A DNA stretch of 64,000 nucleotides from Phaeotremella fagi. Lineage: Eukaryota > Basidiomycota > Tremellomycetes > Tremellales > Phaeotremellaceae. Both the position numbers and the translations under genes were made by a program. The stretch is taken from contig BCHU01000003.1 in assembly GCA_001599715.1 (NCBI GenBank), positions 1,674,001-1,738,000 of the forward strand. Reading direction: 5' to 3'. The notes beneath the pieces are model-generated. The model did no database searches. It worked only from the letters and a program-made list of their open reading frames with translations, and was not told the origin of the DNA. Positions 1-64,000 of this stretch are shown here, piece by piece (position 1 is the first letter of the stretch; each line of letters starts with the position of its first letter).

Positions 1-138
1 AATCTCTTCATCCATCGCACTACGTTCTATCCCAACATCTTGTTGATGTTTCCTCTTCTTGGACGTTGTAGATGTAGATGGTACAGGTCTCAATTTGACA
101 TTTGGAACTTTGAACGAGAGATGACCGTTTCTGTTCAT
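1..138 (-). CDS. N-terminal fragment of an unknown protein
   Basis: An ATG at 138 opens a minus-strand frame that stays open for 46 codons to the window edge. The visible protein begins MNRNGHLSFKVPNVKLRP and continues into a Ser/Thr/Lys-rich stretch with a basic KKRKHQ patch that could act as a nuclear signal. No domain is recognised. It would share the upstream region 139-645 with the divergent lipoate ligase gene. Whether this is exon 1 of a longer gene cannot be decided here. Confidence 0.45.
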   Translation of the reverse strand, partial: MNRNGHLSFKVPNVKLRPVPSTSTTSKKRKHQQDVGIERSAMDEEI

Positions 139-645
139 CCCGATGTGTGTCTGTTTGAGCTAAATTGATGGAAGGGGGATAGGTTATGTGTATCTAGAGT
201 GAAGCTGGTTGTTGACCCCCCTTTGCACTACTTCGTGATAAGATTGTGGACCCCAAACTGATATGTAGATACGTAGATGTAGTGTATCCGAAAAAAAGTC
301 AATGATTTTTATTCCTATTGCGCGTCAGTAATATTAAAGGGGCGCGTCAACAAAAACAAAGATGATCAATCAAGATTGATTTGAAATGCGGATCTTTCAT
401 TTCACGGGGGTCATGCATTCAACTCTAGTTTTTTCGACGAGGTCGTTGTATACACCGTCTGAGGTATCTTTCCATACGATAAACTGCAGATGTTGACCAT
501 ATTTCACGGTGGAATATATGTTGATTTCAGCTGTGGAAGAAATTGGTATCGTGCCTGAACGTGGTACTTTTCAGAACTTTCCGTCCTAATTCATTTTTGG
601 AGACTGTTGTTTTTCTGTCTCATAGCTCAAACCCAAGGCTCAAGG
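139..645. other. intergenic region, probable divergent promoter
   Basis: About 500 bp between two divergent start codons. I see AT-rich sequence and a GGGGCGCG patch near 340-350, but no convincing ORF, RNA gene or repeat. It presumably holds the promoters of both flanking genes. Confidence 0.5.
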
Positions 646-2277
646 ATGATAATCTCCCATCTACTCCCAAGCCAACCTTGCACTTCAAGGTTCGCAGCGA
701 ATCTAGCTTCTCAAATCCGGATTAAAAGTCGTCAATCGTCTCACCAGTTCTCTTCGACAGCGTTTCGAGGGGATACCAAAGCCCAACCTCAAACACCCGC
801 AACAGAAGCGATAGAGCTATCAGCCGTGAGCTTAGGTGTTGATCTCATCCATGATCTATTCTAACGATTCATCCTAGCCTGTGACATATATTTCTGAATC
901 TCATGATCCATGGTTCAATCTTTCATTCGAGGATTGGTAAGTTTTCAAGAGTTCTGATGACTATTGTTAATGATTCAAGGTTATTAAGAAATACACCGAA
1001 CGATCAACCAATCCTGTTTCTTTACAGAAATATCCCTTGTGTAGTGATAGGTCGAAATCAGGTATATACCATCTTGAAATCAGAACTGAAATCCAGCTGA
1101 TTGGAGTAATCACAGAATCCATGGAAAGAATCTACTCCTCGGGATTTACGTCAAAATTCGATTCCACTCATAAGGAGAAGATCTGGTGGGGGCACAGTTT
1201 TTCATGTAAGCAATTAATGTGTTTTCGGGATATGAAAATTGATCGTAAACAGGATATGGGCAATACGAATTTTTCAATCATACTACCAAGATTACTATTT
1301 ACTAGATCTCATGGTGCTCAGTTGGTCGCTGGTGCTATACGTGATCGATTGGGGATAACGGGTTGTGATGTCAATGAGAGGAATGATGTTATCATCAGAG
1401 ATAGTTCGTCGGGGAAGGAATTTAAGATGAGTTGGGAATCTTATTTGAATGATACTGATATTGCAGTTTGATTACGTCTCTGGATCAGCTTACAAAATCA
1501 TTCAAAATCGATCCTATCATCATGGAACGATGCTGATCTCATCCTCGTTATCCACATTAGGTAAATCACTAAAAACATCATCCGTAAGTCACTTCCATTC
1601 ACTGAACCAGAAGACCAACGAATGAGTATTAGCCAAACATCGAAACTAAAGGGATTCCATCACATCCATCCCCTGTTACCACGCTTAACACCTATCTCCC
1701 CAAATCCCGTTCATCCCAGATAACCCATCAAGATTTCGTTAAAGCAATCACTGAAGAATTTCATAAAATCTACACTAAGACCGATGGAGTTATGGAGGTG
1801 AAAGACGTTTCCGAAGGTTCCGTGTCAATATCGAAAGTTTGGGATGGTGTTAAAGAACTCAAAGTGAGTTTCAACAATATCTGGTTGTCACTGACTCGCT
1901 TTAGAGTTGGGAATGGCAATACGGCCAAACACCTGAATTCACAAATTCATTCGAAGGAGTGTTATCATTCGGTACATTAGTAAATCACTCCTCCACCTTC
2001 CAATTTCATAAAAACGAGCTAATTGGAACAGTCTGCATCCCTAACATCCCGACACGCACTCATAACCTCAATTTCGATCCATCTCACACCCCTCCCTCAA
2101 GAAACTTACGAGAAACGTCAAGAGTTACAAGGTTTCCTTGATTTATTGGCTTTAGATTTAGTTGGGAAGAGATACGAATTGTTAGATGGAGTCGAGGGGG
2201 TTGGTGGTATGATGGATCACGAGGAGTTTTCGAGGATCGGACAAGAAGTCATTTCATGGCTTAGACGAACGATGTAA
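646..2277 (+). CDS. lipoate-protein ligase A, mitochondrial
   Basis: This enzyme attaches lipoate to the E2 and H subunits of mitochondrial 2-oxoacid dehydrogenases and the glycine cleavage system (yeast AIM22 type). The spliced product carries family landmarks in order: [47 protein letters not shown] (the lipoyl-AMP binding signature), then SGSAYK, and [10 protein letters not shown] near the C-terminus. The first 40 residues are rich in Ser/Arg and lack acidic residues, as in a mitochondrial presequence. Introns read at 826-877, 937-979, 1062-1115, 1206-1252, about 1585-1633, 1864-1904 and about 1981-2032. The intron at 1427-1466 appears to start with AT instead of GT. ATG 646 was chosen because it begins the presequence. 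Function is secure; the 3'-most intron boundaries are less so. Confidence 0.88.
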
Positions 2278-2322
2278 TTTAATCAAGATGCAAAAACATG
2301 AAATCCATATATCGTACTAAAC

Positions 2323-4189
2323 CTACTCCTCACCTTCTTCCACGTCTTCCAACAACTCCTCATCTTCATCCTCAGCATCAAACGCGTTATCAGGAACAGC
2401 GTAAAGTCTCAAGACAGGTGCGTTTGGATCCTTGATCAAAATATATTTACCTTCTGGTTGTTTGAAAACCAAATCGGCAAAGGTTCTGATAATAGCGAAA
2501 CCTTGGGCTAAAGATACGTTCATCTGTTGAGCGAAGTCTTTAGGTCTGACTGATTGGACACCGACGATAGTGTGTCGTTGGGCATCACGAGGATTGACCC
2601 GAGCGATATAACTTTTAGAGTGTTAGTAATATTTCGCGATGTGATGGATTGAATGACATACCCAAGTTTGATAGCTTCAGCACCGGAAAGTATAGATTGA
2701 ACAGCCCATCTAGCTAATTTAGCTGAATTGTTCTTCATTTCGGTAGCTACGATAGCACCTCTTTGAGAATCTAGATATTTCCTCCATTCAGGTGCTTTAC
2801 CGGCACCTTGAGCTCTGGGATCGAATTCGTTCAATGCCTTGACGGTCACGTAGTTATCCCTTTTACCGGAATAAGCATCAACTTCAGTTCTAACAACAAG
2901 ATCCATTTCTTCCTCTTCAGAAACCGATAAATCAAATTTACGGTATCTGTATAAACATGATGCGAGGGGTTCGGTTTCTTCTTCTGGTGAATAGAAGGGA
3001 TTGGGTTTTGGTGTATAAGCTTTTGAAGTTGGTTGGATGACTTGGGAGGAGAAATTTTGATTGATATAAGTTGCCTCTAAAGATAGAGAAGCTGGTGAAT
3101 TGATGTTACTTGGATCGTCTGAATCGAGTGGAGCGTCGGTAGCGTTTTCGTTGACAGTTATGAAATCGAATGGACCGCCTTCACGTTTATCAAGGAAAAG
3201 TTGATCTCCTCTTTTATCGAATATGATATCCCATGAGTTGACTGATCTGGGTGCGACCATGAGTAAAGCGAGAATGGAGTCTGTAGCAAAGATTTGTCCG
3301 ACTTTCTTCTCGGCTAATTTTGCGATGATAGGGTCATCAGATGTTGATGTGTTGTAACGAACTCGGTCGAGGATGTTTAATGGTTTCTCGCTCTTGGTGT
3401 TGATCCTGTCGTAGGTCTTATCGAAAGATTGGATCGTACCATGGGCCTCACTGATATATTAGCACATTTTCATGGGTTCATCACTCACAGATCATCAGGC
3501 TCTCCAACTGAGAGGTTTAATTTAAGCAGACGAGCGAAATCAATCTCTTCAAGCATTTGCCAATCTGGACTGATAGTGACAGATGAATCTCGAGTACGTT
3601 GGGGCTAATATAACAATTAGTACGAATTTATAGAGAAACTCTTTTGACCTACCTTGTCCCAACCGAAACCACCTCGAGCACCCCCACGTCCACGACTAGT
3701 GAAACCACCGCGAGGTTGGAAACCCGTACCTCTACCTCTAACAGCACCTCTAGTGGCAGCAGCACCACGAGTAGAACCCCGACCTCTGGTAACAGTTCTA
3801 CCTCTAACGTTAGTCCTACTAGCAGAGTTATCGACTAGAGAGAAAGACTTTTCATCTTCGTCATGAACGTAACCGAAAGCGTTACTTTCAGATGCACCGT
3901 ATGCCTCACGACCACCTCTTCTATGAGCTGAGACACTGTATGGTTGACGTGTGTTTCCACGGGTCGTAGTGGCTGTGGTTGTACCTTCGATAGCTGGATC
4001 ATGCCAATCAGCGATACGATTGATTTTATCGGATTTTGAAAAGGGAGCGTATGGGATACTGAGTTTGTTAGTTGAGGTAGAGTGACTATGAACTCACTCC
4101 TTGAATTGAGTTGGTAAAGTACTTGTACTTGGACCCCAAGAACCGTCTTCGTTGTCTGTGATAGGTGGTAGAATGAAATCTAGAGCCAT
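2323..4189 (-). CDS. translation initiation factor eIF3 subunit D
   Basis: eIF3d is a peripheral eIF3 subunit that contacts mRNA at the 40S exit channel and can bind the 5' cap in specialised initiation. The protein starts MALDFILPPITDNEDGSWGP and contains the family segments DWQMLEEIDFARL, NSWDIIFDKRGDQLFLDKR, SCLYRYRKFDLSVSEEEEM and VVRTEVDAYSG, with IARVNPRDAQRHTIVG and FADLVFKQPEGKYILIKDP after the last intron. Residues at about 95-135 form an Arg/Gly-rich linker (RGRG, RGGF and TSRGRGGARGG repeats) that probably binds RNA. The C-terminus is acidic (EDEDEELLEDVEEGEE). Four introns are read, near 2604-2662, 3450-3490, 3606-3652 and 4058-4098. It is divergent from UTP17, with 236 bp between the starts. 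Confidence 0.93.
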
Positions 4190-4425
4190 TGTGGTGTGTT
4201 GTATATGTAAGAGAAATAAAGTCACAGTCAACTTGTACACAGAAAAAGAACAAAGATATTTCTAATTAATTCGACTGCCACACGGTATTATTACATTATA
4301 TTCCCGTTGTACCTCCACTTATCTGAGCCCCCCATTAAAATTTCGCGAAGAAGATATTTTAAAATTCTGCATCCAAGGACGAATTTCATCTCGACATCTT
4401 AAAAAAGAGGGCAACATCTCACAAA

Positions 4426-7400
4426 ATGTCTTCTTCACTTTCATCTTCACTTGTAGAAGGTGAATTTAAGAAGAAGAGAAAAGATAAAGGTAAAGCGAAA
4501 GCTCTACTTAATCAATCTCAACCTCTTGCCATTCCTCTTCAAGAGGAATCCATCGCTGGTTCCTCTAAACTCCCTCCTATACCTCCTGTCTCCTCTTCTA
4601 AATCTCGACGAAAGAGTCATAGAGCAAAAGTCGATGACTTGGATTCTGCTGATAGATGGGATTGTATACCGATCGCTCAGAGTGAGGTCTCTCTGATACC
4701 ACCAGTTTGGTCAAAAGATGGACGGTGAGTGTTCAGTTTGTCCCAGTGAGGAGACGCTGACTCCCTGCCAGGTTCTATTTCGTCGTTGCAAACAACTCTA
4801 TACACATACATTCATCCTCCGCTCCTTCCTTCACCAGACTCTCCACATTATCATCATCTCACACAAAAGGTCATCAAGGTGCTATCACGTCTCTCGTTCT
4901 TTCCCCAACAAACCCTTTACAACTAATCACCTCCTCTGACGACGGCACAGTCAAAATATGGGATTGGGTAGAAGGTCGTCTCATACGCACGATCGTGTTA
5001 GCCCTGAACGGCGAAGTGAACCACATCTGTGTTGGTCAATACCAAAGTAAATGGTGGATCTTCGCCGCTATTTCCATCACCAAGAAAAAAGCTGTCGAAG
5101 GTGCTACATTTAGAATCGTTCGGACACCGTTGTCATCCTCTGCAACAGATAAACCAAACGCCTCTCATCTAGTTGGTAAAGTGTCAGGCCCAGCCGCCGC
5201 ACTCTTCATCTCACCTTTCTCCACCTACCTCGTCGCATTAGCTCTCAACAAAGCTTACACCTATCGTCTCTCTGATCCCATTGAAAAATCCAAACCAACT
5301 TGCGTCAAATTCGTGACCGATCAAATTCTGACCTGTGGATCTTTTGCACCTGAAAAGACACTAGCTGGTAATCAAGAAGAATGGTTCGCTACCGGAGACG
5401 TCAAGGGTGCTATACGTCTCTGGCATGGTCTTGGCGATGCTTTTCGTCAAATCGATGCTCTCGCTGGTCTACAATCTCAATCCAGTAACGATCAGGAAAA
5501 ACGATTACCAACGACTTCTCTTCATTGGCACGCTCATGCTGTTGCTGCTATCGCGTTTACTCCTTCCGGATCACAACTCCTGTCAGTCGGTGAAGAAAGT
5601 GTGCTGGTGCAATGGCATCTAGCTTCTGGGAAGCGAGAATACATTCCAAGATTGGGTGGTCGCCCCATTCTATCTCTTGCTGTCAGACAAGGAACTCGTG
5701 GGACTGAAGAGGAGTACTGGATGGGTCTAGCTGATGGATCGGTAATTCGAGTTGGAGGTGCTTCAGGCTCAATCTCAAATGTCGGGCATGGAATCAGATT
5801 GGATCCTCTTCGACCACTCGATAACTCACATCAATATCCTTTGGTACTTCATCCATCGACCAACGCATTGGTTGTACCGTCTTCACATCCTTCGACTCTG
5901 CAATTCATTGATCCTATAGTCTCATCTGTTCTTTTCGATCTAGAAGTTGCCCCTTCCAACAGAATAAGTCGAAGAGACGATAAAGAACTTGAACCAGTGT
6001 CTGTTGAACGTGTGGCCTTTTCCTCCGCTCAGGATGGAACTTGCAGGTGGATGGCTACAGTGGAAGGTAGAAAAGGCGATGAATACGAAGGTGGAGGTAT
6101 GATCAAGAATCTGAAAATTTGGAAATGGAACGGAGAGAAGTATACGGTCAACACCCAATTCCCTCGTCCTCACGGTATCGCCGATATATCCTCTGTTATT
6201 TTCTCACCAACCGCAAACAACATTACAAATCCGTATCTCCTCACCACTGCTCAAGACGGAACTGCAAAAATATGGCATGTTCGTCAAGCGAAGAACACCG
6301 AGCAAGGTGAGTTTTATTTTCTGTCTGATGGAATGTTTCTACCGACGATGAAAAAACAACAACACATTACACACTTGACTCAAGTCCTTCGGGACCGTGT
6401 GGATCACATGTTCTGCAATTCTGAGGTTTCGACTAATGTCCTGTTTACAAAATATATATGATCTGAGCTGACGTTAAATTTAAGGTAAAACCTCTGCCAA
6501 GAAACCTGCCGCTGTTGAATGTAGGTGTTTGTTCAACCCTTCCTCCCAGAACCTGTGTCATTCCCTATGATGAACAAAATTTACAAGCTCAACAGTCTCA
6601 ATGTCTTCGGACGTGTGTTGACAACTATTTTTCTTCTTTACTTCTGAGGGATCTTTCATTTCTTTGATTCATAAATGGTAGCTAGTGACGCAGTACTGAT
6701 GTTGTCATAGTATACTGGGCAGCTCGATCTACCTTCAACTACCGCTCGAAAAACATTGACTCGGCAGCTTTCTCTCCTGATTGTACCATCATTGCCTTGG
6801 CTCATAAATCTCTGATCACGTTGTGGGACGTTGAATCGAATATCCTTTTAAAGGTTCTTGATTCGGGTTCAACACCTGACATCAGACGGATTGGGTTTGT
6901 AGGACAAACCGGTCGATATCTTGCTGGTTCGGGGAAAAGAAAAGGTGTAGCTGTTTGGGACTTGTTGTCTTGTGAGGGTAAGTGATTTACCGGTTGTGTT
7001 GTAGTGTCATGCTCATTTTCTATAGTTGCTTGGGCTCTGGCGTCTCTGCCTTGCGAATTACTTCTCACGAGTACAGAATCGACCCAATTCATCTCAGCTC
7101 ATACCTCGTCCGATAACAAGTCAACAAAGTTGACAATCCTCGATGCTAGTACTTCAAACATCGTTCGTGAGGTCGTTTTATCACACAAGATCAAAGAATT
7201 ATGTTATCTCTCCAACACGACCGAGAATCTCCTCTTGGCAGGCATATCTCCCGAAGGTGAAATCTATCGATTCGGCGACAAAGCATCCTCTTCAGCATCT
7301 GACACACGGGATTCCAAATCACTGAAAAAGGAACACTCGTCTTCTAAAATCAGTTCAATCTGGCAAGAAATGTTTGGTAAAGAAGCTTTCCTTGAAGATT

Positions 7401-8012
7401 TGGATCTCACAGCTCCAGAGGAAGTTGCTGCTACAGCCACCGGATCTGCTTTGCAGCAGGATATCGTTGGACGATCAGGTAGACCGGCAGAGGTGTTTGA
7501 CGGTCCTAGTCATACTTTACCACCTGTTTCTTTACTTTTCGATGCGTTCATGGATGAGCTATTATCGGGTCATTCAGCTTCTCAGAAGGTCGTTGAGGAT
7601 GTCGTCGTTGAAAATGATGATATCGTTTATGAAACGGTTGAAACTGTAACTCATACCGTTGGGGCTCAGAAGGATTCTGGACGGGTGGTCGATGACATTG
7701 AAATCAAGGAATTGGAAGCATTCTTTAAACAAGTCCTTGGGAATGGTAAGTCCTGCAAAGCTTTCCCTGCTGACTAAAATAGTCAAACCATTTACTAAAA
7801 TCGAGAAACCTTTGATAAACGGAAAACATAAGCCCAACCCTACACTTGCGAACGGCCATTCAAATGGTGTATCTCATCATGGACAGCTTGAAGGTGAAGG
7901 ATCTTCTACGGTTGTTAAAGTTTCGGAAGTGGAGGATGAAGATAGGGAAGTTGAGATTGACGGTTCGGCGAAGAAACGGGGGAAGAAGAGGAGAGCACCA
8001 AAAGAGGTTTAA
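4426..8012 (+). CDS. U3 snoRNP / small-subunit processome WD-repeat protein UTP17 (NAN1, WDR75)
   Basis: This subunit of the t-UTP complex acts in the nucleolus in rDNA transcription and early 18S processing. The protein starts with a Lys-rich segment (KKKRKDKGKAKA). WD-type repeats follow, with ITSSDDGTVKIWDW, WFATGDVKGAIRLWHG, LLSVGEESVLVQWHLASGK, LTTAQDGTAKIWHV, SLITLWDVE and LAGSGKRKGVAVWDL, in the two-propeller layout of WDR75. It ends in the basic tail KKRGKKRRAPKEV, likely nucleolar. Introns at 6307-6484 (178 nt) and 6521-6710 (190 nt) are far longer than normal here, flank a 36-nt exon, and each holds a box C/D snoRNA-like element. The last intron, 7746-7782, is only 37 nt. Identity rests on overall architecture and order of repeats. 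Confidence 0.88.
6341..6428 (+). ncRNA. intronic box C/D snoRNA, U96 (SNORD96)-like, predicted to guide 5.8S rRNA methylation
   Basis: Inside the UTP17 intron 6307-6484 there is a C-like box ACGATGA at 6345-6351 and a D box CTGA at 6421-6424, about 75 nt apart. Directly upstream of the D box, TTCTGCAATT (6411-6420), plus the first C of the box, is complementary over 11 nt to the conserved 5.8S rRNA segment GAAUUGCAGAA. The fifth nucleotide before the D box is the C that pairs with the G of AAUUG, which is human 5.8S Gm75, the site guided by U96. Human U96, recalled from memory, carries the near-identical string CTGCAATTCTGA. A GTCC-TTCG-GGAC hairpin lies between the halves. The C box has one mismatch and the terminal stem is short (ACC/GGT). 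Confidence 0.8.
6561..6652 (+). ncRNA. intronic box C/D snoRNA, target unknown
   Basis: The next UTP17 intron (6521-6710) contains a perfect C box ATGATGA at 6567-6573 and a D box CTGA at 6644-6647. They are enclosed by a terminal stem TCCC (6562-6565) with GGGA (6648-6651). A UUCG-capped hairpin (ATGTC-TTCG-GACGT, 6601-6614) sits between, with D'-like CTCA before it and C'-like GTGTTGA after it. The segment upstream of the D box is pyrimidine-rich (TTTTTCTTCTTTACTT). I could not match it to rRNA from memory, so the target is open. Confidence 0.75.
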
Positions 8013-8229
8013 TTTACGTAGCATCATAGCATATTTGCATTCTTGACATTCATTAATTACGGAGTATTTTCTTGACGTGTCCTCAGCTCTTCCATTTTCA
8101 TCGATGTTTAAAAACCATTGATACCGACCTCCTTTGATGTCGACTCGTCTAGGAGGCGGGAATGAATGTGTTCTTCGTTTTCTTCTTCTTTCATCACTTG
8201 CTTCAAGAAACGTGAGAAAATAATCAAGA

Positions 8230-8646
8230 ATGAGTACACAAAATACAGAATACGATCACGTCGGCTTCACTCAAGTCAACTCTGAGGAGGTCTACCCCTG
8301 GTGGCATAACAAGGAGTGAATAAAAGACGGGAAGAAAAAATCAACCCTTATAGTCAGTGTTGTCCTTTCTCATCTCAGTAATCCAACTACCATCACGGTT
8401 TTATCAGCTGGAGATCAATTTCTTCAAGGTGATGATGATGTATGGTACATCCAAACTTCTGAAGGTGGGACAATTGAGGGGTACTCCAAGCAACAACACC
8501 CTAGTTGCTTCTCTTTGAAGGCGTTCAAACAGGGAAAAGTCAATTCCCAATATATCGAAGAAGAGCTCCGTTATTTCCGTATTTCTTCTCAGTCCAGAAG
8601 TCTCACAGTCAAAGCGGGGGAGCGCTCTGAGGAAGAGGGAAAATAG
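8230..8646 (+). CDS. small unknown protein, two exons
   Basis: ATG 8230 opens 28 codons (MSTQNTEYDHVGFTQVNSEE at the start). A GTGAAT donor at 8316 and a CAG acceptor at 8357 remove 42 nt and join, in frame, to an exon reading VVLSHLSNPTTITVLSAGDQ and ending at TAG 8646. The product is 124 residues with no recognised domain. It ends in a charged tail and lies between UTP17 and another small unknown gene on the same strand. The evidence is only an intact frame across plausible splice sites, so the model is provisional. Confidence 0.4.
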
Positions 8647-9314
8647 GCAGAATGTGAACTTGGTATATATTTCCAATCCCTTTGTGTTTTAGTCGCTCGT
8701 TTACCTCTTTGATTGTTTTTAACTGATCATGATGAATATGATTTTCTTTAGATTTGAGTGGGTCCTAGAACCCATCAAACAGAATTGAACAAGTCGCATA
8801 TGGCAGTAAGTTTTCCAGACCTGTATGAGTAGCTCCAATATCAATTGGAAGTATGAGAGGTATGACTGACTTTCAACTTATTCGCATCGGAAAACTAGCT
8901 GGAGCCTTCTGAGAAGTTTATGTCGAATCTTTCCTGGGCGAAAGTACGAATACTGCATGTTTTCATTGTGGCGTGCCACTCTGGTAAACAGTACTTGTAA
9001 TTTACAGTAACAACAGATTATGTGATCAATCACTATCGGAGGCGAGTCTCAAGCATTCTCCCAGAAAGCCAGAGTGAATTGGAAGAGGTTATTTTCCAGT
9101 AGGGCCGTAAAGTATGACTGGAAAATCTTCTTCTGCTACCGTATGCTTGTGTGTCCAATCGTTCTCCGACGAGGCTTCTATCCACGAATGGCGGAGATAC
9201 AAAGTCCGTCTGTCTCGATCTGACCGTCACCTGAACAGCTTCTATCGAACCATCAACCCAATTTTCATTTGTGCCTCCATTTCACTCTACCCGTTGAACA
9301 TAACTTCGAATCCA
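8647..9314. other. intergenic region, nothing recognised
   Basis: About 670 bp. An ATG at 9114 is in frame with the next gene and could lengthen it by 67 residues, but the pyrimidine-rich sequence just before 9315 looks like a 5' leader. No RNA gene or repeat is evident. Confidence 0.4.
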
Positions 9315-9713
9315 ATGAGTCACGAAACTTCGGTACGCCAACAACAAAAATATTGGTTCACAGACAGTCTAATTGTAACCCGTATCGACACCGGTTCTAC
9401 AAGTTGGGATACTTTTCAGTTCAACACCACATGTGTTTTCGTCTGGGAGAAAGATGAAGACAAAGATTATCTTCACGTTATCGGGAAAGATTCTGTTTTG
9501 AATCTTCCTAAGACTTCTGGCGTGAAAATGTCGATAGCCACAACTCCTCAGAGTCGTCATCCAAAAACCATAACTATGCTTGATAGCATTGATGATCCAA
9601 GGGAGATTCGTTTGGTCAAATATGCTATCAGGGATATTCCAGATGCTAACAGTGATCAGGAGGCGATGAATCGTGTAAGAGTTCAGGAAGAGGGCTTCGG
9701 AATTGGGAGTTGA
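9315..9713 (+). CDS. unknown protein, 132 residues
   Basis: Single-exon frame starting MSHETSVRQQQKYWFTDSLI, then TTCVFVWEKDEDKDYLHVIG, and ending VRVQEEGFGIGS. It has alternating hydrophobic/charged strands suggesting a small beta-rich fold, with no signal peptide or membrane segment. The same frame stays open upstream to ATG 9114. ATG 9315 is preferred because it follows a C/T-rich leader. No family is recognised and conservation is unknown. Confidence 0.5.
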   Translation: MSHETSVRQQQKYWFTDSLIVTRIDTGSTSWDTFQFNTTCVFVWEKDEDKDYLHVIGKDSVLNLPKTSGVKMSIATTPQSRHPKTITMLDSIDDPREIRLVKYAIRDIPDANSDQEAMNRVRVQEEGFGIGS

Positions 9714-10035
9714 GATCTTTTGCGAAGATATTGGTGACGTTGGGAGGACGAGGTTTCAGAAAACGTATTATTTGTATACAGTAGCATGCACTAAATGTAG
9801 ATTCTTACTAAGCAGGAAACTTACTGGGAAAAAGGGAACTGAATGATGGAAGGACTTTAGTTTCGTTGAGCGTACTGTACAAATACAGTACGTTACTGTA
9901 CGAGTGCCTAGCTGATTTGACATGCATTAACGAGTGGAACAAATATCAATTGAGAGTGTTCGCTAACTATCTTATATGTACTGTACATTACATTTTTATC
10001 GCTACATACAAAGAAATCAGACCACGCGAACATCA
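9714..10035. other. intergenic region with TACTGTAC palindromes
   Basis: Between a plus-strand gene and the 3' end of a minus-strand gene, so no promoter is needed for either. It holds the inverted repeats listed separately and otherwise AT-rich sequence. Confidence 0.4.
9871..9892. repeat. perfect inverted repeat, 9-bp arms
   Basis: CGTACTGTA (9871-9879), a 4-nt spacer, and TACAGTACG (9884-9892). A third half-site TTACTGTACG follows immediately at 9893-9902. The interrupted palindrome TGTACTGTACA recurs at 9977-9987. Confidence 0.8.
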
Positions 10036-10491
10036 TCAAACTCGTCTAAATACTGCTGGTTGAGTTGCCTTTTTCCCCTTCCCACCCACACGAGGCTCGT
10101 CGGAATCTGAGGATTCATCATTCTCAGCAGACTCAACAGTACTCTGATCCCAAACCCTTCTCTCCTTCTCCTTCTTCTTCTTCTTCAACACAGAAGGCCA
10201 AATCTGACAATTAAAATCCTGAACACCTTCAATTGGACACTTTCTACTTTTAACCTGTATAGTCGTTGAACCACCAGTACGTGTGACTGAGAGCGTCAGA
10301 GACCATTGATCAAGATTTGTTAGATCAGTTAATTGAGAGGGATCAGTGATTTTGAGACTACTCATGATTGACTCCACTGATTGATCTTGGATTTCGGAAA
10401 CGATATCCCTTTTTTTGTAATAATCTGCTTCGGTTTGTAGACATTGAGCGATGAAATTGCGAAGTCTTGCTTTATTGATGGATGTTGACAT
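10036..10491 (-). CDS. unknown protein with basic C-terminal half, 151 residues
   Basis: Single-exon frame from ATG 10491. The N-terminal half (MSTSINKARLRNFIAQCLQT onward) looks helical. A central part, WSLTLSVTRTGGSTTIQVKS, looks like beta strands. The C-terminal half contains KKKKKEKERR and a Ser/Asp/Glu-rich stretch (AENDESSDSDEP), typical of a nuclear protein. No domain is recognised. It is divergent from the next gene, with 290 bp between the start codons. Confidence 0.6.
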   Translation of the reverse strand: MSTSINKARLRNFIAQCLQTEADYYKKRDIVSEIQDQSVESIMSSLKITDPSQLTDLTNLDQWSLTLSVTRTGGSTTIQVKSRKCPIEGVQDFNCQIWPSVLKKKKKEKERRVWDQSTVESAENDESSDSDEPRVGGKGKKATQPAVFRRV

Positions 10492-10781
10492 TGTGAGATT
10501 TTCAACAGGAATAGTTGGTTATAATTTTGAAAGTATGAAAGTCACTTGACTTACTGTTTTGGAAGCCTTTTTCGAATTAGTTATTATTTCCCTTTTTCAC
10601 CAGACAGGAAGACTTGAAAGGAGTTTTACGTTCTCATAAAGGAGGTATTTTCTAAATCAGTGTGATGTGAGACTTATCAAACCCGATTTCGAATTCAGTT
10701 TCTGCGAAATTACAATAGAGTTTTCCAATATTGATTCTTAAAAACGATCGGGAATCACAACAATCATTCCTTAAATCAATA

Positions 10782-11381
10782 ATGTCTATCTCTCAAGGAC
10801 ACACAACGTTGTACAAGGTAACAGCTAAAGACAGTCTAAACTGGTACAAGGATACAAAATACTTGTCGAAACCAGTAAAAGACATGGGTCAAGATCCAGA
10901 CGAGGCTCAGAAATTCACGCAAACGCTTCAAGGGTCAGGTGTTTTTACTCGTAAATTTGACAAACATGATAAGAACAGTAAAAAAGGTGAGAAATACCAA
11001 TATGTGTTCGAAATTGGTACAGAGTTCGTTCGCACTGTCTTCCCTCTCGCCCAGTCGACCCGACCTGATAGTAGCGATGAAAGTCAAACGCAAAGACGAC
11101 CAGAGAAGAGTAGAGATACTAGATGTAGAGAGGTTCATACGATCGAACCTCCTCATGACGCTGATGAAGAGATGTCCGAGAAGAGGTCCATGTTCATGAA
11201 GGGGGCAGTCGAGTATGTTCCATCAGCTTTCACCCTCCTGTACTGGACCAACCGGGGGATCGGTGCTCATGAATCGGAGATGGAGATCAATAACAAAAAG
11301 AATTCGTCCGAGTGCCCAAATGGTGGCAAGTGTGAAGAGTGTCCCTCGAAGTCTGACGACGCGACAAGGTACGACTGGTGA
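10782..11381 (+). CDS. unknown protein with a Cys cluster near the C-terminus
   Basis: The frame begins MSISQGHTTLYKVTAKDSLN at ATG 10782; an in-frame ATG lies 51 nt upstream, in the leader. The product is about 199 residues. A C-terminal cluster SSECPNGGKCEECPSK could bind a metal. The stop TGA at 11379 lies within TGGTGAG, which also fits a splice donor. Splicing 11380-11430 would add [12 protein letters not shown] and 10 more residues, ending at 11493, but would overlap the HIS6 coding end on the other strand. The unspliced form is therefore listed. No family is recognised. Confidence 0.5.
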   Translation: MSISQGHTTLYKVTAKDSLNWYKDTKYLSKPVKDMGQDPDEAQKFTQTLQGSGVFTRKFDKHDKNSKKGEKYQYVFEIGTEFVRTVFPLAQSTRPDSSDESQTQRRPEKSRDTRCREVHTIEPPHDADEEMSEKRSMFMKGAVEYVPSAFTLLYWTNRGIGAHESEMEINNKKNSSECPNGGKCEECPSKSDDATRYDW

Positions 11382-11459
11382 GAATAAGGTGTGGTTTTGT
11401 TTTGATATATGGATGCATACTAGCTGTAGGCAATTGAGGCTATGTTTGCAGACGATCTG

Positions 11460-12511
11460 CTACAATAGTTCCGAAGCCAATTTAGCCTTCTGATCTAACA
11501 GAACGAGCTCATCGAATTTCACTCCACTTCCGCCAAAAATGTCCAGCGAGCTGAGCAGATCGTGAAGTTAGTGCGAGTACAGAAGTGTGCGAAGTTCACG
11601 TACGATCCAAAAGTGAGATCAACTTTTCCACCGGAAAGACGGTCAACCAGGTCTAAATCTGAGATATCTACGAAGATTAGTGTCATGCAAAAGGTCAAGA
11701 CTCGCCTTTCGCACCGCCAGCGTATGTGCACGGTATAGAAACCCATTCTCCAAGGCCTAAAATACGTCAATCACATACAGTCCTGTTGGAAAGTACCCAC
11801 GTTTCACCAATTCCTCATCTATCCCTTGGCAAAGACCTTCGACATCTGCTGCGTGAATTAAGAGTTCTGAACAGTAGGATTCGATCAAGGCGATACTCTC
11901 TGATACAACTCAGTGACACTCCCAGATACGGACCTACCTGCATTGACCACCATATCTGTCAAAGTCTTCCAACCGTTCATGGCGACAACCCACCCCTCTT
12001 CACGTTTTCTACAACTGACATCCACGACCAGACGTTCCTTTCCAACTTTCGACGAAAGCTCTCTCAATCGTTCCAAGGAGAATTTACCAGATGGAAACAG
12101 AAAACTTGTAATGATGACTTTACTTGCTCCCTTTTCTAACCATTCTACAGCGTTGTCTGATGTGATGCCTCCTCCCACTTGCATCCCGTTTTTCCAAGCT
12201 TGTAAGGCCTCTTCTGCAGCGTCGTCATTCCGTGGACCAAGTTTGATAATATGTCCACCTATCAGGTTGTTTTCTTTATACAGATTGGCATAGAACGAAG
12301 GTGGATTCCTGAGCGTTTGAGCGCTTGTGCAAACATGTATAGAAGAAGCTTACGTTGCAACGAAATTAGTTTTCAACCCCTCCTGGCCACTACTCGAGGA
12401 GCTTCCCGTCAAGTCCAACGTTCCGCCTACTATTTGCTTGACAACACCATCGTGTAGGTCTATACAGGGTCTGAACTGCGATCTCTTTCGTTTTAGGTTG
12501 ATGTTCGACAT
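11460..12511 (-). CDS. HIS6: HIS6, phosphoribosylformimino-AICAR ribotide isomerase
   Basis: This catalyses the fourth step of histidine biosynthesis, the Amadori rearrangement of ProFAR to PRFAR, as a cytosolic TIM barrel. After ATG 12511 the protein reads [20 protein letters not shown] followed by [12 protein letters not shown], the eukaryotic HIS6 N-terminus. Further on are [42 protein letters not shown], and [20 protein letters not shown] followed by LDIFGG and [17 protein letters not shown]. Several short introns interrupt it, the last at about 11550-11605. It is convergent with the unknown gene ending at 11381 and divergent from the IML2-like gene. Confidence 0.92.
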
Positions 12512-12810
12512 GGTATTTTTGGGATTTACAGATCCACATAGGTGTTTTGAGATTTTGGCGGTAAAAGGTGAGAACACGGAGATGAAGGGATCTCCGTGTA
12601 TTTATCGGTCTACGGTCATTGAATGGCGTAGATGTTGAATGAATTGAATGGATTACATAGAATTAAGTACCTAAATATCAAGGACAACTCTTATCATTGG
12701 TCGTATCAATCGACAAGATCGTGAGGTAATATACCTCTACCTGACAAGTCATCGCAAAAGTATCGTATTCTGGATTTGGAAGCAAGACAAAAAGTCACCC
12801 TTGACGCCAA

Positions 12811-15800
12811 AATGTTTCGTAAAGGATCACTATCGAGGAAAAAATCATCAAACGAGGTTCCAGACTTGAACGGATCGAGAGCTGAACGTCCACCCAAATC
12901 AAGAAATGTCAGTGAAGCAAGATCTGAGGTGGAACGCGAGAAAGATGGGAAAGCCAGTCGAAAAATGTCCCTCGGGTCAGTCATTTTGCTAGAGCGCGAT
13001 CCCGATGCTTATGTTTAATACAGGAAGAAATCCAAGAAACGTCTCTCATCCCTGTTTTCTTCTTCTTCACTGTCGTCCTATAACTCTGAAAAAAACGGAT
13101 CCCCACTTCGTACTGCCTCACCAAGCGTCACCACTCCATCATCGGGAGCGTCCACACCAACGAGAGCTCCATCGAACAAATACCCCGGTCTCGAAAAAAG
13201 ACCTCTTGATGTGAACGGTATTTCGGACTCGGTAAACGGCTTGCATCTTGGAACGACAGATGTACCAATCACTGAATCGCCTGAAAGTGCATCTCCGATC
13301 GCCTCTACAATAGTCGCGCCAACCCCAGAAAAACTCAGGCGAGAACGAACTGCCAGTATGTATTCACAATGGGACTACGAAGATGAAGAAAGTTCAGACG
13401 ACGATCAGGCTTTCTTGACGCCATCGGAAGGACTATCAGAAGTTGAAGAGGAGGACGAGGAAGACGAGAAACATAAAAAGTTGACCAATGGGACAGCACC
13501 GACAACCATTTCAAGATCCCTTCCCGCATCATCTGAAACGCGGGTCAGGAAACGCGACGCTTCTAGAAAACCCCCAGCGGCCGTCAATCAAGCGGCGATC
13601 TTGGCAACTGACCTGGAATCTTGTAGGCATGCATTAGAGCTTTTCTTGACGAGTCGGATGAAGGAAGCAGAGGACGTTTGTTTTGATAGAGATCCGGATG
13701 GGAACAGGTTATATCTTCAAAGTGCACATGGTATCATCCAAGGTTTGAAGGTGAGTTGGAATCAATGTACAACACTGACTGATATTAGGGGATGATGACA
13801 TTTGACGCGGATGATTTGGCAGCTGCATTGGAAATCTGTAAAGCAACGTCTCTCACGGCATCGTCAGTTCGTAAACCATCGGGGTCCCTCGTTTCTCGAC
13901 TTGGTGGTTTGGTGGGGTCGTCTCAGTCATTGGCTAGAATCAAATCCATGACAGTGCTTGAGCGACATGCGGAGCTGGTATACGCAGAGACGTCTCTGAT
14001 GAAGGCAATGTTGGCGATTGTTGCGGGAGGTGACTGGATGGGACTCATCAGGGAAGCGTAGGTTCAAAGTAGAGCTTAACTGATGAAAGATTGAACATGC
14101 GTACTGCACATGGGATATATAGATCACTACAGCAGTATCTGGAGGACGCGGATAAACATGGATTTGATGAGGACATTGATATGGATTTCAGATCCGTACG
14201 TCTGATTCATGGATCGAGCTGATATCAAGGGTGTCTTGCTGGGAACCGGTACCAGTTCATTGATGTTGAGCTTACTTCCAGGGAAGGTCTTGAAGGTGGG
14301 TTTCCAGAATGTACAGAGCTGATCGGCAGATTGCAGAGGTATTTGGTTACGCCGGTGATCGAAAGGTGGCGCTGTCAACATTGATGTCAGCAGGAGGTTG
14401 GACCACCAACGAATCATCACCGTCATACGACGAAAGTAACGAAGGAATCAGAAGACCCGTCTGCGACATGATTCTGCTGACTTTTCACTTGGTCATTTCG
14501 GTCCTAATGTGGGTGTAATGATGGAACTCACTGACATACCCTAGGCCAGTTGCAGGAGTTGACATACCGTTGGCTAGAAACATTTTGGCCTACAACATGA
14601 AACGGTTCGTCGCGTCGTCTTTAGTACTCTGACACCACCTAGTTATCCGGATGGGATTTTTTTCCTCTATTTCCAAGCTCGACTCCATACAACACAATGT
14701 GAACCGGAATTGGCGAACAGTATGTAGACTGGTAAACATGGCCTGACACTTTAGAATCTCTGCAAAGAGCTCTCGACCTCAAGCTAGAGTATATTCAAGT
14801 AAGTAAATTACCCATTCCATCGGATTCAGGCTGACGCCTCTGTAGCTGCAACACATGTGTCTCGTGAGTATGCGATTCAGCGTTAGCTTATGACAGTGGG
14901 ATTACGCTTGCAATTACCTCATGCTGTCTCAATGGAAGGCGGCATATAGCTGTTTCGACATTTTACGCCATGAATCAAACTGGAGTCGAGCGGTTTACAC
15001 CTAGTGGGTTTTAACATTGTCGTGTCACTAACTATCTAGTTCGTCCGCAGCATGTCTCACGGAAATGTCAGAAGATGGTGACCCTGCAGCTGATTTGGCG
15101 CAAGTCGAGAAATTGATGAAAGCGATTCCGTCTTTGACAAAGAAGTTGGCTGGGAAATCGTTACCAATTGAGGTAAGTAGACGATCGTAAGGCTTTGGCA
15201 ACTGTTAAACAAAGGTATAGAAATTTGTTTCCCGTAAAGGTCGTAAATTCCAATCTCAAGGAGACAAACTATTTTTACCAGCCGTAGAATTGGCATACGT
15301 GTTTGGTAGTCTTTCGCATTCACCACGCCGCTGTCTGTTGGGCGGAACTTTGCCTAGGATTGATAGAATGTTGGCAAAGCTGGAGAAATCAACGCCTGAG
15401 ACGTATATCAATGGTACCGAGTATTGGGACGGTGAGTCTTGATGTGAGAGACATACCTAATGCTTAGACTACTGCCTTGGACACTTCTTACGAGGTGTTG
15501 TTCAAACAGTCGCGAGGTATCAACCACCCGAGGCGGCAGAGACTGCTTCTATACACACACCTGGAGAACCAAGTGACGACGAAATTGACAGATCTGCCGA
15601 AGCAGATTTCAAAGCTTGTCTCAAACACGCACCGGATGTTCGAGTGAGTTGACCAGTGTTCTCGTGGAGAGCAACTTACTGAAACGGACCTTAGCTCGAT
15701 CATTGGATAATCTACCACTGCCATTATGAATTGGGTAAACTGTACGCCAGGAGAGGTGACAGTGTCAATGCTAGAAAGAATTTCGACGTGGTCATGTCAG

Positions 15801-15966
15801 GTAAGTCTAGTTATCTGAAGACAATGGAAACGACTAAACGGCCCTAGGAAAACTACCTGAACACAATCCGTATGCTGCCAACATCAAAGGAAAGTATTCT
15901 TTAGAAGGAGCTTTGATGTTGAAAACACACGCGGCTTTGCAAACTTTGAAGGAGGGTTCGGGTTAA
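12811..15966 (+). CDS. IML2/TTC39-family outer-membrane TPR protein
   Basis: The family (IML2 in yeast, TTC39 in animals) consists of alpha-helical TPR-like proteins; yeast Iml2 is linked to inclusion-body clearance through lipid droplets. The first ~200 residues are Ser-rich and disordered, with an acidic block (EDEESSDDDQ, EVEEEDEEDEKHKK). The family domain starts near ILATDLESCRHALELFLTSR and includes RLYLQSAHGIIQGLKGMM, SLARIKSMTVLERHAELVYA, ETSLMKAMLAIV, and LLGTGTSSLMLSLLPGKVLK. Later exons encode the helical repeats. At least ten introns of 40-60 nt are present, and the stop is TAA 15966. Boundaries in the 14.1-15.8 kb part are approximate. Confidence 0.82.
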
Positions 15967-16431
15967 AATGAGAACAATGAGTGAATATGATTAGGAAAGG
16001 ATACGTGTCTTTATCTGCGGGGGTTTCTGATTGATGTAGTTTGGTTATACCGTACAATCTTTGGCTATTATGATGCATATAAAACAATCACGCGACTTCT
16101 ACACTACACTGATCAAGCCAAGCTTATGAATAGGTTCATGGAGATGCCTCGTACACGGTGCTGTCTTCAGTTGAAGCTCACTCGTGAACAAAGAGGTCTC
16201 TTCTTCAAAAATCTACCTCTTCGCCGGTATTATCACACGAGCCTGGGGTGTATTCCCAATATAAAGACGAAACCAGAGCTGTGAACAAGCTGTGACCACC
16301 TTCACAGGTCCGGATGTAGGCGTATACGGTTTTGCAACCCGGTCCGTCCGGTCACTCAGATTACCGACGCCGGATGCATATAAATAGAGTCCACATGTTG
16401 CAATTATTGTTCGTCCGACCATTTTACAAAG
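15967..16431. other. promoter region of the PhyH-type dioxygenase gene
   Basis: Contains CGG-type half-sites close to the start: GGTCCGGATG near 16308, CCGGTCCGTCCGG near 16340-16352 and GCCGGATGC near 16370, followed by a TATA box. Such CCG/CGG pairs resemble Zn2Cys6 factor sites; this is inference. Confidence 0.5.
16379..16386 (+). promoter_or_regulatory. TATA box of the PhyH-type gene
   Basis: TATAAATA lies 46 bp before ATG 16432, a normal distance if the leader is short. It suggests a regulated promoter. Confidence 0.6.
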
Positions 16432-17770
16432 ATGCCTTACGAATACAAGTATCTAACACCAGAACAACGTCAACATTTCGTTGAACATGGTTGGATAAAG
16501 ATTGAGAACGCTATCGAGCCCAAATTCATCGATGCCTGGATGAAAGATTTGTGGGTGAGATTGGGATGGGATGAGAAAGATCCAGTACGTATGCCTTGGT
16601 ATGCAAGACGAAACGCTTACTTGATAACAGGAAACATGGGATGCAGAGTATTTGAAAATGCCTAGACATCGAGAAGTTCCTGTACAGGAGTTCTGTCCCA
16701 ATGCCTGGAAAGCCATGAGTGAGTCTGTTTCGCCAAAGTCGTACCCACTTCTGACGCCATGTTAGTTGACCTCGTCGGCGGCGAAGACAGAATCGATCCT
16801 GTTCGTGAAAGATATCATGGAGATCAATTCATCATCAACTTTGGTAGTGAATACTGGGACACTGTAAGTTGATTTTACTCTTCCCGGGTCTAAACTGACC
16901 TACCGAAGCATGAACAAACTCCTGAAGCCTCACCAGGGTGGCATCACGACAACGATTGGTATAGACAATTCCTAGATTCATCAGGAAATGCCCTTACCAT
17001 TGTAAGTTTTGGCCCTTTGTTCTGATCTCCTTTGTCTGACGAATATTAGATCCATTGCTTCACCGACATCCCACCTCGAGGTGGAGGTACTTATCTCTGT
17101 GAAGACGGTATCAAACAACTTTGTGATACCTTCTACGCGCATCCTGAAGGAATTGATCCTCCCAATTCTTGGGTCTACGAGGGCATGGGAAAAAAGTGCA
17201 AGAAATTCACCCAAGTCGTAGCCAAGAAAGGGGACACCTTCCTTACGCATGGTCTTTTGGTGAGTGTTTTCGGTATGCCTTTGACGATGCTGATCCCGTC
17301 GTAGCCCCATTCCAGTGCCCAAAATCACCTCCGCTACGCTAGAGTGATCACGAATCCCCATTGTAACATGAAAGATCCATGGAATCTCAATCGACCGGAT
17401 GGTGATTATGTAAGCTTCTGCATGTCAACAGAGCTAACTTCAGTCTCTCTGTGAACAAGTCATTCTTCGTGCCCTCGGTCGGGAGTCCATTCCAGAGTAC
17501 ATTCCCACCAGACCAAGACAAGTTTACTACCCTTGGACCGCAGCATTCAAACGATCTAGGGTTCCAGAAGAATTGGAAAGAATGGTAGCTCACGCCAAAA
17601 GTCAAGGTCTAGGTCCAGAAAGCGTTGACAGTGTTTACCTTCGTGGTCCGGAAGCGATTAAGGAACACGAAAGGAGAAATGGTTATGACAAAGAGGACGG
17701 ACCTGCTGTCAAGGTTGTTACTAGTGATGGAACCAAGATGAAGTCTCAGATTCCTGCACGCGCTCCTTAA
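16432..17770 (+). CDS. PhyH-family Fe(II)/2-oxoglutarate dioxygenase
   Basis: The spliced protein starts MPYEYKYLTPEQRQHFVEHG (typical PhyH helix: elongation, WIKIENAI). It contains the iron-binding HxD within SPGWHHDNDWYRQF, the strand IHCFTDIPPRGGGTYLCEDG, and the distal His and 2OG-binding Arg within THGLLPHSSAQNHLRYARVI. The C-terminal 70 residues are charged. Five introns of about 45-55 nt are read. Members oxidise small molecules (phytanoyl-CoA, betaines, sulfonates, toxins); the substrate cannot be told here. Its neighbours on the same strand are an MFS permease and a sulfatase, so it may act in catabolism of an imported compound. No mitochondrial or peroxisomal signal is evident. Confidence 0.85.
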
Positions 17771-18158
17771 TGGAGGGTGATATGTTTGTTGTAGCATCAT
17801 GTTTGATTTTATGCTAAATCTATTTTTCCTTATGCAATTTTTAACGCCCTCCAGCTCCTGAAGATGCGTTGTTGAGCGAATGATTTTGAGATTGCGGTAT
17901 CAGCTTTGTAAATGATTGCTCCAATAACGTATCCAAATTCGCCACGGCACTCATTGCACACCGCCACTTTCTACAGTGGAAGTTGGTATTCAGGAGTCTA
18001 TACATATTTACAAACTACATTCTGCTCCCCTTTTCTACAATGAGGCACTAGCTTGACCTCTGCGAAAACGAGATCTAACGGAAGAAAGGGAAAATGCATC
18101 CCAAGGAATTCTGATTTCCTCGCCACCTCTCATGATTTTGACTTTTCTTGATGATCTA
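17771..18158. other. intergenic region between convergent genes
   Basis: About 390 bp separating two 3' ends. AT-rich; no ORF, RNA gene or repeat recognised. Confidence 0.4.
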
Positions 18159-18708
18159 TCAAAATTGGGCCGTTAAACCAGTGAACGTCAACCTGATTTG
18201 ACTGATTTGACGGTGTGGGCACGAAATGTCGTTGCATTTGAAGTTCTCAAAATTATCAGCAAATGACTTGGCAGCTCGAGCGATTGATACGACGATTTTC
18301 TCTTCTCCGTCACCTGCATCAACAACTGGAAATTGATAACCAGAAAAGTTGATGTCGTGATGGCGGTAACAAGAGCCTTCGATGTGTTCTCCCTTGATAT
18401 GAATAACGAAATTGCTGAACTCGTGATTTTGTCCGTTGCAACTAGCGACATCTCGCTATAAGTAGGTATTCAGCACCACAGGTCAAACAAGTTTCAAGAA
18501 AACTTACACAAGCATAGCTTAGATTATCGTTCCCGACGAGCTCTCTAGGAGTTGAGAGACACTGCTCGTATGAGAAGTTGGTGGAATCCTTGTAGGTTGT
18601 AGGAGCATGATCAGTTTCTCTGGAGCCAATACCGTATTGATCAAGATTTTGAGCTAAAAGATTGTTGTAGTTATGAGAACAAGTTCTTTGGTAGTGTATG
18701 CTGTTCAT
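18159..18708 (-). CDS. unknown cysteine-containing protein
   Basis: ATG 18708 opens MNSIHYQRTCSHNYNNLLAQ. A GTAAGT intron (about 18454-18506) after LSYAC joins to RDVASCNGQNHEFSNFVIHI and continues through HIEGSCYRHHDINFSGYQFP, IVVSIARAAKSFADNFENFK and CNDISCPHRQ to TGA at 18159-18161. The product is about 180 residues with seven to eight cysteines and no signal peptide. The regular Cys and the CYRHHD segment suggest a folded metal- or disulfide-containing protein. No family is recognised. It sits between the dioxygenase and the permease on the opposite strand. Confidence 0.5.
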
Positions 18709-19172
18709 TTTGGAGGATAAACACTAGGGATGGAGTCAAACTGGTCGACTCGAGGTAAAGATCATCTTATCAAAACCGGCCTTCTGTGGAAGACCCATCC
18801 AGGCGTTACCAAAAATGAGTATCCATAAGCAGTTGGGTAGCCTTCTTCCGAGTGAATCTGACTTGCAATCACAAAAGCAGATCTGTTTATACGAATTCTA
18901 CTTGATGAATGGATGACTCACCGATAAATGGCCGTTGGCACATAGACATTTCGGCATTGGATCCACTTCGCACGCCATGTGCGACCAAAATAGAGTTGTG
19001 ATCGAAAAGAACGCAATCACGGTAAAAGTTTCCACCGTTATCTGGAATACTGATTCTTCGTGATTTTTCGTCATCACATGACCAAGGTCACTAAGACCAC
19101 ATATATACGAATGTTTTCAGATGTATTTCAATCCAAGGAAACATCGAACTTGCCCCACACTCTTTCACAAAA
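18709..19172. other. divergent promoter region upstream of the MFS permease
   Basis: 464 bp between the divergent starts of the Cys-containing gene and the permease. The only clear element is the TATA-like run at 19101. Confidence 0.45.
19101..19107 (+). promoter_or_regulatory. TATA-like element of the MFS permease
   Basis: ATATATA, 66 bp upstream of ATG 19173, in the expected place for a TATA box. Confidence 0.4.
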
Positions 19173-20890
19173 ATGGCTACACTTGAAATTGAACCTGCCT
19201 ACGAAGTGGCGGATAAAACCGAAACTCAACCTGAAGACTTGAAAAAGGATGTGAATCTGCTTATGCGATCACCATTCGAAGATTTTGGTGTATTGAAAAC
19301 AGTCAAGGTCTTCAAGAAAGCTGTTCTCATTGGTGCGATCGCAGCATTTGGTACTGCATTCGATGGTTATCAAATTTCGATTACAGGAACGATCATCGCC
19401 AATGCGGGGTTTATCAAACAATTCGGTACAGCTCATTCAGCTGCTGGTGCGTTAATTCTTGATGCCAACGTGCTGGCTGTTTGGGGTGGAATACAGAGTC
19501 TGGGTCAAGGTCTTGGTATGCTTCTCATGCATTTCATCGCGGACTCTTTCGGACGTAAAAAGGCCTTTTTCGTGGTTTGGATAACTTTGTTCATCGGGGT
19601 TTGTTGTGAAAGTTTTGGTAAAACTTGGCAAGTTTGGTTGGTCGCTAAACTCTTTTCTGGATTTGCAGTTGGATCAATTCAGTTTATGAACGTGAGTGGT
19701 GTTCTCTTTTAATTGGGCAATCCTGATGAAATCTTCGATTTCAGGGGATGTACGTGGCAGAGATCGCGCCTTCAAGAATTAGAGGTTTCTTGATTACTTC
19801 TTGTTTTATCTGGTATAACATGGGACAATTATTCGCGACAATCGCTTTGAAAGTACTCAACGACACCCTACCCAACAATTATCTAGACGCTATCTACACA
19901 GAATGGGCGATGGTGGTCATTTTACTGGCAATTTACATCTACATTCCCGAATCACCTTACTGGTGCGCCACCAAAGGTCTTCACGAAAAAGGCGAAGCAA
20001 TCGTGAATCGAATCAACGGTGGAATTGAAGGTTTCTCCTCAAGTTACCATTACGAGATCATTCGTCGTACAGTTGAGGACGAGAAGCTGCCGACCAACAC
20101 CGATGGTTCCACCAAAGGCTGGTTCACAACTAACGTCCTTGAACTGAAAGAAATCTTTGTTGGGGTCAACGGACTTCGTACTTTGATCGCTTTCATGCCC
20201 AGTGGTGTCCAACAAATCGGAGGTTTGGCAGTGTTATCAAGTTACTCGAGTTACTTTGCTCAGGTTGCTGGATTCGCCGATCCATTCCTTTACTCGCTTC
20301 TGCTTGCTCTTTCAGGTTTGGTCATCGTTGTTGTTTCGGCTTTCATTACCGACAAAACTGGTCGTCGAAGTTTGTTCCTCACTTATGTTACTGCGACATG
20401 GGTAATGTGTATGGTGATTGGTGGAATGGGTCTGATTCCAAATCCAACCCACGCCACGAATTCGCTCGTCCTTTTCTTTTCTCTAATCTGGAGAATGACA
20501 TCAACCTCAATCGGTACACTTCACTGGTCCTACGCAGCCGAAGCTTCAAACAGTCGACTTCGAGCCAAGACAGCAGGTGTAGCTTCCGCAGGTGGTGTCA
20601 TAATAGGAATTATTTTCAGCACATCGGTTCCCTACATGCTGAACGTGAACTACGCCAACTGGGGTTTACGAACATGTTTCTTCTTCGCTGGAATTTCGAC
20701 ACCAGTCGTTGTGGCATGTTTCTTCCTTATGCCCGATACTTCTAACAGGACTCCTGCAGAGTTGAACGAAATGTTTGAGAAGAAGATCAAACCCTGGAAG
20801 TTTAGAAGTTATGTCACTGATGCTCAGAAGGCTTTGGCGGAGCGCAAAGAAATCACTGGAGAGACTGATCCATCCAAATTACAATATTAA
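19173..20890 (+). CDS. MFS sugar-porter-family permease
   Basis: About 550 residues, two exons (intron 19692-19744). The 12-helix sugar-porter pattern is clear: FGTAFDGYQISITGTIIANA (TM1 with the GYD/E-like position), DSFGRKKAFFVVW (loop 2-3 motif), YVAEIAPSRIRGFLITSCFI, IPESPYWCATKGLHEKGEA (PESP-W motif after TM6), FITDKTGRRSLFLTYVT (loop 8-9) and SYAAEASNSRLRAKTAGVAS. The N-terminal 45 residues are hydrophilic and cytosolic. It resembles fungal alpha-glucoside/general hexoside permeases, but the sulfatase and dioxygenase neighbours suggest that a different organic solute is possible. A second, diverged family member lies at 55.2-57.0 kb. Confidence 0.93.
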
Positions 20891-21405
20891 GGAGGGTTAT
20901 GAGAAGGGGCGAGGCTGAGAATGGAGATCGAATGTCTGGAGACTTTGAAATTTATGAGTATTTATATAGAAGTATGTAAATTACCATTATGTATGTAAAA
21001 ATGAGCGAGACCACGGTGAAAAATGCACGCACCAATTCTTTAACGAAACGGCGACCCTCCCTCAAGAACGAAAGATAGTCTCTCTGTCAATCACATCATG
21101 CACATCTCGTATGCTCCCACTGTCTAGCTACCATGTCAGTTGACCTACTGTAAGTATTATACATTCGTTATGATTGCTATCGCAATTCGAGATTACATCA
21201 CGAATTTGTTTATAATCTCGAATTGTTCAAAAGTGCATTGTTCAATACAAGCCGACCCGGTGTTGTCCGTCTGCGGTCCGTTGGTCATTTTGAAATTCGT
21301 CAATCATCGCAACAACATCGAGCCGAAGTGGGTTGTACCTACTTTAATTTAAATCAAAGTGAGCTGTTTGATTGTTTCTTGATATTTCACAACATCTTCA
21401 ACAAC
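20891..21405. other. intergenic region, promoter of the sulfatase
   Basis: 515 bp. The frame of the sulfatase stays open upstream to 21223, but only via a non-canonical start; ATG 21406 follows a typical leader. A CGG-rich patch (GTCTGCGGTCCGTTGG near 21266-21283) could be a factor site. The inverted AT segment TCGAGATTAC / ATAATCTCGA around 21187-21222 could form a weak hairpin. Confidence 0.4.
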
Positions 21406-22923
21406 ATGCCGGGAAACATACTGTTGATGATTGCTGACGACCTGGGCAAATTGACTGGTGCCTACGGTTGTAATTCTACTGTCACGCCATCTCTCGACAG
21501 ACTCGCATCAGAGGGGGTCAAATTCGAAAAAGCTTTCGCGAGTACTGCATCATGTAGTGGAAGTCGATCAAACATCTACACTGGTCTTCACACACACGAA
21601 AATGGTCAGTACGGTTTGAACATCTATCGAACTCATTTTCAAACTTTTGGACACGTCGAAACTGCTCCTGCATTACTCAACCACGCAGGTTATATCACTG
21701 GTATACTCGGTAAAGTCCATGTTGGTCCTGAAGGGGTCTACCCTTGGAGTTATAGGAATGAAAGTGGTACGAGGGACGTTGCTTGGATTGCCGACCAAGC
21801 AGAGGAATTTTTCAAAAATTCTAAAGAAGCTGAAAAACCTTTCTTCTTGACTATTGGATACGTCGACCCTCACCGTGATCTTACACGAGGTGGTTTTGGT
21901 AATCAAGAGAAATATGATGAGAGGGTAAAAGATCTTGAAGTTACTGTTGATGAGGTTGATATTCCGACTTGGTTACCTGATTTACCTGAAACTCGACAAG
22001 ATCTAGCTCAATATTATAAAGCTATCAATCGCTTGGATCAAGGTGTTGGAATGGTGTTAGAAGCTCTTAAACGTCAGGGTTTAGCTGATGACACGATGGT
22101 TTTGTTCACCAGTGACAACGGTCCACCTTTCATCAACGCTAAAACGACTCTTTTCGAAGCTGGTACTTGTCTCCCTTTAATCGTTCGCGGTCCAGGCATT
22201 ACATCCGGAATCAGCAACCCCAACATGATTTCTTTCATTGACTTCCTACCGACATTCCTCGACTACGCCGGGTTGAACCCTTCCTTCAGTTTCTCTGACG
22301 TTCCAGCAGAAGAGCGAACAGCTTTACAACCAGGTTACCTCCTCAATAAAGCGAAAGCCGATCCACCTGTTCGACTCGGTCGATCTTTCTTACCAGTTTT
22401 GAACGAAACTTCTCTTCTACCAGAAGATAAATGGCAGCACCACGTTTTCGGTTCGCATACTTTCCACGAATTACAAAATTACTGGCCGACAAGAACTTTG
22501 CGAACACATCAGTACAAATATCATCGCAACATTGCCTGGAGATTGGATTTCCCCTTCGCATCTGATTTATACGCCAGCTTGACGTACGAAGGTGTAAGAA
22601 ACGCAGATACTCCAACTATCGGTAAACGTTCGTTGAAAGATTACTTGTTCAGACCCAATGAAGAACTGTTCGATGTCACCAAAGATCCAGATGAAGTTAA
22701 CAATCTAGCCAAGGACCCAGCATATGCGGATGTGGTTCAAGAGCTCAGAAATACTTTGGAGGATTGGCAAAGAAAAACAGGTGATTTATGGTTACAGCGT
22801 GATGGGTGTTCTGTTCGTATGCTCAGTAGATACAAGACGGATCTTAGGGTACCAGATAGATTCGATGTTGATATTGATAATCCGGGCACGAAGAATACGA
22901 AGCTTATGGTTCCAAACTTTTAA
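21406..22923 (+). CDS. sulfatase, N-sulfoglucosamine sulfohydrolase-like
   Basis: Intronless, 505 residues, no signal peptide, so probably cytosolic. The N-terminus NILLMIADDLGKLTGAYGCN has the metal-binding Asp pair. The catalytic segment is ASTASCSGSRSNIYTGLHTH. It is followed by ENGQYGLNIYR, GYITGILGKVHVGPEGVYPW, FFLTIGYVDPHRD, RLDQGVGMVLEAL and VLFTSDNGPPF, in the order of human SGSH (sulfamidase). The Cys that becomes formylglycine is present, but the usual CxPxR has Gly where Pro or Ala is expected (CSGSR). Activity therefore depends on how that Cys is matured. The lack of introns is unusual in this window. It may release sulfate from sulfate esters or sulfamates taken up by the adjacent permease. 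Confidence 0.9.
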   Translation: MPGNILLMIADDLGKLTGAYGCNSTVTPSLDRLASEGVKFEKAFASTASCSGSRSNIYTGLHTHENGQYGLNIYRTHFQTFGHVETAPALLNHAGYITGILGKVHVGPEGVYPWSYRNESGTRDVAWIADQAEEFFKNSKEAEKPFFLTIGYVDPHRDLTRGGFGNQEKYDERVKDLEVTVDEVDIPTWLPDLPETRQDLAQYYKAINRLDQGVGMVLEALKRQGLADDTMVLFTSDNGPPFINAKTTLFEAGTCLPLIVRGPGITSGISNPNMISFIDFLPTFLDYAGLNPSFSFSDVPAEERTALQPGYLLNKAKADPPVRLGRSFLPVLNETSLLPEDKWQHHVFGSHTFHELQNYWPTRTLRTHQYKYHRNIAWRLDFPFASDLYASLTYEGVRNADTPTIGKRSLKDYLFRPNEELFDVTKDPDEVNNLAKDPAYADVVQELRNTLEDWQRKTGDLWLQRDGCSVRMLSRYKTDLRVPDRFDVDIDNPGTKNTKLMVPNF

Positions 22924-23355
22924 TGTACGAGTACATACGAGTTCATAGATTGATGAAGTAGTTGTCAAAATCTCTTGTGAGGTTCAAAAGTTAGGTGCCA
23001 CAGGAAAACTCAATACCGCAAGCCTGATTTTCGTCCATTTCATTTTGCTCTTAGTACTATTGAAAGAAGCTGAACGAGTACACAGTTTTAATAGAATCAC
23101 TTATAGAGTGACATATTTTATGTCTCTCATGGAAAGTCTGCATTTTTTACATTTCTAACATGGACTCATTACCCCCAATCACGTTTAAACCATTGCACCA
23201 ACTCATGACGTCATTACGTCATCAGCCCGCTAGTCCGAGCCAGTTTATTTCGTGGTAAGACTTTCCAAGTGCATCTTCAAATACGATATCTAACAGCATA
23301 TATACTTCGTACAGTAACATCATCAACCAATTAATCCTCACAGAGTTCAATCACA
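22924..23355. other. intergenic region, promoter of the small mitochondrial protein gene
   Basis: 432 bp, AT-rich, with TATA-like ATATATA at 23298-23304 about 52 bp before ATG 23356 and a TGACGTCATTACGTCATC stretch (23205-23223) that contains a perfect CRE/bZIP site TGACGTCA followed by a second ACGTCA half. Confidence 0.5.
23205..23222. promoter_or_regulatory. tandem bZIP (CRE-like) sites
   Basis: TGACGTCA followed at once by TTACGTCA. This is the palindromic recognition sequence of ATF/CREB-type bZIP factors plus a near copy, about 140 bp upstream of ATG 23356. It suggests stress control of the downstream gene; the regulator is unknown. Confidence 0.55.
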
Positions 23356-24125
23356 ATGTCAGTCCTACGTCTAAGATCACTTCAATCCATCCGATCCACC
23401 CAACCACAAGTTATCCTCAGTGGAGTGAGATCTTACACTGCTTCAGTTCACGGTAACGATCCAGATGTAAGTGATCTCATATTCATTCGCACTTTGTCAT
23501 ATACTAATCACAATTTTCATCGATCGAATAGAAACTCGCTAAAGAGAAAGCAAGAAATCTAGGTGGTCACCAAGATTCATCTGCTCCTTTCAAAAAGGGT
23601 GCTCCAGGATGGAATGAGCATTTAGCTGTGGGTCAAATGTGTTATTTCTAATACATTTTCAACTGACCGAGTGTTTTAGTCTGATGCTGAGGCAAACGTT
23701 AAAGTGGGTATTGATTTCTCTCATTTCGTCTTATTTCGTAAGGAGTGGAATGGACACACTGGATCGATCATGAGGATCGAGAAAACTCAGTCGCGATTGT
23801 GTAGACCTGATATTATCCGAATCGAAAGCTAACTTTACATCTTAGGCCGATCAACATGGCCCAACTGGTAAACCAGGCAAAGCTCTCCAAGATGAGACGG
23901 TAGCACGTAAGCAGAGCTTTACCAATGATGGAAATCTGCTTATGAATCCATCGTAGACACCCACAAACACCACCACACCGAACACGGACACAAAGGTGCC
24001 GAATCTCATCAAGCCAAACATAATCCTGAAAGAACATCCAGCGAGGATGCTGTGAGTCAAAGTCAATTTGACATTGTAGTCACTAACTCTTTTCTTAGGT
24101 CAAAGCAGATCGCGGTGAGCATTAG
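23356..24125 (+). CDS. small predicted mitochondrial protein, His-rich
   Basis: Six exons give about 123 residues. Exon 1 (MSVLRLRSLQSIRSTQPQVI, then LSGVRSYTAS) is a clear mitochondrial presequence with an RSYTAS-type cleavage region. The mature part reads KLAKEKARNLGGHQDSSAPF, KKGAPGWNEHLA, SDAEANVK, ADQHGPTGKPGKALQDETVA, HTHKHHHTEHGHKG and ends VKADRGEH. The SDAEANVK exon is only 24 nt. The mature protein is hydrophilic, probably disordered, and His-rich, as in LEA-like or metal-buffering stress proteins. No named family is recognised. Upstream CRE-like sites fit stress induction. The third intron (about 142 nt) is longer than usual; I see no snoRNA boxes in it. Confidence 0.75.
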
Positions 24126-24853
24126 GGAAATTGGGAAATAAGAAATTAGCTTAGCATCTGTGTAAGAAAGAACATGGGGAAGAAGAATGAATTGGTCATA
24201 GGCAGAAGAGAAGTTTTTAATCATACATAGCAAGGCAAATATCGAATTGAAAACTTTGTGTTGAGTCAGAAATGCATGTACTAGGATTACTAGGATGGAA
24301 TGAGTAAGGAGTGGACGAGTGTGGGGACGTCAATTGAACGAAGATATCCTTCCACGAATGCCAACAAACTTTTCTATCATTCTTCTCCATTGATCTCTCT
24401 CAATTGGTTGCTCTAACGTGAATTAATACCGTATTCCATCTCAAATATAGATCCCAACGATGATCGACGATTACAACAAAAGTCAAGACGAAAACGGAAG
24501 CAAAAAGTGCCACAGGCAAAAGGGTGTCCAGAGCCCCCGTTGTCACGGGGGCTCTGGCCGTGCCTGGGGGCGACTTGTCAGTCGCCCCCAGGGTCCACGT
24601 GGCTGTCGCCACGTGCTTGTCGCTGTCGCGACGCTCGGAACTGTCGTCCTCGCTGTTTTCCGGTTATCATTGCATTCCCCTTACCCGGTCTCTTCTTTTG
24701 TTGCTGAAATGATTGCAATTCAATTCGTCCATACCATCTTAATTCTCTATCAATTTATCATCAATTTATCACTTTCGTTAACAGAATTTCATACTAAAAT
24801 ATCGTCAACGAATACACTAAATCAGCATCAGTCAATTCCATCCTATATCCAAA
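24126..24853. other. intergenic region carrying the TGTC-loop hairpin array
   Basis: 728 bp. GC-poor on both sides, with a sharply GC-rich block at about 24524-24650 described separately. ORFs through the block are by-products of the palindromes. Confidence 0.6.
24528..24650. repeat. array of consecutive GC-rich hairpins, all with loop TGTC
   Basis: Four perfect inverted repeats in a row, each enclosing exactly TGTC. Arms 24528-24540 and 24545-24557 (13 bp, CCAGAGCCCCCGT); arms 24563-24575 and 24580-24592 (13 bp, CCTGGGGGCGACT); arms 24596-24603 and 24608-24615 (8 bp, CACGTGGC); arms 24619-24623 and 24628-24632 (5 bp, GTCGC). A fifth, imperfect one surrounds TGTC at 24642-24645 (GGAAC/GTCC). 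Spacers are only 3-5 nt. The arms differ in sequence while the loop and phasing are constant, so this is not a simple tandem repeat. It lies about 200 bp upstream of the acyl-CoA dehydrogenase start. Confidence 0.9.
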
Positions 24854-26939
24854 ATGGCCACTCAACAACTTAAATCCCTCACGAAAGAGGAAGTCGCCAA
24901 GGTGAGTCAACCCCCGTTGAAATTCTCACGCAGATCACTCATGTCCATACCCGCAGCACAACAAAGAAGGTGATCTATGGATCATCATCGATTCCATCGT
25001 CTATGACCTCAGTAAATTTGCAGCAATGCATCCAGGTGGACTGGGTGTTTTGCTAGATCGTGATGTCGGTATGTCCAGCCATTCAAATTTAAAACCTTGC
25101 TGAGTCTCGTAGCTGGACTTGACGCGACCACTGTGTTTTACGGGTTGTAAGTTGATTCACGACACTTGGTCTACAATTGACACCATGCTAGACACCGATC
25201 TGAGGTCCTTCAACGACCTCAATATAATCGTTTGAGAATCGGTCAGATCGAAGGTGAACAACCACGTATCAAGGCTATGCAAGTTGGAGATCTTTCTCGC
25301 GTAAGTGAAGCATTTAGACGATAACTAATAAATATAGGTACCATACGGAGAACCAACTTGGCTCACTCCGGTCTTCAAAAGTCCATACTATAAAGATTCC
25401 CACCGGGCTCTTCAGAAGGGTATGTGCTCGTTCCGGGTTAAACTGATCCAGCAGAGATGAGAAAATTCGTCGACGAGGTCATCTATCCTGATGCCCAGGC
25501 TTGTGAGGAAAGTGGCAAGAGAGCTAGTAAACAGGTTCTCGAGGCTATGGCGTAGGTCATCTTCAACCTACCTTACTGACGTTTTAGTAAAAACAACCTC
25601 AACGCTATGCGTCTTGGTCCAGGTAAACATTTATACGGAAGAGAACTCATGGGTGGTGCCGTCAAAGGCGAGGAATACGATTACTTCCAGTGAGTTCATA
25701 ATCTTATCCTCACTGACCTCAGTGAACTTGTCGTTAACCAAGAAATTGCTCGAATGGGCGGAAGAGGTTACGCCGACGGTCTCAACGCAGGAATGGTCAT
25801 TGGTCTACCACCCGTTCTTAATTTCGCCAGAGATAATATCAAAAAACGCGTGGTTGAAGAAGTCCTCAGTGGCCAAAAAGTCATCTCTTTGGCTATCTCA
25901 GAAGCCTTTGCTGGTTCGGACGTCGCTGGATTGAGAACTACTGCTGTAAAGACTGATGACGGTGATTGGATCATCAACGGAACCAAGAAATGGATTACTG
26001 GAGGAATGCACTCTGACTATTTCGTAGGTTCACCTGAAGATGTATACTGATTACAGACTGTCGGTTGTCGAACAGAGGGCGGACTTACGGTCTTCCTTGT
26101 TCCACGAGGGGAAGGTGTTGAGACCAAAGCCATCAAGACTTCATACTCTGCAGCTGCTGGAACTGCTTACATCACATTTGACAACGTCAAAGTTCCTGAT
26201 GAATACATGTTAGGTCCAGAGAATGGGGGTCTGTTGGTTATCTTGTCAAATTTTAACGTAAGTTGTGTTGTTGTCCGTGTCTAATTGGATAGCACGAAAG
26301 ATGGGTCATGTGTTGTGCATCTGCAAGAAGTTCTAGATTGATCGTCGAGGAATGTCTCAAATGGGGAGCTCAAAGATATGTCTTTGGTAAACCTTTACTT
26401 GCTCAACCGGTCATTCGTCAAAAGCTGGCGTTCATGATTGCCAAAGTAGAAGCTCTCCAAGCTTGGCTTGAGAACGTCACCTATCAAATGTGTAACATGG
26501 TTAGTTAGCTCCTCGAACCATGTGTCTTAACTGACATCTTGACAGAATTACAAACAACAATCAGCCAACCTAGCTGGACAAATCGCTTTCCTCAAAATGC
26601 AATCTACGCGTTTCGCAGGTGAGATCGCTGATGAAGCTGTTCAAATCTTTGGTGGAAGAGGGATCACCAAGACTGGGTGAGTCTAGCAATGTCGATTTGT
26701 GGCATTTTACTGATTATCCTTAGAATGGGTAAATTCGTCGAACAATTCCAAAGAACCCAAAAGTTCGATGCTATCCTTGGTGGAGCAGAAGAGGTGAGTA
26801 GATGTTAGGACTGTTGACTGATTAATTACAGGTATTGGGTGATCTTGGTGTTCGTCAAGCGTGAGTTCTGTTATTCCATGGCCAAATCGTAACTGAGATT
26901 TTTAGGATGCGTAAAATGCCCAAGGACGTCAGACTTTGA
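24854..26939 (+). CDS. acyl-CoA dehydrogenase with N-terminal cytochrome b5 domain
   Basis: About 510 residues over more than ten short introns. The N-terminal ~95 residues are a cytochrome b5 haem domain (LTKEEVAKHNKEGDLWIIID, then VYDLSKFAAMHPGGLGVLLD with the HPGG haem ligand). The rest is an acyl-CoA dehydrogenase: ELVVNQEIARMGGRGYADGL, ISLAISEAFAGSDVAGLRTT (FAD/substrate motif), GTKKWITGGMHSDYFT, GPENGGLLVILSNFNHERW, AVQIFGGRGITKTGMGKFVE and a C-terminal KMPKDVRL. The fusion is common in filamentous and basidiomycete fungi and is thought to pass electrons through haem instead of ETF. There is no mitochondrial presequence; RKMPKDVRL is not a clear PTS1. The substrate is unknown. The TGTC hairpin array lies upstream. 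Confidence 0.93.
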
Positions 26940-27158
26940 TGAAATCCTTTCGTGTCCGTGTGCCTGTGTATTCTGAAGATTGATACCATAGTATTGTAGC
27001 TTGTCACGATGTATCGAGTGTCTTGGTTATGACAAGGAAGGGATATGGAGTCTGCGAGTCGAAAAGTGGAGGGTGCCCATTTCGCTTATCTCCGTAATCT
27101 TCGTTGCACTATCTCTTCCAAGATCGAAGATTTGATCTACTCTGACAACTACAACACA

Positions 27159-28961
27159 ATGACGATCGTAACAGAATCACCATTTGGACCAGGTATCCTA
27201 CCCCCCGAATGGAAGCTCTCAGTTTGGCAACAAAGTACCCGTCAAGATCCATTAGTTAACATAAACAAGGATGAACCACTCCCAACCGAAGCAGAGATAG
27301 TAATCATTGGAAGTGGATTATCAGGTCTGTACCACGTCTCCTTGAGCTTGAAACTATAGCTGAAGCTGAATAGGAGCAACCACGGCGTATAATCTGCTCA
27401 ACTCTCCTTCCAGACCTAAATCTATTGTCGTCCTCGAAGCTCGAGAATGCTGTTCAGGAGCTTCAGGTAGGAACGCAGGTCATTGTCGACCAGACGCTTT
27501 TAGAGGTTATAACGCCTACGCCAAAAATTTCGGTGGGGAGGTATCGAAACAGATCCTTAGATCTGAAGCTATCACTATGAATCGGTAGGTCGTTTTTGTG
27601 TAGGAGTGAATTGAAAGATTTGCAGGGTTAAGGAATTTATTGAAACTCATGGGATTGAATGTGAATTCACTTTACGACCTACACTTGATCTTTGTATGAC
27701 GGAGACTTTCGAGGAATATATTGCTAAGGCTTTTGGTGATTCGGAAAAAGGTGGTGTTGATGTTAGTGGAATCGAGGAACTTGATTCGGAACAGGCTAAG
27801 GAGGTAGATCAAGTTTCCATTTTGTTTTTCAATTTTCATTGACATTGTTTTCCCTAGGCATCTCGATCACCATTCGCGAGAAAGGCTTATGAATGGAAGG
27901 CAGCGTCCATCAACCCAGCGAAACTATGCTATGGAGTCCATCATCTCAATCTCAAACATGACGGATATAGCATTTACACCCACACCCCTGTGATTTCAGT
28001 CACACCCACGTCCAACCTTTGGTCAGTAAACACCACCCGTGGTTCGATTACAGCCAACAAAGTCATCTACGCGACTAACGGTTATACGAAACTTGTTCTT
28101 CCTGAGTTTGAGGGCTTGATAACTCCTTGGCAAGCTCAGGCTATGAAACTTAGTGCTCCACCTGTTGGGTTGGAGGTTTATCCCAGGACGGAACAGACTA
28201 TGTCGATTAGATATGCTTTGCATCAATTTTATTCTTTGTACGTAAAACCTTTCGATAGTATACTGATTTGTCAGGGCAACACGTCCAGATAACACTGTAG
28301 TCCTAGGATCATCAAGGACTTGGTAAGCAATCCGAATCATGGTTTGGACTGCAGTATCTAACCCAGCCACAGGCCAGGAGTTACCGAAGAAATCCAAAAA
28401 TCGTTAATCGACACGATGGACGATTCGAGCCCCAACGCTGAAAGAGCTCGCGATACTTTTGAATTGTTCACGAAAATCTTTCCTGGGGCTGGATACGATT
28501 CATCATCGATGAAAGAGGGTCAAGGGGGGTATGAATATGCATGGAGTGGGATTATCGGGATGGTATGTTAGTTGTACGTTTTGATTTTTGACGTTTTTAG
28601 ACACCTGATTCGGTACCTTTTATTGGTGAGGTTCCTGATAAACCTGGACAATATATTATGGCGGGTTTCAATGGTCATGGTAAGTTTGTCTCCTAAATAA
28701 TAAGTATGTAAGCTGATCAATTTCTCTAGGTATGGTAAGTCAACTGGGTTGAAATCTGAAATGCAGATCTTGTTAACGAGTCAGGCTCGAATCTTCCACT
28801 GTGCACCGAGTTTCGCGTCGATCGTACTTGGTGGTGAATGGGATCCAACCGTTCCCAGTGTTTTCAGAATTACCAAGGAAAGGTTGGAACGATTGAGAGG
28901 GTCTGTAAGTGTAAAAAAGGATGCTGTGGGGAAGGAGGAAGCTTCAAAATTGGTTGTATGA
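27159..28961 (+). CDS. FAD-dependent oxidoreductase, DAO family
   Basis: About 500 residues in eight or so exons. The ADP-binding motif AEIVIIGSGLSGATTAYNLL comes near residue 45, then SIVVLEARECCSGASGRNAG with HCRPDAFRGY, the flavin-binding pattern of the D-amino-acid oxidase/glycine oxidase family. Further segments are KVIYATNGYTKLVLPEFEGL, RPDNTVVLGSSRTWPG, TPDSVPFIGEVPDKPGQYIM and AGFNGHGM. No presequence is apparent. Fungal members deaminate amines or amino acids; the substrate cannot be inferred. It directly follows the acyl-CoA dehydrogenase, same strand, 219 bp between stop and start, so the two may be co-expressed. Confidence 0.88.
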
Positions 28962-29098
28962 TATACACATAGAGTAGAAATGTATCGATGAATCGACTAG
29001 ACTTAGACTATCTTCAACTAGTAAACGGATGTGCTATCTTTTCAAAACGAACCCAATGAAATGCAATGAATATAATACAGTGAAGTTTAACGACAACC

Positions 29099-30708
29099 CT
29101 AATTGACCGGATGATGTCTAACCCAATCCTCCGCCATACCTTTCCAATCCAATCCGATAAACCTCCTCACCCTCTCTTTCACAGCTTCAGGAGTCATCTC
29201 CGGTAACACATGTGAAGGAATGGGAGTAGCGAGAGCCTTTTTGATCGCTGAATGTAATCCTGGGACATCGCCGGCGAACACGTTGTAAACGTAGGGTCTG
29301 GTTTCATTTAGCAAAATGACTGTCTCCACAACTGAATCCCACTCACTCGCCCACTTCCTTCAACCAATCGTGCAGAGTTACCCATTTATCTCTATTCATC
29401 TTATCCTCTTCATCCCAGATGACAATCGGATTGATAAGCTATGAGTTTTGTCAGTATGACGACCAAACTCTTACTGATAAACCTACTGGGACACCAAGGA
29501 ATAAAGCCTCATACGGGGTAGGTGAAACAGCTGGATCCCCACCCATCCCAATAAGTACACTACTATGAGCCAGTAAATCGTAGAAAGCAGGTCGATCCAG
29601 TCGTCCCAGATTCTTGAGATTCGAAGCGTCCATCGCCCGATTACCTTCTTCGGATTCACTGGTATCCATAGCGATGATCAATTTCCCACCGGTTAATTCT
29701 TCCAATCCCTCCAACGTGGAGGTTGACCATACATGCGGTCTAACTAGGTATCCAGTGTTCCTGCCTAGGATGTACATTTGGTTCTTTGGTCGTTGTTCGT
29801 GTGGAATGAAGTGTTGTCCGATCTTGACTTCGTCCATTGAGTAGGGGATGTAATGGCTTTCAGTCTCTAGGGGTCTTGGATTGGGTGAGACTCTGAAAGA
29901 TGGTCCGAAGGGGGTATCGATCCTTCCCCATTCGGTGTTTAGACCGTCTTGTCCGAATGCACGTAGGATAACTCGAGGACTGTGATACATCAGAAAATGA
30001 CACCAATTGAATTCACTTACTCGTTGAAATAATCCATTCCAACCATTAAATGTTCAGGTAGCCAGCCTTTCTGTCTTTCTTTCCTCATTCGTCGACTCTC
30101 TGCTACTTCGTTTCTGACCAGTGCTGGATCAACTAGTATCAGTTTGGTACACCCTGGATATCTTTGATTGTATTCTCTTGCCAGAGATAATGGTCCCCAA
30201 CTTCCGATCGAGGAGGGTGTGAGAACGACTGGATGACCTAGAGACATGCAGGCTTTCATCTGTTAAAGTTAGTACAGTCCTGTCTCTGCTAGCTCACAAA
30301 TGATTCCAACCTATAAACTGTAAGCTTAATCTTTTCAAAATACTCCTTCACTCACCAGTAAGTTTCACCACCGGTAGCTCCCCAAGTATAAGCCAACGCC
30401 CAGTTCAAACCCAACATGACAAGTTGAGTAGAAGCTTCACTCCCACCAACAGTCCCGTTCAACAGCGCCTTCTCGAGTTTAGCCAGTTGGGGTTCATTGA
30501 ACTCTCGTATACCGTTAGGTAAGTTGTCTATCTCTGAGGGTTCTCCTTCCAGTAGGGGATAGAACGGTGGTTGAGGTTGCCATAAGTAATTTTGAACTTT
30601 TTGAGTCACTTCTAGATTCGATTGTAGGATTATGAAGATTAATACTACTCCTACGGATAAGGATATTAGTGTCCTCGGTGTTAGAGGTATCTTTCCTATG
30701 CTCAGCAT
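29099..30708 (-). CDS. type II membrane glycosyltransferase, GT18 (MGAT5)-like
   Basis: ATG 30708 gives MLSIGKIPLTPRTLISLSVG followed by VVLIFIILQ, a short cytosolic tail and one membrane anchor, as in Golgi glycosyltransferases. The lumenal part contains LGLNWALAYTWGATGGETYW, SLAREYNQRYPGCTKLILVD, RPKNQMYILGRNTGYLVRPH, LLAHSSVLIGMGGDPAVSPT and PYEALFLGVPV with LINPI in the next exon. The arrangement of AHSSVLIG, PYEALFLGVP and INP recalls the donor-binding end of GT18 N-acetylglucosaminyltransferase V. Four introns are read, near 29330-29350, 29440-29460, 29990-30015 and 30260-30355, with approximate edges. Family assignment is inference from these motifs; gene and topology are well supported. 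Confidence 0.7.
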
Positions 30709-30883
30709 CGTTGAGTGAGTTGCGATGAGTAGATGATATTTGCAGAATAGCCATCCATTTTCATCGTTGCCGTTGTTATGACTCCTTCGAGAATTTATTC
30801 GAGCCTCCACTTACACGACCAAGATGCTAGATACTTGAGGTTGAGGTTGAGGTTGACTCTAATTCAAGTTCCCAACATCCAAC

Positions 30884-31595
30884 ATGGACTCGAGAACAGC
30901 TATACCCCTCGTCCCATTACATCTCACGTCTCTAGCTATACTAGCTCCAAATAATGCTCCCCTCTACGTGCATTCCTTTACAGGGGAAGCTGACGAATTG
31001 AGACATTACCATCTAGCTCACGCCGCGGTCGACGTGATAGAGGAGAGAAGTGAGTTCAGTCAGATTCAATCTAGTTGATGACTGATACAATGTTTACATA
31101 GTTGTTATGACTTCGACACCGACTAAACCTGCTGATTCTTATCTTGGTCTCCTGTTTTGTATGGAGGATATGGCGTTGTAGGTGATCCAGAGTGACAACG
31201 CTGACATCCAGTTATGGCTTTCAAACCCCTACCAAACTTCGAATGGTAGTCTCCGTAGAACTAGTAGACGCAATGATCAAAGACGCCGATATCATCGCTG
31301 TAGGTCCACTCAACCCAACCCCAACTAACCCTCAAAGATATTCAGAGCAATCCATCAGTTACTCCTAACGACCTCTCAAAATCCCTTCCTCTCTCTTCCA
31401 ACAACGTTCAAAGCTACACCAGTTACATCTAATTCCTCGCAGGAAGTTTCGGAAAAAACTATCAATCCTGTTTATCCTACTTCGAGAATGTTCTCGGTTG
31501 GTCCGGACGATTTACAGGCTGATTGGTTCAAGGAGAGTAGGAGGTTTCAGAAAGGGATTGTTCAGATTGGAGAACTTTTGTCGGGCGGTCGTTAA
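30884..31595 (+). CDS. TRAPP complex subunit, TRAPPC2L/TCA17 type
   Basis: Small longin/sedlin-fold protein of the TRAPP tether used in Golgi and endosome traffic. Exon 1 has IPLVPLHLTSLAILAPNNAP and LYVHSFTGEADELRHYHLAH (sedlin N-terminus). It is followed by TPTKPADSYLGLLFCMEDMA, YGFQTPTKLRMVVSVELVD and MIKDADIIAIFRAIHQLLLT with SQNPF, the diagnostic TRAPPC2L region. The C-terminus ends FQKGIVQIGELLSGGR. Four introns (one near 31066-31101) are read. The product is about 185 residues, slightly longer than animal TRAPPC2L because of an insert rich in Ser/Thr/Glu. Confidence 0.85.
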
Positions 31596-32418
31596 CGACA
31601 ATGACTTTCAACCTATGTGAGTGATATATTTTGGCTATGCTGATTTAATAGATACCCAATTCATTAGTATTCTTATCTATGTATACCCGATTCTGGGTCA
31701 ACGAACACCCATTTGCATTAACGCACTCCTTCCATCCCATCACTCTGAACGTGGTGTAACTTCCCCCATCACTTCTTCCCGGTCTTCGACTTGACCGCGA
31801 GCTCTCCAAATGGATTACCCAAACTCGTCGGTCTCGTCTACCTCTATTCAATTGAATCAATAACCATCAAGGTTGTTGAGACAATTGTATTTGAGGATGA
31901 CCTACAAATCATGTCGCTCGTCGACTCTACCCTCTAATGACACGGTTTTGCCAGCGGTCAGTGGTCATCGTGACAGATACGGGGTGGACATCTGTATTCT
32001 CAATCTCACACATACTGATGAAACCGAATCCTTCACGTTTCTGAAGTCACCTTTCACCAATGCTGACGGGCCCAGGACCGATAGCCACAAGAAAAGAGAT
32101 ATAGTATTCCTAAACGTCCCCCCTCTTCCCCCTGGTGCTCCCTCTCCCCCGCCCTTGAAACCCTGCTACCTATAACATTCGGGCTTTACTTTCCCATTCA
32201 ATTGATCTCCTGGGATCTACAACCAATCCATGAAACATGTTTGAACTGCTCTAAATTCAAAGGAAACTTTTTTCCTTTGGGCTCCTTTCTCATACGAGTG
32301 AGGGGGATCACTGACCATGTAGAGGTACTTATATCCTGAAGTGAACTCATTTCCTCCATCGATAAACCAATAAAAAAATACAACAGTACAACAATACAAC
32401 GATCAAGTCCCGAAAATC
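31596..32418. other. intergenic region with a short hairpin
   Basis: About 820 bp. Contains a C/T-rich stretch (32118-32160) and a perfect hairpin CAAAGGAAA-CTTT-TTTCCTTTG at 32258-32279. A 100-codon frame at 31873-32175 has atypical composition and no support. Confidence 0.45.
32258..32279. repeat. perfect inverted repeat, 9-bp arms
   Basis: CAAAGGAAA at 32258-32266 and TTTCCTTTG at 32271-32279 around a CTTT loop, about 140 bp upstream of ATG 32419. Confidence 0.7.
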
Positions 32419-33060
32419 ATGAGCTTTTCTTCCAGCAATTCAGGTGTTTCCTCCTTGTCACCTAGCGTTGACAAATCCACTGCTACACAATCAACCTCGG
32501 ACTTAAAGTCTGCTTCCTCATCACCCACCCCTCGCTTCGAATTCGTCGTCAAGTCCGAGATTAATGCCACCAATTTTGATGTTGAAGCCACTTCATTCAC
32601 CAACTCTCTTCCCAACTCCAATATCTCCACATACTTCCCACCCAAATCAAGCTTCCGTGTCGATACCGAAAAACATACCATGCATCCTCTGAATGAGGAT
32701 GGTACGGTAAATGAACACACGACTCTATACTTTAATGATGGTGGTATAAACATCATCGATCCTCTAACTTCAGTACAACGTGGACAGTACAATGATGCTA
32801 TTGGTGATGTTAACGAACACATCAAACAATTACAAGAAGACGAACAAGAGTCCATCGAAAACCTCACGGACCAATTTGAATCTGAAGATTATCTCTCTCA
32901 GGAGTTTCATGAGCAGATGGAGGAGATTGCTAGGATTGAAGATGATGGTGAATATATCCTTGAAAAGCAGTTCAGAGCTCAGTATCCGAACGAAGAGAAG
33001 TTGCGAAAGTATGGTGAAATTGATTCTCACTTCAAGGTCGAGGTAGAAAGTAATTCATAG
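32419..33060 (+). CDS. unknown acidic protein, 213 residues
   Basis: Single-exon frame starting MSFSSSNSGVSSLSPSVDKS. The first 45 residues are Ser/Thr-rich and disordered. The middle (TLYFNDGGINIIDPLTSVQR) may be folded. Residues 130-210 are Glu/Gln-rich, predicted helical or coiled-coil (IKQLQEDEQESIENLTDQFE). No family is recognised. Good frame length and a pyrimidine/A-rich leader support a real gene. It precedes the 866-residue bacterial-like protein gene on the same strand. Confidence 0.6.
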   Translation: MSFSSSNSGVSSLSPSVDKSTATQSTSDLKSASSSPTPRFEFVVKSEINATNFDVEATSFTNSLPNSNISTYFPPKSSFRVDTEKHTMHPLNEDGTVNEHTTLYFNDGGINIIDPLTSVQRGQYNDAIGDVNEHIKQLQEDEQESIENLTDQFESEDYLSQEFHEQMEEIARIEDDGEYILEKQFRAQYPNEEKLRKYGEIDSHFKVEVESNS

Positions 33061-33133
33061 TTTGTACCCTCGTGATATAAAGTAGAAAGTGTGAGAGCTG
33101 AGTCGGAGTAGATATACCCTTAAAGTAGATGTC

Positions 33134-33370
33134 ATGAGAGCCGCGATGGATGATAATACGGACTTTGAATTGACAGACGTCTCTGCGCAAATGTTTGCAA
33201 CAACAAAATCCTTTCATGAATTCTTTCCCCTTCAACCCAAAAAACCGTTTCCGCTTACTGATGAAGATCTCCAGGCTAATTCCAACTCCTTGGGAACTGA
33301 TCCTTGGTGGTTAGTAACCGAACCAGAACAAACGTTGTTAGGCCTGGATTGCGGGCCTGAACATGCATAG
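33134..33370 (+). CDS. possible small unknown protein, 78 residues
   Basis: A short frame (MRAAMDDNTDFELTDVSAQM to LLGLDCGPEHA) 73 bp after the preceding gene, same strand. Its acidic, Phe/Pro-containing composition resembles real coding sequence, but nothing else supports it. It could be a separate short gene or a remnant. Confidence 0.3.
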   Translation: MRAAMDDNTDFELTDVSAQMFATTKSFHEFFPLQPKKPFPLTDEDLQANSNSLGTDPWWLVTEPEQTLLGLDCGPEHA

Positions 33371-33559
33371 TTATTCGGCTCGGATACAGATACATCACCT
33401 TACTGGTGACCAACTCATTTCTATCTTCCTTCAATTCTTTTACTCAGAATTTGAATCTTTCCATTTCCTCATTCTTTAGATATACCTTTCAGTCATACTT
33501 CTCGTCCTTGTGTCCGACTCATACTCAACTCAACAAAATTTTCTTGGAACTTCTATCCA

Positions 33560-36245
33560 ATGGAGGAGCACCCTCAACCTGAGGGTGATCGTTTACCCGA
33601 AGCACCCCCAGTATCACCTAACAACGACGATGAAGCAGCACCATTTGAAGACCCTGAAGCACCTCGAGATCTCATACCTGAGAATGGAAGGTATCCAGTT
33701 GAAACGGTCCACTACTCGACATTAGTGATGGATGAACTCCCGGGAACTGAAGAGCGGACACTGCTTGGAGACGATTTCGAAGGAATCGACATTACGTCCC
33801 TGGGCAACATTCAAACAAAAAAGGGTATAGCTTACGGTGCAGAGATCAATTTTAGACAGGAATGGTATTCTAAAGCGGTCACTCTCGGACAAATTCTGTA
33901 TACGGTTGCGCTAGCTCCTGGTGAATCAACTCGAATCGCTGTTCAGAATAGATCTAGAAAACTCACTTCGATCAAATCTGAGAAAGGGTCAGAAGAATCT
34001 TCGATTTCAAATACTTTGAAGAGTAACCGTTCGATTAGTGAAGTTAGTAATTCTACTCGTCAAGACGCTGAGAATGGATTCCAAGGTACTTCATCCAAAT
34101 CGAACGCGCAGTCGCAATCCAGAGACGTCGCTGAGAGAGGTCGTGTTAATGGAGTTTTCGCCAAATACGATCGAGCGTCCACCTCAGGAAGTAGTTCTTC
34201 GAATACCAATGGCAGGTCTATAGGCTGGTCAAGCTCTAACGCAGCTTCTAAACTTGGGGCGGACATGATACAAAACATCACCACCAGTACTCAACAGAAC
34301 GCTTCTGAAATTCGTAATCGATGGGCATCGACTGTTAGTGAAGTGGATGATTCTGACACAGAAAACGTTAGTCAAACTTGATTAAACATTCTGATCTTGA
34401 TACTTTAGGTTGCAACTCGAGTCGTTGCCAATTACAACCACATGCACACCCTCAACGTTGAATATTACGAACTCCTCCAAGTTTATAAAGTGGTCACCCG
34501 TATACCTCGAGTTTCCAAAGTCATTTTCATTCCATTCAAAGATTTCGATTTTCAAGATTCAAACATTATCGATCGATTCCAGCACGTACTGGCAGCTTCC
34601 ATGGACCGAAATGCCGCTGTCAATTTCCTCGGTACTGGAACGGTGCGCATAGATCTTAACGCCAATGTCCGACTTCTCCCGTTCTTTCAAAACACAATGA
34701 CTGAAATTAATACCTTTGTCGAATACCATGAGGCAAGACGCGCTAATCCAAATATCCAACCAGCCGTTCCAGCTCCATCTCTTCAGCCCACCAATCAGAA
34801 CTGGCCACAACCAATTGAACCTATCATCAGAACAGGACCACGTACAGTCATCAACCAAAACATCTTGAATTTGTTGTGGACAGAACAACAAATGGCAAGA
34901 CTCTCGCAGGAACTTGGACCTGCTGTTCACTTTGACAAAGACGGACTGAATGTCCCCGATGACATTGAAGTAGTCGAGATCTCTGATGTTCACGGCCACC
35001 CGTTGATAATGACAGATCGATTCAGTCGAGCGTTTATACAACGCGATCGCCCTATCTCTAGACAACGGCCAATCTGGCTTCGAGATTTGAGTAAAATCAG
35101 TGTTCAGCTCCCTGTCGAACAAGCTGCCGTTGTCGTTGGAGGTCTCATCACTACTCCAGCAATACACACATGGCAAATGCAAGTTACTTTCACTGTCAGA
35201 TACGCCGGAATCGAATCCACTCTGAGACTGCCGGCCTGGAACTTTGTTCTGCAACGGGAAACCCAGAACATCGATCTCGTCCAATTCAAGGCAGATCGAG
35301 CCGGGAGTCAACGATGGCAACACTATTTTGCGACGAACAAAAGTTATTTCACTCAAGCCATCTTACAGTCATGCTCCACCACCGAGTTATCATCGCTACT
35401 CGCTAAATATAAGGTGACGGTCGATGGAGAGGAGAAGCCACTTTTACAAGTGATTGACCCAGAACCCATTCAGATAGTCGCAAACTATATGGCATTTAGA
35501 GTAAGCTTTTTACAGTACACGAGGGAGTGGCTGACGTGAATAGATGAAAGTCAAGACCGAAGAAGGAAGTGAATGGAACACTTGGCTGAAAAATCACCAT
35601 CTTACAGAGGACGATATCAAGGATATCGAACCTATCACCGTTCCCATGCCTTCGAGTGGTGTTTTCGCAGAAGCGATCTTGGGACGTTACAACAGTGCCG
35701 AGAAATTGGACATTACTCGTTTCTGGAAATGGCAAGATTCACCTATTCCTATGACAGCTACGGAAATCGAAGCGATAAAAATGGGACAGACTCGTCAAAC
35801 ACTCCCCGAGGGTGGTGCAGGTGTCATTCCTCAAGGCCAATTTTCAACTCCAATCATTAATCTCATGCCACCGCCTTCTATGCCTGATCCGTCTGGTACG
35901 GCTTCGATGATCACAGCAATGCAAAATAGTTTCATAAGGGATTCCGCTACCCTACAAACCTTGATCAACGCTAATCGTGATATTTTCAAGAGTACTCAAG
36001 AAGGTGCGACAGCTGCTAGGAAACAGGGTGGTGAAAATCTGAAAAACTCGTTGGATGCAGCTGTTCGAGGTGACAAGGTCGATGAAGAGATGTTTACGAA
36101 TTTCGGTAAAAACGTAGCGAGCGTCTTTGGGGGTGGGAAGGTTGATACACATTCCGGATCTGCTAGTGAACAAGGTGCCAAGATCAATTATACTGATAAG
36201 AAGGGGAAAGGCAAGAAGAAAGAGGCGGATGAGGAAGAACATTAG
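33560..36245 (+). CDS. 866-residue protein with bacterial-like architecture
   Basis: Three exons (introns 34367-34408 and 35501-35543) give 866 residues. The N-terminal 70 residues are Pro/Glu-rich. Then comes INFRQEWYSKAVTLGQILYT with VALAPGESTRIAVQNRSRK; a low-complexity Ser/Asn/Gln region (about 140-260); and ATRVVANYNHMHTLNVEYYE with LLQVYKVVTRI. A long beta-rich middle follows, then PMPSSGVFAEAILGRYNSAE with KLDITRFWKWQDSPIPM, and a tail rich in Gly/Lys/Glu. From memory, large uncharacterised bacterial proteins share the LGQxLYxxxLAPGE, NYNHxHALTxxYxEVL and GVFAEAVLGRxNSAEKxDxTRFWxWQDSPIP pattern. There is no signal peptide. Function is unknown; transfer from bacteria is an inference. 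Confidence 0.8.
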
Positions 36246-36529
36246 GTTTGAAGGTTTGTGTTCATATGAAAGTATCCTGTATTGGTTTTATCGATTTCTG
36301 TGTTGCTTGTAGAATTATGATGTGATATATTAGTTTTACTAGGTCGTTGTGTTTGAATGGGTGTGACACAAAGGTAAAGGTATTCTGAGTACAAGTACAG
36401 GCAACACCTCGCTTTTGCCACTGGCCACTTGGCCACTAACGCGTCGATCGCGTCCAAGAGATTTGGAATTTGATTTTGATTTTTACAACCTTTCTGGTAT
36501 CGACATTAGCATCTTGGATAACACCAACA

Positions 36530-37747
36530 ATGTCGACAGTATTCACGTTACAGCCCCGATCAAAAGATTCCTCCTCTTTCTCATCACTCTCCCTCCTCCC
36601 CTTCTCTCTAGGACCCCAAAACAACCCTTACACCAGCACTTCAACCTCTATATCAACCTATTTCGTTCCCCGTCCATGTCCACCCTCCCTCTCAGAATTA
36701 ACAGGTATAAAAGAGGGAACACCAATAGCCTCCTTCAGAGGTCGATCACTAGTAGCTCAAACCATAAACATCCCAAAAGGATACTCTGGAGTTATACTGT
36801 CGACGAATAAAAGACCTGATAGAGGTGGTTTAGAAATTCGTAACACTGCAGTTGGAGCTCCTATCACACCTGCTTCATCAATATCGAATTCTGTTTCGGG
36901 GGTTATAGAAGAGGAAGAAGATTTAAGTCTTAGACGATCACCTAGAAAATCTCGTATACGCGGTTCGGCGAATACTCAAGTTGTTTTGAAGAAACCTAAA
37001 ACCAGGAAAGTTGAGATGAAGAAACGATTTAGGCTTGATTCTGATGATGACGAAGAAGGGGAGGAGGACCTGGAACCGACAACGAAAACGCCTAACAAGA
37101 AAATGAAATTCGAGAATGTTACCCCGGTGAAAATCTCTACACCGTCAATAGTGGTAGTTGGACCCACACCCACCAAAGAGGTTTTACCGATTGGAACGAA
37201 ATCGTTGAAACGGTATGAAACTGATGACACTTTTATCGAATCGAATTCTATCGATGAAATAACGACCTCAATAGAGATCGAATCGGAAACTGAAAAGGAT
37301 ATCATACCTTCACCATCGACCGAAGACGATCCTCCCAAATTCGAAATCCCAATCACAGAATCGAAATCCAACGAAGAGACACCGGCACTGGAAACCACCA
37401 ACGATGAAGGGAATATAAGGGATTTGGTACCCAAATCGACGTTCGACTGTTTTACACTTTGGACACCTGATACTGCGTTACCGGGATTTAGGGTTGATGA
37501 ATTGATCGACGGTGAGAAAGTTTCTTTGGGGGATGGGACGGATGATGGATTTTTGAATGATGGTTGGTGGAGACTTGGGGGTGGGGGTGAAGGGGGTGAT
37601 GAATTCGTTAGAGGTTTGGGCGAATGGTTGGGTTTAGTTGATGTTGTGAGTAGCTTTCTGACTTGGCAGAACAGAGCTCATTCGGTTTAGATACATAAAC
37701 CCGTTTATCTAGAGGGATCAGAAGAATCTGAAGAAGAGGATGATTAA
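36530..37747 (+). CDS. ribonuclease H2 non-catalytic subunit C (RNH203-like)
   Basis: Part of the heterotrimer that removes ribonucleotides from DNA. The N-terminal part includes TGIKEGTPIASFRGRSLVAQ followed by TINIPKGYSGVIL, the RNase H2 C signature FRGR-L...PxGYxGxVL. The C-terminal part has FDCFTLWTPDTALPGFRVDE, and FVRGLGEWLGLVDVV joined by an intron (about 37648-37691) to IHKPVYLEGSEESEEEDD. The two halves are separated by an insert of about 190 residues, rich in Glu/Ser/Thr/Lys with nuclear-signal-like KKPKTRKVEMKKR, absent from animal RNASEH2C (about 160 residues). This makes the protein about twice the usual length. ATG 36530 was chosen over an in-frame one 60 nt upstream because the conserved region follows directly. 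Confidence 0.8.
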
Positions 37748-37959
37748 TCTCAATTCCAATGTATTTGTTGTACGACATAACTGATCTTTCAACCAATAAC
37801 GTATTGAGATCAAATGCATAACAAAATTGATAATGAGATGATAGACTAAAACAATCACAGAAATCCGTCAGTCTAGAAAAGCTACAATACAACCATAAAA
37901 TACTTCTACTGAATACAATAAATCCTACATCCCCTGAAGCGAAACGATAACTTGTTGGA

Positions 37960-40900
37960 TTAATGATGATGAACTTCCTTGAAATACGGTTCAAACACTG
38001 ATTCATGTCTTAGTCGATTGTTTTTAATGACTGAATAAACGTGTAGGAAGAGATTCGGGAATTTTTTGGTGAAATAGGATAGGAATCCTTGGGGCAAAGA
38101 ACCGAGGGTTCTTTTCAGTGCTGGTTCGAGATCTAGTCAAGTTAGTCATGGTTCGAGGCTCTGTAGTGAGACTTACCTTGATAATGGTGCCTCTGAGAAC
38201 GGTGAGATATGGTTAGCATCAATCAAAACACAACAACCTGACCTACCTTATTCCTCATAGCTCGCAACAAATCCCTCACACTGCTTCCATTATATTTCCT
38301 ATATTTCCCCAGATTATTGATAAAGATCTTGTCAAAACTTTTATACCAATCTTTCCCAACCACCTGATGAGCGTCGAGTTCCAACGAAATCAAAGTAGCT
38401 TCTGGAGGTTCAGTTTCCATAATTTCAAACCGATCTGACGCTTCGCATAGGAACGATAATCTCTTCGACGGCGTCCAGAAATATGGATGAATCAGACATT
38501 CAGGTGTATCGGGTCTGCTTGTTAGTTCATCACTCGATTTTCTGCCTCACCTGTCATCAGGATTTTTAGATAACAACCTTCCAATCAAATCTTTCGCTTC
38601 TGTCCCTTCTTCACCTAGTATATCCAACATCCCCATGTTAACGATATCACCTTTCACAATGTTACTCTCTCTATCATACGTTTGGCCATAAGGGTGATCC
38701 CCATTCATAAGAACCCAGAAATAAAGACATCCCAAAGCGAACAGATCAACGGCCTTTGTCAAACGATGAATTCGAGGTTTAGTTTCTCCATCAACCTCGG
38801 TTAAGTCTACGAACGACGACGTGGAACCAAAGGATCCACTAGAAGCGTTCCTATCGAATCCCTCGTTCAGCCTTACTTGACCTTGGATACATTCTGGGGC
38901 TCTCCATCCGAGTGAGCCAGCGAGATTGTTGGCCGTAGGTGCGAAGGATGATTGACCGTGTTCGAGTCTACGTGCCAAACCGAAATCTGATACCAGCATT
39001 CGAAGCGATTTGTCCTGATTGACAGAGACGAGAACGTTTCTAGTAGGGGTCAGTTGGGGTCCACAGAAACGTAGAAGACACTGACTGTGGTTTGATATCT
39101 CTATGAATGATCTTGAGTTCATGCAAATGTTTTACTCCAGCTGAAATCTCCGCCAAAGCCTTTTTAGGATCAAACGCGGAATACAACGATTGTTGTTCTT
39201 TATCAGGTCTTTCGATGATATCCGCCAGACTACATTGACAGAGATCCAAAGCGATATAAAAGAAATTCTCGTGCTCCTCTCGATAATAGTCTGTACAGTG
39301 TCAGTTGGGCTGGGGCAATGCCAAACCACCTACATCGGATAACGTTACGATGGTCATCACTGGCTTGGAGTAATTTCGTTTCGTTCTCCGCTACACGGAC
39401 GAAATCTCGTAAAAGTCTTTTCACAGCTACGGGTCGCCCACAGAAAGTACCTTCGAAAACAACCGTACCCTGGGACCCAAGACCTATTTACTCATCAGCT
39501 ACTGCGAGTCTCAAACCACTTACCAAGCTGTTTCGAAGACACGACGAGTTTTTGCATCCCCTCCTCTGATTTAGGATACGTCACCACCAATTCTTCAATC
39601 GGTAATTCCGGTAATGGCTTTTCAACACTTTCAACAGGCGACGAACCGCTGCCACTTCCACTTCCACCTTCCTCTTTCTCATCTTTCTCCTCTTCCTCAC
39701 CTTCCTCTTCATCTTTGTTATTCTTCTTCTTCCTCCCTCGTACACGACGTCTTTTGGACGATTTCTTCGTCGAGGTAGATTCTTCATCAACAGCTGATGC
39801 TGAGGCGATTTCCGTTTCTGGTTCGAGAATTTTGACTGTCCTAGCGGCTTTCACAGGTTCAGATTCTATCAACAAAGGCATTTTCTCCTCTGTAACCGGT
39901 GTGTCGACCGTTTCGGCAGGTGGTGCAATTGATCTAACCTTCCATTTTCGAGCAAGGAAAGCTAACCCTCCCAAAAGTAACGTCACCCCACCAAGAAGTA
40001 ATCCTAACCACCATCTTCCAGGTGTTTCTTTTCGTTTAATGCCCCATTGCAATTCTGATTGATCGTCAGCTATTACCAAACTCTTGTCTTCAGCAGGAGG
40101 ATCAAGGAGGTAGGGTAAAAGTTGATCACGTTCTGGTGTGTCGTCCGATAAAAGGAACGATCCGTTGGTCAGACTCCCCGGTCTGGGTGGTGGGGCGAAA
40201 ATTATCAATGGATAGGAGGACGAAGATAGCGCGTATAGGAGCGGGCTGCCATGTCTTGATCTAGCTGTTGGTATTTCGGTGTCATTCTCGATTGGTTCAG
40301 AAGGTGGCAGCGTAAGTGAAAACGGGACAGCTCCGATATAAGTCGATGGTGGTTTTGAAAGAACATCCAAATGAGACGGATGCGGGTTCGCTGGAAGAGG
40401 GAAAAGTGAGGGTAAATGAGGTGGTGGCTGTGGTAGGAGTATGGGATTCGATGATTTGGCCAACGGTTGTAGGATGTCGTAAACCCCAATACCTATACTA
40501 CCAAGATTCGTGACCCAACGAACTTCACCACCTTCCTCAACCCCAACAGCCACACCGTCATGTCTAAGCTCTACTCTTGTTCTCTTTTCCTCGGACTGAC
40601 CCATGCCACTTTTGGCCCAAAACTCTGCCAAGGGACGGTCAAAAGTGTTGGGTGTATAAGTTGAATAGCCAATCTCTTGCGAACCTGACGGTTTTGATAC
40701 CGAGGTGGATTTCGAATTATCCGTTAAAGATGGATTATGGATCGTCAATCTAAAATCTGTCCTTCCAACGAACAACGTGTCGTGGTTGGGAGCTCTTTCT
40801 AGATCATCAAGAACGTCGTCTTCGCATATCTCGTTGCAAACGGAGAAATTCGAAACAGGTGATGAAAACGCGTTAATTTGATGACCAGTACGAAGATCAA

Positions 40901-41395
40901 CCGTGATCAATGAAGTATGTTTTGAGCCAGTAAAGATACGACTTGGTGAATGAGGGAAGGTGAAAGGTGACAATTCGATTCTATCGGTTAAACAGGGTCC
41001 ACAGGGTGTACTCACAATTGTTCGACCGACAAAGGCAGTTTTCTGACTTTTGGGGCATCATCCTCTTGATCAAAAACGTATAAATTACCAGAGAGGGGTT
41101 CAACGATATACTGCTCCTCCTGTGATGTCTTGACTCCGTCAACCAGCGGATCGCCGTCTCTCAAACTCCAACGAATTTTCCCGCCGTCTCGGTCAACTGC
41201 ATGCAGGGCGCCGTCAATGGTAGAGATTAATACATAGGGCAAGACGTCAAATTCGAAATCAGGCGGTGGGGGTGAACTGTGTATTCTTCTTGTTGGAGGT
41301 GGCGATCTGTTTGGAATAGATACTGCGGGATAGGGTTCCGCAGCTGTTAGAACGAATATGAAGAAGAGGAGGAAAGGGAGGTAGAAAAGAAACAT
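37960..41395 (-). CDS. IRE1: IRE1, ER-stress sensor kinase/endoribonuclease
   Basis: Main sensor of the unfolded protein response; it removes the intron of a bZIP factor mRNA. Order: signal peptide MFLFYLPFLLFFIFVLTAAE; lumenal beta-propeller-like domain (LISTIDGALHAVDRDGGKIR, YIVEPLSGNLYVFDQ); transmembrane helix LGLLLGGVTLLLGGLAFLAR; basic/acidic linker (KKSSKRRRVRGRKKKNNKDE). The kinase has VAVKRLL, IIHRDIKPQ, VSDFGLARRLE, GSLGWRAPE and VDLFALGCLYFWVLM. The RNase (KEN) domain contains WYKSFDKIFINNLGKYRKYN, SVRDLLRAMRNK, RHHYQ and SYFTKKFPNLFLHVYSVIKN. RHHYQ, which carries the catalytic-His region, sits on a 16-nt exon (38177-38192). The kinase holds an insert of about 35 residues after RLNEGFDRN. 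Stop is TAA at 37960. Confidence 0.95.
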
Positions 41396-41828
41396 GGTTA
41401 AAAGGTTAACTGATGGCCGAGGTTAAGGAAGGTCAAAGTTGATTCGATTGGGACCAGAACGACCATGGCCCATTGGGTGGTGGGTTGGGTAAGGGTGTTT
41501 GATCTCTGTGAGATAAGTTGTAGAGATAGATATAAAGTAGGAGTAGAAATGGAAATAGTGAGAAAATGAGAGAAGAAAAAGAAAGCTGTGGGGGTTAAGC
41601 TTAAGAGTGACGACTAAATGTTTACGTAATCCGTATGCCCAGCTTTAGCCACCCACCTAGTCACACTCAGTCACAGTCACGCTAACAATCTGACAATCTC
41701 ACTCACACTCTATTTCTTACCTTATCTATCATCTTTATCCCATCTCTCTTCCTGTTCATCCTTCTAATTGTAGTATATTCATCGTCTATAACCTCCCCAC
41801 TACTCAACTCAACACTACCCTATTCATC
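41396..41828. other. divergent promoter between IRE1 and the PPZ phosphatase
   Basis: 433 bp, with purine-rich sequence (41530-41590) on the IRE1 side and C/T-rich sequence before ATG 41829. I see no clear TATA box or CCAGN9CCACG-type ER stress element. Confidence 0.45.
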
Positions 41829-43631
41829 ATGGGTCAAACTCCTTCAAAAAAAATGAGCAGGACAAGGTCCAAAGAGCTCACACCAAACGATATAGCAGAT
41901 AGTCTAGCTACCACTTCTATATCAGCTTCAAGTTCAATCCCCAACACCCCAGGTCAATCCAACGACGCCTTTTCCACACCAGCTTCAAAGAATAACAGAA
42001 GAGGTTCTAGATCTTCTCTCAGAACTGATGAGAAATCAGGGAGTGTATCAAGTTTACCTGGGAGTGGTAGACCCGGTCTTCAAACTCAAAATTCTTTTGA
42101 AGGTTCCACTTCCGTTAAATCCAATCAATCCTCTTCTGCTTCACCTTTGACTCCAACTGGTAGTAACTTGCCTATCCCAACTACGCAGACTATCCTTGCA
42201 GCTTCACCAAACACTATTGGTTCCACACTTAGATCTTCTTTACTTGGAACTTCTCCACCACCACCGTCCGCTACCGGTACATCACCTTTACCTGGACATC
42301 AATCCACCAATTCAACTTCATCCCTTGCACCAGATACAGCGTTAACGGCAACGATCAGTAGATCAAGTGTCTCGGGTCCACAAGCTTTAGATGTAGACAA
42401 CATGATTAGTAGATTACTCGAAGCTGGGTACTCGGGCAAAGTGACGAAATCACCACCATTGAAAAACGCAGAAATAGCCGCTGTCTGTGCAGCAGCCAGA
42501 GAAGTTTTCTTATCTCAACCAACGCTTATCGAGCTCAGTCCTCCTGTAAAGATAGTTGGAGATGTTCACGGCCAAGTAGGTTGTTTATATTGACACAACT
42601 AACACCCAGTATGCCGACCTTATCCGCATGTTCGAAATGTGTGGTTTCCCGCCCCAAGCTAATTATCTCTTCCTCGGTGATTACGTCGATAGAGGTAAAC
42701 AATCACTCGAAACGATCTTACTGCTTCTGTGTTACAAGATCAAATTCCCAGAAAACTTCTTCCTTTTACGCGGCAACCATGAATGTGCCAATGTCACCAG
42801 AGGTGAGTCACGATAGGAATCAATCTCTGACGTCAGTTTATGGATTCTACGATGAATGTAAAAGACGAACAAACATCAAGACCTGGAAAACGTTCATCGA
42901 CGTATTCAACGCTTTACCTATAGCTTCAATCGTCGCTAGTAAAATTTTCTGCGTGCATGGAGGTTTGAGTCCAAGTTTGAAGAGTATGGATGATATCAGA
43001 AGAATCCAACGTCCAACCGGTAAGTCCTCTTTGTAATGTGTTGCTGATGAAACAGATGTTCCGGATTACGGGCTGCTCAATGATTTAGTCTGGTCGGATC
43101 CATCAGATACAGCTTTAGATTGGGAGGATAACGAAAGAGGTGTATCGTTCTGTTATGGGAAAAGTGTCATCAACGCGTTCTTAGCCACGCACGTGAGTGG
43201 TTTGGGAATTAAGCAGTAACGAAGCTAACCTTCACTTCAGGACATGGACTTGATCTGTAGAGCCCATATGGTGGTAGAAGATGGATACGAGTTTTACAAC
43301 GATAGAACATTAGTAACAGTGTTTTCTGCACCAAAGTAAGTGGTTTTTGCGAAGACGTCTAACGGTCAGCTATTGCGGTGAATTCGATAACTTTGGAGCT
43401 GTCATGTCAGTCTCGGAAGACTTGTTGTGTTCATTCGAACTACTAAAGGTGAGTTTTATTGATGAGGACTAAGCTAACGTCAGCCGTTGGATGGAGCGGC
43501 ATTGAAGAAAGAAATGACTAAATCCAAACGGAAGAGGTGAGTCGTCTAAGTTGAACACAACCGAGACTAACAAAAGTAGTCTACAAAATCATCAATCACC
43601 ACCCAACAACCCAACCGCTCAGAGTTTCTGA
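41829..43631 (+). CDS. PPZ-type serine/threonine protein phosphatase
   Basis: PP1-related phosphatase specific to fungi, acting in cation homeostasis, cell-wall integrity and cell cycle. The N-terminus [16 protein letters not shown] has Gly2 in a good myristoylation context, followed by about 185 Ser/Thr/Pro-rich disordered residues. The catalytic domain begins [20 protein letters not shown] and holds all PPP motifs: [59 protein letters not shown] and [18 protein letters not shown]. Seven introns are read, among them about 42577-42608, 42802-42836 and 43019-43055. The C-terminus ends NNPTAQSF. Distance and motif pattern fit PPZ better than PP1 (GLC7) because of the long N-terminal extension and [20 protein letters not shown]. 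Confidence 0.92.
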
Positions 43632-44369
43632 GCTAGTCCACACGCTTTAACATCCATGTAACAACAGTTTCCATTTATTGGTTAATCACTTTTCAAATTT
43701 CTTACTTTCCGGTCAATCTCGATCAAACAAGGACAAGAACAAGAACAATAAAAAATCAATCATACACAGACTAATTTCGGGGTTTTCATTTTCATTTTAT
43801 TTAGTTATTCATTCGTTATATATTTAATGTAAGATAGTAGCTGAGGATGATTTTTTTATCGAATTTCTTTTTCTTTTTCCTACTTCCACTTCCACAACTA
43901 CTCCTTTGTACAACATCAAAACCTCCAACATCATCCCTTTATCTGAACTACCGCTCTTTTCCACTTCAAACTTAAACTTCATAATCTTATTATCAAGGGC
44001 TTCAAATCGTTGTTATTCTCATACCATAAGTAATGAATCATGCAATCAACTACATGACCAAGTTAACGTGTTCGTCAACATCTTATTGTCTGGAATACTT
44101 TGGTGATCGAGTGGCGTGGTGGCGTCTTGTTGATTGGATTTCATAAAATCTGGAATCGAGTCAGCAGTGACGATGAAGTGTTGCTATGGTCTGGTTGATA
44201 GTTAAAATAACGGTGATGAAGAGAGTGTGTAAGTGTAAGATCGATCGAAGCGGGTAAACTATAAGGAATAACGCTGGAAATCAAAAACGATCGTAAAATC
44301 GAATTAAGTGCAATGATCTACAAGGTACATAGTACAACCATATGCTAACAGTCACGTCCAACCAAACCA
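43632..44369. other. intergenic region between convergent genes
   Basis: About 740 bp, AT-rich, with no supported ORF. A GTGATGA string at 44211 resembles a C box, but no CTGA follows within the expected distance. Confidence 0.4.
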
Positions 44370-45461
44370 TCAAGTCGACGAATTAATGTCCAATCCAGAA
44401 ACTTGATCAACCACCTGCTCCTGCTCCTGCTCCTTCTCCCTCTCCAACCGTCGACGAACATTCTCCTCAGCCCTCCGTTGAAATTCCTCAGTCTTCAACC
44501 GTTTCTCCTCAACTTTCTTCATCGTTTTCAATCTCGATTCTTCCGCTTTTTCATCTGTCGCTGTTGTTGGAACCGGTGTCGGGGTTGAGGAACCAGATTG
44601 ATTTCTGGATTTAGACTTTTCGTTGGAATCTAGGAGTATCGTCGTTGGGCCCTACATCTCTCATCAGTATTTTCAATTTTTGATTTAGTTTAGATTGGTT
44701 GAATTACATCGTTGACTAGAGCTACTTGCATCATGGCTCCGAATTGGCCATCTACATCGGATATGTTAATGATTGCAGTCGTTTGATATCGTGGGCGATT
44801 GACATTGGACTCACTTTTTATTTTACTCGGATCATACGCTTTAGATATCTCTTCTATGAATGATTGATAATAAGCTTTCCCGGGTATCGTCGACTACACC
44901 AGATCAGGTTGTCAATGAATAAAATCAAGGGATAAGACATACCATGGATTCGTGAAAATCTGTTCAACGTTAATCTGACATCAATAATGGTGGTGAACAA
45001 ACAGATCACTCACCTGGTATGGATCCTTTAAATCCAGCTAGCAGAGTGAACTGAGATACTAAATCCAACCTCCCATTAAACCTTTAACCCATCTTGTTAA
45101 CCACTTACCACAAAGCACCTCCCCCTCAATATCTTTCACGCTCTTCTTCCAAAGTGCCCCAACCTCATCATCAAACAATTTCGCCGATAAGATTTTCTTG
45201 ATTATCAAAGTTGAATCTGAAGGTTGATCATCTAAACTATCGAGTTAGGATTCATCATATTTTCAATATGCTATTTGGCTTGATCATTTTCACTTACTTC
45301 TATCGATTCCTATTAGGACTAGGAGACCTTTACCAATTGATGAAATTGTTTGTCCGTCGACTTTTGGTTTTTCAGTCCGATTTCTTTTGTTGTATTTTGG
45401 AAGGGATCAGATTCTTACCAGTGACAGAAGCTGAGATTACTCTTTGGATGACAGCTTTCAT
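44370..45461 (-). CDS. D-aminoacyl-tRNA deacylase (DTD1) with charged C-terminal extension
   Basis: Hydrolyses D-amino acids (and glycine) wrongly attached to tRNA. Exon 1 encodes MKAVIQRVISASVT, the canonical DTD start. Later exons give QFTLYG-region sequence and end in VDGQFGAMMQVALVNDGPTT followed by ILLDS, the family's C-terminal core with the Gly-x-Pro-like substrate loop region (NDGPTT). After it comes an extra ~95 residues, Ser/Thr-rich then strongly Glu/Arg/Lys-rich (RLKTMKKVEEKRLKTEEFQR, RAEENVRRRLEREKEQEQEQ), likely a long helix. Several introns of 40-60 nt are present in 44.6-45.45 kb; internal edges are approximate. The usual length is about 150 residues. Confidence 0.82.
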
Positions 45462-45803
45462 CGCAGTTTGATTATTGGGTGGTAGTTGTTGTGAAAGAGA
45501 AGGTTCCGGATTTTCGGAGTGTCGAGAGAAAAAAGTTTTCGTCACCAGTCGGATGGATGTTCATTCATGTGTCAAATATCTTCAATAATTTACTGAGATT
45601 TGACGATGGGTCTGAAGAGCAGGCAAGGTATCTCTAGCTAATGAATGAATAGTGCATAAACCCTAATCCAATATTGGTACAATCCCTTCTGCTACTCATT
45701 AAACCAATCCGCTTTCCATAAACCCTACACATCTTAGAACTATACTACTGAATCATAAACCCATATCCAACTGACCCCATCCCCTCCAACCCATACCTCC
45801 AAC
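45462..45803. other. intergenic region
   Basis: About 340 bp between the DTD1 start and the RCF1 stop. Nothing recognised beyond a probable DTD1 promoter; the end nearest RCF1 is C/T-rich (45770-45800). Confidence 0.4.
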
Positions 45804-46685
45804 TCATCTCCTCCCCCGCAACCCATCCTCCTCCTTCTGAATCCCTTCAGCCTCTCTCAATCGTCTAGCAAAGTCCGAAACCCTAATCTTCTCCTTCGGT
45901 GGGTAATTACTATCAACCTCGTCCTTTGAGTTACTGAACGGGTTACGTAGTTTGGTTGAACCTTCTTCTGATTCTGGGGATGGTGGTAGTTCACCTATAG
46001 TATTGATGATATCGTTATTAAGGAAAAAAAAGGAGGAAAAGCAATCGTGGTACTCACCTTTTATCACTCTTTCTCTGGATGACGCTATGTTCTCAGCTTT
46101 GTTCGTTAACATGATCGCTCCTGCTACCATCGCTACTACCGTTATACCTTGGAATCTATAATCGAACGGTAGTCAATATGGAATGATCGTAATTGAGATG
46201 TGCAAGCAGATGATGGAAATACCACATCTAATCATGAATCTTCAAAGATTTATTCTGGAAAAAGGATGTTCCAGTAATCCGTTCGACATCAATGAAACCA
46301 AACAATCCATATACCCAGAGAAACAGATCCAGTTCAAATCAAGAATTAAAAAATGACTCACGCGACTCTAGCTCTCAAATATCGATTGAACTGAGTTCTA
46401 TTCCCAGATCTCAAAGAGAAGGAAGCACCGATAAGTGCAGCTGTCGTAGCTGCCATTCCTGAATCACAGTATAAGCACGAATTTCCACATAATGAGTACG
46501 AAATAATGTGCTTGATCAGACATTGGACAGTTGATCATTGTCTTTTTCACTTTTTCGAGCGAGAGAAGAAAAACTCGACACATACCTATAGGAACTAATG
46601 GTTGTTTCTTACATTTCTCCCATCCGTATGAAAGATATGTGTGACCGTTCTCTGTTGCTGGATAAGATGAAGTTGGAGTTGTCAT
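45804..46685 (-). CDS. RCF1: respiratory supercomplex factor 1 (HIG1 domain)
   Basis: Inner mitochondrial membrane protein that associates with cytochrome c oxidase and the III-IV supercomplex. The first exon reads YLSYGWEKCKKQPLVPIG (HIG1 domain start). The next gives MAATTAALIGASFSLRSGNR and TQFNRYLRARV, then FQGITVVAMVAGAIML, forming the helical hairpin with the conserved QFNRxLRxRV loop. The C-terminal ~80 residues are soluble, acidic then basic (VSDFARRLREAEGIQKEEDG), as in yeast Rcf1. Four introns interrupt it, the first about 46460-46583. No cleavable presequence, as expected. Confidence 0.9.
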
Positions 46686-46823
46686 TGTGTTATGTTTAAA
46701 TGAATGTCGTTTAATGAATCAAAAAGTGTAGATGCAGAGAATGAACTTTTTAGATCGATCGAAGCCGAAGCCCGTAAGATGTAGGTTGACTCGGTATTCA
46801 TATTTCCGTCTACATAAACACCA

Positions 46824-49600
46824 CTAAAACCACAAACAACGATCTTTAATCGCTCTCGTATCTATAGCTGAGTATTCATCCCTTCGTATCCACATGTCAG
46901 ACAACGTCTCCATGTTACACATGACAGCTGCGCCCTTCCAGCAAATGAATCTTGGGTTGAGATTACGTGGTGGAGGTATGATTGAGACGTCAGCAATCGG
47001 GAACCCCTTCGCGCGAAGTAGTGGTGGTAATCTGAATTCACTTTAGTCTGTGATATGATACTAGATGAACACCAACTCACCTTTCCGCTAAGAAACTTGA
47101 TATTCCTTTGATAGCACTTCCACCACCTATCAACAAGATACTGTTGGAAGCAGTTTTGATTTTATTTTCAGTTCCACACATTGAGATGGACGCTGCGATG
47201 GCAGCATCTAGAGGTGATCTAGACGCTTCATTGACAATCTCTTTCGAGGACAGTCGATTCTCTGGAACGGTAATCGGCAGTTCGACTGTTGTGGTCGAAG
47301 GGATGGGAGGAGTTTCGGTTTCTGTGCCGTTAAGTGGAGTCGATCCGTTCACTGAGAGATCGGGGATTGTCACTTTTGGTTCGACTTCTTGACTGTTCGC
47401 AGGTGCTCCGTTAGCAATAACTGGTTGATCTTTGACTTCATCGCTTGTCGTTGTGTCCGCGACGTTAGATACAGGTTCGACGGGTGCGATTGCAGCTGTA
47501 GGTCGGAGATGGGTTGTACAAGCAGCCATAGCACCGCTCTGAGACATGTCAGCATCCCATTAGTATCAATTAGCTCACCGCCTCGTCGTAACTCGAAGTA
47601 AGATCGTCCGTGATCCCATCAGACGTATTGCGAAAGTTGAAAAACCCATCACCTCGTTTTTCTTTGAAATCGATCTGCGGTAGAGTTAGACAACTCCACG
47701 CCAAAGACACCAAACTTACCAATCTGGTATCGAAGAAGATCTAACCGTTGTCAGCTGACCTAGTTTCGTTGTCACATACCAAAGGTGCCAAAATATTCTC
47801 ATCATAAGTTCGCAGGGCATATTTTTGAGTCAACCCTTCCGTCTTCAACAGATAGAAATCCCAGGGTGTATTAGCGACGAGGTGCTAGCAGATAAGTATC
47901 CAGACGTTGACTTCTACTTACCTCTTCCAATGTACAAATTCTGATTTTGAGATTATCCATCATGATCCATTCCTGCGCCCTCGCCAGATCCAGATCCTTG
48001 TATGGAAAGTTTGAACGTTTCATGATAGTAGTCAACGCTGCTGTAATGTCATCACCTCCATACGCTAGTTTGATCCTGTGGGGTTAGACATTTCCACATG
48101 CGTTATCTCACCTGGTATCCTGGTTCAAAAGACCGTCATCAACGTATGCTACTGATGTCGACTGAGCACCGATATCCACCACACAAGCGCTGGAAAGACC
48201 AGCACTGAATATGGCACAGGACGATTCCTGGGAGTATCAGTACATGCATTCACACCACTCGACTCACCTGCTGAATAGACAACTCTTTGAAACCCAAGAC
48301 GTTCAGCAACAGATGGCTCATCTCCTGGACATAGGTTCGATCACCATGATCCGCGACAATCAACAGAACTGAAAATTTCTAAACGTCAGTGATGCCATAC
48401 CGAATCGACTCACAGTATAATCTGCAGGTTTGACGTCCAACTCGGTCCTCAATGATTCCTGTAGTATAAGAGCGATATCGTCAAGAAGCAGTTGACTAGA
48501 TTCCCAATCACGTCTATTGAGTCCACGTTGTAGGATTGGGTATCTGACTTTGTAGCCAGCGGATTCGGGAAGACGAAGAGCCTACTGATGAGTCCTCGTT
48601 AAGAGTCTACCCTACCTCAGTTCCGATGACGAACGGTCTCCCTTCAGCCTCTGCCCAATCTATTCTATACGGATCGTTATGTTCTGGTACGTTTTCAGGT
48701 CTGACTTTGGAGTTGAACGCAGCAACTCGATCCCCATCTCTTCGATCCGTGACCAATTTGTTCGCTCTGAGTTTGTTACGAAGATATTCTCGAAGATATC
48801 CAATTTTGGCTTCAATCTGGGGGTCAGTCATACTCGTCAACACGAGACATACTGGATCAGCCCAAGCTTCGTCATCTTCATCGCCATCCATATCTACATC
48901 ATCGTCTTTCTTATGCTTCTTCTCCCTTCTGTTAGCAGCTTCATCTGCTGATCTCTTGGCTCGATTACCAGGAACGGTGGGTGTATATCCTGAGTGTAGA
49001 GCCTTACCAGGTCTGGCTATACAATTGGGAATTTCTTTGGGATAGAAATCAGACGCTCTCCCTATTCTAAGATGTCTGGATCCGGGGTGGATTATTAGAG
49101 TGGTCATCAATGGGTTTTCCTACATTGGGTCAATGAATGATTGGAAAATGGGTTGTGGAACATACCTTTGCAATTGGTTCCCCACCTTCAGCAACTCTAG
49201 TTTCTTCAGTTTGAGCTTCTTTAGCAACTTTAGCTAAACTAGCTTGACGAGCTACGTCCAAATTATAATCTCTCATCAAATAATCTCCAGCTGGATTTTT
49301 TATGTTGTACCTGGGGGTATCAGAACGGCTGCGTTTGTGTCTCTACTTACAGTCCCGGAACAAATGCTAGTGTATACGACATGAGCCCTTCAATTTTCTG
49401 TGGTCATGGTTAGTTACGATTTGACTTGGACTTGCTTTTGATTTCTTTGGAGGATTTCGTTTGGCTGCTGCTGCAGTAACGGCAGCCTGATTCGAAGGAC
49501 CTGCACCTGGAGTCGCGTCTGCTGGGGTGAAATTTTCTGTGACTTGTACTGTATCATCTTGGAGTTCTATGGGGTCCATAGGAGGTGGTGAGTGGTCCAT
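46824..49600 (-). CDS. ARP8: actin-related protein ARP8, INO80 complex
   Basis: Nuclear actin-related subunit of the INO80 remodeller that helps bind extranucleosomal DNA. The N-terminal exon (MDHSPPPMDPIELQDDTVQV) and the following Ala/Lys-rich stretch are disordered. Then come LMTTLIIHPGSRHLRIGRAS with DFYPKEIPNCIARP (actin-fold start typical of Arp8), ADPVCLVLTSMTDPQIEAKI, YRIDWAEAEGRPFVIG, ESCAIFSAGLSSACVVDIGA-like phosphate-loop sequence at about 48.1-48.2 kb, ILLIGGGSAIKGISSFLAER and a C-terminal FICWKGAAVMCNMETLSDMW ending RCLWF. An Arp8-type insert (basic/acidic, KRSADEAANRREKKHKKDDD) is present. More than ten introns are read. It shares a 167-bp divergent promoter with NOP2. Confidence 0.92.
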
Positions 49601-49767
49601 TGTGGTGGTGTTGAAGTAAGATGTATGGTGAGCTGTATATATAGGTCTAAGGTACAGTAGTAATTCTTACGTAATATAAAAAGTTTGAATTCACTTTATT
49701 TTCAGTCCACCTTTCCTTCAAAATCTTACAACAATATATCACCACTTTAAATTAAAATCATCCGACA
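49601..49767. promoter_or_regulatory. 167-bp bidirectional promoter, ARP8 / NOP2
   Basis: The two start codons are 167 bp apart on opposite strands. The sequence is AT-rich with CAC/TTAC runs, and no TATA box stands out. It probably drives both genes. Confidence 0.6.
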
Positions 49768-52246
49768 ATGGGTAGAAAAGCAAAGAATAAGCAAGCAGGT
49801 CCAACCCCACTACCGGGTTCTGATTTAGATAGATCACACAGTCGTAACTCCAAAGGGAAAAAGAAGGCTCCTTCAACCAGAGACGACAAAAAATCTATCA
49901 AAGCTTCCTCGAATCTCAGTGGTAACGCTTTGAGAGAATTCAATCGTAAAAAGTTGCAGAAGAAGGCGGCGGTTAAGAAAATAGATCAGGTTGATGAGGA
50001 CAGTGATTTGGATGAGGCTTTGCAACCTGGGTAGGTTTTCGTCGTTGCATGAAGATTTTCAAAATTGATGTTTTGGTGACTTAGGGAATTGTCTGAGGAG
50101 GAGGAAGAAGTCAAAGTCAAATCTGTAAAGAAAGGCAAGAAGGCTGCGTCGCCAGAGGATGATCTACCAGTAAGTACCATGATTAGGCGTTGTACTAATC
50201 CATTTTAGCGAGGTGGACCTGTGAAAGAGTTAGTGTTTTCCGATTCGGAAGGTGAAGATGACGAGGTGAGTCCAACTGGTACAACATCTCCTTACCCGTC
50301 AGGCCCTCAACGACGACGACGAAGATCTCCCAACTGGTCAACACGCATTCGACCTTGACGAAGCTCCATCAGATGCCGAGTCCGACCTACTGATGGAAGG
50401 TGAAGATGACGAATTTGACATTGACGAGGAGGAGGAGGAAGAAGATTCAGCCTTTGATTCTTCAGAAGATGAAGATGGAGATGAGAAAATGGTAGATGCA
50501 GACTCCGATCCTCGACCACCACATCTTCGACCTAACCCAATCCCAACATCTGATGATGAAGATGCGGAATTCACCACCAACATTGAGGATGATCTTGAAA
50601 ACGATGGATACACTTTACCAGCTGTCGAAAGCGGTGGTGAGGTTGAGGAGTTCGAAAAGGGAACCAGTCTGAGGGAGGTCGAGGGTAGAATGAGATGGTT
50701 GGTTGGTGTCTGCATGGGCAAGGATGAGAAGAGTAAAGGTATCCCCGGAAAGTGAGTCAAGAGTTATTACCATAACTGATCGTAGATCACGATCGGATCA
50801 CTTGCTTCAGTTACAACATGACATTGCGACATACTTTGGTTACAACACTTTTCTCGTTGGGAAATTGATGAAACTGTTCCCAGCTGATGAGGTAGGTTGT
50901 ATTGCTGGTATAGCGCTAACTTGCAGGCTCTTGCGTTCTTTGAAGCCAACGAAACACCTAGACCAGTCACCATTCGTGCCAACACCCTTCGTACTCGTAG
51001 AAGAGATCTTGCACAGGCGTTGATAAACCGTGGTGTCAACCTTGAGCCTATTGGTAAATGGAGTAAAGTCGGGTTACAAGTGTTTGAATCACCTGTCCCA
51101 GTCGGTAAGTCATCCTTCAAGTCTAAGCTTATTTTAGGTGCAACACCTGAGTATATGGCTGGTCACTATATGCTTCAAGCCGCTTCATCGTTCCTTCCAG
51201 TTATTGCTCTCGCCCCTCAACCCAATGAAAGAGTTCTCGACATGGCCTCTGCGCCAGGTGGTAAAACGACCTACATCTCTGCGCTACTTCAAAACACCGG
51301 TACTGTTTTCGCCAATGATTCAAACAAACAAAGAACGAAATCTTTAACGGCAAACGTTCACCGGATGGGATGCAAGAATGTCGTGGTCTGTAGTCATGAC
51401 GGTAGAGAATTCCCCAAAGTCATGGGTGGATTCGATAGAGTATTGTTGGACGCTCCATGCAGTGGTACGGGGGTGATTTCAAAGGATGCGAGTGTCAAGG
51501 TTAACAAGGTAGGTTAGAAATCGGATCAAAGCTGATCCCCAGACCGAAAGAGATTTCCATCTTCTCGCTCATCTACAAAAACAACTCATTCTGTGCGCCC
51601 TCGACTCTTGTGACGCATCTTCGTCGACTGGCGGTTATGTCGTCTATTCAACATGTTCAGTTACAGTTGACGAAAACGAATCAGTCGTAGATTACGCTTT
51701 AAGAAAGAGACCTCATTGTAGGCTAGTACCAACGGGGTTAGAGTTTGGTGTCGAAGGGTTCAAAGCTTTTGAGGGGAAACAATTCCATTCAAGTCTGAAT
51801 CTCACAAGAAGGGTAAGTGTAATTTCATCAGAGCAAAATTTCAACTTACACTCCCATAGTTCTACCCTCATAAACACAACATGGACGGTTTCTTCGTTGC
51901 CAAATTCAAAGTTGAAAAACGAAAGAAGTTGACCAAATCGACTCAAGAAGAAGAACCTCAAATGATGTTGAACGACGACGGTGAACTGGTCGAAGAGGCA
52001 GGTGACGAATCTGCGTTCAACGAGGATGCAGACAAGGAATTGATGGAGGGTGGGTTTTATTTCCACCTTTGTGTTTCGAGGCTAACCCATTGTTCAGAGA
52101 GTAAACGTAAACACCTTCTCAAAACTAAAGGTATCAAGATCGCTGCTAAACCTGGAACCAGTTCGAAGATTGTTGAAAAGGAATCGAACGGTCAGATGAA
52201 ATTGCCCAAAGGGAAGAAACTGACTGAAAAGCGAAGAGCCAAGTGA
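49768..52246 (+). CDS. NOP2: NOP2, 25S rRNA (cytosine-C5) methyltransferase
   Basis: Nucleolar enzyme for 60S maturation that methylates a cytosine in the large rRNA. The N-terminal ~290 residues are Lys-rich then strongly acidic (EEEEEEDSAFDSSEDEDGDE), as in other NOP2 proteins. The catalytic part includes LPADE-region helices, RPVTIRANTLRTRRRDLAQA, ATPEYMAGHYMLQAASSFLP, NERVLDMASAPGGKTTYISA (SAM site), NVVVCSHDGREFPKV, DRVLLDAPCSGTGVISKD (catalytic Cys in DAPCSGTG) and YVVYSTCSVTVDENESVVDY (second Cys in STCS), ending FYPHKHNMDGFFVAKFKV. The C-terminus is basic (KLPKGKKLTEKRRAK). Ten introns are read, all short. Confidence 0.95.
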
Positions 52247-52341
52247 TCTCTAGCGACTTTGTTACATCTGATTATAGTTTTGTTATATACCTTCTGCATT
52301 TTATATTGTTATCAACGCTAAACGTCAGTCCTCGGCCCCCG

Positions 52342-53608
52342 CTAACCCTTGATATACCCTTTCCACCAGTCATCAAAACTCTGCGCTTCATCCGTCTCAA
52401 TCCCCAATTCTTTCAACGCCTTGACGCTCAACTGGGTATTTTCCGGACGCTGAGTTTGTCCAGGTAAAGGTTTCGGTGGTTTACTAGAATCAGGAATAAC
52501 ATGATCGATAGGTAGTGAGAGATGGTTTGAGATGATCTTCGTCATTTGGTATTTCGTTAACGGCGGTGATGTGGAGGAGTAATGAAGGATTTTGGGTAGG
52601 GTTTGGGTGATATCTGTGATTATTTTAATTCAGATTTTTGTTCACACGACATCTCGGCTTACGGGTTATAACGTATAAGACTCTAGCTACGTCTTCGACG
52701 TTTGTGGGAAATCTAACTTGATAATCGTCCATTTTGTATTGTTTCCCAGATTGATCTTGAATGACTATGACAGCATTAACTCACTTCAGAGTGGGTAGCT
52801 ACATACCATCGACCAAAACGTTCACCGCTGATTCAGCGTTATAAGTCGTTCGTCCGTATCTTCACGCTGTCAGATGAATCTCTGTGAGAAAGGCTCCACT
52901 CACAACAAAGGCAATCTCAAAATAGATATTTTAGCCCCTTGCTCTTGCTCCTTCAAAACAGCTAGTTCACCTTCACGTTTCTGTCGACCATACATCTGAA
53001 GTGGATCAGGTTCGTCGTCAACTTCGTAAGGTGGTTTTGAACCGTTAAAAACATAATCAGTCGAAATATAGATCAAAGTGAATCCGAGTGATTTGGATAA
53101 CGACGCCAGGTGAGCTGGAACTTGGACATTTATCTGAGCAGCTTTTTCCGGGTTCTAATTGTTAAATCGAGTTATAGATGGGTGACTAACCGCTTCAGCA
53201 ACATCTGGTCTCCTTTCTGCCGCACCTCTAGATTAGACAGAATACGACGAACACCTACAATGAACGACGACTATTCAGAAATCAGGATTCGTCTTTCATC
53301 CATGAGCTTTACTTACCGTCAACTTTGGTTCTCTGAAAAAACCCATCGACAGCTTCTTGATCCATAAGATCGAGCTTGGTGTAGGAAGGATCGACACCAG
53401 CACGAGTGAATGCTAGTGGTATCACTGACATACATCAGCTATCAATCGTCGAGATCGACATACCTCTATCACCCTTGGAGACGAAATATTCTCCAACTGC
53501 TCGACCTAAAAGCCCGCTTGCTCCTGTATAAAGGGGTCGTCTATCAATTTGGGTATGCGACAGTTGATACTAGATCTCACCTGTGACTACTACTGACTTG
53601 GATGACAT
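52342..53608 (-). CDS. RmlD/MAT2B-like NAD(P)-binding protein
   Basis: Extended short-chain dehydrogenase of the dTDP-4-dehydrorhamnose reductase group. In animals and yeasts the closest function is the regulatory beta subunit of methionine adenosyltransferase (MAT2B). The spliced N-terminus reads MSSKSVVVTGASGLLGRAVG with the GxxGxxG dinucleotide motif. Further on, STDYVFNGSKPPYEVDDEPD precedes QMYGRQKREGELAVL with the YxxxK pair, and the C-terminus has SVKALKELGIETDEAQSFDD and WWKGYIKG. Eight or so introns of 40-60 nt. It ends 95 bp from the NOP2 stop, convergent. Whether it is an enzyme or a MAT subunit is not decided. Confidence 0.8.
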
Positions 53609-53855
53609 TGTGAGTGATAACTCAAAGTACGATTTAAGATTCAGCTCTGACTATCAACAACATCGATAAAACGACATCGGAAATCGAAAGTGGCATCGAG
53701 TTAGTGGCACATGAAGAATCACTTGAAATCCTTGAACTGTATCTGTCCAATATATACATCGAACCTACTGAAAGACTTTAAAATAGACTAAATTTACTAA
53801 CTAGAAGAAAAAGAGACAAACATAAAAAACAGCTAAGTGAAGACCATCCATCCTC

Positions 53856-54840
53856 CTAAAAATCGACGAGAGTCGCAACATCAGCACCATCATCTTCGCC
53901 TTCCCCGCCTGCACCACCGCTTTCTGACATTTCCCCAAAACTTCTATATGGTGGAGGAACGAATCTTCTCTTGGGATCTTTATCTCTCGGAGGTTCAATA
54001 GATTCGAACCTTTCCGTTAAATAGAATAAAGCGATGTCGACATTCTCAAACTCCCAACTCTTTTGATTTCGAACTTTCATCCTTTCAACTATTGTGTTGT
54101 GTTTCCCCCACATCTCTTCCAACTGAGTTTGAGTGTATACATTCTCCACCTCTGAGACTGGAATGATTGATTCGAGATCATGAATAATGTTTTCATTCTC
54201 TCGTCTGACTTGCTTGATATTTTTATCGAAAACAGCTGAACACAACGTTGACAATTTGACGAGTTCTACCTGAGCGTTGCATAGAATGTCGGTAGATCCA
54301 TTCCTATGAAGGAAATTGTGGTAATTTAGAAGTGAGGGGATAGTTTGTACTTCGTTAGTGAAGTCCAACATGATGTCGAACTCTTCTAGATCTTGTTTAT
54401 CAAGATACCTCTTGATGCAGTTGAGACTTGTGCGGACGTTGACCTCGGGAAGAAAAATGTTGCAAACTTGAAGAGAAGTTGGTTCAGCATCCCAAGCGCT
54501 GATCGACTTGAAGACTTCGGGTATCTCCTTCGTGATTTCCTGAATCAATGAGTATTCTTTACTTTCAGTAGAGCGGAAGGTGAGTTTCTGTGATTGTCTC
54601 TCCTCGTTGTAGAAGGCCAAAAGCTTGTTGGCGTTATAATTTCTAGGTCTGTCGTTGAGGAAAGTGGGGTTTAATTGATTATTCCTCTCGCTGACACCAA
54701 CACCAAGGTTCTCGATTATTTGGGGGAATCTCTTCTGATTTTTGACCGAAAGGTTTGAGAAGGATGTAGCTACGTGATAGTATTTTAAGGACAATAGGCT
54801 TCAAATGGGAAATGAACTTACCAGAAGAATTGTATGACAT
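53856..54840 (-). CDS. unknown tandem-family protein, copy 1 (diverged)
   Basis: Exon 1 is only MSYNSS plus one base; a phase-1 intron (about 54768-54820) joins it to exon 2, ATSFSNLSVKNQKRFPQIIE. About 305 residues, mostly helical. ELVKLSTLCSAVFDKNIKQV matches the core helix of the other copies (copy 3: CLVSLNMICDNALDQVV). The C-terminus adds FVPPPYRSFGEMSESGGAGG and an acidic end. No signal peptide or membrane segment. The three related genes are at 58.5-62.3 kb, same strand, all with the same exon-1/phase-1-intron layout. Membership is supported mainly by gene layout, length and the core helix. No known domain is recognised. Confidence 0.65.
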
Positions 54841-54964
54841 GTTGAAGTATGATAGGTATTGGCTTGGTGAAGTTAAAATGGGATAGTTTGAATGTGTGGC
54901 AAATCAGGATGGATGTTTGGAATGGAAAGAGAGACGGGGGGCGTCGACTATTTAAGCAACTAAA

Positions 54965-54989
54965 GGGACTTCTTTCAGAAAGAAGTCCC
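54965..54989. repeat. perfect palindrome, 12-bp arms with a 1-nt centre
   Basis: GGGACTTCTTTC (54965-54976), A, GAAAGAAGTCCC (54978-54989), 125 bp upstream of the ATG of tandem-family copy 1. CCCCTT at its edge resembles a stress-response element (CCCCT). Confidence 0.8.
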
Positions 54990-55014
54990 CTTAAACGAAC
55001 TATCAAAGGATCGC

Positions 55015-55074
55015 ATAAATGATTTGTAAGCATTGCTCCACACCAAGAAAGGAGCGTATAAATGATTTGTAAGC
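55015..55074. repeat. 17-bp direct repeat, two copies, followed by a G12 run
   Basis: ATAAATGATTTGTAAGC at 55015-55031 and again at 55058-55074, 43 bp apart. The second copy runs into GCGCG and an unbroken run of 12 G at 55079-55090. The purpose is unknown; the G run may be length-variable. Confidence 0.8.
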
Positions 55075-55202
55075 GCGCGGGGGGGGGGGGATGGAATCGA
55101 GGATGAAAGAGCGAATCTATGCAGCAGATAGTCGATGCATAATTCGTAGTATTTTCTACTGAAAATCTCCCAAAACGGCTGATTGTTCTCCGACCTTGAC
55201 CT

Positions 55203-57046
55203 TTAAACCTCCTTGGTGACCTCCTCTCTGATTTCTTTCTCTTCTGTAACCATTTGAACTTTGGTGACATATCTTCTGAATTTTCTTGGAGGAACTTTGG
55301 CTTCAAACATCTCATCGATCTCAGCTGGGGTTCGACGAGCGACCTCTGGTAGAATGAAGAAGGCGATGACACAGGAGATGATGCCGGTTGCTCCAAAGCT
55401 GAACAGAGTAAGCGAAGTGCTTGAATGTAAAACTTACAAGTAACCTGTCTTGAGAGACCAGACCTTGAGCATGAGTGGGACGGTGTAGTTGAAACAAATA
55501 CCAAGGAGATATGATCCAGCAAGAGCAACTGATGTTGCTCTAGCCTTCAATCGTTGTGAAGGAACTTCAGCGACGTAAGAATATGCAACTGAGGCTCCAC
55601 CAATGACACCGAAGTTTGAAACGCAGGCGAAGAAAACTAAAAGTTGACCAAGTTGAGAACTGGTGTAATCGAAAGATCCCAAGATACCAATTCCAAGAAT
55701 GGCGATCGAACCAGCACCGAATAATCCAAGTGTCAACCATCTTCTTCCCCATCTATCTGAGATAGCTGCTGAAGCTCCGATACCCAAAAGTTGACAGACG
55801 GCTAAAATCATAGTAACGGTGAAGGGTGCAGTGTTTCCCGCCAATTGGACTGAAGGTCAGATTATCACTTGTTTTCGAGCCTACAGAAATAAGTCGCATA
55901 ATTGTTTGTAACACTTTGTCCTGCTAATTGTTGGATAGCTTTTGGCCAGAACGCAATCAAAAGTCTCCAACCCTCTGTACCCTTGAAAAGTTCGATGAAG
56001 GGGATTGATTTGTTGGTCTCGCTGACGATCTTTTCGTGTTCGACTGTGGCGACAAGAATAGCCTGCGATTGTCAGACCCTGTGACCCTTCAGAGAGAGTT
56101 CACTCACTAGTTCCTCTTGAGTGTTATAACCTTCAACCCCTTTGTGAGTTGAGGCGAGAACTTTTTCTGCCTGTTCATGTTTTCCTCTTTGAACCAACCA
56201 CCCTGGAAAATTGTCAGTTTTTCTTCCATCTGAGATCAAGTATTGACTTACAAGGACTTTCTGGGATGAAAAGATTTATAATCAATAACACACCCAACAT
56301 TCCCCATTGGGTGTAGATAGGAATACGGAAGTTGAGTGGATCGGTGATAGCCAATTGACGAAGAGCTAATGGGGCAAAGATCTGAGCAAAGACGTACCAG
56401 CTGTTCTGCGTCAGCTGAGTGGCAGAAAAGAATGCCACAAGCACTTACAAAAGGTAGGCATTGATCAAGAAACCTCTAAGCTGGGTTGGAGAGTGTTCAG
56501 CGATATACAGAGGGTATGTAGCTTGCATCATTCCCAAACCAACACCACCGATCAATTTGGCGAAAAGCCAGTGAATCCAGTTGGTAGTGGCGGATTCCAA
56601 TGAAACTGCGATGACAAGAGATAACCAAGTAACGTGCATACAGATTTTCCTTCCCCAGGGGTCACTTCCGAATTGTAAGATAATAACACCCAGAAGTTGT
56701 CCCGTTGACTGCATGCCTCCCCAGACGGAGACATGAGTTGGATCGATGACAGTGCCTCCGTTTGACATTTGCCTAATGAATCCAGTGTTTGAGACAATAG
56801 ATCCGGCAATCGAAACCTCTAAACAGGGTCAGACTCTTGCATTATTGTTTTCAACCTACGATAACCATCTAAAGCAGCACAGAAAGCTCCTGCCATGCAC
56901 AACACACAAATTCTCCAGTACACGCGAATCGCCTGAAGGATTGGCATGTTGTCAAGGGAAGATCTCATCTGAACAACTTCCCCACCCTTGCTGACATCGT
57001 AGTCGATCTCAGCATTCTGTGGATCTTTAGAATCAATGGCGCTCAT
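55203..57046 (-). CDS. MFS sugar-porter-family permease, second member
   Basis: Starts MSAIDSKDPQNAEIDYDVSK; about 530 residues with seven or so introns. Sugar-porter signatures: GAFCAALDGY (TM1), VWGGMQSTGQLLGVIILQFG, DPWGRKICMHVTWLSLVIAV (loop 2-3), YIAEHSPTQLRGFLINAYL, FIPESP (after TM6), ISDRWGRRWLTLGLFGAG (loop 8-9) and YSYVAEVPSQRLKARATSVA. The tail RRTPAEIDEMFEAKVPPRKF matches the fungal hexoside permease end and the permease at 19.2 kb (TPAELNEMFEKKIKPWKF). It is divergent from a nucleoside hydrolase, so its solute may be a nucleoside or related glycoside; that is inference. Confidence 0.9.
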
Positions 57047-57419
57047 GATGGTTCAAAAAACTTGATAATCTTCTTTTCCCTCTTAATGCTCAAATGGCTT
57101 AAGTATTTGAAAAAATTGATAGATCCACCTTTGGAAATCAACAAGCGATCCGAAGTTGCCGACGAAATTAAACTGCTTTGTATTCCGAAAACATGCTTTG
57201 AGAGCATAAACACTAAGGACGATTGTCTTGAGTCGTCCAAAAATAGCTTCGATCAACCTTCATTTGGCGGAATCCTGGGCGGATTCTCAGGGTTTAAGAC
57301 GGTATTCGAGCCGTCCCGAATCTTGCGGTCCGAGCGTTCATGGTTTGTGTGGATTTGATTTTGAAAAAAGTTGGTTGCTTCTCAACAACAAACAATTACA
57401 ACAACATTGACAAACAAGC
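57047..57419. promoter_or_regulatory. shared divergent promoter, MFS permease / nucleoside hydrolase
   Basis: 373 bp. It contains GGCGGAATCCTGGGCGGATT (57265-57284), a near-exact direct repeat of GGCGGAAT/GGCGGATT with 11-bp spacing, then TCCGAG and CCGTCCCG half-sites. Such spaced CGG triplets are typical targets of Zn2Cys6 activators. Confidence 0.5.
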
Positions 57420-58370
57420 ATGTCGCCTACACGAATCATCCTTGATACCGATTTGGCTATGGGCGCTGGTGCCGACATTGACGACGGATTCGCGCTAGCG
57501 TTGGCCCATGCTGATCCTGATATCCAGCTCGACATGGTAACTACGGTAAACGGTAACACTGATCTCGAAAGTGCAACGATTCTGACAGGTGTCTTACTCG
57601 ATCGATTGAACATTCAAAATACTCCCCTGTACGCTGGTGCCAAAACACCTATCATTCATCCCGACACCCTTCGAGAACCGGCGCCCCACGTCGCTGCTTT
57701 AAAAGCAACCGCCAGACCTCCAACACCAGGGTACGCAGCAGTCGCAATTGTAGAACATGTCATGGCAAATCCTGGCGAAATCACAATAGTAGCGATTGGT
57801 CCTCTCACAAATATTGCTCTGGCTATCCTACTGGAACCTCGAATCGTCACTGCTGTAAAAGAATTAGTAATAATGGGTGGTTACTTCTTTGGAACAATGT
57901 ATTCACACAACAAACCTGGTGAATTCAACGTTTTCACCGACCCAGAAGCTGCAAGGACTATATTACGTTCCGGTATTCCCCATCGTTGGATTGGATTGGA
58001 TGTCACACTTCAATGTCGATTCAACAAAGCTCAAGCTAGAGACTTACGGGGTTCAGATTTCACCAATTTCGCCAGCGAAGCTACGCTCAAGTACATCGAT
58101 CACCAGGCAGTACGATTCCCTGGTCGACCAGTGATGGATTCAGTCCCAATGCACGATCCCCTGGCAGTCGCTGTCGTATCGAAACCAGACCTTTGCACCT
58201 ACAGGGAGATGTCGATGAACATAATAACGGGGACGGGGGAAGCAAAAGGTGTAATGATAGGAGACAGATTGGAACTACCCAACCCACCAAAACCGAATTG
58301 TCGTGTTGCGGTTGGTGTTGATGTTGAAGGGTTCCAGAAGCATTTCATCGACCTCATCAAGACTTTATGA
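57420..58370 (+). CDS. inosine/uridine-preferring nucleoside hydrolase family protein
   Basis: Intronless, 316 residues, cytosolic. Cleaves the N-glycosidic bond of ribonucleosides to give base and ribose. Near the start, RIILDTDLAMGAGADIDDGF carries the Asp cluster that binds Ca2+ and ribose (family DTDxGxDDA; here with a 4-5 residue insert). VTTVNGNTDLESATI is the usual V-x-GN segment, ITIVAIGPLTNIALAI and LVIMGGYFFG are family strands, and GEFNVFTDPEAARTILRSGI is the EFN-x3-DPEAA motif. PMHDPLAVAVV holds the catalytic-site HDPLA. The substrate base is not decided. The pairing with a divergent permease suggests salvage of external nucleosides. Confidence 0.93.
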   Translation: MSPTRIILDTDLAMGAGADIDDGFALALAHADPDIQLDMVTTVNGNTDLESATILTGVLLDRLNIQNTPLYAGAKTPIIHPDTLREPAPHVAALKATARPPTPGYAAVAIVEHVMANPGEITIVAIGPLTNIALAILLEPRIVTAVKELVIMGGYFFGTMYSHNKPGEFNVFTDPEAARTILRSGIPHRWIGLDVTLQCRFNKAQARDLRGSDFTNFASEATLKYIDHQAVRFPGRPVMDSVPMHDPLAVAVVSKPDLCTYREMSMNIITGTGEAKGVMIGDRLELPNPPKPNCRVAVGVDVEGFQKHFIDLIKTL

Positions 58371-58490
58371 GAGACGGGGGGGCATGAACGTTATGAGCAT
58401 CAATCAATTATGCATATTAATATAGACAAAAAGGGGGGAAAATAACATGAGCGTTATCTTGAGAATATACAGTAATTACAGAACAACAAC

Positions 58491-59470
58491 CTAGAACTGA
58501 ACAAAGGTTGAAAGAGGAAGGAAAGTCTTTGACTTAACTTCTTCTGCCTTGTGTTGGTAGGAGTCTGCAAGATAATCGAGAGCGATTTTGACTTCCGAAA
58601 AGCTTTGGGCGGATTGTCGCATTTTCGTGTTGTGAGAAATTAAACCTTTGAAAGCAAGTGATGGGGGTTCGTCTTCGATGGAACTGGGAGCGTTGTGGAA
58701 TTTTTTCCATACTTTAAGGGTACTTTCGAACGATTCCTTCTCCTCCAAGATTTCGGAAACTAACTGACTGAGAACATTGTCGCAAAGCATGTTAAGAGTA
58801 ACGAATTTTGAAAGTCGACTTTTATAATGGTTCTCGCGTTCGTGGAAGATTAGCCAGTTATCCGCTTCGGAATCTCCGCTGATATCGTCGAATATAGTAC
58901 CCTTCTCCGAGAGCAGCATTGAACTCTGCTCGCCCAGGTTACTATTGGCGAACAGAGTGTGAATTCTTTTTAGGGCGACTTTTTCAGATAGTTTGAGAGT
59001 CGCCTTCCAACCTCGAACTTGAGTAGATGAAGCAAGCCAGTCGGTGATTGAATTAGACGAAAATGGTCTGTAAGTGAGGTTGAGACTGTTGAGAGTTTCG
59101 ATGTTAGAGTTCAAAACGTCGACCCAGACTTTTTGGTCTTTTTCGCGTTTGAGAGAATAGGCACTCAGAACTTTCTCGTAGTACTCAGATGGGGTGTTTT
59201 TGGGGGAGCGGAGGTTGTCGGTGAGAGTCGGATCGATTTCACGAATGGCTGAACCGAGGTAGAGGTGATCGAACTCATCTAACAGGAGACTTGATTCGTC
59301 GATTGCTGGTTCGTCGTTTGTCTTATTCGGGGCTTTACCAGTGTTGGAAGAGTCTTGGTAGTCTACGACATGTCATCGGTCATGTTTCCCTGATGAGAGG
59401 TTAAATACTTACCTCCTCGGAGAGTCTCGTTAGAGTTTCTGGAATAAAGGGTTGCAGCGTCGTCGTCCAT
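58491..59470 (-). CDS. unknown tandem-family protein, copy 2
   Basis: Exon 1 (MDDDAATLYSRNSNETLRG plus one base) is followed by a phase-1 intron (about 59362-59411). Exon 2 starts DYQDSSNTGKAPNKTNDEPA and runs to TAG at 58491. Family landmarks: LYLGSAIREIDPTLTDNLRS, VLSAYSLKREKDQKVWVDVL, RGWKATLKLSEKVALKRIHT, SNLGEQSSMLLSEKGTIFDD, KFVTLNMLCDNVLSQLVSEI and KIALDYLADSYQ. About 310 residues, all-helical in appearance, no signal or membrane segment. It is closest to copy 3, located next to it on the same strand. No known domain is recognised. Confidence 0.75.
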
Positions 59471-59913
59471 GTTCAAGACTGAGTGGGGGGATTATAACGA
59501 TGAAAGAAGAAAGAAAAGAAATGGGGCTTTCATCTTCTTGTACGAGGTCCACTTCACCAAGTAGAAAGAAGCCCCCCGGAAGAAGGCAGCCTTCGAAAGA
59601 AAATGGCGACAAAAAGACTGTTGTCTCGTATTCGGCAATTGCAGTTGAGCAAATATATCGGGAAATTCACCTTCCCTTTCAAGAATCTTCAGCCCTTTTC
59701 ATCGAGATCTACAACGCAGTGTCGTCCAAACCACCCACGCTGTCCTAACCACAGAGTGGCGGAAGTGAAGAAACGAAGAATTCATAGTTGTGCGATGTAA
59801 ACAGACAAAAAGGACATAGAACAAAGATTTAATCAAAACAGAATCAATCGATAAGAATTTCAAACAAACTACTCCATCAACATACCAGCCTCATCCGCTT
59901 CCAATCGTTCTTC
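59471..59913. other. intergenic region between tandem-family copies 2 and 3
   Basis: About 440 bp. It holds AGAAAGAAGCCCCCC at 59563-59577, similar to AGAAAGAAGTCCCC of the palindrome upstream of copy 1. An 83-codon plus-strand frame from ATG 59500 is judged accidental. Confidence 0.5.
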
Positions 59914-60806
59914 TTAAATACCAAGGAAGGAATAACAAGGGAGGAGTTTGTCTGGTCTTCTTTTGTTCTTACCGGATTGAAAAGAGCTTGAGAGGTATTC
60001 GAGGCAAATGTCGATATCTGAACATTCTTGGGCGTCTTTTTCTATTGAAAGATTGTGAGTGATTATGGCGTCTTTACATTCTTGAAATATCTCTTGCTGT
60101 CTTGAGTCGTAGTTGGGGTAATCGTAAGGATCGTTTTTGAGGCTTTCGATTTTTTTATCGCACGCGGACTTTTGTTTTTCCAATCTTCTTACCACCTGAT
60201 CAAGGGCGTTATCGCATATCATGTTGAGAGAAACCAGACATGAAAGACGAGTCGCCAAGTTCTTCTCCAAACACTCCTCACCTTTTCCACGGAGTGACCG
60301 GATCTCATCGAAAACACTTCCCCCGGTACTGATTAACATGTGTTGTTGACCACCAAGGTCGTGTTGGGAGAGAAATCTTTCGACCCGCTCTAAAGCAAGC
60401 TCCGTGTCGAGTTTGGGGGGTTTCCAACCACTTACGTAAGTTGAAGGGAGGTACCAATCCGATCGGTAGTAATCAGACTCTCCCCTGTATCTACAGGTGA
60501 CTGCTTTTGCTGTTTCTAGTTGTGATTTGTAGGTATCGACCCAAGCCTTCTGTTGTTGCTGTCGCTTGGTCGAGTAGGCTGTCAACACCCGACCAGATTG
60601 GGAAACCGAATCTGTAGGGTCGATAGATTTGAGATCGTCGATGAGGCTAGGATCGGCTTTCTGTAACGCTGTACCGATAGAGAGGTTTTGGAAAACGGAT
60701 GAAGGGACGAGGCGATAAGCTGAATTGGTTTGTGGTTGGATTTGTAACTGTCAATTACCTCTTGCAATACTACGGAGGACTTACCGTTATCTGTATTGGA
60801 GCTCAT
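59914..60806 (-). CDS. unknown tandem-family protein, copy 3
   Basis: Exon 1 encodes MSSNTDN plus one base. The best splice (GTAAG donor near 60784, CAG acceptor near 60719) joins in phase 1 to AYRLVPSSVFQNLSIGTALQ, then KADPSLIDDLKS, VLTAYSTKRQQQQKAWVDTY, KAVTCRYRGESDYYRSDWYL, VSGWKPPKLDTELALERVER, HDLGGQQHMLISTGGSVFDE, CLVSLNMICDNALDQVVRRL and IDICLEYLSSSFQ. About 273 residues. The segments line up one by one with copy 2 (for example LSIGTALQKADPSLIDDLKS with LYLGSAIREIDPTLTDNLRS). Function unknown. Confidence 0.75.
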
Positions 60807-61227
60807 GATGAAACGATAGCTTGATGTGAGAGTTGTTCTTGATAAAAGTGAAATGGAATTGAATGAAGTAAATTAGAAAAAGGTGGGGGGTTTCCCCCCT
60901 TCTTATCCACTTCCAGTGTCGCCACCTCACAAAAGAGATAAGATAAGAAAAGTAATTTCACAAGCCGATATCGTCAAAGGGAGTTCAAAGAAAGGAAAAG
61001 TTGGTTTACAAAGGCTCGGGATATTCGTGTTTTCCCTGATGTCTTTTGTTAGCGAGGGGAGCTGTGTCGTCATGTTTGAGATTGGCTTTTGGTGTGTCAA
61101 AGCGATAAAAGAGGAATTTGAACCGATTAACAGTGAATTTTTTGGTGCGAAGTAATCCTGGTAATACATGCAAGGTACGGCCTGCAGTAAATATCTATTG
61201 TATCAAAAGTGTCTATCAGAAAGAAGC
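60807..61227. other. intergenic region between tandem-family copies 3 and 4
   Basis: About 420 bp, containing GGGGGG-TTT-CCCCCC at 60885-60899, about 80 bp upstream of the copy 3 start. A 90-codon frame at 60883-61155 lacks an ATG at its proposed start and is not accepted. Confidence 0.5.
60885..60899. repeat. G6-TTT-C6 inverted repeat
   Basis: Six G, TTT, six C: a perfect 6-bp hairpin about 80 bp upstream of tandem-family copy 3. Confidence 0.7.
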
Positions 61228-62284
61228 TCAAACACCGGAGTCATCTGTATGGACGGAAGAGGTAAAGATGGAAGATGGGTTACTGAATTTGGAAGGTAAA
61301 CCTTTTTCTCCAACAGTGTATTTATGAGTAAAATATTCGAGAGATTGAGCGAGCTCTGACGCTTGTGTGATTTTTGACCTAGCAGCACTAAGTTTCCCGG
61401 TTATTCTACGTCTATAGTCCTTCATCCCCTCGTTATCTTCTCGCGAACCACCCAATTTAGATGTAAATTGTCCGAGGTCCGTTTCGAAAGATTTGAGATC
61501 GGTAGAAACACCATCGGATAACTGATCTAAAACGTTGTTTGAAATCTGGTCTATCGTCAACAGTTGCCCCAAAATTTCCGCATGTTTTGCATCAACACTA
61601 GCTTTGTATGCCTCGGAATTTAGAGCTAATCCTTTATTACGATCATACCAAGAATTAGACTCCTCTAAATCGTCAATGATTGTTGTTTTCCTTCCTGTCT
61701 TGAACATTCTGGTTTGATCACCCAAGTCTCTACCTTCGACAGAACTTTCGATTTCACTCAGAGCAGACGACTCGTTGAGATCAGGAGGATTATAACCGTA
61801 TTTTTCTGAAGCACTTGTGTCGAACAAAAAAGAAGTATCCAAACGTTCGCCATAATAATCGTTGTGTTCTTTAACAGAACCAACACTCCCTTGATAAGAT
61901 GCTACCATACTTTTTATCTTTCGTCTGAACATTTCTGAAAAAGCTTTTAATCCCCTGACATTGGTTTGGTCGAGATCTACTGACTGACTGATTTTGTCGT
62001 AAAACTCAGACCCGGTGATATCGGATCCAAATTGTACCCCGTTGACTAGGATAGTGACTGGACGGGATGAATGTGTATTCGAGTTGACGTCGGAAGGTGA
62101 GGAGGAAGAGTTGTCGACTGGATAGGATGAACGTGTATTTGAGCTGGTGTCGGAAGATGAAGTGATAAATGAGGAGGTAGAGCTTCTATCATTTTGTGAC
62201 AAGTCTGTCGACAAGTGGGAGGCTAATCATCTTGATTAGCTAAGAAATCGCTTGACACGTACCGTCGCTTTCGGAAAATGGCAT
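61228..62284 (-). CDS. unknown tandem-family protein, copy 4
   Basis: Exon 1 encodes MPFSESD plus one base (ATG 62284); a phase-1 intron (about 62219-62260) joins to ASHLSTDLSQNDRSSTSSFI. The first 60 residues contain two imperfect Ser/Asn-rich units (DTSSNTRSSYPV and DVNSNTHSSRPV). Family segments follow: ALSEIESSVEGRDLGDQTRM with FKTGRKTTIIDDLEE, AEILGQLLTIDQISNNVLDQ, and SELAQSLEYFTHKYTV. About 338 residues, predicted helical. It has the same exon layout as the other copies, but its sequence is more diverged from copies 2 and 3 than those are from each other. Confidence 0.72.
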
Positions 62285-62560
62285 TGTTTACAGGTTACTT
62301 TGTGGTTTCTAATTATATGGTCTTCAATGTAGTTCTATCTTCAAGAGATGAACCACTTGGGGTATTAGTTGGAGACTATTTGGTTATATATGCATTTAGC
62401 AACAACTTTTGTTGTGTTTGATCATGATCGCAGTTGAAAGGAATTGCCACTTTGCAACAACGCCACGAATTGATGAAACGCGTTCGATGTTGAAGCATGG
62501 GTTTCAGTGAATCCTCCATTGAATTCTTTTCTTTTCTTTTATAATTAAATCAATTTCAAT

Positions 62561-63447
62561 ATGCCCCTCATCAACCTCTTCGTCTCGTCTCCAGATACCC
62601 ATTCGGAAAGACGTCTAGATTCGAGTTTGACAATAGATCAGTTAAAGGTAATTCTACCAGCTCGTGACATGACTCGTGCTGAAACCCATCAAAGGACAAA
62701 TTAACACCTATCACCGGTATCCAACCTCAACACCAAGTTTTGAAACTATATCGATCTTCAGAAGATGATTCGACTCTGTTGGCAACGCTGTCAGACGGAT
62801 CAAAGACGTTAGATCAATACGGGGTAATCGAATGGAACGTCATCAAAGTCAGTCATTCCCCCCTGCTTCACCTAACCCCCATAGATCGAAAACACAGACC
62901 CCAACGCTCGACCAGGAGAATTCACCGACCTATCATCAGTGAACAAATTCGAATTAACGTCGGAAGAATATGAAGCTCGTCAAGGTAAATCAAAACCCCA
63001 TACCCAAACTAATAACCCAGATACCGTGCTCTCCCATCTGAAAGCGAACAAATTAGGTCGATTCGCTGATATCCCAACGAATCTTACTCATCCACCCCCA
63101 ACTCACTTTACTGTTCCAGAAGGAACTGAACCGGGAGCCAGATGTGAAGTTAGGATTAATGATGGCGGGTTAGCTAAACGTGGTACTGTTAGGTTCGTAG
63201 GTGAGACTTCTTTTGGGAAGGGTGGGATTTGGGTTGGAGTGGAGTTGGATGAACCTATGGGTAAAGGTGATGGATCGTGGGTCTTTCTTCTACGTTTTGT
63301 GGGCTTACTGATATACTGGGCTTTAGGGTCGATGGAAATAGATATTTCACTTGTCGACCGCTGTATGCTACTTTCGTTCGACCTGATAAGATTGTTATAG
63401 GGGATTTCCCGGAGGAGGATTTGATGGATGAGGATGATGAGATATAG
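62561..63447 (+). CDS. tubulin-folding cofactor B (ALF1-like), CAP-Gly protein
   Basis: Binds alpha-tubulin during tubulin folding and heterodimer turnover. N-terminal ubiquitin-like domain: [20 protein letters not shown] and LTIDQLK, then [20 protein letters not shown] and [15 protein letters not shown]. The middle has [20 protein letters not shown] and KANKLGRF. The C-terminal CAP-Gly domain has [48 protein letters not shown] and, after a short intron (about 63279-63331), [20 protein letters not shown]. It ends [11 protein letters not shown], resembling the EEx-I/DE-I-type acidic end of the family. Four introns are read. The CAP-Gly GKNDG-like motif is GKGDGS here. Confidence 0.9.
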
Positions 63448-63737
63448 AGGCGGTGAGTGTTTGTTGGGATTGTAGTCGACACAACGCTAACAATCTATTT
63501 AGGCTTTAGACAAATCTTTACATATATAATACAATGCATGGTTATTTTTTTGGGTTTTATAAATATACTTGGTATAACACGACGAAAGGCGATGACTATA
63601 GACAGTGATTCTGTGGTGGGTTGGAGTAACTAATACGGGGATGGAGCAAAGCATGAACTAATAATACAGCAGTACACTAAAAGGGAATCGCATAAATGGA
63701 GAATAAGGAACAGGAAACCTGATTCTAAAACTACGCC

Positions 63738-64000
63738 CTAGCCATCAGAGACATTACCGTCCCAATCGAAAACGTCCAACTCATCAAGCTCATCTTCCCC
63801 CTCTTCAAAAACCTTCAACCCGGTACCAGCACAACCAGGACTCAAAACCATCTCAACTTGTTGACCCAAAGAAGCTGGTTTCTCGATATCAACCTTGGGA
63901 GTGGAACCACCTTTCGGTTCTTCATTATAACCCTCCTCGCCATCAATCTCCATCGAAACTTGATGTTCGGTACTGAGACTTTGTTCGGTTTCGATTTTTT
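63738..64000 (-). CDS. C-terminal fragment of an unknown acidic protein
   Basis: Minus-strand frame, open from the window edge to TAG at 63738. Visible C-terminus: IETEQSLSTEHQVSMEIDGE ... ELDELDVFDWDGNVSDG. Strongly acidic and low in complexity, so probably disordered. The ATG at 63953 is in frame, but the frame stays open upstream, so the true start is probably outside the window. Confidence 0.5.
   Translation of the reverse strand, partial: KIETEQSLSTEHQVSMEIDGEEGYNEEPKGGSTPKVDIEKPASLGQQVEMVLSPGCAGTGLKVFEEGEDELDELDVFDWDGNVSDG

Follow-up and report, generated by a model that had tools for sequence, protein, structure and literature searches.

REP, BIME and REPIN sequences are bacterial palindromes mobilized by TnpA-REP (RAYT), and two accounts (PMC8266576, PMC3116915) describe a REP as a palindrome of 20–50 nt that follows a conserved tetranucleotide, mostly GTAG, with about six hundred copies in E. 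coli K12 and thousands elsewhere. According to these accounts, recognition is strand-specific and takes place on folded single-stranded DNA, where the loop and in-stem mismatches matter, and compensatory hairpin changes are common in REPINs (PMC8266576, PMC3116915). REP palindromes are described there as occurring singly, as inverted doublets and in clusters, and as being read in the form of a folded single strand, points on which the hairpin arrays reported here would resemble them. These arrays differ, however, in belonging to a fungal nuclear genome, in numbering five (at least) and in having stems that are unrelated even within a single array.

Mitochondrial GC clusters, double-hairpin elements and repetitive hairpin elements are likewise GC-rich mobile hairpins in intergenic DNA, but all of these are organellar; for the present arrays, no organelle link was found in an assembly that has no COX1 match. 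Cut-and-paste elements, such as MITEs and TIR DNA transposons, possess inverted ends and short direct repeats. Among structured RNAs, bacterial ANTAR tandem hairpins are repeated hairpins with free stems, as here, and the ANTAR target hairpins have fixed loop letters. Bacterial CsrA-binding sponge RNAs also combine repeated hairpins, fixed loop letters and free stems. For fungi, one study deals with 15 RNA motifs (PMC5640933). The matches listed in open-access keyword searches were bacterial and organellar mobile palindromes and fungal structured RNAs; an array of hairpins with a constant loop in the nuclear DNA of a fungus was not among them, which does not prove its absence.

The E1 array and its copy on a second contig

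In the window, meaning the whole 64-kb stretch of DNA that was analysed, the array E1 spans positions 24528-24653 and consists of four perfect hairpins (stems of 13, 13, 8 and 5 bp) and one imperfect hairpin, all five with the loop TGTC. The stem coordinates given below confirm the four perfect inverted repeats and the fifth, imperfect one reported by the first-pass annotation, whose spacers of 3-5 nt hold for the first three intervals (5, 3 and 3 nt) but not for the last, which is 0 nt. The block had also been described as richer in G+C than its surroundings, in agreement with a G+C fraction of 0.70 in 24520-24639 against about 0.3-0.5 around it. The features of the locus, including three boxes to the left of the array, are as follows.

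24489..24499, + strand: left box 1, CGAAAACGGAA; similar words left of the array are CGAAACGGAA in E4 and CGAAAAACTGAA in E3
24505..24513, + strand: left box 2, AAGTGCCAC; identical in E2 and E4
24516..24525, + strand: left box 3, GCAAAAGGGT; the E2 and E4 version is GCAAAGGGT
24528..24557, no strand assigned: hairpin 1, 13-bp stem, loop TGTC; 15-bp stem in E2
24563..24592, no strand assigned: hairpin 2, 13-bp stem, loop TGTC; 5′ arm and loop replaced in E2
24596..24615, no strand assigned: hairpin 3, 8-bp stem, loop TGTC
24619..24632, no strand assigned: hairpin 4, 5-bp stem, loop TGTC
24633..24653, no strand assigned: end hairpin GCTCGGAACTGTCGTCCTCGC, imperfect, TGTC between the arms, 2x2 mismatch TC/TC

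Read directly from the sequence, the TC/TC mismatch of the end hairpin is GA/GA on the opposite strand. The end-hairpin frame GCTCGG...CCTCGC is common to E1-E5.

The E1 array is far beyond chance. When tetraloop stems of ≥5 bp were summed over a 160-base block, 39 stem pairs were observed, compared with a maximum of 18 in 20,000 mononucleotide shuffles, and folding of 171 nt gave z = -6.2 against dinucleotide shuffles. The four perfect hairpins of E1 are the only TGTC/GACA tetraloop hairpins with a stem of ≥5 in the 64-kb window, and counting TGCC as well adds a single hairpin, at 30179, with a stem of 5 bp. Perfect tetraloop hairpins with 9-bp stems also lie at 32258-32279 and 9871-9892, and their loops, CTTT and CAAA, are unrelated to that of E1. 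The distance of about 200 nt to an acyl-CoA dehydrogenase start, given in the first-pass annotation, was borne out: E1 ends 200 nt upstream of an ATG (gene start assigned by eye), downstream of which cytochrome-b5 and acyl-CoA-dehydrogenase domains are encoded. A sulfatase is also encoded near E1; its nearest named relatives are from Apiotrichum, Kwoniella and Naematelia, with many Ascomycota lower among the matches listed, which roughly suggests a host resembling the tremellomycetes.

A DNA search of the whole genome (22.6 Mb, 24 contigs) with E1 returned two places, E1 itself and E2 (C17:90044-90190), and missed the more divergent E3 and E4 described below. In the alignment, E2 equals E1 over window 24499-24654 apart from a single A indel and the replacement of a segment, through which hairpin 2 loses its 5′ arm and loop. 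Beyond the matched limits the flanks of the two copies are unrelated, bar a few letters around AGACG and CGG. The end hairpin of E2 lies 99 nt upstream of an ATG (by eye), and a DEAD-helicase domain, RecQ-like by eye, is found ~0.5 kb beyond that ATG. Since a near-identical copy is present on another contig, E1 is not an assembly singleton, and its identity with E2 within unrelated flanks indicates that the block was copied as a unit, either recently or with conversion. The E1/E2 pair alone is uninformative on selection acting on the stems.

Related arrays and the size of the family

On contig C1, E3 carries five perfect TGTC hairpins with stems different from those of E1. Its 5′ arms (AATCCC, ACAATGC, CAGTGC, GTGACC and CGTGAGC) are each followed by TGTC and the exact complement, and the hairpins are followed by GCTCGGACCTTCGGCCTCGC, which matches the end hairpin of E1. 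This end hairpin lies 231 nt upstream of a same-strand ATG (by eye), and a stretch of the downstream reading frame gave no Pfam match. Upstream of E3 (L048, C1, minus strand) there are several copies of ACCATACTCC and an inverted pair, GAGTATGGT...ACCATACTC; the word CGACTTT likewise occurs upstream of E3 and again at the outer edge of its end hairpin.

E4, on contig C12, consists of two outward-facing arrays with TGCC loops, one of six hairpins plus an end hairpin and the other of three plus an end hairpin (11 in total), and is 438 bp long from the outer edge of one end hairpin to that of the other. In inverted orientation the two ends agree at 96% over 28 bp, a stretch that takes in four letters beyond each end hairpin, and the letters beside the end hairpins, AGAC and GTCT, are inverted and not direct repeats. 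On one side, the match of the adjoining coding frame to MFS_1 stops at profile position 241 of 347; on the other, a 49-aa frame on the same strand has no Pfam match but looks by eye like an MFS tail. Given the partial match and the short tail-like frame opposite, a stretch of the transporter is seemingly missing at E4. On C12 (L055/L132), the MFS-like gene beside E4 is followed by a second MFS-like frame on the same strand (by eye). Taken together with E3, whose stems measure 6, 7, 6, 6 and 7 bp, E4 also shows that the steady fall in stem length noted for E1 by the first-pass annotation is no rule, as it fails in both. Finally, E5, on contig C2, is a lone 20-bp end hairpin with the tetranucleotide GTTA on each side. 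It lies within an apparent intron (by eye) of a gene whose match to HpcH/HpaI-aldolase is weak and below the cut-off (E = 0.0028).

Genome-wide pattern searches placed these loci against the background. The end-hairpin pattern GCTCGGN{6,12}CCTCGC occurred at 7 places, compared with 1 for the reversed control, and six of the seven belong to the family (E1, E2, E3, two on C12 in E4, and E5 on C2), the remaining one, on C10, being unrelated. For the loop pattern CTGTCGN{8,34}CTGTCG there were 72 rows, 30 forward and 42 reverse, against 23 and 37 for the reversed control; eight of the 72 lie in arrays: two in E1, two in E2 and four in the C1 cluster, E3. For TTGYCASN{6,32}STTGYCA, 100 rows were obtained, five of them in E1 and E4; with 54 and 46 rows against 74 and 56 in the control there is no excess, so most rows are chance matches. 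The flanks of the remaining rows were examined in 64/64 cases for the first loop pattern and in 94/95 for the second, the 95th place lying inside the window, where it has no TGYC hairpin. None of these 158 non-family places with paired loop words is an array: four have a single TGYC hairpin, whose stem is exactly 4 long, and not one has two. Against this background the five arrays stand out sharply, although such patterns would overlook arrays whose loops or closing pairs differ, and the pattern counts are lower bounds.

The family thus far comprises at least five arrays at four loci and the lone end hairpin E5. DNA searches of the genome with E4 and E3 found no further copies, and places that resemble the end hairpin (six with 2-3 mismatches and one with 3) had no TGYC hairpin of stem ≥4. 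Other loci, 145 kb in all, contain 143 tetraloop hairpins with stems ≥5, among which no loop is favoured (top count 4), and a generic hairpin model run on 37 sources (176 kb, without the E3 and E4 loci) matched just the first two hairpins of E1 and the first of E2. In viral contigs, a 26-base word from the left part had 0 matches, the 20-bp end hairpin occurred in 1 and GGTTGCCACC twice in 37; none of those 38 contigs has two TGYC hairpins (stem ≥5) within 60 nt. Two further leads were dropped: a search of plasmids, which gave two weak Streptomyces matches (E = 0.1), and a link to other species through spurious ORFs, for which two array-frame proteins were searched and none of the 12 and 13 candidates had E <= 10.

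Fixed loop and free stems

In total, 24 hairpins have ≥4 Watson-Crick pairs beside a TGYC loop, and 19 are distinct once five repeats from E2, E4 and E5 are dropped; the end hairpins of E1-E3 are not among the 24 because their perfect inner stems are shorter. The 19 hairpins were aligned on the loop with 7 pairs each, giving 133 cells. Standard pairs fill 93.2% of these cells (shuffled mean 50.8), and two-sided changes number 58 (shuffled mean 19.6, 0/500 shuffles as high), values that are partly built in, since the hairpins were chosen for ≥4 inner pairs. The three outer pairs, which lie outside this selection, are paired in 14, 17 and 17 of the 19 hairpins (48/57 cells), and sliding the partner by 1-3 columns cuts pairing to 30-51%. 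Of the five measures, the number of pairs showing a two-sided change and that of further pair types were not above the shuffles (239/500 and 118/500).

The loop letters are T, G, Y and C, with Y permitted by the search; the closing pair is C-G (11 hairpins) or T-A (8), and the next pair G-C (15) or C-G (4). Each array can be described as 3-6 TGYC hairpins closed by a Y-R and then an S-S pair, followed by the GCTCGG-N-CCTCGC end hairpin with its 2x2 mismatch. Stems vary within and between arrays while complementarity is kept. The earlier statement that the loop is what is conserved, made for E1, extends to all five arrays, in which the stems differ and the loop stays TGTC or TGCC. Within E3, a comparison of hairpins 2 and 3 shows a two-sided change, A-T to G-C, and a one-sided one, A-T to G-T; between hairpins 4 and 5 the changes are C-G to G-C and T-G to C-G. 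Judged from these differences, hairpins 2/3 and 4/5 appear to be tandem duplicates changed in pairs.

Perfect palindromes could also arise by a DNA process without any partner, in which template-switch repair makes them and keeps them perfect around a short core, E1 and E2 having been copied by chance. Such a process would fit the 39 Watson-Crick pairs of E1 hairpins 1-4, which include no wobble, and the change in E2, a deletion or replacement inside a palindrome. We consider it improbable, however, as it leaves unexplained the TGYC loop, the closing pairs and the GCTCGG...CCTCGC end hairpin common to separate arrays, as well as the absence of arrays from all 158 other places with paired loop words.

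The fixed loop and co-varying stems are also compatible with a structured RNA. According to this explanation, which we rank second and regard as rather unlikely, the arrays would be transcribed as a leader or small RNA whose repeated loops bind an RNA-binding protein, as a sponge or as a translational or stability switch, and copies would spread by rare duplication. The position of the E1-E3 end hairpins (200, 99 and 231 nt before a same-strand ATG) is consistent with this, and boxes common to E1, E2 and E4 could be promoter elements. Moreover, going outward from the stem, the first pair that is not Watson-Crick is, on the + strand, G-U in 8/19 hairpins and A-C in 0. Yet this G-U excess is not significant when base content is kept (P = 0.26, or 0.11 for the G-U minus A-C difference), and P = 0.008 arises only against a uniform 1/6. 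Furthermore, E4 lies in or beside coding sequence and has inverted ends, E5 lies in a likely intron, and no Rfam family was matched at gathering score: with Rfam 15, E1 had 7 matches, all sub-gathering (E >= 0.25), and the E2-E5 and C9 loci had 0.

The strand preference of the folds may also speak against the RNA explanation, as all 21 folded hairpins are predicted to be more stable as RNA on the opposite strand, where the loops read GRCA; as DNA, the stability model favours that strand in 20/21, with one tie. The energy model gives G-A first mismatches a bonus, and as this bonus probably accounts for the preference, stability was not used to assign a strand. A Pol III terminator was dropped as a candidate: T4 follows E1 and E2 but does not directly follow E3-E5.

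As for the left boxes, AAGTGCCAC lies left of the array in E1, E2 and E4, and GCAAAGGGT in E2 and E4; the 8-mer AAACGGAA of box 1 is common to E1 and E4, and its resemblance in E3 was seen by eye. Any shared 9-mer arose in 124/5,000 mononucleotide shuffles and two in 27/5,000, overlapping ones counted. Box 2 falls inside a 19-nt identity between E2 and C9: at C9 ~556581-556599 (L014 ~1497-1515), AAAAGTGCCACAGGCAAAG reproduces these letters of the E2 left part and is not accompanied by a hairpin array. This match may be a relic; alternatively, it may be a promoter word of the host that the arrays use as well. The 14-mer GTGCCACAGGNAAA, with <=1 mismatch, occurs at 30 places compared with 12 for its control. 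A second GTGCCACAGG is located at window 22995-23004, upstream of an ATG at 23356; two matches of GTGCCACAGG per window, with one mismatch allowed, correspond to chance level.

Probable mobility and the kind of element

The most likely reading, which we hold with evenly divided confidence, is that E1 is one of five arrays in a small dispersed family of mobile palindromic cassettes, moved by a putative trans-acting protein. Mobility is favoured by the presence of the unit in unrelated flanks (E2), by the inverted-ended E4 at a seemingly broken transporter gene and by the lone E5 between 4-bp direct repeats, observations that support the mobile palindromic element suggested in the first-pass annotation. 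The conserved loop, closing pairs and end-hairpin mismatch are the items that a protein would read on a folded single strand. Accordingly phrased as a model, the unit would be recognized as a folded single strand, on extruded or lagging-strand DNA or possibly on a transcript, by a putative protein to which the loop and the mismatch in the end hairpin matter and the sequence of the stems does not. This protein, transposase- or endonuclease-like and encoded elsewhere, would move the unit; arrays would lengthen through tandem hairpin duplication, and their stems would drift by paired changes.

Several observations weigh against the mobile cassette. Only five arrays at four loci (as a minimum) were found, E1 and E2 have no clear target-site duplication, and at E4 the flanking letters are inverted and part of the host gene is seemingly missing. 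In addition, three of the four loci have an array 99-231 nt upstream of a same-orientation ATG (by eye), which a cis-acting role predicts likewise.

Mobile hairpins rich in G+C occur in the mitochondrial DNA of fungi and of other organisms, and the arrays might be nuclear insertions of mitochondrial GC clusters or double-hairpin elements. We regard this as highly improbable, as E4 adjoins nuclear coding sequence and its ends face outward, and as the borders of E1 and E2 are the same and not random. COX1 had no match in the assembly, so there was no mitochondrial contig for comparison; prokaryotic genomes served as the search controls.

The mobile-cassette reading brings the family closest to REP-type palindromes. 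Neither GTAG nor any other constant word precedes the hairpins in 24 rows from E1-E5 (by eye), and a possible inverted doublet is seen in E4 only. By analogy, the best reading is that the array family would work like REP/REPIN but falls outside REP/REPIN membership, having no GTAG-like word and few copies. With respect to MITEs and TIR transposons, the features are mixed: E4 has inverted ends (terminal inverted repeats of 28 bp, 96%) and E5 has 4-bp direct repeats, whereas no terminal inverted repeats were seen in E1-E3, which are one-ended, the arrays have no agreed target duplication and hairpin arrays take the place of simple inverted ends. We place the arrays with mobile palindromic DNA, although they may well form a kind of their own. 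We more tentatively propose an alternative reading, in which they represent a nuclear mobile element or loop-coded nucleic acid of a new eukaryotic kind, whose identity would reside in TGYC tetraloops (GRCA on the opposite strand) and in an end hairpin whose tandem mismatch is of the G-A type, the stems being free to diverge so that copies escape sequence-based repeat finders.

Repeat and homology searches compare sequence, and elements that are recognized through loop and fold while their stems are free would almost entirely escape them. If the mobile-cassette reading is true, this fungus would have a counterpart of REP-type elements, whose spread a simple motif search could show, and the fixed loop would offer a ready bait for finding a putative binding protein.
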